A DNA stretch of 64,000 bases from an uncultured bacterium. Lineage in GTDB: Bacteria > Bacillota > Clostridia > Lachnospirales > Lachnospiraceae. A model generated the notes under the pieces. That model saw nothing but the letters and a program-made list of their open reading frames with translations. It ran no database searches and was not told the origin of the DNA. A program made the translations under genes and the position numbers. The stretch covers positions 1 through 64,000 of the forward strand of contig CANSYK010000010.1 of NCBI GenBank assembly GCA_947651225.1. The letters run 5' to 3'. Of this stretch, positions 1 through 64,000 are shown piece by piece. Position 1 is the stretch's first letter. Each line of letters begins with the position of its first letter.

Positions 1-434
1 AATCGGTTCAAAGGATTAAATGTAGTTACCAAATAGGGTGGGGAATTCAAGTTTATTCGGCTTGCTGGCACTTCAAGACCTGCAAGTCCAGAAAAAATCA
101 AAGAACTGGAAATGGAAGGTACTCATATTTCGTGGGATGAATTGTCGTGTCTTGGGTATGAAGTGGCAGATACATCGCTGCTTGCGTCAAATGCCTATGT
201 TTTGCTGGTATTGGATTGTTTTTCCTTTTCTAAAACATAGTGTGAGGTGTTTAAAGGAACAGAGAGAACCGTTTTTTTTGACATGCGGGAATTTACTGGC
301 TCTGTTTATGAGCAGATAGAAAATGCGACAGCATTTGTTTTACGGAATATTCGATTGGGTGCTGCAATTGAGGGACTGGTCAGGAAAGAAGCTTATGAGC
401 TTCCCGTGGAAGCGATTCGTGAAATGCATTGTTA
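1..434 (+). pseudogene. Degraded AlbA_2/RecG-like putative ATP-binding protein (DNA-binding domain fragment)
   Basis: Conceptual frames read ...FIRLAGTSRPASPEKIKELEMEGTHISWDELSCLGYEV... and, in another frame, FKGTERTVFFDMREFTGSVYEQIENATAFVLRNIRLGAAIEGLVRKEAYELPVEAIREM, with an internal stop/frameshift; typical AlbA_2-type regulator sequence. Confidence 0.6.
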
Positions 435-587
435 ATGCGCATTGTCATCTGTTTTAGTGAAATGGGGATGCATTGCATCTCCTGTCATATGTCTCCGCAG
501 GAAACATTGGAACAGGCATGTCAGACACATCAGTGCGATTTGGAGGAATTAATTCAAAAATTAGATGAGCATATTAATGGAAAATAG
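435..587 (+). pseudogene. C-terminal part of a DUF1858-type small protein (N-terminus missing)
   Basis: Frame reads ...SEMGMHCISCHMSPQETLEQACQTHQCDLEELIQKLDEHINGK*, the C-x2-C DUF1858 signature, directly abutting the upstream pseudogene. Confidence 0.55.
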
Positions 588-880
588 TTATTATTGCTAA
601 GGCGGTTAAATACCGAACGAATTTCATGCAGAATAAAATATGCCAGTATGTTTGGAAATAGAGAAAGGGATAAGTAACATATATTGTATTGGACACAGGG
701 CAGATACAGGTAGTTTGCAACACAGCAAAGCCGTTTGTATCTGTTTTTTGTTTTATCCGGGGTTTTCTGATTTTGGCAGAGGAATTTGTTATAGGAGAAA
801 ATAAATGAATATTTTCCGTTCTGTACGCTTTGCGTACAGGCATGTGCTTTCAAAACTTTCAGATACATCACTGTTGAAAA

Positions 881-1225
881 TTGAATAGACTTTACACTCT
901 ACACCAAATCCGCTATAATAATTACAACATGTGGACAACGGAATTAACAAAAGGCGGTGATAACATGGAGGTGTTAGTAGATATGAATAATGGTGAAATT
1001 ATACAAAGAGGTATTGAAGATTTCAAAAATATTCAACGACATATGTTGATAGCAAAAGAAGAAAATGCCACAAAAACATATGCAAGCTTAAAGGATGATT
1101 ATATCTCTTTAAAAGCATTGTTAAACAGCCTTGGTGTTAACTTAACAGAGATTGACAAAATAAAAGAATAACAATACAACAACAGAATAACATATCACTC
1201 CTAAAAGAGTGTAAAGTCTATTCAA
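881..1225. mobile_element. Small cassette bounded by perfect 20-bp inverted repeats, carrying one small ORF
   Basis: TTGAATAGACTTTACACTCT at 881-900 is the exact reverse complement of AGAGTGTAAAGTCTATTCAA at 1206-1225. Confidence 0.6.
965..1171 (+). CDS. Small hypothetical protein (MEVLVDMNNGEIIQRGIEDFKNIQ...)
   Basis: ORF within 881-1171; AAAGGCGGTGATAAC RBS-like sequence before ATG at 965; enclosed by the 20-bp inverted repeats. Confidence 0.55.
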   Translation: MEVLVDMNNGEIIQRGIEDFKNIQRHMLIAKEENATKTYASLKDDYISLKALLNSLGVNLTEIDKIKE

Positions 1226-1427
1226 CTTATCAAGGACTTTGCACTTTTTTATTTTAGGAGGATACACCATAAAAGTAAATACTGAAAATAAGGACTTTTC
1301 AATATTTATGAAGGTTTGAGCTGTTATAACAAAAAGAAAAAAGCATAAAAAATTATTTTCGTGATGAAAATGAAGGTGTGGAGAATGAGGTAGTAACAAA
1401 GATTTTGAAAAATATGAAAAAACCCCC

Positions 1428-1456
1428 TTGCAAATACAGGAAAAGTATAGTAGAAT
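1428..1456 (+). promoter_or_regulatory. Candidate sigma-A promoter of the S10 operon
   Basis: TTGCAA (1428-1433), 17-bp spacer, TAGAAT (1451-1456). Confidence 0.65.
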
Positions 1457-1462
1457 ACAACT

Positions 1463-1750
1463 TGCTGTGACATTGATAGCGAGGAAGCGTGAGGTTGCTG
1501 CATTTCGGAAACGGGCTGCAGGTTTTCCGTGGAGCGAATGTCAAGTTAGGAAACTGGCGACAAGTCACTGTACAATTTCATATTCTGCCAAAGGGCAGGA
1601 AAAGGGAAGTCTGCTGATTATGTAAACCGAAGTATGACACGCCCGGTTAAGTGTACAGTCACCACTTGTTCCGCTGTAATGAACAGGCATAGGGGAAAAC
1701 CCGTAGATCAGTAATGCCTGCAAAAGTGCGAAAAGGAGGCGGCTTTTTTT
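1463..1750 (+). promoter_or_regulatory. Long structured 5' leader of the S10 operon
   Basis: ~290 nt between predicted TSS and rpsJ; stems CAGGCAT(1684-1690)/ATGCCTG(1714-1720), CTGCC/GGCAG and ACTGTACA/TGTACAGT. Confidence 0.5.
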
Positions 1751-2068
1751 ATGGCAACAAATGTAATGAGGATTACCCTCAAGGCGTATGACCACAATCA
1801 GGTTGATCATGCTGCTGGAAAGATTATTGAGACAGTAAAGAAGACAGGGGCTAAGGTTAGTGGCCCGGTACCTCTTCCAACAAAGAAGGAGGTTGTAACA
1901 ATTCTTCGTGCTGTTCACAAGTACAAAGATTCCAGAGAGCAGTTTGAGCAGAGAACTCACAAAAGATTGATTGATGTGATTGCTCCGACACAGAAGACCA
2001 TTGAAGCATTGACAAAAATGGAAATGCCATCTGGTGTTGCTGTTGTTTTAAAGATGAAGGAAAAATAA
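1751..2068 (+). CDS. rpsJ: 30S ribosomal protein S10
   Basis: Translation [47 protein letters not shown] is a canonical S10; RBS AAAAGGAGG. Confidence 0.98.
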
Positions 2069-2292
2069 TTTAAGGAAAGTCTTAGGGTTTATATATATGC
2101 TGCTTTAATAAAGAAGCTATTCGAGAAAAGATAGCGGTATGTTTTGTATAAGCAGTTCGAGTTTTTGGTTTACGAACTTGCACATTATAGACCATCTAGG
2201 ATGATTTCATGGTTTCAATGCCGTAGAATACTTTTTGGCGGTCAGGATGAGATAATGAAATCCGCTGTAGATTAACAGGAGGTGCATTTAGT

Positions 2293-2976
2293 ATGAAGAA
2301 AGCTATTTTAGCTACGAAGGTTGGTATGACACAGATCTTCAACGAGAATGGAGTTTTGACTCCGGTTACTGTGCTTCAGGCTGGTCCTTGCTATGTTACA
2401 CAGGTAAAAACTGTTGACAATGACGGCTACAGTGCAGTACAGGTTGGTTTTGTTGACAAGAAAGACAAAGTTATCAGCAAAGATGCGACCGGAAGAAAAG
2501 AAGTGAAAAGGATTCATGGTGTAAATAAGCCATTACAGGGACATTTTGCCAAGGCAGGTGTTACTGGTAAAAGATATCTGAAAGAATTTAAATTTGAGAA
2601 CGCAGAAGAGTATACTCTTGGACAGGAAATCAAGGCCGATATTTTTGAAGCCGGAGATAAGATTGATGTCAGCGGTACCACAAAAGGAAAAGGTTTCCAG
2701 GGCGCTATTAAGAGACATGGCCTTCACAGAGGACCTATGGGACATGGTTCCAAGTTCCACAGACATGCTGGTTCCAATGGTGCTTGTTCTGATCCAAGCC
2801 GTGTATTTAAGGGTAAGAAGATGCCTGGCCACATGGGGAATGTGAAAGTGACAATCCAGAATCTTGAGATTGTAAGGGTTGACGCAGAACAGAACTTAAT
2901 CCTTGTAAAGGGTGCTGTGCCAGGACCGAAGAAAGCTTGCGTTATGTTAAAGGAAAGCGTTAAGGCTCATAAATAA
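2293..2976 (+). CDS. rplC: 50S ribosomal protein L3
   Basis: [20 protein letters not shown]... [26 protein letters not shown]; operon position. Confidence 0.98.
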
Positions 2977-3002
2977 TTCTTTTGGAAAGGAGGAACACAC
3001 AG

Positions 3003-3626
3003 ATGGCTAACGTATCTGTTTATAATATGGAAGGCAGCGAAGTTGGAAAGATGGACTTGAATGATGATGTTTTCGCTGCTAAGGTGAATGAACATTTAAT
3101 GCATATGGCTGTTGTATTGCAGCTTGCAAATAAACGTCAGGGTACTCAGAAGGCAAAGACACGTTCGGAAGTGCGTGGAGGCGGTAAGAAGCCTTGGAGG
3201 CAGAAAGGAACTGGTCATGCAAGACAGGGTTCTACCAGAGCGCCTCAGTGGACAGGCGGTGGAGTTGTATTTGCTCCAACACCAAGGGATTATTCTTTTA
3301 AGATGAACCGTAAGGAAAAGGCAGCAGCTATCCGCTCTGCATTGACATCGAGAGTAGATGAACAGAAATTCCTTGTTATGGATTCCCTGAAATTTGATGA
3401 GATTAAGACAAAGAAAATGGTTGGCGTCCTTGATGCATTAAAAGTAAATAAGGCGCTGGTTGTTTTAGATGGCGAGGATAATGCGAATGTTGAACTTTCT
3501 GCAAGAAATATTGAAGGTGTCCGCGTTGTACCATTTAATGCAATTAACGTATACGATATTTTAAAATATGAGACAGTTGTTATTACGAAGAATGCTGTAT
3601 CAAAAATAGAGGAGGTGTACGCATAA
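3003..3626 (+). CDS. rplD: 50S ribosomal protein L4
   Basis: [21 protein letters not shown]...; ATG at 3003 preferred over the track start because it follows the RBS AAAGGAGG. Confidence 0.97.
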
Positions 3627-3925
3627 TGGCAGATTTAAAGTATTATGATATCATTCAGAAGCCAATTATTACAGAAAAATCTATGCTGGCTATGGAAGAC
3701 AAGAAGTATACATTCGATGTACACCCAGATGCAACAAAATCTCAGGTAAAAGAAGCAGTTGAGAAGCTTTTTGAGGGAACGAAGGTTGCAAAGGTCAACA
3801 CGATGAACTTGGAGGGGAAAACCCGCCGCCGTGGCAGAACATTTGGAAAAACTGCTAAGAGGAAAAAGGCAATTGTTCAGTTGACTGAGGACTCTAAAGA
3901 AATCGAGATTTTTGAAGGGCTGTAA
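3626..3925 (+). CDS. rplW: 50S ribosomal protein L23
   Basis: [38 protein letters not shown]; operon position. Confidence 0.97.
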
Positions 3926-4059
3926 AGATATTCATTAATGAACAGCTTGGCAAAGCGATTTCTTCAGAGATTGAGATTTTTGAAGGCCTGTAATAATTAT
4001 TCATTAATAAACAGCTTGACAAAACAATCTCTTCTGAAATCGAGATTTTTGAAGATTTA
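3899..4059 (+). repeat. Degenerate tandem repeat of the rplW 3' end, period 68-69 bp, ~2.4 copies
   Basis: GAAATCGAGATTTTTGAAG (3899), GAGATTGAGATTTTTGAAG (3967), GAAATCGAGATTTTTGAAG (4036), separated by related ATTCATTAATgAACAGCTTGgCAAA spacers. Confidence 0.85.
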
Positions 4060-4134
4060 TAAAAGAAAATGCGTGGAAAACCTATCACGTAAATCATTAA
4101 TTATAATGATAGAGTATTGAAAGGAGAATATGTC

Positions 4135-4983
4135 ATGGGAATTAAAACATTTAACCCATATACACCTTCCAGAAGACACATGACAGTGACAGATAAGGCA
4201 GAGATTACAGCTACAAAGCCTGAAAAGTCATTAACCGTGTCATTAAAGAAGAACGCCGGACGTAATGCCCAGGGTAAGATTACGGTAAGACATCGTGGCG
4301 GCGGAAGCAGAAGAAAATACAGACTGATTGATTTTAAGAGAAATAAAGATGGTGTGGAAGGAACTGTTAAAACAATTGAGTATGATCCAAACAGAACAGC
4401 AAATATTGCACTGATTGCATATGCTGATGGAGAAAAGGCTTATATTCTTGCTCCAAATGGTCTGCAGGTTGGACAGAAGATTATGAATGGTCCAACTGCT
4501 GAAATCGAGGTTGGCAATTGTCTTCCACTTGAAAATATTCCGGTTGGTACACAGATTCACAATATTGAGCTTTATCCTGGAAAAGGCGGACAGCTTGTGC
4601 GTGCGGCAGGAAACAGCGCACAGCTTATGGCAAAGGAAGGAAAGTATGCAACACTCAGGCTTCCATCTGGTGAAATGAGAATGGTACCGATTATCTGCCG
4701 TGCTACGATTGGTATTATCGGTAATGGCGAGCATGCCCTTGTTAATATTGGTAAAGCAGGACGTAAGCGCAATATGGGTATCAGACCTACTGTCCGTGGT
4801 TCGGTTATGAACCCTAATGACCATCCACATGGTGGTGGTGAAGGTAAAGCAGGTATCGGCCGTCCGGGTCCATGTACTCCTTGGGGGAAACCTGCTCTTG
4901 GCTTGAAGACACGTAAGAAAAACAAGCAGTCAAATAAGCTGATTGTAAGAAGAAGAGATGGTAAAGCGTTGAACACAAAATAA
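4135..4983 (+). CDS. rplB: 50S ribosomal protein L2
   Basis: [25 protein letters not shown]...; ATG at 4135 after AAAGGAG. Confidence 0.98.
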
Positions 4984-5069
4984 ATCCATATGATGACAAC
5001 GCACAACGCTTTTGGGTTGAATACAAAGTAGGTTAATAGCCGGGGACACCTGGCAGAATGGAGGATACA

Positions 5070-5348
5070 ATGGCACGTTCATTAAAAAAGGGACCTTTTG
5101 CGGATGCAAGCCTTTTGAAAAAGGTAGATGCTGCAGTCGCATCCGATGACAAACAGGTTATTAAGACATGGTCACGTCGTTCCACTATTTTTCCATCATT
5201 TGTTGGACTGACATTTGCAGTACATGATGGAAGAAAGCATGTACCTGTATATGTGACAGAGGACATGGTAGGACACAAGCTTGGTGAGTTTGTAGCGACA
5301 AGAACTTACAGAGGCCATGGAAAAGACGAGAAAAAAGGCAAAAGGTAG
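5070..5348 (+). CDS. rpsS: 30S ribosomal protein S19
   Basis: [21 protein letters not shown]...; start at 5070 after GGAGG. Confidence 0.97.
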
Positions 5349-5512
5349 TGCGATAAGAATTTCTAATTGCTTACGCCAGTGGGCGTTTCGCAAAGAAATT
5401 CTAAGTATCACACTGGAAAAATGCAAAGCCAGCATTTTTCAAGGATTTTTTGTGCTAGCGAAGTTGGCATAGAGTATAAATATATCACTTTTTTGAAAGG
5501 AGGCTTCGACAA

Positions 5513-5902
5513 ATGGCAAAGGGACATAGATCTCAAATTAAGCGAGAGAGAAATGAAAACCAGAAAGACACCAGACCTTCCGCAAAGTTATCTTATGCAA
5601 GGGTTTCTGTTCAGAAGGCTTGTTATGTGTTAGATGCCATCAGAGGCAAGGACGTAGAAACGGCAATCGGTATTTTATCATATAATCCAAGATATGCTTC
5701 CAGCATTATTTTGAAATTATTGCAGTCTGCAATTGCAAATGCAGAGAACAACAATGATATGAATCCGGATGATTTATATATTGAGGAATGTTTTGCAAAT
5801 AAGGGACCGACAATGAAGAGAATCAGACCAAGGGCACAGGGAAGGGCTTATCGTATTGAGAAGAGAATGAGCCACATTACAATCATTCTGAATGAGCGTT
5901 AG
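5513..5902 (+). CDS. rplV: 50S ribosomal protein L22
   Basis: MAKGHRSQIKRERNENQKDTRPSAKLSYARVSVQKACYVLDAIRGK. Confidence 0.97.
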   Translation: MAKGHRSQIKRERNENQKDTRPSAKLSYARVSVQKACYVLDAIRGKDVETAIGILSYNPRYASSIILKLLQSAIANAENNNDMNPDDLYIEECFANKGPTMKRIRPRAQGRAYRIEKRMSHITIILNER

Positions 5903-5933
5903 TCGTTTGGGTGGTCTATGAAAGGAGATTAAG

Positions 5934-6602
5934 ATGGGACAAAAAGTTAATCCTCATGGTTTAAGGGTCGGCATTATCAGTGACTGGGATTCTAATTGGT
6001 ATGCAGAAGATAAGTTTGCAGACTATCTGGTAGAAGATTACAAAATCAGAGAGTTTGTTAAAAAGAAATTATATAGCGCTGGTATCTCAAAGATTGAAAT
6101 TGAGCGACCTGCTGAGAAAGTAAGAGTTATTATTCATACAGCAAAGCCTGGCTTTGTAATTGGTAAGGGCGGAGCTGAGATTGAGAATTTAAAGAAGGAA
6201 CTGTTAAAGGTACTTGACAGAAAAGTTGCCCTTGATATCAAGATTATGGATATCAAGAATCCTGACAGACATGCACAGCTTGTAGCTGAAAACATTGCCC
6301 AGCAGTTAGAAAACCGTATTTCTTTCCGCCGTGCTATGAAGTCTGCTATGAGCAGAACCTTAAAGACAGGCGCAAAAGGAATCAAGGCAGCATGCTCTGG
6401 ACGTCTTGGCGGTGCAGATATGGCTCGTACAGAGTTTTACAGCGAAGGCACAATTCCTCTTCAGACATTGCGTGCTGATATTGATTATGGTTTCGCAGAG
6501 GCTGATACAACGTATGGTAAAATTGGTGTAAAGGTATGGGTATACAACGGCGAGGTACTTCCAGCCAAGAAGAATGACAAAAAGGAAGGGAGCGATAAAT
6601 AA
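5934..6602 (+). CDS. rpsC: 30S ribosomal protein S3
   Basis: [39 protein letters not shown]. Confidence 0.98.
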
Positions 6603-7039
6603 TGTTAATGCCAAAGAGAGTAAAACATCGTAAGCAGTTCCGTGGTAGGATGACAGGAAAAGCGCTCAGAGGAAATAAAATCACTTATGGTGAATATGGT
6701 ATTGTAGCTTTAGAGCCGGCCTGGATTAAGTCAAACCAGATTGAGGCTGCCCGTATTGCCATGACACGTCATATTAAGCGTGGTGGTAAAGTCTGGATTA
6801 AAATCTTCCCAGATAAGCCTGTAACAAAAACTCCTGCTGAAACCCGAATGGGTAAAGGTAAAGGTGCTTTAGAATACTGGGTAGCAGTCGTTAAGCCAGG
6901 TCGTGTTATGTTCGAGATTGCTGGCGTTTCCGAAGAGGTTGCCAGAGAAGCATTACGTCTTGCAACACATAAGTTGCCGATTAAGTGTAAAGTCGTATCT
7001 CGTGCAGACTTAGAAGGAGGTGCGGGCAGTGAAGAGTAA
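6602..7039 (+). CDS. rplP: 50S ribosomal protein L16
   Basis: [42 protein letters not shown]. Confidence 0.98.
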
Positions 7040-7229
7040 GCAGTTTATGGAAGAATTAAGAGGGAAATCCGTTGCAGAGTTAAATGAGGATTTAGTTGCA
7101 GCAAAGAAGGAACTTTTCAATTTGAGATTCCAAAACGCAACAAACCAGTTGGACAATACAAGCAGAATCAAAGAAGTTAAGAGAAATATCGCAAGGATTC
7201 AGACAGTACTCGCATCAGCACAGAACTAA
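7029..7229 (+). CDS. rpmC: 50S ribosomal protein L29
   Basis: GTG start (7029) [35 protein letters not shown]; overlaps the rplP end; track start 7020 also possible. Confidence 0.94.
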
Positions 7230-7275
7230 TTGATTCAGGTTCGTTTCGGGACAGCACGGAAAGGAGGACACGGAC

Positions 7276-7530
7276 GTGGAGAGAAATCTTAGGAAGACCC
7301 GTGTAGGTAAAGTTGTTAGTGATAAGATGGATAAGACAATCGTTGTTGCAGTAGTAGATAACGTGAAGCATCCACTTTATGGAAAGATCATCAAGAGGAC
7401 TTATAAGTTAAAGGCTCATGATGAAGAAAATACATGTAAGATTGGTGACAGAGTAAGAGTTATGGAGACAAGGCCATTATCCAAGGATAAGAGATGGAGG
7501 CTTGTAGAAGTAATCGAAAGAGCAAAATAA
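7276..7530 (+). CDS. rpsQ: 30S ribosomal protein S17
   Basis: [42 protein letters not shown]. Confidence 0.97.
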
Positions 7531-7557
7531 TATTTTTTGCGGAATATGGAGGTAATC

Positions 7558-7926
7558 ATGGTACAGCAGGAATCAAGACTTAAAGTGGCTGATAATACAG
7601 GTGCTAAAGAACTTCTTTGTATCAGAGTTATGGGCGGTTCAACAAGAAGATACGCTAATATTGGTGATGTTATTGTTGCTTCGGTCAAAGATGCAACGCC
7701 AGGCGGTGTTGTAAAGAAGGGTGATGTTGTAAAGGCTGTCGTTGTTCGTACGGTAAATAAAACCCGTCGTCCAGATGGTTCATATATCAGATTTGATGAA
7801 AATGCAGCAGTCATTATCCGTGAAGACAAAACGCCAAGGGGAACCCGTATCTTTGGGCCTGTTGCGAGAGAATTGAGAGATAAACATTATATGAAAATCG
7901 TTTCATTAGCACCAGAAGTATTATAA
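7558..7926 (+). CDS. rplN: 50S ribosomal protein L14
   Basis: [37 protein letters not shown]. Confidence 0.98.
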
Positions 7927-7938
7927 GGAGGTGTCATT

Positions 7939-8247
7939 GTGGCAACCAGCAAGATTAAAAAAGGCGATATGGTAAAGGTTATCGCAGGTAAAGATAAAGG
8001 TAGGGAAGGCAAGGTAACATCTGTAGTAAAAGGTGGTAAGCTCATTATTGAAGGAATCAATGAGGTTACAAAGCATGTAAAGCCGAGTCAGACAAATCCG
8101 CAGGGCGGAATTGTGAAACAGTCTGCTCCTATCGATGCATCTAACGTAATGTACGTTAGTAAAGGAAAAGCTTCCCGTGTTGGATTTAAAGTAGAAGATG
8201 GAAAAAAAGTTCGTTACGCAAAAGCAACGGGTGAAGTGATTGACTAA
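7939..8247 (+). CDS. rplX: 50S ribosomal protein L24
   Basis: [29 protein letters not shown] motif, operon position. Confidence 0.97.
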
Positions 8248-8270
8248 TTTCGGAAAGGAGGAATATTACG

Positions 8271-8810
8271 TTGACTCGATTAAAAGAAACTTATCAGAAT
8301 GAAATCGTTGGCGCTATGATGAAAAGGTTTAGTTATAAAAACGTTATGCAGGTGCCTAAGCTTGAAAAAATTGTTGTCAATATGGGTATTGGCGAAGCAA
8401 AAGAAAATTCTAAGATTCTTGATGCAGCTATGGCAGAGTTAGAGATTATTACCGGTCAGAAGGCTGTACCAACGAAGGCAAAGCACTCTATTGCAAACTT
8501 CAAGCTCAGGGAGGGAATGCCAATTGGCTGTAAGGTTACTTTAAGAGGTGACAAGATGTATGAATTTCTGGATCGCCTTGTAAATCTTGCTTTACCTCGT
8601 GTACGTGACTTTAGAGGTGTTAATCCGAATGCATTTGACGGAAGAGGCAATTATGCACTTGGTATCAGGGAGCAGTTGATTTTCCCTGAAATTGAATATG
8701 ACAAAGTAGATAAAATCAGGGGTATGGATGTAATTGTAGTTACAACTGCAAAAACTGACGAAGAGGCTCGTGAGTTATTGGCACAGTTCGGTATGCCTTT
8801 TAAGAAATAA
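8271..8810 (+). CDS. rplE: 50S ribosomal protein L5
   Basis: [49 protein letters not shown] start. Confidence 0.98.
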
Positions 8811-8822
8811 GGAGGGAATTTC

Positions 8823-9008
8823 ATGGCTAAGACTTCTATGAAAGTAAAGCAGCAGCGGAAAGCTAAATTTTCTACAAGGGAATACAGCCGTTGCAGAATT
8901 TGTGGTCGTCCACATGCTTATTTAAGAAAATACGGAATATGCAGAATCTGCTTCCGTGAGTTGGCTTATAAAGGACAGATTCCAGGTGTGAAGAAAGCAA
9001 GCTGGTAA
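8823..9008 (+). CDS. rpsZ: 30S ribosomal protein S14 type Z (zinc-binding)
   Basis: 61 aa with [21 protein letters not shown] (two CxxC). Confidence 0.97.
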
Positions 9009-9023
9009 GGAGGTAAAACTAAG

Positions 9024-9425
9024 ATGATGACGAGCGATCCTATTGCAGATATGCTTACAAGAATCCGTAATGCAAATACAGCAAAGCATGATACGGTAGA
9101 TGTACCCAGCTCAAAAATGAAGGTTTCGATTGCAGAAATCCTTTTGAAAGAAGGTTACATCAGGAAATTCGATATGATTGACGTTGATGGAATCAAAATG
9201 ATTCATATTACATTAAAATACGGCGCAGATAAAAATGATAAGATTATTACAGGTTTAAAGAGAATCTCTAAGCCAGGTCTGCGCGTTTATGCTGGTAAAG
9301 ATGAGCTTCCTCGTGTTCTTGGAGGCCTGGGTATTGCCATTGTTTCGACAAACAAAGGTGTTATGACAGATAAGGAAGCAAGAAAAGAAAATGTTGGCGG
9401 CGAGGTGCTTGCATTTGTATGGTAA
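9024..9425 (+). CDS. rpsH: 30S ribosomal protein S8
   Basis: [32 protein letters not shown]. Confidence 0.98.
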
Positions 9426-9500
9426 TCCTGTACAAATGCATCCTATGCCAAAGTTTGGAAATCCGGTAAATTAGATTACCAGAATATGGAGGTGCACGGC

Positions 9501-10043
9501 ATGTCACGAATCGGAAGAATGCCTATCGCGGTACCAGCAGGAGTAACTGTTGATATTGCAGAAAATAATAAAGTGACTGTAAAAGGACCAAAGGGGACTC
9601 TGGAAAGAGTTTTGCCTGCGGAGATGGAAATCAAAAGAGAGGGAGAAGAGATTATTGTTTCCCGTCCAAATGATTTAAAGAAAATGAAATCTTTACATGG
9701 TCTGACAAGGACTCTCATCAATAATATGGTGATTGGTGTTACAGACGGTTATGCAAAAGAGCTTGAAGTAAACGGCGTTGGTTACAGGGCTCAGAAAAAG
9801 GGAAAGACACTGATTCTTTCGCTTGGATATTCCCATCCGGTAGAGATGGAAGATCCAGATGATCTTGAGATAATTGTAGAAGGACAGAATAAGATTATCG
9901 TTAAGGGAATTGATAAAGAAAAGGTTGGCCAATACGCTGCTGAAATCAGAGAGAAAAGGACTCCAGAACCATATAAGGGCAAGGGTATCAAGTATGCTGA
10001 TGAAGTTATTAGACGTAAAGTTGGTAAGACAGGTAAAAAATAA
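9501..10043 (+). CDS. rplF: 50S ribosomal protein L6
   Basis: [34 protein letters not shown]. Confidence 0.98.
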
Positions 10044-10062
10044 TTAAAGGAGTGAAAATACG

Positions 10063-10431
10063 ATGATTAAAAAACAGTCAAGGGTAGAAGTTCGTGTGAA
10101 AAAACACATGAAAGTTCGTAATCGTCTTTCTGGTACAACTGAAAGACCACGTTTAGCTGTATTTAGAAGTAATAATCATATGTACGCTCAGATTATTGAT
10201 GATACGGTTGGTAATACTTTAGTTTCAGCATCCACTCTTCAGAAGGATGTCAATGCGGACTTAGCAAAAACAAACAATGTGGAAGCCGCTTCAAAAGTTG
10301 GAGAGGTCATTGCAAAAAGAGCATTGGATAAGGGTATTAAGAACGTTGTCTTTGATCGAGGCGGTTTCATATATCAGGGTAAAGTAAAAGCTTTAGCAGA
10401 AGCAGCTAGAGAAGCAGGATTAGAGTTCTAA
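10063..10431 (+). CDS. rplR: 50S ribosomal protein L18
   Basis: [31 protein letters not shown]. Confidence 0.98.
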
Positions 10432-10501
10432 AAAACTCATCAATGTTATCGGAGATTATTTGCAGGTCCGATAATCAATTATTATAGGAGGAAAACAACA
10501 C

Positions 10502-11011
10502 ATGAAACGTACAATTATTGATGCCAGCAATTTAGAGCTGGAAGATAATGTAGTAACGATTAAGCGTGTTACCAAGGTTGTCAAGGGTGGACGTAATATG
10601 AGATTTACTGCATTAGTAGTAGTTGGCGATAAAAACGGTCATGTAGGCGTAGGCCTTGGTAAAGCTACTGAAATTCCAGAAGCAATCCGCAAAGGAAAAG
10701 AAGAAGCTACAAAGAAGTTAGTAGAGGTTCCACGGGACGATAACGGCAGTGTGCCACATGATTTTACAGGTAAGTTCGGAAGCGCTTCTGTATTAATTAA
10801 GAAGGCTCCAGAAGGTACAGGAATCATTGCGGGTGGTCCGGTTCGTTCTGTACTCGAGCTTGCAGGATATAAGAATATCCGTACAAAGTCTCTTGGCTCA
10901 AACAATAAGCAGAATGTTGTACTTGCAGCAATTGAAGGCCTTAAGAATCTGAAGACTCCAGAAGAAGTAGCAAAGGCACGCGGAATTTCTGTGGAAGAGC
11001 TTTTAGGCTAA
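10502..11011 (+). CDS. rpsE: 30S ribosomal protein S5
   Basis: [44 protein letters not shown]. Confidence 0.98.
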
Positions 11012-11028
11012 GGAAGAGAGGTTTAATT

Positions 11029-11211
11029 ATGGCAGATAAGTTAAAAATTACTTTAGTAAAGTCTACAATTGGTGCCATTCCAAAACACCGCAAAACAGTT
11101 GAGGCTTTAGGCCTGAGAAAAATTGGTAAATCAGTTGAGTTGCCAAACAATGATGCTGTCAAAGGCATGGTATGGCATGTAAGACATCTTGTAAAGGTGG
11201 AAGAAATCTAG
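11029..11211 (+). CDS. rpmD: 50S ribosomal protein L30
   Basis: [37 protein letters not shown]. Confidence 0.97.
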
Positions 11212-11227
11212 GATTGGAGGTGAAACA

Positions 11228-11668
11228 ATGAATTTATCAACGTTACGCCCGGCAAAGGGTTCAAAGCAGAGTAATAATTTCAGAAGAGGCCGTGGACATG
11301 GTTCAGGAAATGGTAAGACAGCAGGTAAAGGACATAAAGGTCAGAAGGCACGTTCCGGCGCACCACGTCCAGGTTTTGAAGGTGGCCAGTTGCCACTCTA
11401 TATGCGTCTTCCAAAGAGAGGATTTACAAATATCAACTCTAAGGAGATTGTTGCAATTAATGTAGACAGGTTAGAAAAATTTAATGATGGCGATGTTGTA
11501 ACAGTAGAAGCACTTATGGACAAAGGAATCATCAGAAATCCGAAGGACGGAGTTAAGATACTCGGAAATGGAGAATTAACCAAAAAGCTTACGGTTCAGG
11601 TCGATGCATTCAGCAAGAGTGCAGTAGAAAAGATCGAAGCTCTTGGTGGAAAAGCTGAGGTGATCTGA
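11228..11668 (+). CDS. rplO: 50S ribosomal protein L15
   Basis: [44 protein letters not shown]. Confidence 0.98.
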
Positions 11669-11670
11669 TC

Positions 11671-13008
11671 ATGTTTGAAACGGTGCGCAATGCATTTAAG
11701 ATAAAAGATCTTAGAAAAAAGATCGTGTATACCTTTCTTGTGCTGATTATTGTCAGAATTGGATGTCAGCTTCCAGTGCCAGGCGTAGATGCCAGTGTTA
11801 TTTCAGAATGGTTTGCTGAGAATAATTCCCTTGATTTCTTTAACCAGTTGACAGGTGGCTCATTCTCACAGATGTCAATCTTTGCATTGAATATCACACC
11901 ATATATTACGGCCTCTATTATTTTGCAGTTATTGACAATTGCGGTTCCGCGTTTGGAAGAGCTTCATAAGGATGGCGAGGAAGGAAGAAAGAAAATTGCA
12001 GAGTACACAAGGTATGTATCTATTGTTTTAGCAGTAGTAGAAAGTTCTGCTATGGCGGTTGGATTTGGCAATGCAGGTTATTTAACAGAAGGGGTATCTT
12101 TCACTTCTATATCAGTTATTGTCGTATCTTTAACAGCAGGTTCTGCCTTTTTGATGTGGTTAGGTGAGCAGGTTACAGAAAAAGGGGTTGGAAATGGTAT
12201 TTCCATTATCCTTCTTTATAACATTGTTTCTCGTATGCCATCGGATATAATGGGGCTGTATGAGAAATTTATCTCTGGTGCATCTAATGTCACAAATGGT
12301 TTACTGGCAGCTATTATTATTCTTGCTGTTATTATCGGAATGGTTGTGTTTATCATTATTCTGGCTGATGGTGAGAGAAGAATTAATGTACAGTATTCCA
12401 AAAAGACACAGGGCAGAAAGCTTGTAGGAGGCCAGTCTTCCCATATTCCATTAAAGGTAAATACCGCAGGTGTAATCCCTGTTATTTTTGCAGGTTCCCT
12501 GTTCCAGATGCCAATCGTTATTGCAGGTTTTGCAGGTGTTCAGCCGGCTTCTGGAAATGGCGCTTCTTTGGGGCAGAAAATTTTAAAGGTGTTAAACCAG
12601 AATTCATGGTGTAACTTTGATAGTTTTGGTGAATTTAAATATACATTGGGATTAGTAATTTATATTGTTCTCTTAATCTTTTTTGCATATTTCTACACAT
12701 CAATTACTTTTAACCCACAGGAAGTTTCTATGAATATGAAAAAGCAAGGTGGGTTTATTCCAGGAATCCGTCCTGGGAAGCCAACCGTTGATTACTTGAC
12801 AAAGGTACTCAACAGCATTGTATTTATCGGTGCGATTGGTCTGGCAATTGTTGCGGTTGTTCCAATTTTCTTCTCTGGGGCATTCGGAGCAGATGTTTCC
12901 TTTAGTGGTACTTCTATGATCATTATCGTAGGTGTTGTTTTGGAAACATTAAAGCAGATTGAATCACAGATGCTGATTCGTCATTATAAAGGTTTTATCA
13001 GTGATTAA
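11671..13008 (+). CDS. secY: Preprotein translocase subunit SecY
   Basis: 445 aa multi-TM protein with typical SecY motifs (GIRPGKPT, QLPVPGVD). Confidence 0.98.
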   Translation: MFETVRNAFKIKDLRKKIVYTFLVLIIVRIGCQLPVPGVDASVISEWFAENNSLDFFNQLTGGSFSQMSIFALNITPYITASIILQLLTIAVPRLEELHKDGEEGRKKIAEYTRYVSIVLAVVESSAMAVGFGNAGYLTEGVSFTSISVIVVSLTAGSAFLMWLGEQVTEKGVGNGISIILLYNIVSRMPSDIMGLYEKFISGASNVTNGLLAAIIILAVIIGMVVFIIILADGERRINVQYSKKTQGRKLVGGQSSHIPLKVNTAGVIPVIFAGSLFQMPIVIAGFAGVQPASGNGASLGQKILKVLNQNSWCNFDSFGEFKYTLGLVIYIVLLIFFAYFYTSITFNPQEVSMNMKKQGGFIPGIRPGKPTVDYLTKVLNSIVFIGAIGLAIVAVVPIFFSGAFGADVSFSGTSMIIIVGVVLETLKQIESQMLIRHYKGFISD

Positions 13009-13273
13009 AACTGATCTAAAATAAAAAAGCAGGTATCTGTTCTATACAGAGTTACTATTTACAGTCATACAAAACTACAAACAGTTCCGCAAATTTGTTG
13101 GTAAGGAATTGTTTCATAATTTTATATGGCTGGAAGCAGTTACTCCACCATATAAGAAGAAATTTTGTTTCTTTACAGAGGCAGATGGATTTTCATATGT
13201 ATGTGGAGGGGTGTGCATTGTAACCATAATAGGCAGTATCTGCTTTTTCTGGATTTGAGAAAGGAGAAGTTTT

Positions 13274-13728
13274 ATGTGTACAGCAGCGACATACCTGACA
13301 AAAGATTTTTATTTTGGACGTACGTTAGATTATGAATTTTCCCATGGGGAAGACATTGTCATAGTTCCACGCAATTGTATTCTACATTTCCGGGAGATCT
13401 TTCGTCTGGTTCCCGTTTTGTAAGAGTTGCTTTTACAAGGATGAATTCTGTTTCCGGGGATTCTGAAAACGAAAGCGTCAGCCAGTTCTTCCATATACTT
13501 GGCTCTGTGGATCAGCAGCGTGGATGCTGCGAGGTAGAACCTGGGAAATATGAGGTGACGCTTTATACTTCTTGCTGTAATGTGGATAAGGGAGTTTATT
13601 ACTATACAACATATGGAAATCATCAGATTACCGCAGTGGATATGTATAAGGAGGAATTAGATAGCAGTATTCTGGTGCGATATCCACCGGTTCAGGGGGA
13701 ACAGATTTATTGGCAGAATGCTCATTGA
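13274..13728 (+). pseudogene. Choloylglycine (bile salt) hydrolase with large internal deletion and frameshift
   Basis: N-terminus MCTAATYLTKDFYFGRTLDYEFSHGEDIVIVPRN (Ntn Cys2) joined out of frame to the C-terminal PGDLSSGSRFVRVAFTRMNSVSGDSENESVSQFFHILGSVDQQRGCCEVE...; middle of the protein absent. Confidence 0.85.
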
Positions 13729-13828
13729 TTTACTTTGACTTTTTTTATATTACACAAAAATATATTATAGATTTATGTGTTTTGTATAGTGGGGGTTAAT
13801 CTCTATTTGTAAGACGGAGGTGAATGGA

Positions 13829-14230
13829 TTGAAATTAATTTATCCGGCTGTATTTAAGCCTTTTTCAGATCAAAGCGGCGGTTATGTGGTAGAATTTCCG
13901 GATTTACCTGGCTGTGTTACAGAGGGCAAAGATTTAGAGCAAGCAATGGAAATGGGAATTGATGCAGCAAGTGGTTGGATATTAGGAGAACTTGAAGAGG
14001 GAGAACGTATACCACCTGCTTCCGATTATTCGGAAATAGTTGTCGAAAATGGATGTATGATAAATATGCTATTACTGGACATGGATTCCTACGAAGAAAA
14101 ATATGGTGAAAAATCCGTAAGAAAGAATCTTACCATTCCTGCTTGGTTAAATACTTTTGCTGAAAAAAATAATATCAATTTCTCTAAAGTTTTACAGGAT
14201 GCTTTACTTTCAATGGCTCAGGCAAAATAG
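13829..14230 (+). CDS. hicB: HicB family antitoxin-like protein (no adjacent hicA seen)
   Basis: LIYPAVFKPFSDQSGGYVVEFPDLPGCVTEGKDLEQAMEMGIDAASGWI plus C-terminal IPAWLNTFAEKNNINFSKVLQDAL RHH-like segment. Confidence 0.8.
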   Translation: MKLIYPAVFKPFSDQSGGYVVEFPDLPGCVTEGKDLEQAMEMGIDAASGWILGELEEGERIPPASDYSEIVVENGCMINMLLLDMDSYEEKYGEKSVRKNLTIPAWLNTFAEKNNINFSKVLQDALLSMAQAK

Positions 14231-14275
14231 ATAGGACGATAGAAGAATAACAATATTGTCCTTTCTTTGTTCTGT

Positions 14276-14310
14276 TATAGTAAACGCATAAAATACATGC
14301 GTTTACTATA
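14276..14310. repeat. 35-bp palindromic repeat, copy 1 (inverted)
   Basis: TATAGTAAACGCATAAAATACATGCGTTTACTATA, exact reverse complement of the copies at 45396 and 49158. Confidence 0.85.
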
Positions 14311-14344
14311 ATTTGCCCTTTGGGATAGTGTGCCATATGGTTTA

Positions 14345-14404
14345 TTTTTATGTATAAGAGCGTGTTTAAGAATTAATTTTTAAACACGCTCTTATACATA
14401 AAAA
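14345..14404. repeat. Perfect 25-bp-stem inverted repeat containing the MITE-like AGAGCGTGTTTAA core
   Basis: TTTTTATGTATAAGAGCGTGTTTAA(14345-14369) / TTAAACACGCTCTTATACATAAAAA(14380-14404). Confidence 0.8.
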
Positions 14405-14515
14405 GTAATAAATTGTGTTGTATAATACTGCGAATCGGTATTTATTATATAGAGGGGATTATTGTTTTGACATTTAGCAGCTGGAATTGTCGCAAAATTT
14501 GGAAAGGAGAAGAGG

Positions 14516-15070
14516 ATGACAGATGAGGAGATTATTGACCTGTTTTTTCAGCGTTCGGAGGATGCACTGAAACAAACTGACAGAAAATACAGAAATCTAT
14601 GTTACAAAATTGCCTGGAATATCCTCCAAAATCATCAGGATGGGGAGGAATGTGTGAATGACAGTTATTTGAGCTTATGGAATCAAATACCACCTCAGAG
14701 GCCGGATTCACTTAAAATATATCTTTGCAGAATTGTAAGAAATCTTTCCTTGAAAAAATATCGGGATGGACACGCCGGGAAAAGATGGGCTGAGGGGACA
14801 CTCTCAATATATGAGCTGGAAGATTGTATTCCTGCCGAGACACAGGTTTTGGAGGAAGTGGAAAAGCGGGAATTGATACAAGTGATTGAGAGATTTTTAG
14901 ATTCTCTTGGAAAGGACAAACGCATCATGTTTGTAAAGAGATATTGGTTTTGTGAAAGTATAAGGGATATTGCGGGGGAATTTGGCATAACAGAGCGAAA
15001 TGCTTCTGTAAAACTGGGACGGATACGGACAAAACTAAAACATTATTTAGAGAGAGAGGGATGGATATGA
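14516..15070 (+). CDS. ECF-type RNA polymerase sigma factor
   Basis: sigma-70 region 2/4 pattern; RKYRNLCYKIAWNILQNHQDGEECVNDSYLSLWNQIPPQRPDSLK; overlaps the next gene. Confidence 0.85.
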   Translation: MTDEEIIDLFFQRSEDALKQTDRKYRNLCYKIAWNILQNHQDGEECVNDSYLSLWNQIPPQRPDSLKIYLCRIVRNLSLKKYRDGHAGKRWAEGTLSIYELEDCIPAETQVLEEVEKRELIQVIERFLDSLGKDKRIMFVKRYWFCESIRDIAGEFGITERNASVKLGRIRTKLKHYLEREGWI

Positions 15071-15699
15071 GCAATATAAAATGGGCTGACAGAATAGGCG
15101 AAATATCAGATAAATATATAGAGGAGGCATTGGAAAGTTCTCCGGTACGGCTGAGAAAGAAGAGGGGTTATAGGATAGCTGTGGCAGCAGCGGCTGTACT
15201 TTGCCTTTTCCTGGGACTTGGAGCATATGGGGCAAGTTCCAGAAAAAGTTCTCCAGAAACATCCTTTCTGACTGTTGTTGCTTATGCAGCAGATGGCAGC
15301 GGAGGGGAGAGCAAGGGAGAAAAACTGGAATTAAAGGAAGAAGTGGCGATGGAGTTTGCGGAATATGCTCCATGGATGAGTAGTGTGCCTGCTATGCCTT
15401 TTTCTTTTTTTTATGATGTGAAAGGGAAGGAGGCGGTCATAAAAGTGACAGCAACTTCTCCAGGTTCTCTGGCAAAGTATGAGGTTTGTGACGAGGGAAC
15501 ATGGGAGGTGGAACAAAGGGGAAAAACTCAGGAATTAAAATCAGGGGAAGATGTCTATTGGATTTCTGATGGTCAAGAAGGAGGAATTAAAGTAGAGGTA
15601 TTTGTGGATAGCAAATGCGTGGAAAAAAAGTACATCGCCATTGCGGTAAATGAAAAGGGATATTTTACAGCGGTACTGCAGGCGGATGAGAATAATTAA
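15061..15699 (+). CDS. Membrane-anchored putative anti-sigma/regulatory protein
   Basis: Overlaps the sigma factor stop; N-terminal cytosolic segment, one TM helix (AVAAAAVLCLFLGLGAYGA), extracytoplasmic domain. Confidence 0.6.
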   Translation: MDMSNIKWADRIGEISDKYIEEALESSPVRLRKKRGYRIAVAAAAVLCLFLGLGAYGASSRKSSPETSFLTVVAYAADGSGGESKGEKLELKEEVAMEFAEYAPWMSSVPAMPFSFFYDVKGKEAVIKVTATSPGSLAKYEVCDEGTWEVEQRGKTQELKSGEDVYWISDGQEGGIKVEVFVDSKCVEKKYIAIAVNEKGYFTAVLQADENN

Positions 15700-16210
15700 A
15701 GGTATCATATTCAATAGTGTGGAACAGGTAAAGGAGATAAGAAGTAAGGCATTGCTATTGGGAGATTTGGATGCTATGAATGAATATATGAACCAGGTTG
15801 CTTTGTGCAGTTTTAGCAGTTTTGATGTTGCAGGAGGTGTTTCTGGGAAAGATGACCCAGAGCGGTTCTATCACGGATTTGTGTTGGGGTTGATGGTTGA
15901 TTTATCAGACAGGTACCATATTGCCTCCAATCGGGAAAGCGGTTTTGGGCGTTATGATGTTATCCTTAAGCCGTTGGATGTTGCCAAAGATGCTATTGTT
16001 ATGGAATTTAAGGTACACAAGCCAAAGCGAGAGGCATCACTAGAGGAAACGGTACAGGCGGCGCTGAAACAGATACAGGACAAAAAGTATGATAGAGAAT
16101 TACTTTCAGAAGGTTTTCAGAAGGGACAAATCCGGCATTATGGATTTGCTTTTCACGGAAAAGAGGTGCTGATTGGGGAGGAGTTGAATGGAAATCCAGA
16201 GAAACCATAA
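15690..16210 (+). pseudogene. C-terminal fragment of AAA-ATPase-like/PD-(D/E)XK nuclease family protein (DUF1703-type)
   Basis: HGFVLGLMVDLSDRYHIASNRESGFGRYDVILKPLD..AIVMEFKVHKPKREASLEETVQAALKQI; N-terminal AAA part missing. Confidence 0.7.
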
Positions 16211-16336
16211 ATGTACTTGTTTATTTAGAAATTCTCCAGTATAATATAGCTGTATATAGCTTGCTGTTTCCCAATTACTGCGTTTTGTTACAGATGCACG
16301 CTCTAGGTATGGAAAAACATTGTGGGGGGGGAAGTA

Positions 16337-16900
16337 ATGTTGGAAAGGATGGAATTGACAACAGAGAGATTGGTTCTGCGTCCGTGGAAGGAATCGGATG
16401 CGGAAAGTTTGTATAATTATGCGAAAAATCCAGAAGTGGGGCCGATTGCCGGTTGGCCGGTTCACACTAGCGTGGAGAATAGTCAGGAGATTATACGAGA
16501 GGTTTTATCAGCAAGGGAAACATATGCTGTTTGTTTAAAGGAGGACAGGATAGCAGTTGGGAGTATCGGTCTGATGACAGGAGATGCCAGTAATTTAAAA
16601 TTACCAGATACAGAAGGTGAAATTGGTTATTGGATTGGAGTACCATTTTGGGGACGAGGATTTATTCCAGAGGCAGTAAACGAATTGGTGCGCCACGGGT
16701 TTGAAGATTTGGGATTGAAGAAAATCTGGTGCGGATATTTTGAGGGGAATGTTAAATCTAAGCGGGTACAGGAGAAATGTGGATTTATATATCATCATAC
16801 GAATAAGGATATTCCTTGGAAGATGATGGATGATATTCGGACAGAACATGTCACTTGTATGAGCAGAGAGGATTGGTTAGAAATAAAAGGAAAAAGATAA
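16337..16900 (+). CDS. GNAT family N-acetyltransferase (RimJ/RimL-like)
   Basis: ELTTERLVLRPWKESDAESLYNYAKNPEVGPIAGWPVH; ATG at 16337. Confidence 0.85.
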   Translation: MLERMELTTERLVLRPWKESDAESLYNYAKNPEVGPIAGWPVHTSVENSQEIIREVLSARETYAVCLKEDRIAVGSIGLMTGDASNLKLPDTEGEIGYWIGVPFWGRGFIPEAVNELVRHGFEDLGLKKIWCGYFEGNVKSKRVQEKCGFIYHHTNKDIPWKMMDDIRTEHVTCMSREDWLEIKGKR

Positions 16901-17019
16901 ATGCTGCGAAGGGATAGTAAATGGAAGCAGCAGAACGGATAGGGAACCAATAATACTAGAGCGAATGAGGTCGGAAATGGCTGCTGTGAATGTAATTTAC
17001 AAGAAGGAGGAAGAAAAAG

Positions 17020-18489
17020 ATAAAGTTAGAAATTTTAAAGAATGAAGAAAAGCGGATGAATTTTGTTATGTTTCTGTTTTGTGCCATCATACCGATCGTT
17101 GCATGTGGATATGTCCTATTGTTTAATGGTGGGGGTGTGAGAGACCTTGTGGCTTTGTCGGTGACACTGGCAAGTTTTATAGTTAAAGCATTGGAAAAGG
17201 TTTTGGGGAAATATGCAAAATACTGCTATATCTGTATTTTGCCAGTACTTGGCGCAGTGATTATTGTTTGTGGGACACCAGGGGTTTTTGGAGCAATGGT
17301 GGAGGCATATTTTCTAGTATTATTTTTGTCGGTTTCCTATTATGAAAATTCAGTTATAACAGTATGCGCAACGGCTACTATTGTGGTTAATGCCGCTGTT
17401 ATGCTTATGTTTCCGGAAGCATTTTTGGTTATGTACACCCTTTCGATATGGGTGTTTGTAATGCTGGTATATGTGATGGCAGTAGTAGTAGCGCTGTCTG
17501 TTGTTTCCAGAGCACGTTCTTTGTTTTTAACAGTTGAGGAAAAGGAAAAAGAATCTGGGGAGTTGTTTAACCATGTCAGGGAGGCTTTTGAGAAGATACA
17601 GGATTCCTCTAATCAAATTTATGATTCTATTCGTTCTTTTGAGTCACTTTCACAGGGAATTGCCACTTCTACAGAGAATATTTCAAACAGTGCTGCTCAG
17701 CAGATTAATGAGGTAAATGGAACGATTGATATTTTTAATGAATTGAATGATAAAATTCTCAATTCTGAAAACCGGGTAGGAGAGACGGTTGATAATATGA
17801 ATCAGTTGAAGGAGAAGAATGATGAGGGAATTGCTTCCATCACTGAATTATCTAAGAAGTTCGATGAAAATATCAGATCTACACAGGAGGCATCACAGGA
17901 AATCGCAACTTTGTCACAGAAATCCAGTCTTATTGGGGAGATTATTGACAGTATCAACCAGATTGCACAGCAGACGAACCTGCTTGCCTTGAATGCGGCT
18001 ATTGAAGCAGCAAGAGCGGGAGAGGCTGGAAAAGGGTTTGCTGTAGTTGCTGATGAAATTAATGCACTGTCTTCTCAATCCGCAGATGCAACTCGTAAGA
18101 TTGACGAAATCTTAAAAGATATTATGGGAACGATATCAGATGCCCGCAGGATTATGGATTATAATAATGAAATTGTGGGTGGGGTTCACGACACTTTGGA
18201 GGATACTGTGAAGATTTTCGATAATATTTTGCATTCCTCAGAAGATGTTATTCGTGTGACTGACATATTAAAGCAGGAGTTACAGAACATAGTTGTTATT
18301 AAAGATAATCTTCTGGAGTCCATGAAAACAGTAGAGTCTATGTCAGAAAAATCAGCGGAAACCACAACAGAAATCAGTACCTCTACAGAAGAGCAGGTAG
18401 CAGGTGTAGAAAACATCTTAAAATCAGTGTCTGATGTGCAGGATGGAATGTCCCGGCTTGCTGCTGTGCTGGAGAGTAAGGTGAATTAA
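17020..18489 (+). CDS. Methyl-accepting chemotaxis protein
   Basis: MCP signalling domain [34 protein letters not shown]-terminal TMs. First in-frame ATG is 17056, but the RBS points to ATA at 17020. Confidence 0.85.
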
Positions 18490-18525
18490 CTTAGAGGCAT
18501 ACTGTAGGGAAAGGATACATATAAT

Positions 18526-18783
18526 ATGGATTTTTGGCAAGCATTAGATGAATTGGTTAGACAATCGAAAATAGTAATTGACAGGCCAAAAGGAACGGTG
18601 CATCCTAAATACCCTGATTGGATATATAAGGTTGACTATGGCTATTTAGAAAACACTTCTTCTATGGATGGTGATGGCATTGATGTTTGGGTTGGTACAA
18701 AGGAAGGCAAAAGCATTGATGCTATAATGTGTATAGTTGATTTAATGAAGAAAGATTCTGAAATCAAAATATTAATTGGCTGC
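18526..18783 (+). pseudogene. Inorganic pyrophosphatase-family gene, 3' truncated by MITE
   Basis: MDFWQALDELVRQSKIVIDRPKGTVHPKYPDWIYKVDYGYLENTSSMDGDGIDVWVG...SEIKILIGC, then reads into MITE sequence. Confidence 0.75.
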
Positions 18784-18929
18784 TTCATTCTCACAATCTG
18801 CACTCCCCACTTTGCGCTATATTTGGTTCAAATTTAGTCAATGTAGCCCGCTACACCTCCTAAATTTGAGCCAAATCTCCCACAAAGTGAGAAGCACATC
18901 TTGCAAAAAGCAATTTCCAAACACGCTCT
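18784..18929 (-). mobile_element. MITE copy lacking one terminal inverted repeat
   Basis: Reverse complement matches 23074-23233 closely from GAGCGTGTTTgGAAATTGCTTTTTGCAAGATGTG to GCAGATTGTGAGAATGAA, then diverges. Confidence 0.85.
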
Positions 18930-18992
18930 AGCAGCACTTGCCTTTTTTGATTGCATTTTATTTATTTACAGTTCCTAAAGTTTTCTAAAGTA

Positions 18993-20273
18993 CTATAATT
19001 TAAACAGCTTGGCTCCATGTGCTGGAATAGTTATGGCATCTGTTTTTTGCAGCTCTGCCATTTCACCACTCCACAGTTCTTTTCCTGGATTTTTTTGAAT
19101 TCCATACTGAGAAACAGCTTCCCATGGAATTGGAACTTCGGATTCTTTCTCTTCCAGGTTAAACATTGCCAGATAACCTGCGTTTTCTTTTGTATCCTTA
19201 GAACACCACACAACCTTTTTTTCGCTGCGTTGAATTTGCCGTGCTCCTGCTGAATGGGAAAGAAGCCCTAAAACATCTCTGTTGGTAAGTAGTCCCTTTG
19301 TCCAGTCATCTAAGAGGGTTAAATCAGTTCCAATCATTAATGGGGAACGGAATATACACCACAGTGTCAGCATGGTAATCTGTTCTTCTTTTGTAAAGTT
19401 GCATTGCCATTCATGTCCAAATCCTTTTCCAAGCCGTCCAAGTGTCAGCATATCACAATCCGGGAAACACCCTTCTTGAACATGGGACTGCCAAAGTTCA
19501 CAGCGTTCGAACATTGGCAGAAGGAGTTCCCATTGATCCCAGAAATCATCGGTAATTCTCCACATATTAGCGTATGTCTCATAGTGCCATGCTTCCTCAA
19601 TCTTTGCCGGTCCCGGTGACAGGCTCAGTACAATCGCACGGCCGCATTTTTGGATTGCCTGATAAAGCATCTCTATTTCTTTCTTTGCAGAAGGCATATC
19701 CATTCTGCAGATATCATCGCATTTTACAAAATCAACACCCCATTGGGCGTATAGTTCAAAAAGGGAATCATAATACGCCTGAGCTCCTTCTGCCTCTGGC
19801 CGGACACCATACATATCAGGATTCCAGGAGCAGATATTAGATGGATCTGCAATTTCATTTGCGGTTTTGTCTGTTCCAAGAATTTTTGTATGTGCATGTG
19901 CCGCATTTCTTGGAATGCCACGCATAATATGTATGCCAAATTTTAAGCTCAGATTGTGAATAAATTCTGCCAAGGGCTGAAATCCTTTTCCGTCTTTTGC
20001 AGACGGGAATTTTTGTACACAAGGGAGCAACCTGGAATATTCGTCCATTTCCACTTTCCAAAATGGGATATACTGGTGCTTGTCCCTCTGGCTTCCTGTA
20101 TCATATCCATACCATTCGATATCAATGACAATGTATTCCCAACCGAATTCTTTTAAATGTTCTGCCATATATAAGGCATTTGCTTTTACCTGTTCTTCAT
20201 TTACGGTTGTATCATAATAATCATAACTGTTCCAGCCCATTGGCGGAGTAACTGCAAATTTGTTTTTATCCAT
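18993..20273 (-). CDS. Glycoside hydrolase family 27-type alpha-galactosidase
   Basis: TPPMGWNSYDYYDTTVNEEQVKANALYMAEHLKEFGWEYIVIDIEWYG; VDFVKCDDICR. Confidence 0.85.
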   Translation of the reverse strand: MDKNKFAVTPPMGWNSYDYYDTTVNEEQVKANALYMAEHLKEFGWEYIVIDIEWYGYDTGSQRDKHQYIPFWKVEMDEYSRLLPCVQKFPSAKDGKGFQPLAEFIHNLSLKFGIHIMRGIPRNAAHAHTKILGTDKTANEIADPSNICSWNPDMYGVRPEAEGAQAYYDSLFELYAQWGVDFVKCDDICRMDMPSAKKEIEMLYQAIQKCGRAIVLSLSPGPAKIEEAWHYETYANMWRITDDFWDQWELLLPMFERCELWQSHVQEGCFPDCDMLTLGRLGKGFGHEWQCNFTKEEQITMLTLWCIFRSPLMIGTDLTLLDDWTKGLLTNRDVLGLLSHSAGARQIQRSEKKVVWCSKDTKENAGYLAMFNLEEKESEVPIPWEAVSQYGIQKNPGKELWSGEMAELQKTDAITIPAHGAKLFKL

Positions 20274-20391
20274 TCTTATACCTGGCCTTTCTTAATTTTT
20301 TAATGCTCTTTTCAAAATTGAGAAAGCATGAATTGATTATAACAAATTAAAATATAAAATGGAATTAATTCGTAATAACTTTATCCAAAGC

Positions 20392-20838
20392 TTACAGAAG
20401 GACAGAGAAAACCGCCCTTTGTACTTTTGCTAGTAAGGCATCCTGCAAGACTTTTGAAAAGTTGATGCTTTTTTCCTCATAAAGAGTATTCAGCCACATG
20501 GGGATGCTTAAAGCCTTTTTGACTGCCTTATCGCTGTGCTGCCTTGCGTATTCGGTCATATCCACCAGTACCATATTGACGAAAGCACTATCCGCAGCAG
20601 ATTCCATTTCAAAATCTTTCAGAACGGCAACAGTATTGATTTTGCTTAATGCACTGGGAGCAGGGAGGGATTCACCGTCACGCAGAGCGGTAAACAGATA
20701 CAGATCGCAGGCATCTTGAGCCATGCGCATGGCATCTGCCACATTATCCCCAAAGGTTGCAAGATTTCCCAAATCAGGGAGAAGGATCGATATTTTACCC
20801 TCTTCCTCATAGAAAACAGCCGGGTACACATAATTCAT
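20392..20838 (-). CDS. hicB: HicB family antitoxin
   Basis: MNYVYPAVFYEEEGKISILLPDLGNLATFGDNVADAMRMAQDAC... IPMWLNTLYEEKSINFSKVLQDALL. Confidence 0.85.
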   Translation of the reverse strand: MNYVYPAVFYEEEGKISILLPDLGNLATFGDNVADAMRMAQDACDLYLFTALRDGESLPAPSALSKINTVAVLKDFEMESAADSAFVNMVLVDMTEYARQHSDKAVKKALSIPMWLNTLYEEKSINFSKVLQDALLAKVQRAVFSVLL

Positions 20839-20889
20839 AAATCATTGCTCCTTTCCTTGTAATCTATATTATTTACAAGGGGCAGGAGT

Positions 20890-20981
20890 TTATTGCAGCC
20901 CCGCCTGCTTGAGTATGGATTTAACAATACTTTTCGGGATGCCGCATCCTTTAGCATCCGGTCGGCTTCTCTGAATCTCAT
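20890..20981 (-). pseudogene. hicA: hicA toxin remnant with internal deletion
   Basis: Minus strand RBS GGAGG then MRFREADRMLKDA(A)... and, in another frame, ...GIPKSIVKSILKQAGLQ*: both ends of HicA without the middle. Confidence 0.7.
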
Positions 20982-21010
20982 GTATGTTTCCTCCTTACAA
21001 TTATATAGTG

Positions 21011-21067
21011 ACACGTATTTTACGTGTTATCAAGAGAAACACACAAAAATTATACGTATTTTACGTA
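21011..21067. promoter_or_regulatory. Tandem dyad operator upstream of the hicAB remnant
   Basis: ACACGTATTTTACGTGT (21011-21027) and TACGTATTTTACGTA (21053-21067), centres ~41 bp apart. Confidence 0.65.
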
Positions 21068-21225
21068 GATATTATATGTAGATACCGGGAAAGTATGCAG
21101 ACTGGCAGCATGAAAGACGAAAATTTCTACCACAAGTAGAATGACAACTTCCGTTTTTTGTGATATAGTATGATATAGATCAAAGTAAAAGCGATGGCAG
21201 CAATCCATCGGGAAAGGAAAGAATC

Positions 21226-21366
21226 ATGTTTACAGTAAATTTCGCTAACTCTTATATAAGTGAACAGTATTCAAAAGCCCTGCTCAGTGCGAAAAGCGAA
21301 CAGAGCCTATTTCGTGTATTCTTATATAGGGTAAGCAGAAATCGAAAACGAACATGGATATTATAG
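21226..21366 (+). CDS. Possible 46-aa small ORF upstream of rtcB
   Basis: GGGAAAGGAAAGAATC-ATG, MFTVNFANSYISEQYSKALLSAKSEQSLFRVFLYRVSRNRKRTWIL*; not in the ORF track. Confidence 0.3.
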   Translation: MFTVNFANSYISEQYSKALLSAKSEQSLFRVFLYRVSRNRKRTWIL

Positions 21367-21413
21367 ATTAGTGTCAGACAGTTAGTTGTGGCAATATAAT
21401 ATATGGATTTCGT

Positions 21414-21453
21414 AAACCGCTTATCTTGGTGTATAGGATGAGCGGTTTTTTTT
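21414..21453 (+). terminator. Rho-independent terminator
   Basis: AAACCGCTTATC...GATGAGCGGTTTTTTTT hairpin with T-tract. Confidence 0.75.
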
Positions 21454-21484
21454 GTTCACATCAAAAGAAAGGAAGGAAAATGTT

Positions 21485-22687
21485 ATGTTTGAGATCAAGG
21501 GCAAAGTAAATACGGCGTTTTGCTATGCGAAAGTAGTAGAGGATGAAGCAATCGAGCAGATTCGCAGAATGTGTGACTATGAATTTACAGAAGACAGCCA
21601 TATTGCAATTATGCCTGACGTGCATGCTGGAAAAGGCTGCACGATTGGTACGACAATGACGCTTCATAATAAAGCGGTGCCTAACATTGTCGGGGTAGAT
21701 TTGGGGTGTGGAATGTATACTGTCAACATTGGGAAAGAAGATATTGATTTGGAAAAGCTTGATGAAGCGGCACATTATGTACCATCAGGGAAACATGTCT
21801 GGGAAGGCAGGATGGAGCGTTTTGATTTAACAGGACTTCGCTGTTACAGAAGTCTGAAAAATACAAAGTATCTTGAGAGAAGTCTTGGAACGCTTGGCGG
21901 AGGAAATCATTTTATAGAAGTGGACGAGGCAGCAGATGAAACCAGGTATTTGGTGATTCATACTGGTAGTAGAAATCTGGGAAAACAGGTGGCAGAAATA
22001 TATCAGCAATTAGCGGTTGAACTCCATTCTGGTAAGGAGGAGTATTTCCAGAAAAGAGATGCATTAATTGCTGAATATAAGGCTGTAGGACGCAGGAAAG
22101 AGATTCAGGCTGCGTTAAAGGAACTTACATGGGAGAGCAAAGAGTGCTTGATTCCTGATGATTTATGTTATTTATATGGAACATATTTTGAGGATTATTT
22201 ACATGATGTGGAAATTTGTCAGCGTTTTGCAAGAAGAAACCGTGAGCGTATTGCGGAAGTTATTTTTGAACAAACAGGTATTACAGCGGGGGAGGCGTTC
22301 CATACAATCCATAATTATATTGACACCGATGAAATGATTTTAAGAAAAGGGGCAATTGCAGCTCACAATGGAGAGAAAGTGTTGATTCCGATTAATATGA
22401 AGGATGGAAGTGTTCTTGCTGTAGGAAAAGGAAATGCAGATTGGAACTATTCTGCACCGCATGGGGCAGGAAGAGTAATGTCACGTACTAAGGCAAAAGA
22501 AGCTCTTAGTATGGAGGAATACAAAAGTGTTATGGAAGGAGTATATACAACTTCTGTTAATGAAGCAACATTAGATGAAGCACCGATGGCATATAAATCC
22601 CTTGAAGATATTATTGATGTAATCAGAGAATCGGTGGATGTAATTGATGTTATGAAACCAATTTATAATTTTAAGGCTTCGGAGTAG
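21485..22687 (+). CDS. rtcB: RtcB family RNA ligase
   Basis: IMPDVHAGKGCTIGTTMTLHNKAVPNIVGVDLGCGMYTVNIG; GGGNHFIEVD; SAPHGAGRVMSRTKAKE. Confidence 0.93.
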   Translation: MFEIKGKVNTAFCYAKVVEDEAIEQIRRMCDYEFTEDSHIAIMPDVHAGKGCTIGTTMTLHNKAVPNIVGVDLGCGMYTVNIGKEDIDLEKLDEAAHYVPSGKHVWEGRMERFDLTGLRCYRSLKNTKYLERSLGTLGGGNHFIEVDEAADETRYLVIHTGSRNLGKQVAEIYQQLAVELHSGKEEYFQKRDALIAEYKAVGRRKEIQAALKELTWESKECLIPDDLCYLYGTYFEDYLHDVEICQRFARRNRERIAEVIFEQTGITAGEAFHTIHNYIDTDEMILRKGAIAAHNGEKVLIPINMKDGSVLAVGKGNADWNYSAPHGAGRVMSRTKAKEALSMEEYKSVMEGVYTTSVNEATLDEAPMAYKSLEDIIDVIRESVDVIDVMKPIYNFKASE

Positions 22688-22695
22688 TGCAAACC

Positions 22696-22733
22696 CAGAT
22701 GGCTGTCTGTGCTTTTGCAATGACAGCCATCTG
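22696..22733 (+). other. Perfect 12-bp stem-loop between rtcB and the HTH gene
   Basis: CAGATGGCTGTC(22696-22707)/GACAGCCATCTG(22722-22733); no T-tract follows. Confidence 0.7.
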
Positions 22734-22767
22734 ATGTCCTCCAAAGCCGGAACAGGAGGAAAATAAA

Positions 22768-23022
22768 ATGTTTACAGTGCCAACGATTGATATGGACAGA
22801 ACGGGAAAGAGAATAACGGATTTGCGCAAAGAGGCAGGTATGTCAGTAAAAGATTTGCAGGACGTCTTTGGATTTGCAACGCCAAACGCAATATACAAGT
22901 GGCAGCATGGAATTGCAATGCCATCATTAGATAACCTCGTTATTTTGGCTGCGATATTTGATGTGGCTATAGATGATATAATAGTTGTTGGTACCAATGT
23001 GGATGCGCAAATCAGTGCGTGA
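22768..23022 (+). CDS. XRE-family helix-turn-helix regulator
   Basis: GKRITDLRKEAGMSVKDLQDVFGFATPNAIYKWQHGIAMPSLDNLVILAAIFDVAIDDII. Confidence 0.85.
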   Translation: MFTVPTIDMDRTGKRITDLRKEAGMSVKDLQDVFGFATPNAIYKWQHGIAMPSLDNLVILAAIFDVAIDDIIVVGTNVDAQISA

Positions 23023-23035
23023 CCTGTTTATTTCT

Positions 23036-23285
23036 GTTTGCGTGTCCGAGTGGTTTATGGTGCCACCCTGCTAGAGCGTGTTTGAAAATTGCTTTTTGCA
23101 AGATGTGCTTCCCGCTTTGTGGGAGATTTGGCTCAAATTTAGGAGGTGTAGCGGGCTACATTGACTAAATTTGGGGCAAATATAGCGCAAAGTGGGGAGG
23201 GCAGATTGTGAGAATGAATTTTCAAACACGCTCTAAGGTGGTGTGCGGTAATACTGCACTGAAGGTTCGAATCCTTCCGCAAACG
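23036..23285 (+). tRNA. tRNA-Ser(GCU) gene interrupted in the anticodon loop by a MITE
   Basis: Exons 23036-23073 and 23236-23285 join to an 88-nt class II tRNA: acceptor GTTTGCG/CGCAAAC, anticodon arm CCACC-CTGCTAA-GGTGG, long variable arm TGTGCGGTAATACTGCACT, T arm GAAGG-TTCGAAT-CCTTC, discriminator G. Confidence 0.88.
23074..23235 (+). mobile_element. Intact 160-bp MITE-like palindromic element plus TA target duplication
   Basis: Ends GAGCGTGTTTGAAAATT / AATTTTCAAACACGCTC, flanked by TA on both sides; related copies at 18784-18929 and 43884-43944; interior forms near-complete hairpin. Confidence 0.88.
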
Positions 23286-23305
23286 TTATTATAATAGATA
23301 GTAAC

Positions 23306-23342
23306 AAAAAAAGACATATAGAGAAATCTATGTGTCTTTTTT
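23306..23342 (+). terminator. Terminator after tRNA-Ser
   Basis: AAAAAAGACATATAG-AGAAAT-CTATGTGTCTTTTTT. Confidence 0.75.
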
Positions 23343-23496
23343 GTTATGAAAAGGAAAATAAATGGAACTTGCGATACATATGATGATGAATTTTTTTAAA
23401 ATTTTATAAATTTTGCAACGATTGTGGTTTATGATACGAATATATAATTGAAACCAGGATACAAACACAATCTGGGGAGAGGAAGGAGGTACAGGG

Positions 23497-24042
23497 TTGA
23501 AAGGAAAAGAGCAAAAATGGATTCGGGCGATTCTGTACCATAATTCACAGGATGCGGCGAACAAGCTGGTGACGGCATATTATGATGAAATTTATGCTTA
23601 TGTTTATCGTCAGGTGGGAAATAAGGAGGATGCGCTGGATTTGACACAGGAGGGGTTTATCGCCATGTTACAGTCATTACAGTGCTACAATTCCGGGCTG
23701 GCGGGGTTTCGCACATGGCTTTATCATATTGTGTCCCACAAAGTGATTGATGCCAGACGCAAAGCAAAGACAGAGGTATTATCTTTGGAAGAGATGGAGA
23801 CAGAGGCAGAGGAGCGGGGGGATTTTGCAGAGGAAATGGCAAACCGGGAACTGTTAAAGGAGATTGAGGGGTATGTCAGCGGTTTCGAGCCAGGGATTCA
23901 GGAAATTTACCGGCTTCGTCTGTATGGTGAACAGAGTTTTCCGGAAATTGCGAGGGCAGTCGGGCAGCCGGAGGCGAAAATCAAAGCACAGTATTATCGG
24001 CTGCTGCAAAAAATCAGAAAGGAGTTTAAAGCCTATGGATAA
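23497..24042 (+). CDS. ECF-type RNA polymerase sigma factor
   Basis: TTG start after GGAAGGAGG; AYVYRQVGNKEDALDLTQEGFIAMLQSLQCYN; C-terminal sigma4 region. Confidence 0.88.
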   Translation: MKGKEQKWIRAILYHNSQDAANKLVTAYYDEIYAYVYRQVGNKEDALDLTQEGFIAMLQSLQCYNSGLAGFRTWLYHIVSHKVIDARRKAKTEVLSLEEMETEAEERGDFAEEMANRELLKEIEGYVSGFEPGIQEIYRLRLYGEQSFPEIARAVGQPEAKIKAQYYRLLQKIRKEFKAYG

Positions 24043-24793
24043 GCAGCAAATTATATTTCCGTCCGAAGAGGAAAAAGAGAAAAGCATTTCTTTCATTGTA
24101 GCGAAAGGGATGCCAAAGCCACATCGTTTTTTCAGGGAACTTTATACAATGTTCCAGGCGGTTGGGTTTCGGGGAATGTTTTTTGGAGTTGGGGACAGCA
24201 TATTTCTGGCGGTATTATGTACCATTTTTAGCCTTTGTGGTTCTGTTCTTTTGATGTATAAGAGTGAAAATGGGATAGTGATTAGTTTATTTTTGGTTTC
24301 CCCATTTTTATATGGAATTGTACAGGCAATGACTACCTGGAAAGACTGGATGACAGGGGTATATGAACAGAAAATGGTATGCCGTTATACGCTGCGCCAG
24401 GTAAATACACTGCGGATGCTGTTTTTTGGCGGCATTTCGGTTGTTCTGTGCATCGGTGGAAGTATGGTGCTTTCTATTGCGGCTCAAAATTGTGTTATTT
24501 TTCTTCGATATCTGGGAATTGCCTTTACTGCCCTGGTACTTTTTGCTGTATTGGATCTGTCTGTCCGGTGGTATTGCAAAACTTTGTTTGGAAACTTTCT
24601 GGCGCCGTTTTTTTGGCTCGTTTTAGGGATTTTTATGCTGCATACAAGTGAGTGGGTGGCATCAGTGTTGATGGGACTTCCAGTCGTTGTATTTTGGATA
24701 TTTGTAGCAGGAGGTGCAGTTGTCTATGTGAGAATGCTGTATCACTGGTATTTTATAAAAAGGGAAGGAGCGTTTTCTTATGTTGTCAATTGA
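24035..24793 (+). CDS. Membrane protein (anti-sigma/ABC-associated), overlaps the sigma factor
   Basis: ATG at 24035 in the frame of track ORF 23864..24793; multi-TM. Confidence 0.65.
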   Translation: MDKQQIIFPSEEEKEKSISFIVAKGMPKPHRFFRELYTMFQAVGFRGMFFGVGDSIFLAVLCTIFSLCGSVLLMYKSENGIVISLFLVSPFLYGIVQAMTTWKDWMTGVYEQKMVCRYTLRQVNTLRMLFFGGISVVLCIGGSMVLSIAAQNCVIFLRYLGIAFTALVLFAVLDLSVRWYCKTLFGNFLAPFFWLVLGIFMLHTSEWVASVLMGLPVVVFWIFVAGGAVVYVRMLYHWYFIKREGAFSYVVN

Positions 24794-25634
24794 GCATGTT
24801 ACAAAAAAATATGGTAATTTTACTGCGTTAGAGGATATTAATCTGACTTTTGAAAATGGTGTTTATGGCCTTTTGGCTCCCAATGGTGCGGGAAAAACGA
24901 CATTGATTAAGTTGTTAGCAACTTTATTATTTCCAACAGAAGGAAATATTTATTGGGAAGGGCAGGATATTCTGGCGATGGGAAGCCGTTATCGGGGATT
25001 GCTTGGATATCTGCCGCAGGAGTTTGGATATTATAAAAATTACAGTCCAGAAAAATTTTTGTATTATATGGCGGCGTTGCAGGGAATTGGGAAAAAAGAG
25101 GCTGCCGATAAAATTGACAGCCTGTTGGAACTGGTTGCTTTAAAAGATGTGCAAAAAAAGAAGTTAAAGCAGTTTTCAGGTGGAATGATACAGCGTGTCG
25201 GTATTGCACAGGCAATGTTAAATGATCCTAAGTTACTGATATTAGACGAGCCAACTGCTGGCCTGGACCACAAAGAACGTGTCCGCTTCCGCAACCTGAT
25301 TCACAGTCTGGCAAAGGACAGGATTGTAATTTTATCCACACATATTGTATCTGATATTGAAACAATTGCCGGGCAGATTATTATGTTTCGGGATCATAAA
25401 ATGTACTGCTGTGATACACCCGCACATATCTGTGAGAAGCTGAAGGGGAAGGTATATGAAATGCCTGCCCAAAATGCAGAAGTGGATGGCATACAAATGT
25501 TGAGTGAAAGGCAGGGGGAAGAGGGGACGGTTCTGCGGTTTTTCAGTGAAAAAGAGGTTGAGGGGGCTGTGCTGGCTGTGCCGACGCTGGAAGATACGTT
25601 TTTGTATATTTACAGAGACAATCCGGTGGCGTAG
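24780..25634 (+). CDS. ABC transporter ATP-binding protein
   Basis: LLAPNGAGKTTLIKLL Walker A, FSGGMIQRVGIAQAML signature, LLILDEPTAGLD Walker B. Confidence 0.93.
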   Translation: MLSIEHVTKKYGNFTALEDINLTFENGVYGLLAPNGAGKTTLIKLLATLLFPTEGNIYWEGQDILAMGSRYRGLLGYLPQEFGYYKNYSPEKFLYYMAALQGIGKKEAADKIDSLLELVALKDVQKKKLKQFSGGMIQRVGIAQAMLNDPKLLILDEPTAGLDHKERVRFRNLIHSLAKDRIVILSTHIVSDIETIAGQIIMFRDHKMYCCDTPAHICEKLKGKVYEMPAQNAEVDGIQMLSERQGEEGTVLRFFSEKEVEGAVLAVPTLEDTFLYIYRDNPVA

Positions 25635-25725
25635 CCGTGTATATGAAAAATTCGCTTTAAAAGCGTTTCTGTTTCTGAACAGCAATTAAGTAAAAAATGA
25701 CGCAAAGTTTGGTATGGAGGGGAAT

Positions 25726-26873
25726 ATGAAGAAAGAATTATTCTGGTGGGAATGGAAAAAGCTCTGGTCAGTTCCTATGTTTACTGTTTTTTTGGTTCTT
25801 TGTATGGCGTTTAATGCCTTTATAGCGGCCGATGCCCTGTATGGACAAAAATATGTCAGTTATGTATCGGATGTAACGGAGGAAACCGGAAGAAAGATGG
25901 GAGCTTCTTTTGATAAAAAGCTGGCAGACAGTCCAGGGCAGGAGTATAAAGATATTCTGATGGAGGAAACGAAAGGGGCAAAGGACATTTTTGAAACATA
26001 CCAGGCAGAGAATATTTTTACAATTGTAAAAAATATATTTCCAGTGGCAAAAGGGTCGGATGAGGTATTAAATAAAAAATATAAACGGTTACAAAAGTCC
26101 ATTGACCTTCTGGAAGAGCAGGATGCTTCTCTTGATGTCGACGCTGCGGGTATGACAGACGATCTGTTAAACTGTTTATTTGGAAAGCTGTGCCGGGCGG
26201 TTATTACGGAAAGCTGGATGTTAGCAGCGTTTATGGCTATTTATCTTGGGGGCTGCGAAAAGCTTTCAAAAACGGCTTCTACGGTTTTTAGTACGAAAAT
26301 GGGGCGGAAGCTTCAGCAGGCAAAATATGCAGCCAGTCTTTTTCAGGGCTGATTTCCTATCTGCTACTGGCAGTTAGTGGAATTGGGGCGTACTGCTGTT
26401 TGTGGGATTTGGATTCTGTCTGGGGAGGAAGTATATCCAGCCAGTTCCATCACAGAAAAATTGCAGTATTTAATATACCATTTATTACATGGAAACCATT
26501 TACGGTTGGAGAATACCTGGCTGCAATGATGCTTTTGGGGATTATTGTACTGTTTGTTTTTCATGCAGTTAGTTTTGGGATTGGAATGGTATCAGGTAAC
26601 GCTTACTGGTCGTTTCTGATTTTATCAGGCATGGGTATATTTTGCTTTCTGGCAAATATATTTTCCGGCAATGGTACTTCGTTTCTGCTGCACCAGTTGA
26701 CAGAATGGAATCCAATTATGTTCTGGTGGAAGCAGTACAAGTGGTTTACTGATATGGATGTGGATTCGGTGCTTCCGTGGCAGGAATGCCTGGAGGCGGC
26801 AGTTTGTACAGGAATGGCAGCAGGAATTTTGTGGCTGTGCAGGCGTTATTTTGATAAGAAAGATATCTTATAA
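25726..26873 (+). pseudogene. ABC transporter permease, frameshifted
   Basis: Frame 1 ends ...AASLFQG* (26352); continuous membrane-protein sequence SFSGLISYLLLAVSGIGAYCCLWD... resumes in another frame and runs to 26873. Confidence 0.75.
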
Positions 26874-26968
26874 AGTGATGGTAATAACGGTAAAATAATT
26901 TATTAGGTTCATGATTCATCCATGTTGTTTCAGAAAGCATTTAAAATTGAGAAAGGCTGGGGATAAAA

Positions 26969-27472
26969 ATGGTATTTTGGAAAGAAATGAAAAAGTTTTG
27001 GAGACCTTGGATTTTTGTGGTATGCGCTGTTTTGTGCATGCTATTTTGGGTGATTTGGCTGGAGTTTAATGTTAAATATTTTCCAAATGGCGAGGAAAAT
27101 AAAAAGATGTTTCAGCTACAGGCAGATTGGGTAAAAAAATATGGTTCGACCTTAGAAGATAATGAAATTGAAGAAATTCGTGATGAGCTGAAAGTGCTTT
27201 ATAAGAAAGCAGAAGCGGCTTTTGCGAAAGAACCATTATTCCAGAAAAATCATATTACAACGTATCAGGAGTTTGAGAAATTTTGTGATGAAGCATGGGA
27301 GGATGACAAAAAGGATGAAGATGCAACAGTTATGAAAAACTATCTGAAAAGCGATGCGGCAGACGGAGTGTACAAAGACATTGAGGCAATCGTTCCCGTG
27401 TGCTTCTTTATCGCAGGGGCAGGACTTGCGGTGATAGTGTGCAGGCGGCTGAGAGGGGCAGAGATAGAGTAG
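26969..27472 (+). pseudogene. Second ABC permease, truncated relative to the first
   Basis: MVFWKEMKKFWRPWIFVVCAVLCMLFWVIWLEF... short, one TM after the extracellular segment, then ends. Confidence 0.5.
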
Positions 27473-27507
27473 GCTGCCTGAGTTTTTTGACAAACAGGAT
27501 TTTATTT

Positions 27508-28347
27508 TTAGTTTTCATTCCTCCATTTTCTGGGAGGGATACCATATACATTTTTAAAAGCCCGGGAAAAATGCAGTTGGTTTGTATATCCTACAGCATT
27601 GCTGATATCTCCAATGGAGAGCTTAGTCAGTTTCAAAAGTTCCGTTGCCTTAATCATACGGTATGTCAGTAAAAACTGCTGCGGGGTTTTTCCGGTAGAA
27701 TCTTTAAAAATCTTTCCAAAATAACTGCGGTTGAGTCCACAGACTTTTGCGATGTCCTCAACCGTAATGTCGTTTTGGAAATTTTGCTCAATATAGGTTA
27801 AAGCTTCATGGATATAGTAATCCTGCAGCCGTTTTCTGCTGGTGTTTGTTTCAGGAGTGATGGACTGTAACATGGCATCAAAAAAAAGATAGAGGTGTCC
27901 AATCAGATGAAATGGTGAGAATTCTTCGTGCTCTGTCAGATACAACATTTCCTGTACCATGATTTCCCGCAGTTCTTTAAATTTTGCATGGTACACCGGA
28001 TTGTCACAGGACAATCCAGCGATGTCGAGAGCTTCTTTTACGCGTAATCCGTCAAACTCGATCCAGACATATTCCCATGGTAAATTTTTATCTGAAATAT
28101 AGGTGTTAATCTGGTTAGGGAAAATCATAAATCCCTGATTACTCTTAATCCGATATTCTTTTGTATTTCCCTTAGAATCATCTGCAAACAGAATGCCTGT
28201 GCCTGAAAGGATATAGTGAAATAAATAATGATTCCTTGCGGCTGGCCCGTAAGAATGAGAGGGATCCGTTTGTTCATAGCCAAATTGGTATAAGCTAAGA
28301 TCTACAAAGTTTTCATTTGGAAAAATGGAAAATTTCGAATCACCCAT
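27508..28347 (-). CDS. AraC family transcriptional regulator
   Basis: AraC cupin domain plus C-terminal double HTH (ITVEDIAKVCGLNRSYFGKIFKDSTGKTPQQFLLTYRM); divergent from the sugar ABC operon. Confidence 0.92.
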   Translation of the reverse strand: MGDSKFSIFPNENFVDLSLYQFGYEQTDPSHSYGPAARNHYLFHYILSGTGILFADDSKGNTKEYRIKSNQGFMIFPNQINTYISDKNLPWEYVWIEFDGLRVKEALDIAGLSCDNPVYHAKFKELREIMVQEMLYLTEHEEFSPFHLIGHLYLFFDAMLQSITPETNTSRKRLQDYYIHEALTYIEQNFQNDITVEDIAKVCGLNRSYFGKIFKDSTGKTPQQFLLTYRMIKATELLKLTKLSIGDISNAVGYTNQLHFSRAFKNVYGIPPRKWRNEN

Positions 28348-28422
28348 ATAAGAACCTCCCTGTACATTGATTAATACAATAAATATACCAAAATGCTAGA
28401 TGATATGCAAGTAAGAAATAAA

Positions 28423-28478
28423 AAATAGCATAATGCTATAAAATTGGTTATATACCGCTATTTATAAATAGCATAATG
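28423..28478. promoter_or_regulatory. Candidate AraC-regulator operators
   Basis: Direct repeat AAATAGCATAATG at 28423-28435 and 28466-28478 (43 bp apart), next to TATAAT-like sequence. Confidence 0.55.
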
Positions 28479-28547
28479 GGATATATAATATAGGCATAAA
28501 AGGATCAAATGCATTTGATATTGTTAAATGAAAGGAGAATATGGATT

Positions 28548-29836
28548 ATGTGTAAGCGAAAAACAAAGATAGTGTGTTCTTTGTTAAGTGTTCTGATGAC
28601 AGTCGGTCTGCTGACCGGATGTGGAGGCAAAAAACAGGATGGTGTAACGGAGATACACATTGTGCAGTATAAGCCGGAAGCGGTAGATTTTTTTAACAAT
28701 TTGCAGAAAGAATTTAATGAGACACATAATGACATCCAGTTAACGATTGAATCACCAAATGATGCAATGACAATTTTGAAAACCAGATTTGTTAGGGAGG
28801 ATTATCCAGATATTATAGGAATTGGCGGAGATATCAATTATTCTAATTTTGTTGACTCTGGTATTTTGGAGGATATTTCAGATTATCAGGGATTGGGGAC
28901 AATTAAAAAATCCTACATTGATATTTTGGAAGGTTTGGAGTTTGTACCAACAGAAGGTACGTTTGGTCTTCCATATGTAGCCAATGCAGCAGGTGTACTT
29001 TATAATAAGGATATGTTTGAGGAACATAATTGGGAAATTCCGACTACCTGGAAGGAATTTATGGCACTGTGCAAGAAAATAAAGTCAGAAGGGATTCAGC
29101 CGCTGTATTTTGGTTTCCGTGATACATGGACCTGCCTTGCTCCATGGAATGCATTGGCAGTCAGCCTGACCGATGCAGACATCTGTGCACAGGTAAATAA
29201 GGGCGAAGCGGTTTTTAAAGAGGCATACAGTGATGTGGCAGATAAGATGAAGGAAATGATGGAGTATGGTGAGGCGGGGCCATTTGCGTATAATTACAAT
29301 GATGCCTGTATTTCTTTTGCGAACGGCGAAGCTGCGATGTATACAATCGGCAGTTATGCTGTTCCGCAGATTCAGTCTGTAAATCCTGACATTAATATTG
29401 ATTCCTTTGTTATGCCAGCTAGTGATGATGCATCACAGAATATTTTAAATTCAGGTGTTGATCTCCAGTTTTGCATTACTAAGGAGTGCAAAAACAAAAA
29501 AGAGGCATATGAAGTGTTAGATTTCTTATTAGAGCATGACAATATGCAGGCATATTTGGATAATCAGAATGCAGTTCCATGCAAAGAGGAGGAATTTAAC
29601 CTGGCATCTATGCTGGAAGGGGTTACCACTTACATCGAGGAAGGAAAGATGGCAGATTTCCATGACCATCATTATCCGGCTGAAATGGCAGTGGATGGAA
29701 TGATCCGACCTTTTTAATGGAAGGGGATAAAGATGCATTTTTGGCAAAATTTGATGAAGACTGGATTCGGTATAACCGTGATATTATCCGTAAGGTGGAA
29801 GAATATGAAGATGGACAGGAAAGTGGAAAGGAGTAG
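28548..29836 (+). pseudogene. Carbohydrate ABC transporter substrate-binding lipoprotein, frameshifted near the 3' end
   Basis: Lipobox LLTGCGG; ORF ends ...AVDGMIRPF* at 29717, but the expected C-terminus TFLMEGDKDAFLAKFDEDWIRYNRDIIRKVEEYEDGQESGKE* continues in another frame to ~29836. Confidence 0.75.
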
Positions 29837-29843
29837 ATGAACA

Positions 29844-30716
29844 ATGAAAAAAGAAAGAAGGCTGAGCCGCAATCAGACATATATGCTTATTACAATTCCA
29901 ATTGTAGCGCTTTTTTTCCTCTTTAATACACTGCCTTTGATTCAAGGCGTTATCTATAGTTTTACAAATTTCAAAGGTTATGGTGACTTTGATTGGGTTG
30001 GTCTGCGCAATTATATGGATTTATTTACAGACGCCAGGGTTGGCAAATCCTATTGGTTTACGTTTCGTCTGGCAGTCCTTTCAACAATTGTTACCAATGT
30101 AATCAGTCTTATGCTGGCAATTGGATTAAATTCTAAGATTAAATTTAAGAATACATTAAGAGGCATGTATTTTATACCAAATGTTTTAGGCTCACTGGTA
30201 GTTGGTTACATTTTTAGTTACATTTTTACTTATATTTTTCCTGCTTTTACAAAAATGCTTGGCGGGGAAGGCACCAGTATGTTGTCAAGTACTTCCTGGG
30301 CGTGGGTAGCGATTGTTATTGTCTGTGCATGGCAGTCCATTGCAATGAATACGATCATTTATATTTCAGGGCTTCAGACAGTTCCAGAGGATGTATACGA
30401 AGCAGGCTCTATTGATGGTGCAACAGGATGGAAAAAGTTTAAGCATTTAACCTTTCCGTTAATTATTCCGTTTTTCAGTATTAATATGGTGCTTTGTATG
30501 AAAAACTTTTTAATGGTTTTCGACCAGATTGTAGCGATGACAAGTGGTGGTCCTGCCCAAAGTACAGAATCTATCTCATTCCTGATTTACAACAATGGTA
30601 TGTCAGGCGGTCAGTTTGGATTCCAAAGCGCAAATGCTGTGTTGTTCTTTGTTGTAATTGTTGTAATTTCTGTGTTGCAGTTGAATTTCACAAATAAGAA
30701 AGGGGAGCAGTTATAA
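29844..30716 (+). CDS. Sugar ABC transporter permease
   Basis: Multi-TM with the EAA motif YEAGSIDGATGWKKFKHLTFPLI. Confidence 0.92.
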   Translation: MKKERRLSRNQTYMLITIPIVALFFLFNTLPLIQGVIYSFTNFKGYGDFDWVGLRNYMDLFTDARVGKSYWFTFRLAVLSTIVTNVISLMLAIGLNSKIKFKNTLRGMYFIPNVLGSLVVGYIFSYIFTYIFPAFTKMLGGEGTSMLSSTSWAWVAIVIVCAWQSIAMNTIIYISGLQTVPEDVYEAGSIDGATGWKKFKHLTFPLIIPFFSINMVLCMKNFLMVFDQIVAMTSGGPAQSTESISFLIYNNGMSGGQFGFQSANAVLFFVVIVVISVLQLNFTNKKGEQL

Positions 30717-31585
30717 TGAATAATAATGATCAGAAAATGAGCAAGAAGAATTTAAAAAATTCCGGTCATGTTAACTGGCCAGTTACTATCCTGCTGATTC
30801 TGGGGCTTAGTACAATCATCTTTCCATTGTATATGACGGTAGTAATCGCTTTTAAACAGCCTTCCGAGATGACGAACAGTATTTCAGGAATTCTTTCCCT
30901 TCCTAAGAGCTGGAGTTTGGCAAATTTTAAAGAGGCAATGGAAGTGACAGATTTTTGGAATTCTCTGGGAAATAGTTTATTGATTACGGTGGCAACAGTG
31001 GCGCTTTCCATCGTACTTCATTCTATGCTGGGCTATGTCCTTGGGCGCACCCAGGCAAAGAAAAAGGGATATAAACTAATTTATTTCTATGTTGTCAGTG
31101 GTATGTTTGTCCCGTTCGCCATCTTAATGATGCCGTTAGTAAAACAGACTGCAATTTTGCATCTCGATAATATGTTAGGTGTAGTTATTCTCTATACTGT
31201 ATTTTATATGCCGATGAATGTCATGTTATATTCTGGATACTTAACCAATATTCCGGTTGCATTGGAGGAAGCAGCTTATGTAGATGGCGCATCAACATGG
31301 AGAACATATTGGCAGACAATATTCCCGATTATGAAGCCGATGCACGCAACGGTTGCGATTTTAACGGCTCTTGGTACATGGAATGACGTTATGACACCAT
31401 TAGTTATTATGTCAGGTTCAAAAAATACATTACCGCTTGCCCAGTTATCATTCCAAACACAGTTCGGTGCGAATTATAATCTGGCATTTGCCTCTTACTT
31501 GTTGGCATTGCTGCCAATTATTATATTCTACCTTATCTGTCAGAAACAGATTTTGGGCGGCGTTGTAAATGGTGCAGTAAAATAA
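30716..31585 (+). CDS. Carbohydrate ABC transporter permease
   Basis: EAA motif LEEAAYVDGASTWRTYWQTIFPIMKP; overlaps upstream stop. Confidence 0.92.
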   Translation: MNNNDQKMSKKNLKNSGHVNWPVTILLILGLSTIIFPLYMTVVIAFKQPSEMTNSISGILSLPKSWSLANFKEAMEVTDFWNSLGNSLLITVATVALSIVLHSMLGYVLGRTQAKKKGYKLIYFYVVSGMFVPFAILMMPLVKQTAILHLDNMLGVVILYTVFYMPMNVMLYSGYLTNIPVALEEAAYVDGASTWRTYWQTIFPIMKPMHATVAILTALGTWNDVMTPLVIMSGSKNTLPLAQLSFQTQFGANYNLAFASYLLALLPIIIFYLICQKQILGGVVNGAVK

Positions 31586-31615
31586 TAAAAAAGTAATTTA
31601 GAGGAGGAGAACAAT

Positions 31616-33802
31616 ATGAGCATTCGGTTTGATGAAAAAAGCAGGATTTTCCACTTAACAACACAAAAATCTACTTACCAGATGAAGGTGGATCAGTATG
31701 GCTTTTTGTTACATCTTTATTATGGAAAGCGGACAGAACAGAATGCAGAATATTTTTTGCAGTTTGTAGACAGAGGATTTTCCGGTAATCCCTATGATGC
31801 AGGAGATGACACAACGTATTCAATGGATATATTGCCGCAGGAATTCCCCTGCCGTGGAAATGGGGATTATAGAAACACTTGTTTTTTGATGGAAAATGCA
31901 GATGGTTCTACAGGCTGCGACCTACGCTACATTTCTCATGAGATTCAGGCAGGGAAATATTCACTCTGCGGACTGCCGGCGGTTTATGCAGATGACAGAA
32001 AAGCAGATACGCTCAAGATTGTGCTTAAGGATAAGGTATCTGGTGCAGAGGTGGTTTTACTGTATGGTGTTTTGCCGGATCTGGATATCATTACAAGAAG
32101 CGCCCTTGTTAAAAATAATGGGCAGGAGAGCTTTTTTGTTATGAAAGCGGCGGCAGCCTGCCTTGATTTTCCGGTCGGAGACTTTGATATTATCGGCTTT
32201 TATGGAAGACATATGATGGAGCGCAATTTTGAACGTACTCATGTGGGGCACCATGCATATACCATTGGAAGCCGCCGGGGGACGTCAAGCCATCAGCATA
32301 ACCCTATGATGATTTTGGCAGATACAGCAGCCACAGAGGATATGGGAAGCTGTTATGCTATGTCGCTTTTGTACAGTGGCGGTTTTGAAGGCACTGTGGA
32401 AAAGGATCAGATCAATCAGACACGTATGGTTCTGGGGCTGCAGCCGGAACAATTGCGGTATCCGGTAAAACCGGGAGATACCTTTGTGATTCCAGAAGTG
32501 ATTCTGTCATACAGCCAGGAGGGATTTGGCAGGTTATCTTACAATCTTCACCAATGTATTCGGCACCATGTATGCCGTGGGGAATATCAGACTGCTGTTC
32601 GTCCAGTCTTGCTTAATAGCTGGGAGGCATGCTATTTCGATATCAATGCGGATAACCTGTGCCGATTGGCAAAAGAGGCAGCAGATCTGGGTATGGATAT
32701 GCTTGTTATGGATGATGGCTGGTTTGGAAAGCGGGATGATGATAGCAGCGGCCTGGGTGACTGGTATGTAAATGAAGAGAAGCTGGGGATGCCGCTTTCT
32801 GAATTGATAGATAAGGTAAATGCTCTTGGCATGAAATTTGGCGTATGGTTTGAGCCAGAGATGGTGAATGAGGACAGCGATTTGTACCGTAAGCATCCAG
32901 ACTGGGCGATGGTAATTCCAGAGAGAAAGCCAGTGCGCGGCCGTAACCAGCTTGTGCTGGATTTTTCAAGAAAAGAGGTAGTGGATGCTGTTTATGAACA
33001 GATGCGGGAGCTTCTTAATCACAACCATATTGAATATATCAAGTGGGATATGAACCGCAGTATATGCGATGTATATTCCCATACTGCAAAGGAGCAGGGA
33101 AGAGTGCTTTATGATTATGTACTGGGGCTTTATGATTTTCTGGAACGCCTGAACAGGGACTACCCGCATATTTTGCTGGAGGGCTGCAGTGGCGGCGGCG
33201 GTCGGTTTGATGCAGGTATGCTGTATTATACACCGCAAATCTGGTGTAGTGATAACACAGATGCTATAGACCGTCTGTACATTCAGTATGGAACTTCTTT
33301 TGGATATCCGGTATCGGCAGTTGGTTCCCATGTATCGGCTGTTCCCAATCATCAGACGGGGCGTGTTACGGCAATTGATGCGAGAAGTGTGGCAGCTATG
33401 TCGGGAACCTTTGGCTATGAACTGGATTTGGAAAAACTGTCTGTTGAAGAGAAGGATAAAATCAGAGAGCAGATAGCAGAATATAAGAAGCTGGCTCCAT
33501 TGATTTTAAATGGAAGATATTATCGGCTGACGAATCCTTTTACAGATGAAGTTGCAGCATGGCAATATGTGTCAGAGGATAAGGAAGAAGTATTGTTTAA
33601 TGCTGTACAGCTTGAAATCCATGGTAATATGACACCGGTTTTTGTACGGCTAAAGGGACTGGAGAGAGGTGTTTTCTATCAGGAGGAGCAGACAGGAGTT
33701 TTATATCCTTCTGATATATTGATGGAAGTTGGGCTGCCTTTGCAAAATGAGCAGTATGAATACCAGTTTTATCAAATAACTTTACACAAGAGTGCGAACT
33801 AA
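31616..33802 (+). CDS. Alpha-galactosidase, GH36
   Basis: 728 aa; MDDGWFGKRDDDSSGLGDWYVNEEKLG, YIKWDMNRSI, LLEGCSGGGGRFDAGMLYYTPQIWCSDNTDA. Confidence 0.94.
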   Translation: MSIRFDEKSRIFHLTTQKSTYQMKVDQYGFLLHLYYGKRTEQNAEYFLQFVDRGFSGNPYDAGDDTTYSMDILPQEFPCRGNGDYRNTCFLMENADGSTGCDLRYISHEIQAGKYSLCGLPAVYADDRKADTLKIVLKDKVSGAEVVLLYGVLPDLDIITRSALVKNNGQESFFVMKAAAACLDFPVGDFDIIGFYGRHMMERNFERTHVGHHAYTIGSRRGTSSHQHNPMMILADTAATEDMGSCYAMSLLYSGGFEGTVEKDQINQTRMVLGLQPEQLRYPVKPGDTFVIPEVILSYSQEGFGRLSYNLHQCIRHHVCRGEYQTAVRPVLLNSWEACYFDINADNLCRLAKEAADLGMDMLVMDDGWFGKRDDDSSGLGDWYVNEEKLGMPLSELIDKVNALGMKFGVWFEPEMVNEDSDLYRKHPDWAMVIPERKPVRGRNQLVLDFSRKEVVDAVYEQMRELLNHNHIEYIKWDMNRSICDVYSHTAKEQGRVLYDYVLGLYDFLERLNRDYPHILLEGCSGGGGRFDAGMLYYTPQIWCSDNTDAIDRLYIQYGTSFGYPVSAVGSHVSAVPNHQTGRVTAIDARSVAAMSGTFGYELDLEKLSVEEKDKIREQIAEYKKLAPLILNGRYYRLTNPFTDEVAAWQYVSEDKEEVLFNAVQLEIHGNMTPVFVRLKGLERGVFYQEEQTGVLYPSDILMEVGLPLQNEQYEYQFYQITLHKSAN

Positions 33803-33948
33803 TGTTTGGTTTTTGCGTAGACAAAAGGGGGTGATTGTGGTATAATTGACCTTGATTTTGCTTCTTGTTTTTTTGTCAGGTTTTACTGCCTTTGCCTGTA
33901 CTTTTTTATGTACAGTGATATCCTATAAAGGACAAAGGAGGGGTCAAA

Positions 33949-36900
33949 ATGATTCATTCAAAGATTAGAACTTACCTTCATGATAATAAAGAGGAGTTGT
34001 TCAGGAAACTATTAGAAGCAAGGAGAGGCAATAAGTATAAAGAAGAAAATTTCAGACAAAATTGTGCAATTATATTGGATGACCTGTTTAAGAAATTGGA
34101 GATTGATGGGAATGTAAATGTAGAAAATGAATTTACAGTATTAGAAGGGCGAATTGATTCTTTATATGGTAATTTTCTCATTGAATATAAATATCCAACA
34201 AGAATTGCAAGTTCTAATACAGCAGGTAATTTGAAATTTATAGAGCAGGTTCAAAGGCAGATGAATGGCTTCCATAAAAAAACGAGGGTTCCCTTTCATA
34301 AGATCATGGGCGTGGTTTTTGATGGATATTATGTAATATATGTAAAAAAACAAGGGGATGATTGGAATATTAGTGTACCACAGGAAATGACGGTTGATTC
34401 ATATGAGTTATTTCTTATGAGATTGCTATCTGTGAATTCAGGTGGAAAAGCTTTGCTGGTTGATAATTTGATAAAGGATTTTGGCTCAGCCAGTACCCAG
34501 TCAGTTCAGGCTGTTTCAATATTATATAATAAGTTGGAATGCAATAATGAAAGGAATAAAGCAAAATTACTATTTGAACAGTGGCAGACTCTTTATCGGG
34601 AGGTATGTGGATATAGTTTTGAAACAAAAGATTTAAAAATGAAAGGTTTAAAAGAACAGTATTCGCTGCAGACGGAGACGATAAATTACTCTTATCTGAT
34701 TTTTGCCATTCAGACATATTTTTCGTTATTGATAAAAGTATTGTCCTTGAATATTTTAACATATTTAAAGGGCAATACTATGATGGAAAGGTTTTGTTTT
34801 CACACAGAAAGTTTTGAAAAATTAAGAGATGATTTTAAGGACATTGAAGGGGGAGGAATATTTCGAAGACTTGGTATTTCGAATTTTTTGGAAGGAGATT
34901 TTTTTAGCTGGTATTTATATCTTTGGGATGATGAGCTTGGTGTTCTTTTGCAGACGTTGATTGAAACTTTTGACAATTACGATTATTCAATTATTGTTTT
35001 GGAACGTGATACAGCAAGAGATATTTTAAAAAATTTGTATTATGAATTGCTGCCTGCTGTATTACGGAGAAATTTAGGAGAGTTTTATACGCCAGACTGG
35101 CTGGCAGAGTTTTTGTTGGAAGATTTGCAGCCTCAGATAAAAGAGGACACATTATTTTTAGATCCAACTTGTGGTTCAGGTACATTTTTAGTTATGCTGG
35201 TAAAAAAGATAATGAATCATTATGGCTCCAATATGTCTTCTGGAAAGCTCCTGAAAATCGTTACGAACAGTGTAATAGGGTATGATTTGAATCCATTAGC
35301 AGTTATATGCGCACGTGCCAACTATATCATTGCGCTGGGAGGGATTTTATCTGAGTGTGAGGAACCGGTAGAGATTCCAGTATATTTATGCGATGCTATG
35401 CTGACTGTCTTAGAAGGATATGAAAAAAGCAAAGATTGTTATATCATTCCAACTAAGGCAGAAACTTTTATTCTGCCGAAAAAACTTGTCGATATAAAAA
35501 AAGTAAATATTGTCATGGATATTGTGAACGATTCTATTCATAGAGGTGGTAATTTAGAGGTATTTGAAATGCGGCTAATAAAGGAGTTACCAGAATTGAG
35601 TCAGAGTTTATCACATAACGAGTATGAAGTACTAAAAGATTTTTATATAAAGATGGAAACATTGAACAAAGAAAATCTGGATGGTGTTTGGGCTAATGTT
35701 ATTAAGAATGCGTTTGCGCCGATATTCCAAAGAAAGGCTGACTACATAATCGGGAACCCGCCATGGATCGATTGGCAGAATCTCCCAGGAAATTATCGGG
35801 AGTCCATACAAAAGTATTGGTATGATTATCGTGTTTTTGACCATAAAGGGCAAAAAGCACAATTGGGTAGTGCCCATGATGATATTTCTGTACTCATGAC
35901 ATATGTTATAATGGACAATTTTTTGAAGGACGGAGCAAAGTTGGGGTTTGTAATAAATCAAAATTTATTACAGGCATCTGGTGGAGGGGACGGTTTTCGG
36001 AAATTTACTATAAAAGAAAAAATTCCTGTAAGTGTTAAGTCTGTAAATGATTTTGTTGAAGTTGAGCCTTTTAAAGATTTGGGGGTAAATAATAAAACCG
36101 CAACGATTATTTTACAAAAAGGTGAAAGGAATACTTACCCAGTTGTATATAAAAAATGGTATAAATGTAATAAAAATGTAATCTGCTCCAACGAGAGTAA
36201 GGCAAGTGTTTTTGACAGATTGATCAAATGCAAAGAACTCTATGCTTCACCAATTAATGAATACAATTCCCCATGGATGGTTGCTACATCTAATGAAAAA
36301 AAGATTTTTGATAAGATGATAAACAAAGAAGGCTCTTCATTCTATCGTGCACGAAAGGGTGTAGATACCAGTGCCAACGCCATTTTTTGGGTAAGGGAAA
36401 AGAAAAGAATGAAATCTGGTTTGATGCTTGTAGACAATTCTCCAGAGAATAGCCGCAAAAAGATTATTCAGATTTCTAATTTTCCGGTAGAAAAGGAGCA
36501 TATTTATCCATTATTGAGGGGGAAGGATGTAAAAAAATGGAAGTATAATCCAGAGTATTCCATTATACTGCCTTACACCAAGGAAGGAAAAGTGATAGGA
36601 AAGGATGAATTGTTATTAACTTGTCCTAATACGTTTGATTATTTTTATTTAGATCGACATGGTTTTATTCCTGTTTTAAAAGAAAGAGCCACATATAAGA
36701 AATTCATTTTGAGACAGGATGAACATGCACCAGAGTATTCTTTATATAATATTGGCAAATATACATTTTCTCCATATAAAGTCATTTGGAAGGCATTGTC
36801 TAAAGGGGTCGCAGCGGTGACTATTTCAAATGATGATAATCGAATGCTTATACCAGATCATAATTTGCTCATGGTTCCGTTGGAGAATGAATCAGAGGCA

Positions 36901-37152
36901 TACTATTTGACAGGTGTTTTAAATGCGGATATTGTTTCGCAGTTTGTAAATGCATATGTTGCATGGTTCATATCAGGGCATATTTTAGAAAGAATCAATA
37001 TACCACGATATTGTGAAAAGAATATATTGCATAATGAAATTGCTATATTGGCAAAAGAGGCTCATTCCGCAGTTGGAGATGAAAAGGGATTGGAGGAAAT
37101 CGAGAGTCGATTAAATGAAAAAGTAAATGGGCTTTTATTAGATTCTGTATGA
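33949..37152 (+). CDS. Single-chain restriction-modification enzyme (type IIG-like; N-6 adenine methylase fused to a possible PD-(D/E)XK domain)
   Basis: LGEFYTPDWLAEFLL, LDPTCGSGTFLVM, GYDLNPLAVICARANY, ADYIIGNPPWIDW; N-terminal GRIDSLYGNFLIEYK resembles PD-(D/E)XK; C-terminal target-recognition-like region. Confidence 0.85.
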   Translation: MIHSKIRTYLHDNKEELFRKLLEARRGNKYKEENFRQNCAIILDDLFKKLEIDGNVNVENEFTVLEGRIDSLYGNFLIEYKYPTRIASSNTAGNLKFIEQVQRQMNGFHKKTRVPFHKIMGVVFDGYYVIYVKKQGDDWNISVPQEMTVDSYELFLMRLLSVNSGGKALLVDNLIKDFGSASTQSVQAVSILYNKLECNNERNKAKLLFEQWQTLYREVCGYSFETKDLKMKGLKEQYSLQTETINYSYLIFAIQTYFSLLIKVLSLNILTYLKGNTMMERFCFHTESFEKLRDDFKDIEGGGIFRRLGISNFLEGDFFSWYLYLWDDELGVLLQTLIETFDNYDYSIIVLERDTARDILKNLYYELLPAVLRRNLGEFYTPDWLAEFLLEDLQPQIKEDTLFLDPTCGSGTFLVMLVKKIMNHYGSNMSSGKLLKIVTNSVIGYDLNPLAVICARANYIIALGGILSECEEPVEIPVYLCDAMLTVLEGYEKSKDCYIIPTKAETFILPKKLVDIKKVNIVMDIVNDSIHRGGNLEVFEMRLIKELPELSQSLSHNEYEVLKDFYIKMETLNKENLDGVWANVIKNAFAPIFQRKADYIIGNPPWIDWQNLPGNYRESIQKYWYDYRVFDHKGQKAQLGSAHDDISVLMTYVIMDNFLKDGAKLGFVINQNLLQASGGGDGFRKFTIKEKIPVSVKSVNDFVEVEPFKDLGVNNKTATIILQKGERNTYPVVYKKWYKCNKNVICSNESKASVFDRLIKCKELYASPINEYNSPWMVATSNEKKIFDKMINKEGSSFYRARKGVDTSANAIFWVREKKRMKSGLMLVDNSPENSRKKIIQISNFPVEKEHIYPLLRGKDVKKWKYNPEYSIILPYTKEGKVIGKDELLLTCPNTFDYFYLDRHGFIPVLKERATYKKFILRQDEHAPEYSLYNIGKYTFSPYKVIWKALSKGVAAVTISNDDNRMLIPDHNLLMVPLENESEAYYLTGVLNADIVSQFVNAYVAWFISGHILERINIPRYCEKNILHNEIAILAKEAHSAVGDEKGLEEIESRLNEKVNGLLLDSV

Positions 37153-37250
37153 TGGATGAAATTTGCAAATATGTGAAAAGGGAAACAAATTATTATAGGA
37201 AGAATTGTGAGCCACTTGATACGATTTTGATGTATTGGGTGGCTTTTTGA
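37149..37250 (+). CDS. Possible 33-aa ORF overlapping the R-M stop codon (ATGA)
   Basis: MMDEICKYVKRETNYYRKNCEPLDTILMYWVAF*. Confidence 0.3.
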   Translation: MMDEICKYVKRETNYYRKNCEPLDTILMYWVAF

Positions 37251-37345
37251 CGATGATATGACGAAGGGTGTAACCTGTTTGATTGACATTGTACCTCTCT
37301 GTTGATATAATTGGTGTAAGTCTAAAAATTACAGGAGGAACAGAC

Positions 37346-38113
37346 ATGAAAATCACGCAGATTGTTTTTAGCCCGACGGGAGGAACACAGCAGGTTGCAG
37401 ATATCATATCAGAAGAATGGGGAAGTCATGTCACGAAGGTTGATTTAACCACTCCAGAGGATGATTATTTCCTTTTAAATTTTTTGCAAGATGATATTGC
37501 CATTATTGCGGTTCCTTCTTATGGAGGACGAGTGCCCGCCCTTGCGGCAGAACGGCTTGCAAAAATAAATGGTAATCAGGCTCAATGCGTTGTCGTTTGT
37601 GTGTATGGGAATCGGGCATATGAAGATACTCTCCTTGAATTAAGCGATATTGCTGAGCAAAGTAATTTTAAGGTAATCGCCGCTGTTTCTGCAATCGCAG
37701 AACATTCCATTATGCATCAGTATGCAACAGGCAGACCAGACCAGAAAGACAAAGATGAACTGCACAGTTTTGCAAGAAAAATTTATGAAAAAATCGTAAA
37801 TAGCAACACGGATGCATCTGCGATCCAGATACCTGGTAATCGCCTCTACAAAAAATCTGTTGGAGGAGGCTTAGTTCCAAAAGCTAATGACAAGTGTATT
37901 AGTTGCGGCCTTTGTGCCGAAAAGTGCCCAGCACAGGCAATCAGCAAGGAGAATATAAAAAGTACGGAAAGTAAAAAATGTATTTCATGTATGAGATGTG
38001 TTGTACAATGTCCACAGTCAGCCCGCAAAGTGAATGGGGCAATGGTTTCGGTTGCAGCACTGGCAATTAAAAAAGCCTGTTCCAAAAGAAAAGATAATGA
38101 GCTTTATGTATAA
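37346..38113 (+). CDS. EFR1-type flavodoxin/ferredoxin protein
   Basis: Flavodoxin-like start IVFSPTGGTQQVADII and two 4Fe-4S motifs CISCGLCAEKCP / CISCMRCVVQCP. Confidence 0.85.
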   Translation: MKITQIVFSPTGGTQQVADIISEEWGSHVTKVDLTTPEDDYFLLNFLQDDIAIIAVPSYGGRVPALAAERLAKINGNQAQCVVVCVYGNRAYEDTLLELSDIAEQSNFKVIAAVSAIAEHSIMHQYATGRPDQKDKDELHSFARKIYEKIVNSNTDASAIQIPGNRLYKKSVGGGLVPKANDKCISCGLCAEKCPAQAISKENIKSTESKKCISCMRCVVQCPQSARKVNGAMVSVAALAIKKACSKRKDNELYV

Positions 38114-38177
38114 AGGCTTGTAATGACATTAATGTGTTATGGCAACACGTTCTAGTAGTTCTTCAAATTCCGAACCG

Positions 38178-38513
38178 TCACGAAGAAATGCGTATTCCTG
38201 ATTGTTTGCTATACTGCACGTCCATAACATTTACAGTAACAAGTAATCTTTTGAGTGTTATGTACCTAGCAACATTATTTTTGACTGTAAATTTCAGAGA
38301 TGCGTAGTATAAAACTGCTTTGCGCCCACCGGTAGATTCCAGTTCGCCTTTTTCCGTTACAAGCCCTGTTTCCATCAACTCATTTACATTGGATAACACA
38401 GTAGGCATACTCAGGTTTAATTGTTTTGCCAGTTCTACTTTTGAGGTGTCCCCATGGTTTAACATATAATTAAGAATAGTGTATTTTTTTGCTTTTTTCC
38501 CTGAATATGGCAT
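38178..38513 (-). pseudogene. N-terminal HTH fragment of a ROK-family repressor
   Basis: YTILNYMLNHGDTSKVELAKQLNLSMPTVLSNVNELMETGLVTEKGELESTGGRKAVLYY, then truncated. Confidence 0.7.
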
Positions 38514-38656
38514 ATATTCTTCAATTCCCTCGCTTTTATAAATTCTTTAATAAAAGGATTATACTCCATAACGGAATATAAGTAAAGTTGATTATTTTAC
38601 AAGTGTGGCATGAATGTATCATGGGCAATGGAGACAGTGTTTGTTTTTCCCCGGTT

Positions 38657-39411
38657 TTAGTGCTTAACAGTTCCTTGCTCTAAACGATATGACATCATAT
38701 TATTAGTAAGATTAGTGAAAGCAGTTTTATATTTATCCTTTTTATGGAAGACTGCATGGTATGTGACATTTGCATCTGGGTCTGCAATAGGTATTCGGAT
38801 TCGGTTTTCTGGAATTTCATTGATTTGATCGGAGAGATTCGTGGTAAAACAGGGCAGTGCAGATTCACGGATCAGTTCCTGCAGCGAAAATCGGTCAGGT
38901 TGTACCAGAAACCGGGAGGCGGGCATTTTAGCACGGCACATAGCATCCCAAAAACCAAGTCTGGTGCCAAGAAGAAAATGATGGCTGTCGAGGTCTGAAA
39001 AAGAGAGGGCAGAATGATTTACAAGTTCATGGGTGGGTGGAATACATGCCTCCAGATGTTCCTTTAGAAATGGAATACAGCAGTAATCTTCTGAGGGAAG
39101 TTCCTCTGTCAGGACTGCCATCAGGCAGTGGCCAGATTTTAAATCATTCAGGACATCCATGTTATTTTTTATGGAAGAAGAAACGGTCAGGTCAGGAAAT
39201 TCAGAAGTCAGGCATTCAGTGAAATATGGTTTTTGCTACGGCAGAACAGGGAGACGCCAAATGTATCCTCCAGATGCTGCATGGTTCTTGTTATCGTTGG
39301 CTGGGAGATATGCAGGTTTTCAGCAGCTTGTTGCCTTCCGCAGTCTGCAAAGGCAACAAGCTGTTCTAATTCCAATAAGTTTAACATATTTAACAACTCC
39401 TCACGATTCAT
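38657..39411 (-). pseudogene. LysR-family regulator, disrupted
   Basis: HTH part (39208-39411: MLNLLELEQLVAFADCGRQQAAENLHISQPTITRTMQHLEDTFGVSLF) and effector part (38657-39160) in different frames, with a missing segment. Confidence 0.75.
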
Positions 39412-39780
39412 TTACCGAAATCTGAATTTCATGATTCTAATTGTACCTTTTTTATGTCTGGCTGTAAACTGTAAAATAAGAAAGATACTCCTCTGTGGAG
39501 AGTCTTGCCTTATCTCAATGCCCTTATTTGGAGGCATTATCCCATAGGATAATCAGAAAGTTACAGAACATGACAGATGAAGAATTTGAGCAACTTAGGA
39601 CCTGTAAATAATGCAAAATGTATACAATAAGAAAATATTAGCGATAGTGTTGTAAGAGGAATGTTGACAGTAAGTTAGAAAATAAGATAACATGTCAAAA
39701 GTATTTTATGCTGGAATGGGCAGATATGAAACGGCGCAGAAGTTGAGTCAAGTATTTTAATCAGAATGGATAGTGTTATC

Positions 39781-40206
39781 ATGGAAGAGTTATTGGTTTA
39801 TGCAATTTTGCTTTATGAGGGATTAGTAACAGAAAACGAGTACAATAAACGGCTTGACGAATTATTTCTCGCTACCCCTGAAAATGATGATTTGCTCTAT
39901 TTGGAATGGGAAACAGAGATCAGCAAAGCTATTATTTATGTAAGGGCACATATTGATTACAAAAATCTTAACCTTGAACAGTTTGGCAGGATTTTAATGA
40001 GAAAATTAAAGGTAGTTTATAAAAATTGTCCGAATATAAAATATTTTGCAAGTCAAATGTACCACTTATGGGAAAGCCTTCCTGGAAATATTCAGAAGAT
40101 AGATCCGTTTTTGGCTCTATGCTATGCCGATGACCCTTTATCATGGGGAGATGAAAAACAGACCAGAGACATATACGAGCATATGCTGAGTTACTATGAA
40201 GGATGA
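39781..40206 (+). CDS. Hypothetical acidic protein, possibly immunity-like
   Basis: Single ORF MEELLVYAILLYEGLVTENEYNKRLDELFLATPENDDLLYLEWETEISKAI...; no clear RBS. Confidence 0.45.
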   Translation: MEELLVYAILLYEGLVTENEYNKRLDELFLATPENDDLLYLEWETEISKAIIYVRAHIDYKNLNLEQFGRILMRKLKVVYKNCPNIKYFASQMYHLWESLPGNIQKIDPFLALCYADDPLSWGDEKQTRDIYEHMLSYYEG

Positions 40207-40349
40207 AGCCATGGGTTTGCATAGAAAGAAATGTGAGGGATGTAAAGTGCGTGGAATGTATGAAGATTTATAAAAAATACGACAATTTACCGATATTTTA
40301 ACAATCCGGCATTGAAAAAGAATGGTGAAAAACATAAGAAATTCAATAT

Positions 40350-41228
40350 TTACTCATGAAACTTTTCCCTTAATTTTTCAAGCATTTTTTCAGCAATGGG
40401 GGTAAATATCTGATATTTTTTCCAGATGAAATACAGTTTTGTTTCAAGTTTGGGTGTGAGTGGACGGAACACCAGACCGCTGTCAGGACTTGTGTCAATC
40501 AGATATTCAAAGGTCAGAAGATAACCAAGCCCTTCCTTCACAAAAAGAGAGCCATTGTAGGACAGCCGAAAAGAACCTTCCAGATGCAGATTGTCTATTT
40601 TATTTCCGCACCATCTGGGAATGTCTCTGGACCAGCCCTGCTCCGAGCAAAATAAAGGAAGTCCGGTTAAATCATCAATAGAGACGGACTGTTTTTTGGC
40701 AAGAGGGCAGTCTTTGGGCATGACAACACCCCATACATCCGCTTTCGGAAAGGTCAGGTAATGATATTTCTCTGTATTTGGTTCTTCTGCCAACAAAGCA
40801 AAGTCGATGACGCCTCTATCCAGTTTTTCTGTTACCTGTTCCGTGTCCCCGCTGGTAATGTGATACCGCAGGTCGGGATAGGTATTTTTCAATGTTTTAA
40901 TTTCAGCGGCAAGAGACCGGATTTGATAGGATTCTGCCAGTCCCAGATAAATTTCACCGCCTAATACATCATCTAACGAGAGAAATTCTGTGGTGATTTT
41001 GTCTGCCATTGACACAAGGTCTTCGGCACGTTTGCGCAGCAGCACGCCTTCTTCGGTCAGTTCTATATGAAAGCTGTGCCGGACAAACAGTTTCTTTCCC
41101 AGCTCATCTTCCAGTGATTTTAACTGTTTGGAAAGTGTTGGCTGGGTGACGTGCAGAAGCTCTGCTGCACGGGTCATATTTTCTTCCCTTGCCACAGCAA
41201 GGAAATACCGCATGGTTCTCAGTTCCAT
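40350..41228 (-). CDS. LysR family transcriptional regulator
   Basis: MELRTMRYFLAVAREENMTRAAELLHVTQPTLSKQLKSLEDELGKKLF. Confidence 0.92.
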   Translation of the reverse strand: MELRTMRYFLAVAREENMTRAAELLHVTQPTLSKQLKSLEDELGKKLFVRHSFHIELTEEGVLLRKRAEDLVSMADKITTEFLSLDDVLGGEIYLGLAESYQIRSLAAEIKTLKNTYPDLRYHITSGDTEQVTEKLDRGVIDFALLAEEPNTEKYHYLTFPKADVWGVVMPKDCPLAKKQSVSIDDLTGLPLFCSEQGWSRDIPRWCGNKIDNLHLEGSFRLSYNGSLFVKEGLGYLLTFEYLIDTSPDSGLVFRPLTPKLETKLYFIWKKYQIFTPIAEKMLEKLREKFHE

Positions 41229-41347
41229 TGATTCTCTCCTTTTTCAGTGATATTCTCAAAATTCGTATCATGATATAAATTTTAGCCATTAGCGAAAGGA
41301 AAGTCAATCGCTTATACTAAAAGTACAGCAGGAAGGGAGGCGGTCAT

Positions 41348-41560
41348 ACGGAGGATATCATTCAAAATATGAAAGATGCAGGCTGTGATAGGGAAATCAT
41401 CACAAAGATTTGCAGGCTGTATGCTGATGGGCAGATCCAGGATGCTGTGAAAGTATTGAGGAGGCATCGATGTCATTTGATGGAGCAGTTACATGAGAGC
41501 CAGAGCAAAGTAGACTGTCTTGACTTTTTGGTAAGGCAGATGGAAAGAAGCCAGAGGTAG
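41348..41560 (+). CDS. Small conserved hypothetical protein with a possibly altered start codon (ACG)
   Basis: RBS GGGAGGCGGTCAT then ACG GAG GAT ATC ATT CAA AAT ATG: (T/M)EDIIQNMKDAGCDREIITKICRLYADGQ... Confidence 0.45.
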   Translation, partial: TEDIIQNMKDAGCDREIITKICRLYADGQIQDAVKVLRRHRCHLMEQLHESQSKVDCLDFLVRQMERSQR

Positions 41561-41622
41561 ATGGATAAACAAATATTAAAAATTTGAGCGCAGAAAATGC
41601 AGAGAAAGGATGGTAATGTAAA

Positions 41623-42603
41623 ATGGCAGAGACTACGAAACTGGAATTGACAGAGGAGTAGGATAAGACATTCCCAAAAAGCGAAAAGGTAAATCACAGA
41701 AAGGTAACCTTCCACAACCGTTATGGAATCACGCTGGCGGCAGATTTATATGAGCCGAAAGGACAGGAAGGAAAGCTGGCTGCAATTGCGGTATGCAGTC
41801 CGTTTGGCGCCGTAAAGGAACAGTCCTCTGGGCTATATGCCCAGACGATGGCAGAACGTGGTTTCCTCACAATGGCGTTTGACCCGTCTTTTACTGGTGA
41901 GAGCGGAGGAACGCCACGGTATATGGCATCACCAGACATTAATACAGAAGACTTTCAGGCGGCAGTGGATTTCCTTTCTGTACAGGAAAATGTGGATACA
42001 GAGAAAATCGGTATTATCGGCATTTGTGGATGGGGCGGCATGGCTTTGAATGTGGCAGCGCTGGATACCCGAATCAAAGCAACGGTAGCTTCTACCATGT
42101 ATGACATGAGCCGTGTCAATGCTAACGGGTATTTTGATGAAAATGATAATCCGGATGACCGCTATGAAATCCGCAAGGCACTCAATGCTCAGAGAATTGT
42201 TGATTACAGAAATGGCAGTTATGAGCTGGGAGGTGGAGTTGTGGACCCGCTGCCGGAAGATGCCCCATTTTTTGTCAAGGATTATTACGACTATTATAAG
42301 ACATCCCGTGGCTATCATGCCCGTTCCTTAAACTCCAATGGCGGCTGGAATAAGATTGGCTGCATATCTTTTATGAATCAGCCGATTCTTAGTTACAGTG
42401 ATGAAATCCGAAGTGCGGTTCTGGTAATGCATGGAGAGAAAGCGCATTCTTGCTATTTTAGTAAGGACGCATTTCAGAAGTTACAGGGCGATAATAAGGA
42501 ATTGCTGTTAATTCCAGATGCGGTCCATACAGACCTTTATGATCAAACAGATGTCATTCCCTTCGATAAGCTGGAGCAGTTTTTTAAGGAGAATCTGAAA
42601 TAA
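41623..42603 (+). pseudogene. Alpha/beta hydrolase (dienelactone hydrolase-like) with in-frame TAG at codon 13
   Basis: MAETTKLELTEE*DKTFPKSEKVNHRKVTFHNRYGITLAADLYEPKG... otherwise full length to 42603; TAG at 41659-41661. Confidence 0.75.
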
Positions 42604-42627
42604 AATGTGATGTAAACTGACAGGCTA

Positions 42628-42642
42628 GAGCGTGTTTGAAAA
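42628..42642 (+). repeat. Solo MITE terminal repeat
   Basis: CTA-GAGCGTGTTTGAAAA identical to the end of the 23074 MITE. Confidence 0.6.
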
Positions 42643-42750
42643 AGGCTGTCATGTTTTTAAGTTCCGGGGATGCAGATATATATGATGGCGCCATGTTCTC
42701 TTTCAAGGTAGAGGTGCTGTTGTGGGAAAGTACTGGTAATGATTTGTGCA

Positions 42751-43695
42751 TTATTGTGTCTTGATTTCTTCTTGCAGCACATTCAAAAATAAGGTTGCAG
42801 GCTTTGTAAATACCTGATATTTTTTCCATACAATATCCAGGCCCACTTCAATCTGTGGCTGCAGGGGACGGAAACACAGGGGGCTGTTTTCATATTCCGG
42901 TATGATATGGTCAAGGCATAAGGCGCAGCCGACCTTTTCTTCCACCATGAGGGAGGCATTGTAAAGAAGGTTGTAGGTCGTGACGATGTTCAGGGATTCA
43001 TATTGTTTTCCAAGCCAGCCAGATAATTCATTGTGTGCAAGGGACTGGCGGGAGGCAATGAGAGGAAGTCCCTGCAGATCCTCCGGCTGAATCCCGCTTT
43101 TCTCTGCAAGGGGATGGTCACGCCGCATAAGCAGCCCCCATCTGTCTTTTGTAGGCAGTTTGATAAAATCATATTTTTTTATGTCGGCAGGTTCTATTAA
43201 AATCCAAAAATCCAACAGCCCCCTGTCAAGCCGTTCTGTTACATCATCTGCGTTTCCACTGAATAAATGATAGGAGACGCCTGGGTGTTTTCGCTGGATT
43301 TTTTCAGCTACCTTTGCAATTAAGCGGATTCCTTCTGTTTCACCGCCGCCAATATAAATTTCCCCGTTAATGTTTTCGCTGGAAGAGCTGACTTCGGCTT
43401 TTGTCTTTTCCATTAATTCTACCATTTCTTCAGCACGTTTTCGTAGAATCATCCCTTCTTCTGTCAGTGTTACCCTGCGGTTGCCCCGTATCAAAAGCTG
43501 TTTTCCAAGCTCCTCCTCCAGTTCTTTCAGTTGTCTGGAAAGTGGGGGCTGTGTCATATTTAGGGATTCTGCTGCTTTTGTTATGCTTGCCTCTCTTGCT
43601 ACAGCAAGAAAATACTGTAATACACGGATATCCATAGTTTCCTCCTTTTTGCACTGTTTTTTACGCATAATGCAATGTTTACATGGTTCCTCCAT
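42751..43695 (-). CDS. LysR family transcriptional regulator
   Basis: MDIRVLQYFLAVAREASITKAAESLNMTQPPLSRQLKELEEELGKQLL; bracketed by MITE ends. Confidence 0.92.
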   Translation of the reverse strand: MEEPCKHCIMRKKQCKKEETMDIRVLQYFLAVAREASITKAAESLNMTQPPLSRQLKELEEELGKQLLIRGNRRVTLTEEGMILRKRAEEMVELMEKTKAEVSSSSENINGEIYIGGGETEGIRLIAKVAEKIQRKHPGVSYHLFSGNADDVTERLDRGLLDFWILIEPADIKKYDFIKLPTKDRWGLLMRRDHPLAEKSGIQPEDLQGLPLIASRQSLAHNELSGWLGKQYESLNIVTTYNLLYNASLMVEEKVGCALCLDHIIPEYENSPLCFRPLQPQIEVGLDIVWKKYQVFTKPATLFLNVLQEEIKTQ

Positions 43696-43883
43696 TTTGT
43701 TTGTGTTTCAATTTATGTGGGTAAAGAGCTGTAAAAAAATCTTTAACAGCTCTTAAGTATATCATCTATTACGATACCTTTCAAGTATGAAAAGTTATTT
43801 ACTATATGCATTTTATATTTTGAAAGGTGGTTGTTAGACTATAGATGAGTTAGGAAATATCAGTGCCATGCATTATGCAATTA

Positions 43884-43944
43884 GAGCCAAATCTCCCACA
43901 AAGTGAGAAGTACATCTTGCAAAAAGCAATTTTCAAACACGCTC
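43884..43944 (-). mobile_element. Half MITE
   Basis: GAGCCAAATCTCCCACAAAGTGAGAAGtACATCTTGCAAAAAGCAATTTTCAAACACGCTC, matches the right half of 18784-18929. Confidence 0.8.
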
Positions 43945-44748
43945 TAGCAATTTTCAAATAAGTCAGGAAGGTTATGCCGTTTGTAATCAGGATATAGCAT
44001 AAATGGAATTTAATAATACTTTTTTGGTATGGGTTAATATTTAATATATGTATTTGATATTACTTGGTTCATATATTAACATAGGGTATAAGAAAGGGGG
44101 AAATACCAATGTAAATAATTCAGGTAGAATAAAACAAAACTTGGAAGATGCAGGCTGCACAAAGGATTTTATTTCAAAGGAAAAGAAGTTAATTTGCAAA
44201 CAATTATGCATGTATTTGTACCATTTCTTTTGGTATTATGGGAAATAGTTATAACAAAGAGAATTGCTTCTTTTGATAAAGAGAGGAATACATGGATTTC
44301 TAAGTGGAAAAATTTAAGGGATAGGGAATAGATTTGTTGTGAAATTATTAAGAATCAAAGAGCAAAAGGATTACTTGTTAAGTATCTGGGACAAAGGATG
44401 AACCGATAATATGTGTAATGAGCTATAATAATCTGAAGGGGAATACTTAAGGATGAAAATCCGTACTATTGGTATATTAAACGGGTATATTGAAGAATTG
44501 GATGAGTTTTTATTGTGGGTAACTATTACTCTAGCACTGAATTTTAGTAGTCACAGAATTAATGAAAATGTAAAAATTCACTGGTTGCTTAGTTTGGAAA
44601 ATGTAATGAGATCAGATGAGAAGAAGTGATAGGGTGGATTGCTGGATAGAGTTGAAACTGGGAGAACCGTGACGAAGGATAGGTAACACAGTACACACTT
44701 TTGTATGCCGTTAAAACCCGTGTTTTCAACGCATAACAGAGACTGGCT

Positions 44749-44973
44749 CCATTTTATTATCCTATATGGTGGGGAAAAGAGCCGATGATAATCCGGACGT
44801 TTCTGGAGTCCTACAATCTGGAAGGGAAAAAGATTGTACCATTCTGTACCAGTGGTGGGAGCGGAATCTCTGGCAGCATGAAAGGAATCAAGACGTCTGC
44901 AAAAGTGGTAAAAGGTAAGGATTTAACAGATTTATCAGTTAAGAGCGTGGCAAAGTGGGCGAAAAAGAAATAG
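44749..44973 (+). pseudogene. C-terminal fragment of a flavodoxin
   Basis: PFYYPIWWGKEPMIIRTFLESYNLEGKKIVPFCTSGGSGISGSMKGIKTSAKVVKGKDL. Confidence 0.7.
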
Positions 44974-45299
44974 GAAATGATTCGTTTGTGTTGTAAAATT
45001 CCCGTTTGTCGGAGCAGAAAATATGTAAAATTGAATACTTTAACTTTTGGCAGCGGTTTATCCTAACGGACAATTGGCTGCCTTTTTTATTCAGCAACTA
45101 TCAGCAGATGAAGTAGAAAAAATTCTATCCTCATTTGACAGGGAAAATCCTATGGGCAAGCGGAACTATGTTATCACTTTCAAGCTGATCCTGCTGTTTG
45201 GCAGCTTGTTATCAATACATTGTCTTTTGAAGTGCATACAGAAGTTTACGATGGGGATGGTGATATGCAAATGATAGGACGTATAGAGTTAAAACTATA

Positions 45300-45336
45300 G
45301 TAAACGAAAAAAACGCTTGCGTTTTACTTCGTTTAC
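45300..45336. repeat. Variant hairpin sharing arms with the 35-bp palindrome
   Basis: GTAAACGAAAAAAACGCTTGCGTTTTACTTCGTTTAC, preceded by TATA. Confidence 0.6.
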
Positions 45337-45395
45337 AGCGCCAGATACACGCTGCAAAGCAGCATAACTTCCTATGTGTATCTGTGCGCATCCAT

Positions 45396-45430
45396 TATAG
45401 TAAACGCATGTATTTTATGCGTTTACTATA
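45396..45430. repeat. 35-bp palindromic repeat, copy 2
   Basis: TATAGTAAACGCATGTATTTTATGCGTTTACTATA. Confidence 0.85.
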
Positions 45431-45523
45431 AAAAGAAAAATTTTAATGGAGTTTTAATCATTTAGGAAAAATGATTCGTTATTATATATATACGGATATA
45501 TCAAGGAGAGGAGCTGATAGCGT

Positions 45524-46042
45524 TTGAATGATGATGATTTGGTAGAACAGATAAGACTCGGTGATGAAAAAGCGGCTGAGGAATTGATTAAACGCTATTA
45601 TACATCCATCCTGCGTTATTGTAAAAGACAGTGCTTCAATCATGAGAAAGCAGAAGATCTGACGCAGGAAACATTCTTGAAATTATTTAGGAATTTGTCT
45701 GGATATAAAGGGAAAAGGAAATTTAAAGCATATTTATACACAATAGCAAATCATTTGTGTGTTGACGAAAGCCGGAAAATGAAAGTTTACCCATTGGAAA
45801 ATGAAGAAGATATCGGATATGAATGTGATGAGATGCATCGGATAGAGGATAGATCAGAAATAGATTATCTCCTAGATGCTTTATCGCCAGAGCAAAGGGA
45901 AGCGGTCATTTTACGGTTTGGGGAGCAGCTTGAGTTTTGGGAGATTGCAAAAGTGATGGGGTGTAATATGCGGACAGCACAGAGCAGGGTTAGGAATGCG
46001 TTGAAAATTATGAGAAAGCGAGGAGCAGAAAATGAACGATAA
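45524..46042 (+). CDS. ECF-type RNA polymerase sigma factor
   Basis: EELIKRYYTSILRYCKRQCFNHEKAEDLTQETFLKLFRNLSGYKGK. Confidence 0.9.
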   Translation: MNDDDLVEQIRLGDEKAAEELIKRYYTSILRYCKRQCFNHEKAEDLTQETFLKLFRNLSGYKGKRKFKAYLYTIANHLCVDESRKMKVYPLENEEDIGYECDEMHRIEDRSEIDYLLDALSPEQREAVILRFGEQLEFWEIAKVMGCNMRTAQSRVRNALKIMRKRGAENER

Positions 46043-46820
46043 GGAATTAAAGAAGCATTTGCAGCAGTCTTTACAGCAGAGGGAAGAACCTGAAAAGCAG
46101 CTTAACGGGGTTAAGAGGGAAGAAACGATAAAGTCATGTATTGAAGTTATGCGTGAACAGAAATTAGCGCAGAAGGCCCAGGAAGAACCACGGATAGGGT
46201 TTGTTCGGTATCTGTCAGATATTTTCCGTTTTGAAGGAATACCGATCTTTAGTTTGCAGGTGGTTACATTATTTATTATATGTGTGACAATTTACACAGT
46301 AGCAGGCAGTCCAAGTTATATTCCTGCATTTATGCCGCTGTTTGTATTGGCTGTCATGCCAGCTATGTTCAAATGCCAATATTATGGAATGAGTGAAATG
46401 GAAGCTGTTACAAGGGCTTCCGGTTCACAGATTGTATTGGCAAAGCTGGTTTTAGCCGGGGCTGCAAATCTTTTATGTATGACGATTTTTATTTCTTTTG
46501 AGGTACATCTTAAAAATTCATATAGGAACATCGGACAAATTATTTTATATTGCCTGGTTCCATATTTAGTGTGTATGGTCAGTATGCTGCGTCTGATTCG
46601 ATTGCATGGGAAAGAAAACATACAAATCTGTACGGTTATAGTGCTTGCTTCCTGCCTGGGTTGGGGTGTGCTGGCAAGAACTATGCCGTGGCTGTATGAA
46701 GCATCTGCTTTTGCTTTATGGATTGTTGCCTTTTTATTTTTTACAATGTTTTTCATAAAGGAAATTTATTTTATTATAATAGCGAGAAAGGAAGGGAAAA
46801 TGTATGGAATTATTGCTTGA
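46032..46820 (+). CDS. Membrane protein (putative anti-sigma/ABC-associated)
   Basis: Overlaps the sigma factor; multi-TM; same order as the 23.5 kb locus. Confidence 0.65.
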   Translation: MNDKELKKHLQQSLQQREEPEKQLNGVKREETIKSCIEVMREQKLAQKAQEEPRIGFVRYLSDIFRFEGIPIFSLQVVTLFIICVTIYTVAGSPSYIPAFMPLFVLAVMPAMFKCQYYGMSEMEAVTRASGSQIVLAKLVLAGAANLLCMTIFISFEVHLKNSYRNIGQIILYCLVPYLVCMVSMLRLIRLHGKENIQICTVIVLASCLGWGVLARTMPWLYEASAFALWIVAFLFFTMFFIKEIYFIIIARKEGKMYGIIA

Positions 46821-47679
46821 CCGACTGACAAAGCATTACGGCAGCAAAATAGCTGTGGATCAGGTTAGTGCAACATTAAAGCCAGGAGTATATGGTCTTT
46901 TGGGGGCTAATGGTGCAGGAAAGACAACACTGATGAGGATGTTGTGTGCCATTTTGGAATCAACTTCTGGAGAGGTATTTTTGAATGGGAAAGAGGTGAT
47001 TTCAATGGGGGCAGATTATAGAAATGTATTGGGGTATCTTCCGCAGGATTTTGGATATTATCCTAATTATACAGCGATGGAATTTTTGATGTATGTTTCT
47101 GCCCTCAAAGGAATACCGAGAAAAATTGCAAGGAAACGGGCAGGAGAATTATTAGAAGAAGTAGGTCTAAGCAATGTTGCTGATAAGAAAGTAAAGACCT
47201 TTTCTGGCGGTATGAAGCAGAGGGTAGGAATTGCACAGGCATTATTGAATAATCCGGATATATTGATTTTAGATGAACCGACAGCAGGATTAGACCCGAA
47301 GGAACGGGTACGTTTTCGTAATCTGCTTTCTGATTATGCCGGAGATAAAATCGTTATCCTTTCTACACACATTGTTTCTGATATAGAGGCTATAGCCGAT
47401 GAAGTCCTGCTTATGAAAAAGGGGAAATTTGTGTTGCAGGGTACAGTTCCAGAGTTAATTCGGAAAGCAGCCGGAAAAGTATGGGAACTGACAATATCTT
47501 CTGCAGAAGCGAAAAGATGGCAGGCAAAAGTAACAGTTGCAAATTTAAGACATGAGGGGAGTCAGGTGGTGCTTCGCATTATTTCAGATAATAAGCCGAG
47601 CGAAATGGCTGTTCCATGCGAAGCCACATTAGAGGATTTATATCTATATTATTTCCCGACAGAGGAAGGAGTGCATTAG
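46804..47679 (+). CDS. ABC transporter ATP-binding protein
   Basis: LLGANGAGKTTLMRML, FSGGMKQRVGIAQALL, ILILDEPTAGLD. Confidence 0.93.
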   Translation: MELLLDRLTKHYGSKIAVDQVSATLKPGVYGLLGANGAGKTTLMRMLCAILESTSGEVFLNGKEVISMGADYRNVLGYLPQDFGYYPNYTAMEFLMYVSALKGIPRKIARKRAGELLEEVGLSNVADKKVKTFSGGMKQRVGIAQALLNNPDILILDEPTAGLDPKERVRFRNLLSDYAGDKIVILSTHIVSDIEAIADEVLLMKKGKFVLQGTVPELIRKAAGKVWELTISSAEAKRWQAKVTVANLRHEGSQVVLRIISDNKPSEMAVPCEATLEDLYLYYFPTEEGVH

Positions 47680-47681
47680 TG

Positions 47682-48894
47682 ATGGAACTATTTTTATTAG
47701 AGCATAAAAAATTATGGCGTAAAATGAGTACCAAAATAAGTGTTTTTCTGTGTTTTATTTATATTGTAATTTTTGGGAGCGTACTTTCATTCCAATGGTT
47801 CAGCTTTGGCAGTTCCGATGACTATACAAGTGCTTTTGGAAATAACTTTGACGGATATAAGATGATAAAGGATAGTCAGGAATATTCTCTTACTTTTGGT
47901 GAGGAACTTACGGGCGGGAGTTTACAGCAAATAGTAAGGGATTATCAAAGAATGGAAGCGGCTGGACTGGAAACGGAATTGGAAAAAACAGACTGGAAAA
48001 TTATCAATAGCTGGTTAGGAACTTTGTATCCTGAACTTCGGGACCCAGGAAACTACAAGACGATGATATGCTATGTGAATCCGGATAAGCTAACAGGCTT
48101 TTATGAAAGAAGGCAAAAGGCAGTTCAGGATTTTTTGGAGAACAGTGGTCAGGTTGGGGCAGAAAAAGAGTATCTTTTACAGATGGACTCAAATGTAAAA
48201 GAACCATACCGATATGAATGGGTAGAAGGATGGTCGGTATTGCTTGGTGATGGAGTTGCCGGTATAGGTGATGTAATGGTGCTGTTCCTTGCAATTACTT
48301 TGTCATCATTATTTGCCGGAGAGTGGCATAGCAATACAAGTTCATTAGTCTTAACAACAAGAAATGGGTGGAAGAAGATTGCCTTTGTAAAAATATGTAC
48401 TGGTTTATCGTTTACAATGGAATTTTTTGCTATACTTATGGTTGGAAGCGTTGTATCGCAGATTTTTTTTTTGGGGAACTGCTGGATGGGATATGCCGAT
48501 TCAGACGATAAAACTGATCGCCATTGCACCCATAAATATGCTACAGGCAGAGATTTTCGAGTATGCCTTTACCTTCTTGGGGGCAATCGGGTTTGCAGGA
48601 GTTGTCATGTTCATATCAGCTAAAACACGGAGTAATGTGTTGGCATTGCTGTTTAGTTTGGCGGTTGTATATGGGCCAATGATGATTGCTGAATATCTGC
48701 CATATTGGGTGCAGAAGTTATTGGATTTAATTCCACTGGCAGGAAGCGCAGCAGATATTTTCCGTACAAATACGTTTCATATCTTTGGGAAATATGTGTG
48801 GTCACCTTATTTGCTGATCATTGTTCCGGTTTTGATTGGTATCCTGTGTATACCGCTTGCGGTAAAGGGCTGGTCAAGGCGGTTGGGGGCTTGA
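47682..48894 (+). pseudogene. ABC transporter permease, frame broken at a T10 tract
   Basis: Frame 1 loses hydrophobic character after ...VVSQIFFLGNCW; frame of ORF 48427..48894 continues IAIAPINMLQAEIFEYAFTFLGAIGFAGVVMFISAKTRSNVLALLFSLAVVYGPMM. Confidence 0.75.
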
Positions 48895-49157
48895 GGGAAA
48901 ACGGAAGATTAAACGGAAGAAAAAACATTACAATTTCAAAATGATTCTCGCCATCGGCTATCGTGTCCGTTCCAATGTGGGAATGCATTTTAGAAATTGG
49001 GCTACTCGTATATTATAGGAGTATTCCCGCAAGGGATTTGCTATGGACGATGAACATCTCAAAAATCCAAAGCAGTTTGGAGAGGGCTATTTTGACGAAC
49101 CCAGTAATGACAAAGAGGCAGAATAATAGATTGTTTCGTCTTTCACGGATAAAAAAC

Positions 49158-49192
49158 TATAGTAAACGCATGTATTTTATGCGTTTACTATA
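49158..49192. repeat. 35-bp palindromic repeat, copy 3
   Basis: TATAGTAAACGCATGTATTTTATGCGTTTACTATA. Confidence 0.85.
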
Positions 49193-49262
49193 ATTCTAAC
49201 CAAGGCACATTTTGAACGCAAAACATGAGGCTGCAAGAGATATCATAAAGGAGGATAAAGAT

Positions 49263-49856
49263 ATGAATATAAAAAAGGAACTTGAAACGAAAGTAGGTAT
49301 AACAAACGGTATATATATAAACAACATTGATATTGACCCACTTGCGATTAAGGCAATTATGATAAATGAAGTTGTTCCCTCTGACCCCTTACAGGATTTT
49401 TATGGAACCCCAGACGCTGATTATCTGAAAACAACGATCCCTCTTTTGCAAGGGGCGGGAACAGAGGTTACTTCTATACAAGATATATTACAAATGGGTA
49501 TCTATATCACAAATGCCGTAAAAACCCCAAAGACAGAATACGCCATTGATAAAAGCAGTATTGAAAATAGTCTGCCTTATTTAGAAGCAGAGCTTTCTTT
49601 ATTCCCCAATATAAAGGTTATTATGCTTATGGGTGATGTTGCAAAGAAATCCTTTAACATGATTACAAAAAAGTTAACAAAGAAAAATGTTATTCCCGCC
49701 ATTTCCACCTATAAATTGCGGAATAGTGAAATCTATTATGGGGATATCAGGGTAATGCCATCATACATAATGACAGGGGGAAACATTTTAATCGAAAAGT
49801 CAAAAGTAACAATGGCAACGGAGGATATTGCTGCTATGTTAGAAATAATCAAGTAA
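49263..49856 (+). CDS. Uracil-DNA glycosylase family-like protein
   Basis: MINEVVPSDPLQDFYGTPDADY...NIKVIMLMGDVAKKSFNMI. Confidence 0.6.
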   Translation: MNIKKELETKVGITNGIYINNIDIDPLAIKAIMINEVVPSDPLQDFYGTPDADYLKTTIPLLQGAGTEVTSIQDILQMGIYITNAVKTPKTEYAIDKSSIENSLPYLEAELSLFPNIKVIMLMGDVAKKSFNMITKKLTKKNVIPAISTYKLRNSEIYYGDIRVMPSYIMTGGNILIEKSKVTMATEDIAAMLEIIK

Positions 49857-50178
49857 AACCCACATAATAATTTTGCTTAAATGAAAACGTGGGTGCGCTT
49901 ATTCTTTGTCATAAGGCATTGGGACTTCCTGCAACAGTATCTGCATTGGTAATGCTTTCGGGTTCGCTTGTAACAGCAGTTGTGGAGCCATTTGCAGGAA
50001 GAAGCATGGCCTATAGCATCCTGATCCCTGAGAAAGTTTGGATGCTATTTCTTTTGCATTTCAACCACCCCTTTTATAGTAACATTGAAAAAGATCATAA
50101 AAAGTGAGATGATTTATTCGTAGATATGTGATAGAATCATTTTAGGTAATAAAATTGTAATTTGAGAGAGGTATAGTT

Positions 50179-50727
50179 ATGGCATTAGAAAAAGTTTATG
50201 ATTATTTTCACAATTATGATAAGCAGACTTATCAGGTTGTAGCTTGTATGGGAAATGAGCCATCGGAGCAAGATATAAAAAATTTTGAAAATCAGTATGG
50301 GATAAATCTTCCTGCTGATTTTAGAGAATTTACTATGTCCCCATTAAGCGGGCTTTATATGGAGGTGCGGGAAGAAATATGGCCGCAAGCGAAGCTGTAT
50401 GATATAGGGCCGTTTTGGTCGTTCTGCCGTGGGATTATAGTTTATGGAATTGCTAATGGAATACCCGATTTTTTGGACATCCGTGAAAAGACAAAAGAAC
50501 TGCATGATGAAGGTTTTACTGATTTTATTCCATTCTTGTCCATCATAGGAAATGGCGATGAAATATTCTGTTTTGATAAGGACAAAAAAATAGTTCTTCT
50601 TGACTACTATACAACAGGAGAAGCTACACCAATTGAAGGGACTTTTTCAGATTGTTTGATGAACCAAATTGCGGAGTTGGAAGAACGGAAAAACAAGAAA
50701 CTCCGGGGAGAGGATAAAATTGACTAA
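50179..50727 (+). CDS. SMI1/KNR4 family protein (immunity-type)
   Basis: SEQDIKNFENQYGINLPADFREFTMSPLSGLY...GNGDEIFCFD. Confidence 0.8.
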   Translation: MALEKVYDYFHNYDKQTYQVVACMGNEPSEQDIKNFENQYGINLPADFREFTMSPLSGLYMEVREEIWPQAKLYDIGPFWSFCRGIIVYGIANGIPDFLDIREKTKELHDEGFTDFIPFLSIIGNGDEIFCFDKDKKIVLLDYYTTGEATPIEGTFSDCLMNQIAELEERKNKKLRGEDKID

Positions 50728-50939
50728 TTCACGTTTGCTGGAAAATGAAAAAATCGGGATTGCCTGAACGACCTGCTGACAGATACAGGATTTTCAAGTT
50801 ATTTTTGAGTTGCAGTCTTTTGGAACTGTCCATTGCTTTTGCGTTTATAGATGAAGGACAGAGTGGAAATCTGCAAAGGATTGAGGCATAATTTTTATGC
50901 TGGCAGAGTCAAAATTTTATATGAAGGGAATGGAGAACA

Positions 50940-51194
50940 GTGAAAAAATATCAATGTCCTTGTTGTGGGTATTACACATTTAATGTTCCTGCAAATGAAG
51001 ACTGCGGATTTATTTGTCCAGTTTGTTTTTGGGAAAATGATCCTTTCATTGCTTCCGATAGTGAGCCGAGCGACTCCAATCATGGAATAACATTAAAAAA
51101 GGCAAAAAGCAACTATTTGAAATTTGGTGCTTGCGAAAAAGAAATGCTATGCCATGTCCGTCCGCCAAAAGATGATGAAAAAGAGCAGTTATAA
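50940..51194 (+). CDS. CPCC family cysteine-rich protein (immunity-type)
   Basis: KKYQCPCCGYYTFNVPANEDCGFICPVCFWENDPF. Confidence 0.85.
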   Translation: MKKYQCPCCGYYTFNVPANEDCGFICPVCFWENDPFIASDSEPSDSNHGITLKKAKSNYLKFGACEKEMLCHVRPPKDDEKEQL

Positions 51195-51402
51195 TGTGTG
51201 GATAGGCGGGAGTGTTGTGACCAAAGATATACGGGACGAGGTTGCTGCTGCGGGCAGTTCCTGCAGGGGGATTCGTGAGATTATGGAAGAAGGACAGAAA
51301 TATTATTTTAAGAAGAGAGTTTTTGATGTGGAAGTATAACAGGTATTCGGGAAGCGGTTGTAAATTTAGAACCGTCTTGTCGTATTATCGGAATGGAAAC
51401 AG

Positions 51403-52752
51403 GTGGAAAAGATGGCGGCAACAAAAGATATGACAACTGGCAATCCGGCCAGACTGCTGTTTGGTTTTTCGCTGCCCTTAATGTTGGGGAATGTTTTTCA
51501 ACAGTTTTATACGATTGTGGATACAATCATTGTGGGGCAGGGAGTGGGAATGCAGGCCCTGGCATCTATTGGTGCAGCCGACTGGCTGAACTGGCTGTTT
51601 TTGTGGATGGCGGCTGGCATGACACAGGGTTTTTCGATTCTCTTTGCACAGTATTATGGGGGAAAGGATGATAAATCATTACATAAATCCATTGGAAATG
51701 CAGTTATCCTTACCATCGGGGCGGCAGTTGTGCTGACTGTGGTGGGGGAATTTATGGCACCGCCGATGCTGGCACTTTTGAAAACACCAGAAGATATTAT
51801 TGCAGGTTCCCTGACCTATCTGCGGGTTATGATTGGCGGCCTTACGGTCATCATGTTTTACAATCTGGAAGCCTCTCTTTTAAGGGCGCTGGGGGATGGA
51901 CGTTCTCCTTTAATAGCCATGGTAATTGCTTCCTGCACGAATATAGGGTTGGATTTATTGTTTGTGATGGGATTCCATTTGGGCATTGCCGGTGCGGCTG
52001 CGGCAACGCTGATTGCACAGGGGATTTCCTGCATTTATTGCTTTGTTGTCTTTCGCAGGATTTCCTTTTTGAAACTGAAGCGTCAGGATTTTGTAATAGA
52101 TATCAGCTTGGCAAAGAGGCTTTTAAGGCTGGGGATGCCTGTTATGCTCCAGGATGCGATCATCAGTGTTGGCGGAATGGTGCTCCAGTCAGTCATAAAT
52201 GGGTTCGGTGTATTGTTTGTAGCGGGTTTCACAGCAACGAATAAATTGTATGGTATTTTAGAGACAGCAGCCATTTCATACGGGTATGCAATCTCTACTT
52301 TTGTGGCTCAGAATAAAGGGGCGGGAAACGATGGGCGGATCAAAGTGGGCATGAGGAAAGGGATCGTTATGGCGTTTGCTACCTCAGTGCTGATTTCTGT
52401 CCTTATGTTCATATGGGGAAAAGATGTACTTTCTTTGTTCATTTCAGCAGAAGAAGTACAGGCGGAACAGGTATTGCAGATTGCCCATCATTATTTGATG
52501 GTTATGAGCGCTTTCCTGATTATATTGTATGCCCTGCATACTTATCGCAGCGCCCTGCAGGGGATGGGAGATACTGTTATACCCATGGTATCCGGAATGG
52601 TAGAGTTTACTATGAGGGTATCTGCCGCCATATTTCTGCCACGGTTCATAGGGCAGGAAGGAATATTTTATGCAGAGATTCTGGCATGGTCGGGAGCCTG
52701 TGTGCTGCTGGTAACGGTGTATTACAAAAGGATTGCATTTTCCAAAACATAA
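51403..52752 (+). CDS. MATE family efflux transporter
   Basis: LFGFSLPLMLGNVFQQFYTIVDTIIVGQGVGMQALASIGAADWLNWLF. Confidence 0.93.
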   Translation: MEKMAATKDMTTGNPARLLFGFSLPLMLGNVFQQFYTIVDTIIVGQGVGMQALASIGAADWLNWLFLWMAAGMTQGFSILFAQYYGGKDDKSLHKSIGNAVILTIGAAVVLTVVGEFMAPPMLALLKTPEDIIAGSLTYLRVMIGGLTVIMFYNLEASLLRALGDGRSPLIAMVIASCTNIGLDLLFVMGFHLGIAGAAAATLIAQGISCIYCFVVFRRISFLKLKRQDFVIDISLAKRLLRLGMPVMLQDAIISVGGMVLQSVINGFGVLFVAGFTATNKLYGILETAAISYGYAISTFVAQNKGAGNDGRIKVGMRKGIVMAFATSVLISVLMFIWGKDVLSLFISAEEVQAEQVLQIAHHYLMVMSAFLIILYALHTYRSALQGMGDTVIPMVSGMVEFTMRVSAAIFLPRFIGQEGIFYAEILAWSGACVLLVTVYYKRIAFSKT

Positions 52753-52828
52753 AAGAGGGAAAATGTTATAAAATAAAAGTGAAAACAAGAAAATAAAATG
52801 ACAAACACGTGGCAAACTACTGTTATAT

Positions 52829-52959
52829 GATGAGTGCGGAAGATATAGCCAAAGAGCTAAATTGTTCAAAATCTCATGCCTACAAGAGTGTAAAAGAACT
52901 GAACAGGGGACTTGCAGGACGGGGGTATATTACAATGGCAGGACGGTATGGCTTATAAG
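52829..52959 (+). pseudogene. Excisionase/HTH-like remnant
   Basis: Frame reads MMSAEDIAKELNCSKSHAYKSVKELNRGLAGRGYITMAGRYGL*. Confidence 0.55.
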
Positions 52960-53200
52960 GAGAAAGATACGAAAAAGTGGTCGGTGTAACGGTTTGAAAC
53001 AACGGCAAAAGGAGAGAAGAAAAAGCGGAGAAAGAGAGGATTTGAAACAAAAAGAGGAACGTTAGAGTATGAGAGACAAAAGAAATTGAGCAGTAGCCGA
53101 AGCCTGGATATGAAGTTGAGCGAGATTACCGCTTCACAAATCATACAGTGGCAGAACGAAATGCAGACAAAGGGATATTCGGAAAGCCATTATCAAAAAG
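52960..53200 (+). pseudogene. Tyrosine integrase N-terminal remnant with internal deletion/frameshifts
   Basis: KEKDTKKWSV..RFETTAKGE...RGFETKRG..EYERQKKLSSSRSLDMKLSE then ITASQIIQWQNEMQTKGYSESHYQK. Confidence 0.6.
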
Positions 53201-53630
53201 CCTCGCCGTGGCCCGCTACGTTGCTAAGCGCCAGTGGCGCTTGTTTAGCAAGGATCGAAGCGGAGCGTAGAACTACGTTTTTTTCTTTGCACTCGGAAAA
53301 ACATTCTTCGTAACTTGTTCATTTAATTTATTTACAGTTCCTAAGAAAGTGAAGCACATGGGAAATTCCGATTGTAAACTAACGATTCTATAGGTGCTTA
53401 TCACACCTCATAGAGTTTTAATAAAATCCTCCAAATTCCTTGAAAACAATGGATTTATCACAATGTGCTCGCCTTATCCCTTTATATGGCTTCACACAAT
53501 GTTACTCTTTTTTTGATTGCTCATAAGGGCAAAATCAAGGGCAAGAAAATCTCATAACAAGATATAACAAAGTGTGGCAATCGGAGAACTGTGATATATG
53601 TGCGAATATATTATACTGGAGGATTTCAAA

Positions 53631-54008
53631 ATGGACAAGTACATTTACGATGATAAAAATAATCTGTGGTATGAACTGCAAGGAGATTATCATATTCCTT
53701 GTCTTGTTTTACCTGCCGAGGAAGAACAGCCAATAGGCGTATGGGGACAGCGTCATTTGCGCTATCTCAAAGAGTACCGCAGAGGTACATATATTAATCT
53801 ACTGACAAGCGGCAAACTCATCGCTTCCCTTGCAGAGATTGATAAACAGGCGCAAGAACGCTTTGAAAGGCTCATTGAGGGCATGAAACAGGCACAGGGT
53901 ATTACGGAACAGTTAAAGGCTGAAAACGCTTTTGAATGGATAGGACGAGTGAATAATATACGAGCGTGTGCAGAGGGGATTGTAAATGAGGAAATAATCT
54001 ACGCATAA
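53631..54008 (+). CDS. TnpV-type transposon-encoded protein
   Basis: YIYDDKNNLWYELQGDYHIPCLVLPAEEEQPIGVWGQRHLRYLKEYRRGTYINLLTSGKL. Confidence 0.8.
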   Translation: MDKYIYDDKNNLWYELQGDYHIPCLVLPAEEEQPIGVWGQRHLRYLKEYRRGTYINLLTSGKLIASLAEIDKQAQERFERLIEGMKQAQGITEQLKAENAFEWIGRVNNIRACAEGIVNEEIIYA

Positions 54009-54070
54009 CAGACTGGCGGCAGAGGTCTAAACTCTGTCGCCTATTGACTTTTTGATGATTTTGATTATAA

Positions 54071-54100
54071 TAAATCACATGATGTAAAACAAGTGATTTA
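54071..54100. promoter_or_regulatory. Dyad operator overlapping the tetR-family promoter region
   Basis: TAAATCAC(54071-54078)...GTGATTTA(54093-54100). Confidence 0.5.
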
Positions 54101-54103
54101 AAA

Positions 54104-54700
54104 ATGGAGAATAAAAATATGCCACCGAAAGCAAAATTTACAAAAGCAGAAATTATTGAAGCCGCATTAAATATTGTCAGGACAGACGGATATGAAGCTT
54201 TAACTTCCAGAGCATTGGGAACATACCTCGCCAGCTCTGCAAGACCGATTTTTACTGTATTCAAAAATATGGAAGAAGTTCAGCAGGCTATGATTGAGGC
54301 AGCTAAAACTTTGTATTTAGAATATGTCAATAAAGGTTTAGCAGCGGCGCACCCTTTCAAAGGCGTAGGTACGCAATATATTCTTTTTTCTGTTAATGAG
54401 TCAAAACTTTTTCAGCTCCTCTTTATGACGGAGCAAAAACAAATTCCCGACTTATCAGGTGTACTTCCGCTGATAGATGAAAGTTATGAGCAAATTCTAT
54501 TGTCAATTCAAGATGATTACAAAATTTGCAAGGCATCTGCGAAAAAACTATATCATCATCTTTGGATATATACACACGGAATTGCATCGCTTTGTGCCAC
54601 AAAAATGTGCCGCTTTACAGACGAAGAAATCAGTACAATGATTACTGAGGTATGTATGAGCATTTTGAAAAAGATAAAGGAAGAAGAAAATAATGATTAA
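54104..54700 (+). CDS. TetR/AcrR family transcriptional regulator
   Basis: FTKAEIIEAALNIVRTDGYEALTSRALGTYLASSARPIFTVFKNMEEV. Confidence 0.9.
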   Translation: MENKNMPPKAKFTKAEIIEAALNIVRTDGYEALTSRALGTYLASSARPIFTVFKNMEEVQQAMIEAAKTLYLEYVNKGLAAAHPFKGVGTQYILFSVNESKLFQLLFMTEQKQIPDLSGVLPLIDESYEQILLSIQDDYKICKASAKKLYHHLWIYTHGIASLCATKMCRFTDEEISTMITEVCMSILKKIKEEENND

Positions 54701-55385
54701 AGCGAGAAATATAATAAAATCATACGGAAACGGAGAAAGCCGATTTCAAGTATTAAAGGACATTAGTCTTGATATTGAGGATAATGATTTTGTGGTTATT
54801 CTCGGCGCATCAGGTTCTGGCAAGTCAACCTTTTTGAATGTAATTTCAGGCCTTGAACGCCCTGACAGCGGTAAAGTGTTTTATGACGGAAAGGATATTA
54901 CAGCACTTTCTGATAATGAAGTAACTTCATTTCGTAAGGAAAATGTCGGATTTATTTTTCAGCAGTATTATCTGCTGCCCAATATGAGCGTTGATAAAAA
55001 TGTGAAAATGGGTGCTGATTTAGCAAATAATAAAGATTATAAAACTGTCATTGAAGCGATTGGACTCGGAGAAAAACTACATAAATATCCCAGCGAACTT
55101 TCGGGTGGCGAACAGCAAAGAGTATCTATTGCAAGAGCTTTGGCAAAAAGACCGAGAGTATTATTTCTTGACGAACCGACAGGGGCATTAGACGAACAAA
55201 CAGGACGACAGGTTCTTGATTATATCTGTAAACTTCAAAAGGAATATGATTTTATAATCGTAATGGTAACGCACAATTTGAATATTGCGGAAATGGCAAA
55301 CACAGTTATAAAAATGAATAGCGGAAAAATATTTGAAATTTACACAAATGAAGCACAAAAGACCGCTTATGAGATAGGGTGGTGA
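54693..55385 (+). CDS. ABC transporter ATP-binding protein (MacB/LolD type)
   Basis: ILGASGSGKSTFLNVISGLERPDSG; LSGGEQQRVSIARAL; FLDEPTGALD. Confidence 0.94.
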   Translation: MIKARNIIKSYGNGESRFQVLKDISLDIEDNDFVVILGASGSGKSTFLNVISGLERPDSGKVFYDGKDITALSDNEVTSFRKENVGFIFQQYYLLPNMSVDKNVKMGADLANNKDYKTVIEAIGLGEKLHKYPSELSGGEQQRVSIARALAKRPRVLFLDEPTGALDEQTGRQVLDYICKLQKEYDFIIVMVTHNLNIAEMANTVIKMNSGKIFEIYTNEAQKTAYEIGW

Positions 55386-55389
55386 TGGT

Positions 55390-56540
55390 ATGCTCGTTGG
55401 AATAAAAAATGTTTCAAAACTCATTGGCATTTCCATTATCGCCTGTTGTGCTGTACTTGTTTGTGCAATGTTTCTGAACTTTTATTTTGATGTTCGGTTA
55501 ATTGAGAGTGAAATAACATCTGAATTATCAATGTTTTTTTATAATGCTCAGGTTTCTACCGCAAAAGTCATTTGCCTTGTAAGTGGCGGATGCTTGCTTT
55601 TAACTGCGGTTGTTATGTTGTTGCTTTATATTAAGCATTATATTGACACGCATAAGAAGGAACTTGGGATATTAAAGGCATTGGGATATTCAAATATCAA
55701 AATTGCAAAAAGCTTTTGGGTATTCGGAATTAGTACTTTTATCGGAACTGCAATCGGATATGCAGGAGCATTTCTTATAATGCCGTGGTTTTATGCTCTA
55801 CAAAATGAAGATAAAATGCTTCCTGAGATAACTATCAATTTTCATCCAAGCATTTTATTTTGTGGTATTGCCGACTGTGTGTTTTTCGGCACTTTCGGTT
55901 TATTACGCTTGGTACAAATTAAAAAAGCCTGTGTTGTTGCTTTTGAAAGATAATCCGCAAACTGCTTCTAAAACACCAAATCACAGAATCGAAAAAAACA
56001 GAGAATTGTCGTTTGTAGAGGATTTGAAAAGGAATACCTTGAAATCTAAAAAGGCACTTGTATTTTTCATTATTTTTGCTTCGTTTTGCTTCGTTTTGCT
56101 TTTCAGCTATGACACAAATGTCGTTTAGTATGAAAGATTTATCAAGTGAAATGAAGGGTGTGATGATGTTGGTCATCGGACTTGTATTAGCGTTTACAAC
56201 TCTGTTTCTTGCTATAACTACAGTAATAAAGGGAAATACAAAAACTATTGCTATGGTGAGGGTATTCGGCTATTCGCAGAAAGAATGTTGCAGGGCAATT
56301 TTAGGAGGATACAGATCGATGTCCTATATTGGTTTTATAATTGGAACAGTATATCAATATGGATTGTTGAGGCTTATGGTGGATATTGTATTTAAGGATG
56401 TTGAGGGTGTACCTACATATAAATTTGACTTTCCTGTTATGTTTATTTCTCTTGTTTGTTTTATCACGATTTATGAAATTCTGATGTATGTATATTCCGA
56501 AAAAATTAAGAAGATTTCTATCAAGGAAATTATGATTTAA
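55390..56540 (+). pseudogene. FtsX-like ABC permease broken by two frameshifts
   Basis: Three successive frames (ORFs 55390..55953, 55862..56128, 56058..56540) carry consecutive parts of one FtsX-like permease. Confidence 0.8.
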
Positions 56541-56699
56541 GGAGTTTGGACAGGCTGTAGGATTGGCGGGATTTTACAATTTGCAGACTAAATGATTTAA
56601 TGATAAAATGTCGTTGAATACTATAATTAAATTGGAATCTAAAAATGGAAAATTAGAGAAATGTATTGTTTATGCAATAAAGATTTAGTGGTGGAATAA

Positions 56700-57029
56700 A
56701 TGGAAAAAGAATTTCATTTAATGTCGCTGCATGTCAATAAAGTGCTGGATGAAGACAGTAATATAGTAAAAGAAGACGGTCTTATGGACAGTTTTTTCTA
56801 TACATTAAATAATATGGAAGTGGCAAAAATTATCCATAATGCTAAAATAGTGTATCAGGAAGGCGGGAAAAATTGTTTGCTGACAGATATTCAAGTGTCA
56901 AGAAATGGGAAAAAGGGGATTTTTAGAGGGGTGGCAGATAATGACACGTTAGATGAGATATGTAGTAAAATTATGAATAACAGAGAATTTGTGAAGGAAA
57001 GGATATCAGTTTATTTTGTCTACACATGA
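56700..57029 (+). CDS. Hypothetical protein
   Basis: Single ORF MEKEFHLMSLHVNKVLDEDSNIVKEDGLMDSFFYTLNNMEVAKI. Confidence 0.45.
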   Translation: MEKEFHLMSLHVNKVLDEDSNIVKEDGLMDSFFYTLNNMEVAKIIHNAKIVYQEGGKNCLLTDIQVSRNGKKGIFRGVADNDTLDEICSKIMNNREFVKERISVYFVYT

Positions 57030-57227
57030 AGAAGATTTTTTGGATTTTATCCGATATAAATATGAAAAGTATGGTTTGGAATAAAAGGGGCAGAAATACA
57101 AAATAGAAAAATTGTTAGAACGATAAGAAATGTGGGGCGTGGCGGTTGCTATGCCCTATATTTTTATAGTAAACGGATTGAGGAAATGATATAATCAAGA
57201 TAAAATTTACTGAGGAGATTATAAATT

Positions 57228-57749
57228 ATGGACGATTTTGAAATCAGCACGGAACATTTAGTGCTAAAGCCCTTAGGAAAGAAATATCTAAAGTCGACAA
57301 TTCTATATGCGATGGATTATGAAAATACAAAATATATGTGCCATTTGCCGGATGAAACCGTTGAAGAAGTAGAAGATTTTTTAGCAGATGTTGAGAATGA
57401 ATGGAAAAAGGAACAACCGGAATTTTTAGAATTTGCAATTATATATAATGACATACATATTGGTGCAGTTAGTGTGTATTTTGAAAATGATTCAGGTGAA
57501 CTTGGTTGGATAATTAATAAGAATTATTGGAGACGTGGATTTGCGTATGAAGCGGCAAGGGCACTTATTAATTATATAAAAACTGAAATAAAAATAAGCC
57601 ATTTTCTGGCGCATTGTGATACTGAGAATATTGCTTCATATAAAATTATGGAAAAACTTGGTATGAACAAAACTGGCGAGTGGGGTGGACGAAGAAATAA
57701 ATCTGCATCAGAAGATAGCTTAGAATACCAATATGAAATGTATTTATAG
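57228..57749 (+). CDS. GNAT family N-acetyltransferase
   Basis: FEISTEHLVLKPLGKKYLKSTILYAMDYENTKYMCHLPDET...ELGWIINKNYWRRGFAYEAARALINYI. Confidence 0.88.
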   Translation: MDDFEISTEHLVLKPLGKKYLKSTILYAMDYENTKYMCHLPDETVEEVEDFLADVENEWKKEQPEFLEFAIIYNDIHIGAVSVYFENDSGELGWIINKNYWRRGFAYEAARALINYIKTEIKISHFLAHCDTENIASYKIMEKLGMNKTGEWGGRRNKSASEDSLEYQYEMYL

Positions 57750-58064
57750 ATCGTATAATTTTTTGGGGATAGTTTACTTGTGTTGCAAGCTGCTTCCGTC
57801 CGACAAGTTTCCCCAAATCCAGTTATACTTCTTTTATGAGATAGCGTATAATGGAGTCAGTGACAAAAAAATTAAGAATTTTATTGCAGGAGATAACGCC
57901 GATAAAGCATTAGAAACGGTTCAGGAGATTTATAGGCAATTTGCGAATATGCAGCAGCAAGATAAGTGGAGGGAGGAAGAAATTTAATGAAAATTTGATA
58001 GAAATACGAGTATGGTTGTGGTATTCTATTAGCGATACAAATCAGGTTTTGAAGGAGATATTAG

Positions 58065-58382
58065 ATGAAAAAAGTTAAGCTGCTGCTTATAGGGGCAATT
58101 AGTTTAGTTGTGTTTGGGTTTTTATTACCACAACCGATACAGGCATTATTGGTGATAATAGATACACCTATAAAAAATTTTTTTGTGATACATACACTGA
58201 GCTTGTGTATAATTGTTGGGATAATACAAGGAATATCAGAGGAGTGTGGATATTATTTTGTCCTAAAACAAATTTCAAAAAATGGGCAGTTAAAAAGTTT
58301 ACCTTTTTGGTTTGGATTAGGCAGAAGTTTGTTACATACTTTATTTGATATGGGAACAATTATCGTTACATTTACAATATAA
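58065..58382 (+). pseudogene. Truncated YhfC-type intramembrane protease-like membrane protein
   Basis: IIQGISEECGYYFVLKQISKNGQLKSLPFWFGLGRSLLHTLFD, then stops; short relative to the family. Confidence 0.5.
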
Positions 58383-58532
58383 GGGTATTTATTTTTTCTA
58401 TTGTTTCACGAATATTGAGTTTTGTGGTATTGATGAAATTAACAAAGATAGACTATCTTTCTTATCAAAAGAAAAAAGTATAATTTTGGGGATTGAGTGT
58501 ACTACTACACGCAATACTAAATAGCACATTGT

Positions 58533-59132
58533 ATGCATATGAATATCAGCCGTCAAACTGTATCAAAGTGGGAGCTGGATACAGCGCAGCCTGAAATGGA
58601 CAAGGCTATAGAACTTTGCAAACTTTTCAATTGCTCGTTGGACAACTTGTTCCGCGATGACATGGTCGCTTGTGATGAAGCGTATACGAATTTGCGTGTC
58701 GAAACTGTCCCTGCTTTCCGCTATATAAAGCATGCTGTTATAAGCTCCGATCCTGAAGGAGATGCTATCGACAGGGTATTTTCCATTGCCCGTGGCTGTG
58801 GTGTGGATAACCCACGCATCATTGGTTGGGATTTTCCACATGTGTCACAGAAACAGATCAATGTTTTCAATATGCATGGCTATGAAGCGGCATGGATACT
58901 GCCTGATGGAATTATTCCTTCCAACATGGAAATATATGAGCAGGCAGATCACAGATATGCGGCGATACACATTGAAGCGCCTTTCGGAAATCCTTTTGTG
59001 ACCATTCCCAATGCCTATAAGACGCTTATGGAGTATATGCGTGTGAACGCTCTGGAACATGCGGAAAAGGATGTTATCCCCTGCTTTGAAACCGATGGGG
59101 ATAGTATGGATATTTATATTGCTTGTAAATAG
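58533..59132 (+). pseudogene. XRE-HTH plus GyrI-like effector-domain protein, 5' truncated
   Basis: Starts inside the HTH (MNISRQTVSKWELDTAQPEMDKAIELCKLFNCSLDNLF), then an effector-like domain. Confidence 0.6.
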
Positions 59133-59301
59133 TTACTATTCACGGAGGGTTTTTCGCATGATGTTTAGAATAGCTGCGAATAGCAATTGTAAATAGCTCA
59201 TGTCAGAAGGTACCTGTATGTAGTATCTTTACAAAAGGCATCTGTCAATTTCTTGACCGATGCCTTATATAATATCCATTCATTTTTTATTGCAATTCCT
59301 T

Positions 59302-59673
59302 TTACTCCTCAACTACCGCATCATCCACAGTATAGTCTTCGAGAGAATTTTCTTTCACCTGAATACATACGAAACTAATTGCAGAATCTTTAGCCGCAAA
59401 AAACTGTCTCTTTCCAGCAGGAGAAATACGAATCCAATCACCTGCCGCAAGTTCTACATCTTCTCCATCAATAACTGCTTTCCCTTTTCCCTCAAGAACA
59501 GCATATATTTCTTCATTGTTCTTATGGGAATGAATAAAGGGTACGCTTGCTCCTGCTGGCAGGCTGTTAATACTAACTTCTGCTCCTGTTAAAGAAAGTT
59601 TGTCATGAAGTTCTGTCCTTGAATCTTGCATCACACTAATCTTGCTAAAATTTGCCATAATCTTTACCTCCAA
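59302..59673 (-). CDS. Cupin domain protein
   Basis: SVPFIHSHKNNEEIYAVLEGKGKAVIDGEDVELAAGDWIRISPAGKRQF. Confidence 0.9.
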   Translation of the reverse strand: MEVKIMANFSKISVMQDSRTELHDKLSLTGAEVSINSLPAGASVPFIHSHKNNEEIYAVLEGKGKAVIDGEDVELAAGDWIRISPAGKRQFFAAKDSAISFVCIQVKENSLEDYTVDDAVVEE

Positions 59674-59681
59674 ACATTTAT

Positions 59682-59742
59682 TGTAACTTTCATTGATACA
59701 TTAATATCATATCACCTTTTTGTTGTATCGTCAATAGTTACA
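59682..59742. promoter_or_regulatory. Inverted pair of regulator-type operators upstream of the cupin gene
   Basis: TGTAACT-N6-GATACA (59682-59700) and TGTATC-N6-AGTTACA (59724-59742). Confidence 0.6.
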
Positions 59743-59881
59743 ACGCACTTTTATAATGTATCGGAATCATACAGTGTTGAAAACGCTGCTGTTGCTGGCA
59801 ACGGAGTGAACAGTAACCCCCACCCAATTTCTATCCTATATTTTCTGGCTGCCTATAGACCATACACGCTCTAGCATTTTC

Positions 59882-60874
59882 TCATTTATTTTGCGCCATT
59901 ACCCCTGTTAAGACATGCGGCACATACAGTTCTTCCAAGTATGCAATTTCATCCTTTGCCAGTTCTAGTTCGACTGCCTTTGCCGCATCCTCAATATGGT
60001 GAAATTTCGTTGCCCCAACTACCGGAGAGGCTACTTTCGTAAGCAGCCATGCAAGGGAAACCTCTGTCATGCTGACACTGCGTTTTTCTGCAATTTCCTG
60101 TACCCGTCCTATGATTGCCTTATCTTGCTCTTTTGTCGCATCATATTTAAATTTTGCATAATTGTCCTCCTGCATCCGTTTACTGTCCTCTCCTGGCTTT
60201 TTGGCGAGCCTGCCGCTTGCTAAAGCACTGTAGGGAGTCATTGCAATATTATCCTCATAACAAAACGGAGCCATCTCACGTTCTTCTTCCCTGAAAATCA
60301 AATTATAATGCCCCTGCACAGATACAAACTTTGCAAATCCTTCTTTTTCAGCCAGTGCATTTGCTTTGGCAAGCTGCCACGCATAACAGTTGGAAATTCC
60401 AATATAACGCACCTTTCCAGCCTTTACCGCTGCATTCAGTCCTTCTAAAATATCATAGATAGGTGTCTGATAATCCCACATATGATAGATATAAAGATCA
60501 ATATATTCCATTCCAAGATTTTCAAGGCTTTTATTTACCATTTTTTCAATATGCTGCTGCCCGGATATGCCTGCCTCAATTTCCTCCTGTGTTCTTGGCA
60601 GAAATTTTGTCGCAACAATGACCTCGTCACGTTTTGCAAAATCCCGTAACGCCCTTCCCACATACTGTTCACTGGTACCGCTCTGGTAACCAATAGCAGT
60701 GTCGTAGAAATTCACCCCCAAATCCAGCCCTCTCTTAATAATCTCTCTGGAATGTTCCTCATCTAACGTCCAAGAGTGCTGCCCTTCTTTTGCATTGCCA
60801 AACCCCATGCATCCCATACAGATACGGGATACATTTAACTCTGAATTACCTAATTTTATATACTTCATAAGCAA
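59882..60874 (-). CDS. Aldo/keto reductase
   Basis: MKYIKLGNSELNVSRICMGCMGFGNAKEG...GVNFYDTAIGYQSGTSEQYVGRALRDF. Confidence 0.93.
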   Translation of the reverse strand: MLMKYIKLGNSELNVSRICMGCMGFGNAKEGQHSWTLDEEHSREIIKRGLDLGVNFYDTAIGYQSGTSEQYVGRALRDFAKRDEVIVATKFLPRTQEEIEAGISGQQHIEKMVNKSLENLGMEYIDLYIYHMWDYQTPIYDILEGLNAAVKAGKVRYIGISNCYAWQLAKANALAEKEGFAKFVSVQGHYNLIFREEEREMAPFCYEDNIAMTPYSALASGRLAKKPGEDSKRMQEDNYAKFKYDATKEQDKAIIGRVQEIAEKRSVSMTEVSLAWLLTKVASPVVGATKFHHIEDAAKAVELELAKDEIAYLEELYVPHVLTGVMAQNK

Positions 60875-61093
60875 ACCTCCTAACTTTTTTTACAGGAACA
60901 AGCAGTATTCAATAAAAATCAGTCTCTCAAAACCAGAGTTTTGATTTTTTAAAGCAATTAATAACTGTTATATCTTGTTTTCAAAATATTGGCCAAACTT
61001 TATAAATACTGCATTTGTAACAGTTTCCTCACCTTCACTTTTTATATCAGTTTATAGGATTTCCCTTGCAATTACAAGTTCCAGACATAACGG

Positions 61094-62398
61094 CTATTTG
61101 AAAGGAAGTGTGACAAAGAATGTAGCTCCTCCCCCATCTGTATCTTTACAGCCTGCTTTACCATTCATCATTTTTGCAAGTTCGTCTGCTATACTAAGTC
61201 CTAATCCAAAATTTGATTTATCTGTCCTTGATTTGTCGGCGCAATAGAAACGGTTAAAAATATATGGCTTATCATCTTCGGGAATTCCTTTTCCGTGGTC
61301 TATTACGAAAAATGTGATATGTTTTGCCGTTACTGCTGTTTTAATTTCAATTTGTTTATTACCTGTGGAATGGTGGATGGCATTCTCCATATAAATTGTC
61401 AATATCTGAAAAAGCCGTTCTTCATCCGCACAAAATTTAGGATAACTGGTTTCACTGATTTCCAAGCGCAGGCAGATTTTTCTATTGATACAGATTGGTT
61501 CATAAGTTTCATATAATGAGATTAACAAAGTGTCTATATCAATGGTATTTTTGCATATCGTCCATGATTTCGCATCAGAAGAAGCCAGAAGCAGCATATC
61601 CCTTACCAGTTTTGACATCCTCATGCATTCCTTGTCTAATATTTTAACCGATTTTCTAAATTCAGTATTATCTATTTGTAATTGTTCCAGTTTCTCTGCG
61701 TTTGCGAGAATAACGGCGAGCGGCGATTTTAATTCATGCGAAGCGGAAGCTATAAAATCTTTTTGGCTTTTCAACATGACCTCTGTTGGTTTTAATGCTT
61801 TCTTTATTAGCAAATGGCTCATAATCGTCACAGCAATAAGTGAAAGACACCATAAAGAAACATAAAGGAAAGCCTGTTTTGTTAAAATATCAAATAAGGA
61901 CTGCTGCCTGTAAATCAGCGACAGGTGGTAAACCGTGTTATTTTGCATTACAATCGTTGCAAGTATCCCTAAATAGTCGTCATTTTTCGTTCCATTAAAC
62001 AAAAAAACACCGCTTTGGTCTGTAGCCGGCTTGTTATCATTTGTTATTATGTAAGTATCCTCTTTGCCTGCCTGTGTGCGAAAACGCTCTAAAAGAGCAT
62101 CTGTATCAGTAGGAAAGTCAGAATCTGTTCGATATATCATCCTTCCAGAAGTATCTTGGATATAGCAAAATATCGGGTATTTATATTCATGGTAGGAATC
62201 CACAATGGATTCAAAATTCTGGTTGTTCTCTTCAAGCCGGTATATCATCTGCGTAACCATTCTTTGAAATAAAAGAACCTCACTTGACTGCTCCATGTGG
62301 ACATAATTGTTGCAGAGAATTATCATAATTGATGTAATAATTAACATAATCACCATTATAAAAAGGGTATTCAATTTTTTTGACAGTGGCTTCAGCAT
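61094..62398 (-). CDS. Sensor histidine kinase
   Basis: DFIASASHELKSPLAVILANAEKL H-box; GLGLSIADELAKMMNGKAGC. Confidence 0.93.
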   Translation of the reverse strand: MLKPLSKKLNTLFIMVIMLIITSIMIILCNNYVHMEQSSEVLLFQRMVTQMIYRLEENNQNFESIVDSYHEYKYPIFCYIQDTSGRMIYRTDSDFPTDTDALLERFRTQAGKEDTYIITNDNKPATDQSGVFLFNGTKNDDYLGILATIVMQNNTVYHLSLIYRQQSLFDILTKQAFLYVSLWCLSLIAVTIMSHLLIKKALKPTEVMLKSQKDFIASASHELKSPLAVILANAEKLEQLQIDNTEFRKSVKILDKECMRMSKLVRDMLLLASSDAKSWTICKNTIDIDTLLISLYETYEPICINRKICLRLEISETSYPKFCADEERLFQILTIYMENAIHHSTGNKQIEIKTAVTAKHITFFVIDHGKGIPEDDKPYIFNRFYCADKSRTDKSNFGLGLSIADELAKMMNGKAGCKDTDGGGATFFVTLPFK

Positions 62399-62439
62399 TT
62401 TTGACCTCCTTTTTTATGGCTCATATGCCATAAAAATTT

Positions 62440-63126
62440 TTATTTCTGTTTCTGGGTCAAGGAATACCCAGCTCCATATACGGTTTTTATTTCACAGGTA
62501 CTCTTTAATTCCCTTAACCGTTTCCGCAGGAAAGAAATATAATTATCAACATTCCCTTGTTCAACTTCCGATGACGTACCCCATATTTTTAGTATAAGCT
62601 GTTCCCTTGAAAAAAGCGTTTCTGGGCTTTTCATAAAGACATATAACAATTCAGACTCTTTTGCTGTTAAAAAAATAGTTTTGGGGTTGCAAGTCAATTC
62701 ACGGCTTGATTTATTGAAACGCAAGCCGGCATATTGGAGTATATCTTCTGCTTTTATTTGGCTTGGACGTCTTGTTAAAGCCCTTACCCGTGCAAGCAGT
62801 TCTTGGATATGGAACGGCTTGACTAAATAATCGTCAGCCCCGCCATCCAATCCCTCTATCTTTTCATTAAGGGCGGTCATTCCTGTAATAATGATGACAG
62901 GAATCTGGATATCTTTTTTCCGCATAGCCTTAATAATTGTCAGCCCATCAATAACAGGAATCATCCTGTCTACAATAGCTAAATCATAGGAATAATCTGT
63001 ATGTAAGGCATACAGCATGGCGGTTTCCCCATCATTACAAGCATCAACCATATAACCGTTTTTCGTTAATTGCGATTGTATCGAACTGCAGAGCTCTAAA
63101 TCATCTTCTAAAAGAAGTATTTTCAT
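62440..63126 (-). CDS. OmpR-type response regulator
   Basis: MKILLLEDDLELCSSIQSQLTKNGYMVDACNDGE...VDRMIPVIDG; winged-helix C-terminus. Confidence 0.94.
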   Translation of the reverse strand: MKILLLEDDLELCSSIQSQLTKNGYMVDACNDGETAMLYALHTDYSYDLAIVDRMIPVIDGLTIIKAMRKKDIQIPVIIITGMTALNEKIEGLDGGADDYLVKPFHIQELLARVRALTRRPSQIKAEDILQYAGLRFNKSSRELTCNPKTIFLTAKESELLYVFMKSPETLFSREQLILKIWGTSSEVEQGNVDNYISFLRKRLRELKSTCEIKTVYGAGYSLTQKQK

Positions 63127-63535
63127 TGTTCAAATCCTTTCCTTAGTTTTATTTATTTTCCCAAAGCATGTCTGACAGATATTTTCTATTTCATACTATT
63201 CGTGAATCTATTTGGCACAAGAGCCTTGCTATGGGATATATATGGGAAGCATGATAGCATCTTTTTCACATATCTGCAATCTTGCCGCTATTTGCAACAG
63301 TAAATATTTTTTGATGGGACTATATAATCCGTTTAATATCAGTATAATATGAAATTCTATAAAAATCCTCTAAAGAGTCCTTTATTTTTTTTGTGATTTT
63401 ACAGGATTTTTAGCAGAGTTTTTCTATACAATGGCGTTGCAGCTTGATAACTTAAATGCCTTGCATCCTTGCAGAGCGTATCAATATCATGATGCTAAAA
63501 TACAAACATATCAAAAAGAAAGGCGGAAAAGAATT

Positions 63536-64000
63536 ATGAAAAGCAAAAAATTAATGCGGATGCTAATAATTGGAGCAAGTATTTTTGCTTTGGCAGGTTG
63601 TGGCACATCAAATGAAAATGACATAACAAATCCTGACAAAAAAGATGCTCCCAATGAAAACGATTCAAACAATACTCCCGATGGGAGCGATTCAAGTGCT
63701 GTAGGCAGGACGGATGGCGACAAAATAATTGCCGCATCTGATTTGCAGGGAAGCGTAACAGAATTTTCGGACAATGGATGTACGATTACCCCCGTAACAT
63801 CAAGTAATGATGGAAAGGCTAAAATTGCTGAAGAAGCGGCGGATGGATACGAAGATGAAGCGGAAAAAATCAATATTAAATATGAAGATAACTGCATATT
63901 CCAAAGAGCAGTTATGAGTATAAGAACCGGAAAAGCCACTGTCAATGAAGCTGCCAAGACGGACATAAAGAAAAAAACATCCTTGCTGCTCTATGGGAAT
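63536..64000 (+). CDS. Lipoprotein, cut by the window end
   Basis: MKSKKLMRMLIIGASIFALAGCGTSNENDITNPDKKD; signal peptide with lipobox LAGC; open to 64000. Confidence 0.8.
   Translation, partial: MKSKKLMRMLIIGASIFALAGCGTSNENDITNPDKKDAPNENDSNNTPDGSDSSAVGRTDGDKIIAASDLQGSVTEFSDNGCTITPVTSSNDGKAKIAEEAADGYEDEAEKINIKYEDNCIFQRAVMSIRTGKATVNEAAKTDIKKKTSLLLYGN

Follow-up and report, generated by a model that had tools for sequence, protein, structure and literature searches.

The cassette upstream of the S10 operon

The window, the 64,000-nt stretch of DNA analyzed here, corresponds to contig C10 of a 4.38-Mb genome assembled in 167 contigs. Close to its left end, exact 20-bp inverted repeats at positions 881-900 and 1206-1225, which a repeat finder extends to 23 nt with 96% identity (878-900/1206-1228), enclose a single 68-aa ORF that is preceded by an RBS, just as the sequence-only reading had described. 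The sequence places the -35 box of an internal promoter, P2, within the left arm, and an intrinsic terminator at 1207-1250 takes its 5' half and its loop from the right arm. In this terminator the hairpin AGTGTAAAGTC...GACTTTGCACT is followed by T residues to 1250, and the whole reads AGTGTAAAGTC...GACTTTGCACTTTTTT. The unit is thus ordered, as read from its sequence, as promoter, gene, and terminator, and what its two ends have in common is a predicted -35 region and a predicted terminator stem and loop. Homology to other members of the family described below extends beyond the right arm, through the terminator and the next leader, to about position 1265. The features of the locus are collected in Table 1.

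Table 1. Features of the cassette and its immediate surroundings in the window.
Feature	Position	Strand	Details
DDE_5 IS transposase gene fragment (the "interrupted" short frame)	805..873	+	homology stops at about 873
Left arm, TTGAAAATTGAATAGACTTTACACTCT	874..900	+	carries the -35 region of the internal promoter; repeat search and family alignment
Internal promoter P2	891..919	+	TTTACA 891-896, 17-nt spacer, TATAAT 914-919; predicted from sequence
RBS, AAGGCGGTG	951-959		precedes the 68-aa ORF
Small ORF, 68 aa	965..1171 (ATG 965, stop 1171)	+	predicted two-helix hairpin
Right arm and intrinsic terminator, AGAGTGTAAAGTCTATTCAACTTATCAAGGACTTTGCACTTTTTT	1206..1250	+	repeat search; terminator in predicted P2-type RNA, including that of the window copy
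Remnant of leader/RBS of a lost downstream gene, ATTTTAGGAGGATAC	1251..1265	+	matches the sequence before the DnaJ-like gene in locus L056
Repeat also found beside a tyrosine integrase	1278..1358	+	79% to G000:C129:2238-2319; 94% over 33 bp to G004:C118

Homology of related genomes to the S10 locus begins at ~1395-1408, just short of the promoter of that operon and of its leader, which at 1474-1563 is the sole Rfam match in the window (RF03136); these relatives lack positions 1 to about 1395. The sequence upstream of ~1395 is lineage-specific debris, and the cassette lies in this mobile debris next to the S10 region. Absence from the relatives, together with recurrence of the ends elsewhere, excludes a static, hairpin-bounded gene present as one copy at a conserved position. 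The short frame upstream of the left arm (MNIFRSVRF...LLKIE-stop) is present at 805-888, but it is not a target gene interrupted by the cassette, as had been supposed. Positions 806-873 are 88% identical to G008:C11:1147-1214, the parent ORF matches DDE_5 (PF13546, E=2.4e-11), and the 68-bp fragment abuts the left arm directly with no continuation to the right of the cassette. On the other side, the repeat at 1278-1358 looks like the end of an integrated element, and in the closest sister (L056, at G015:C151) the leader of a DnaJ-like gene matches window positions 1251-1265. Because an IS fragment is joined to its left arm, a repeat of the integrase-associated type lies nearby, and a DnaJ-type leader is left over, the window copy looks like a solitary remnant of a larger locus in mobile-element debris, and not like an insertion into the short frame.

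Other repeated sequences lie farther to the left. A ~46-nt repeat at 592-637 has a single copy in its own genome but at least 15 copies in G008 and several in G025. Several relatives each have one segment with 73-86% similarity to positions 450-587, as does contig C13 of the same genome, and a 52-aa frame within these positions looks by eye like a small DUF1858-like gene that has been truncated.

A family of cassettes with common ends and different genes

In the same genome, the same ends surround different small ORFs at C12:37.2 kb and C105:2.3 kb, and a relic is found on C59. Elsewhere, a degenerate arm pattern matched 15 IMG/VR stretches and 87 stretches of species-representative genomes, nearly all of them labelled Lachnospiraceae or Clostridia. 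These matches and the loci found earlier comprise 78 distinct paired cassettes, most of them 270-450 bp in length (the extraction table has 79 rows, including one overlapping artefact, c10_L150, which was excluded). The window copy is therefore a real member of a multi-copy cassette family of Lachnospiraceae gut bacteria, and the family is large; the libraries and the collection of papers searched apparently contain no description of it. Looking for the 20-bp ends with other contents, which had been suggested as a check, thus gave a positive answer both within the genome and beyond it, and, in line with the earlier idea of a mobile unit, the cassette occurs in many copies whose inverted ends are conserved, whose protein cargo varies, and which have no transposase.

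Alignment of the family gave CCTTGATAATTGAATAGACTTTACACY as the left-arm consensus and CCTTRATAATTCAATAGACTTTACACY as the consensus of the reverse-complemented right arm, outward of which come the second half of the stem and then the U-tract; overall arm conservation is biased by the search, as the arms were collected by arm-based patterns. Downstream of the left arm, 70 of the 78 cassettes have a -10-like element. The -10-like sequence TGTGATAT is also enriched in antisense orientation within right arms (17/78 strong matches versus 2.7 in shuffles), which may mark a promoter in antisense or an operator of greater length.

The cassettes occur in three settings. In setting A (at least 24 cassettes), an ArdC-like, DnaJ-like, or MKNYCFEIK-type gene begins about 40 nt beyond the core of the right arm, with its RBS just past the U-tract and little room for a promoter of its own. 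The downstream ArdC matches ArdcN (PF08401, E=2e-29), PF18818, and an anti-restriction PHROG (E=1e-74); the match of the DnaJ-like gene to PF00226 is below the cut-off. With a broader frame search, 29 cassettes have an ArdC/DnaJ-type frame following the right arm, and 1 has such a frame running outward from its left arm. Of the 24 setting-A cassettes, 16 carry a -35/-10 pair upstream of the left arm, often with the -10 box covered by a dyad, and an exact TATAAT lies at -72..-37 in 14/76 cassettes compared to 3.4 in shuffles; matches resembling this upstream promoter, P1, also occur in many solo copies, which makes the promoter criterion a weak one. A small gene for a Cro-type (HTH_26) or RHH-like regulator is found no more than 700 nt upstream in 13/24, with Pfam matches of the RHH-like genes sub-threshold at best.

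In setting B (n=8), the left arm is preceded, at a distance of about 40-60 nt, by the end of a hammerhead core whose stems are readable. The best Rfam match of this RNA, which resembles RAGATH-1 and other bacterial hammerhead ribozymes (RF03152; PMC3088659), is to RAGATH-1 with 31.5 bits and E=0.003, below the gathering threshold of 56.3, but its core, stems, and cleavage site are readable despite this score. These hammerhead-like ribozymes, of the form CUGANGAG...CGAAA...UC, lie upstream of cassettes L151, L152-L155, L160, L175, and L182, and another, also below the Rfam threshold, lies close to the cassette of L049 (5297-5343, minus strand). Hammerheads are known to flank ardA in Agrobacterium (PMC3088659). 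Unlike such hammerhead-linked loci, most cassettes lack a hammerhead, which was rejected as a defining part of the cassette as it is upstream of just 8/78 and missing from the window copy. Setting C (n=46) comprises solo or unclassified cassettes, a few of which are probably setting-A cassettes whose downstream gene was missed by the filter.

The two arms covary as the strands of an RNA duplex would

Predicted folds depended on where the RNA began. In RNAs of the P1 type, the arms were paired and the terminator was absent in 65/69 cases, and in RNAs of the P2 type the terminator hairpin formed in 66/69, including the window copy, although an inverted repeat by its nature produces part of this split. 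As in attenuators, one leader RNA would hold mutually exclusive terminator and antiterminator structures, according to these folds and to the covariation that follows, both of them sequence-based. Across the family, 88.2% of arm cells paired in register compared to 28-45% when one arm was slid by 1-3 nt. Two-sided changes were found in 88 cells, compared to a shuffle maximum of 64; these are counts of cells and not of independent events, and are inflated by the relatedness of the cassettes. Each arm fit its own partner better than swapped partners within class A and within the solo class (0/2000 permutations each), and the small class with hammerheads showed no such excess when taken alone.

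Almost all mismatches in the arm cores are G-U, and at pairs 18-25, summed from the pair table, 45 departures keep a G-U pair and 1 is a non-pair. Covariation continues at positions 26-29, beyond the terminator stem, with the exception of position 27; at pair 17 most departures give A-C, and 48/70 have a G-G mismatch at pair 11. One mismatch is systematic, with G in the left arm and C in the reverse complement of the right, and we infer that the left G keeps the left arm open, as a C at this position would permit self-folding (TTGA/TCAA). These sequence patterns support pairing of the left and right arms in RNAs that contain both. Many solo copies lack both P1 and a downstream gene and hence have no evident use for such pairing.

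A proposed two-state RNA switch

An expression switch is the best reading of the repeats and would add a novel variation on attenuation in the leaders of mobile elements. Specifically, we think it probable that the family consists of cassettes with a promoter, a gene for a small helical protein, and a terminator, and that in Lachnospiraceae mobile elements the inverted ends act as an RNA switch with two states. P1, as predicted from sequence, would be a repressor-controlled promoter upstream of the left arm, and RNA initiated there would carry the left arm, or would alternatively be matured in this region by the hammerhead ribozyme in the 8 copies that have one. The left arm, the proposed antiterminator strand when transcribed from upstream, would then capture the 5' half of the terminator, allowing polymerase to read into the anti-restriction genes. 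RNA from P2 would terminate because its start lies downstream of the left arm, so that the terminator could form and the small protein alone would be produced. Choice of promoter would thereby set read-through, with P1 repressed in a resident element and active upon entry, when ArdC or DnaJ would be expressed. Such a switch would likely serve to silence establishment genes for as long as the element is resident and to turn them on at entry into a new cell, with the small protein always being made. In the window copy, P1 and the downstream gene are missing, and, judged by its sequence, this copy should make only the small protein, with transcription stopping before the S10 operon.

A broader formulation, which we put forward tentatively, is that the transcription start itself encodes passage through the terminator. 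One 26-nt segment would serve both as the -35 region of a constitutive promoter and as the antiterminator of RNA from a repressed upstream promoter, and the protein encoded between the arms could be swapped, so that effectors would change without breaking the anti-restriction switch.

Exchange of contents and alternative explanations

Cassettes differ from their surroundings in a way that bears on how they move. The upstream flanks of L152 and L160 are 96% identical over 400 nt and the downstream flanks of L183 and L197 are 86% identical over 400 nt, and in both pairs the insides are unrelated; conversely, the insides of L230 and L238 are 98.8% identical over 257 nt and their flanks are unrelated. 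The switch between similar and unrelated sequence falls at the arms. These alignments show contents that have evidently been swapped at fixed sites and near-identical cassettes that sit in unrelated flanks. To put unlike insides into common flanks, recombination between homologous conserved ends is enough; this pattern requires no dedicated transposase, and none was found. Such arm-mediated exchange would also explain content swapping. A rival supposition is that the cassettes are MITEs with a protein cargo, non-autonomous transposable units whose arms are ends recognized in trans by a transposase or recombinase. We consider that explanation quite unlikely, even though terminal inverted repeats are present on multiple dispersed copies, several copies with different cargo occur per genome, one pair has nearly the same contents in unrelated flanks, and solo copies have similar left boundaries, six of them lying no more than 150 nt from a tRNA gene, compared to 1.5 expected. 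By eye, no target-site duplication was evident in the flanks of solo copies; joined-flank searches for two solo copies found no clean empty site, and for a solo copy close to a tRNA gene, a search with its flanks joined gave no match contiguous across the junction. An autonomous partner with the same ends was found neither in an arm scan of 10 genomes of the genus nor among arm pairs up to 1.5 kb apart. Moreover, conservation is confined to the part shared by left and right and does not extend to the outer half of the left hairpin, and ends acting as DNA would need neither the systematic G/C asymmetry nor deviations that favor G-U. The sequence-only proposal of a non-autonomous mobile unit is partly right, given the multiple copies, the variable cargo, and the mobile debris, but reading the repeats as transposon ends is not supported, as the arms are parts of a promoter and a terminator and covary like an RNA duplex. 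A separate MITE-like repeat of ~182 bp, with long ends CTAGAGCGTGTTTGAAAATT...AATTTTCAAACACGCTCTAG, is present at window 23071-23235 and in the left flank of L049, with about 20 or more copies in the same genome and many in G008, G004, and G007.

The pairing evidence would serve equally for an RNA processing stalk or protective panhandle, in which RNase III cuts the paired arms to free the small-gene mRNA from a polycistron, or the RNA is stabilized, and antitermination plays no part. A 26-bp long-range duplex around a gene resembles the processing stems of rRNA, and in some copies a hammerhead trims the 5' side too, but processing leaves unexplained the exact coincidence of the 3' arm with the 5' half of an intrinsic terminator, as well as the RBS-bearing genes that directly follow the U-tract; we regard it as unlikely. 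If the arms acted instead as DNA, as operators or as the borders of an invertible segment, the enrichment of TGTGATAT on the reverse strand of right arms could be understood, as similarity then partly reaches the promoter region. A strand-specific G-U bias is unexpected for duplex DNA, however, and no inverted copies were seen (29 cassettes with ArdC/DnaJ-type frames after the right arm, 1 after the left), which makes regulation at the DNA level very improbable. Structure in transferred single-stranded DNA, as a promoter or entry signal, has a precedent in the single-stranded promoters that control anti-restriction genes on F and ColIb-P9 (PMC8708921), and anti-restriction genes adjoin the cassettes; G-T mismatches, too, are tolerated in DNA. 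Here, by contrast, the -10 box lies outside the duplex, the loci that were read contain no relaxase or transfer gene, and several carriers are viral contigs in IMG/VR, and we consider this the least probable of the alternatives.

Relation to known systems

The closest known system is that of the EGeRS leaders of ardC genes in the pLS20 family (PMC8708921). EGeRS1 and EGeRS2 are conserved, multi-copy leaders that directly precede the RBS of ardC and of other establishment operons on pLS20-family plasmids; EGeRS2 is a promoter repressed by an RHH protein, and EGeRS1 contains long-range inverted repeats and blocks read-through from upstream promoters by an unknown mechanism (PMC8708921). Like EGeRS1, the cassettes have long-range inverted repeats and, in setting A, sit directly before the RBS of ArdC/DnaJ-type genes. 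Unlike the EGeRS leaders, they differ in sequence and host family, are 270-450 bp long, enclose a small protein-coding gene together with an internal promoter, and have clear pairing partners. How anti-restriction and establishment genes are kept silent until entry into a new cell is an open question for EGeRS1-type leaders (PMC8708921), and the cassette family offers a compact, widespread system with a specific base-pairing hypothesis.

In Tn916, passage through terminator T1 is controlled by the canT RNA antiterminator (PMC11658703), and the cassettes resemble canT, HK022 put, and pLS20 conAn in that a cis-acting RNA would govern terminator passage in a mobile element. In contrast to canT, which is processive and probably acts on RNA polymerase (PMC11658703), the cassette antiterminator would be local, pairing with one terminator. 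As in phage morons, a small accessory gene with its own promoter and terminator, as predicted from sequence, is swapped as a unit, but morons are not defined by common inverted ends or by conditional read-through into the next gene.

The small proteins

The cassettes encode several families of helical or coiled-coil proteins of 46 to about 190 aa, many of which start with MTD.ELL or MT.KEL. None scored above the cut-off in Pfam or NCBIfam, and matches in PHROGs and PADLOC were weak and generic; searches of GenBank phages and PLSDB plasmids with the two proteins and the DNA tried gave no match (for DNA against PLSDB, by distant blastn). Pairwise dN/dS values within the family of the window protein are mostly 0.04-0.3, indicating purifying selection. 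AlphaFold2 predicts a two-helix hairpin for the 68-aa window protein (pLDDT 88.6, pTM 0.73), and a structure search returned generic helical hairpins, including Rop, none with an E value below 0.001. An RNA-binding role like that of Rop would, on this modeled structure, be speculation. A large pool of unnamed small helical proteins is exchanged by cassette among gut mobile elements, beside anti-restriction genes, and these proteins are candidates for functions in host takeover or anti-defense.

Related ORFs also occur without arms. Among relatives selected by their ORF, most of them armless, complementarity between a locus's own upstream and downstream sequences exceeded that of swapped pairs overall (1/5000), an excess driven by a few loci. 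Paralogues of the window protein are encoded at G000:C3:94310, C18:17092, C39:4621, and C112:2684 and at many loci in G008 and G004, most of them without conserved arms, and several of these paralogues have a TAGACTTT promoter motif whose complement lies inside a differently built terminator.
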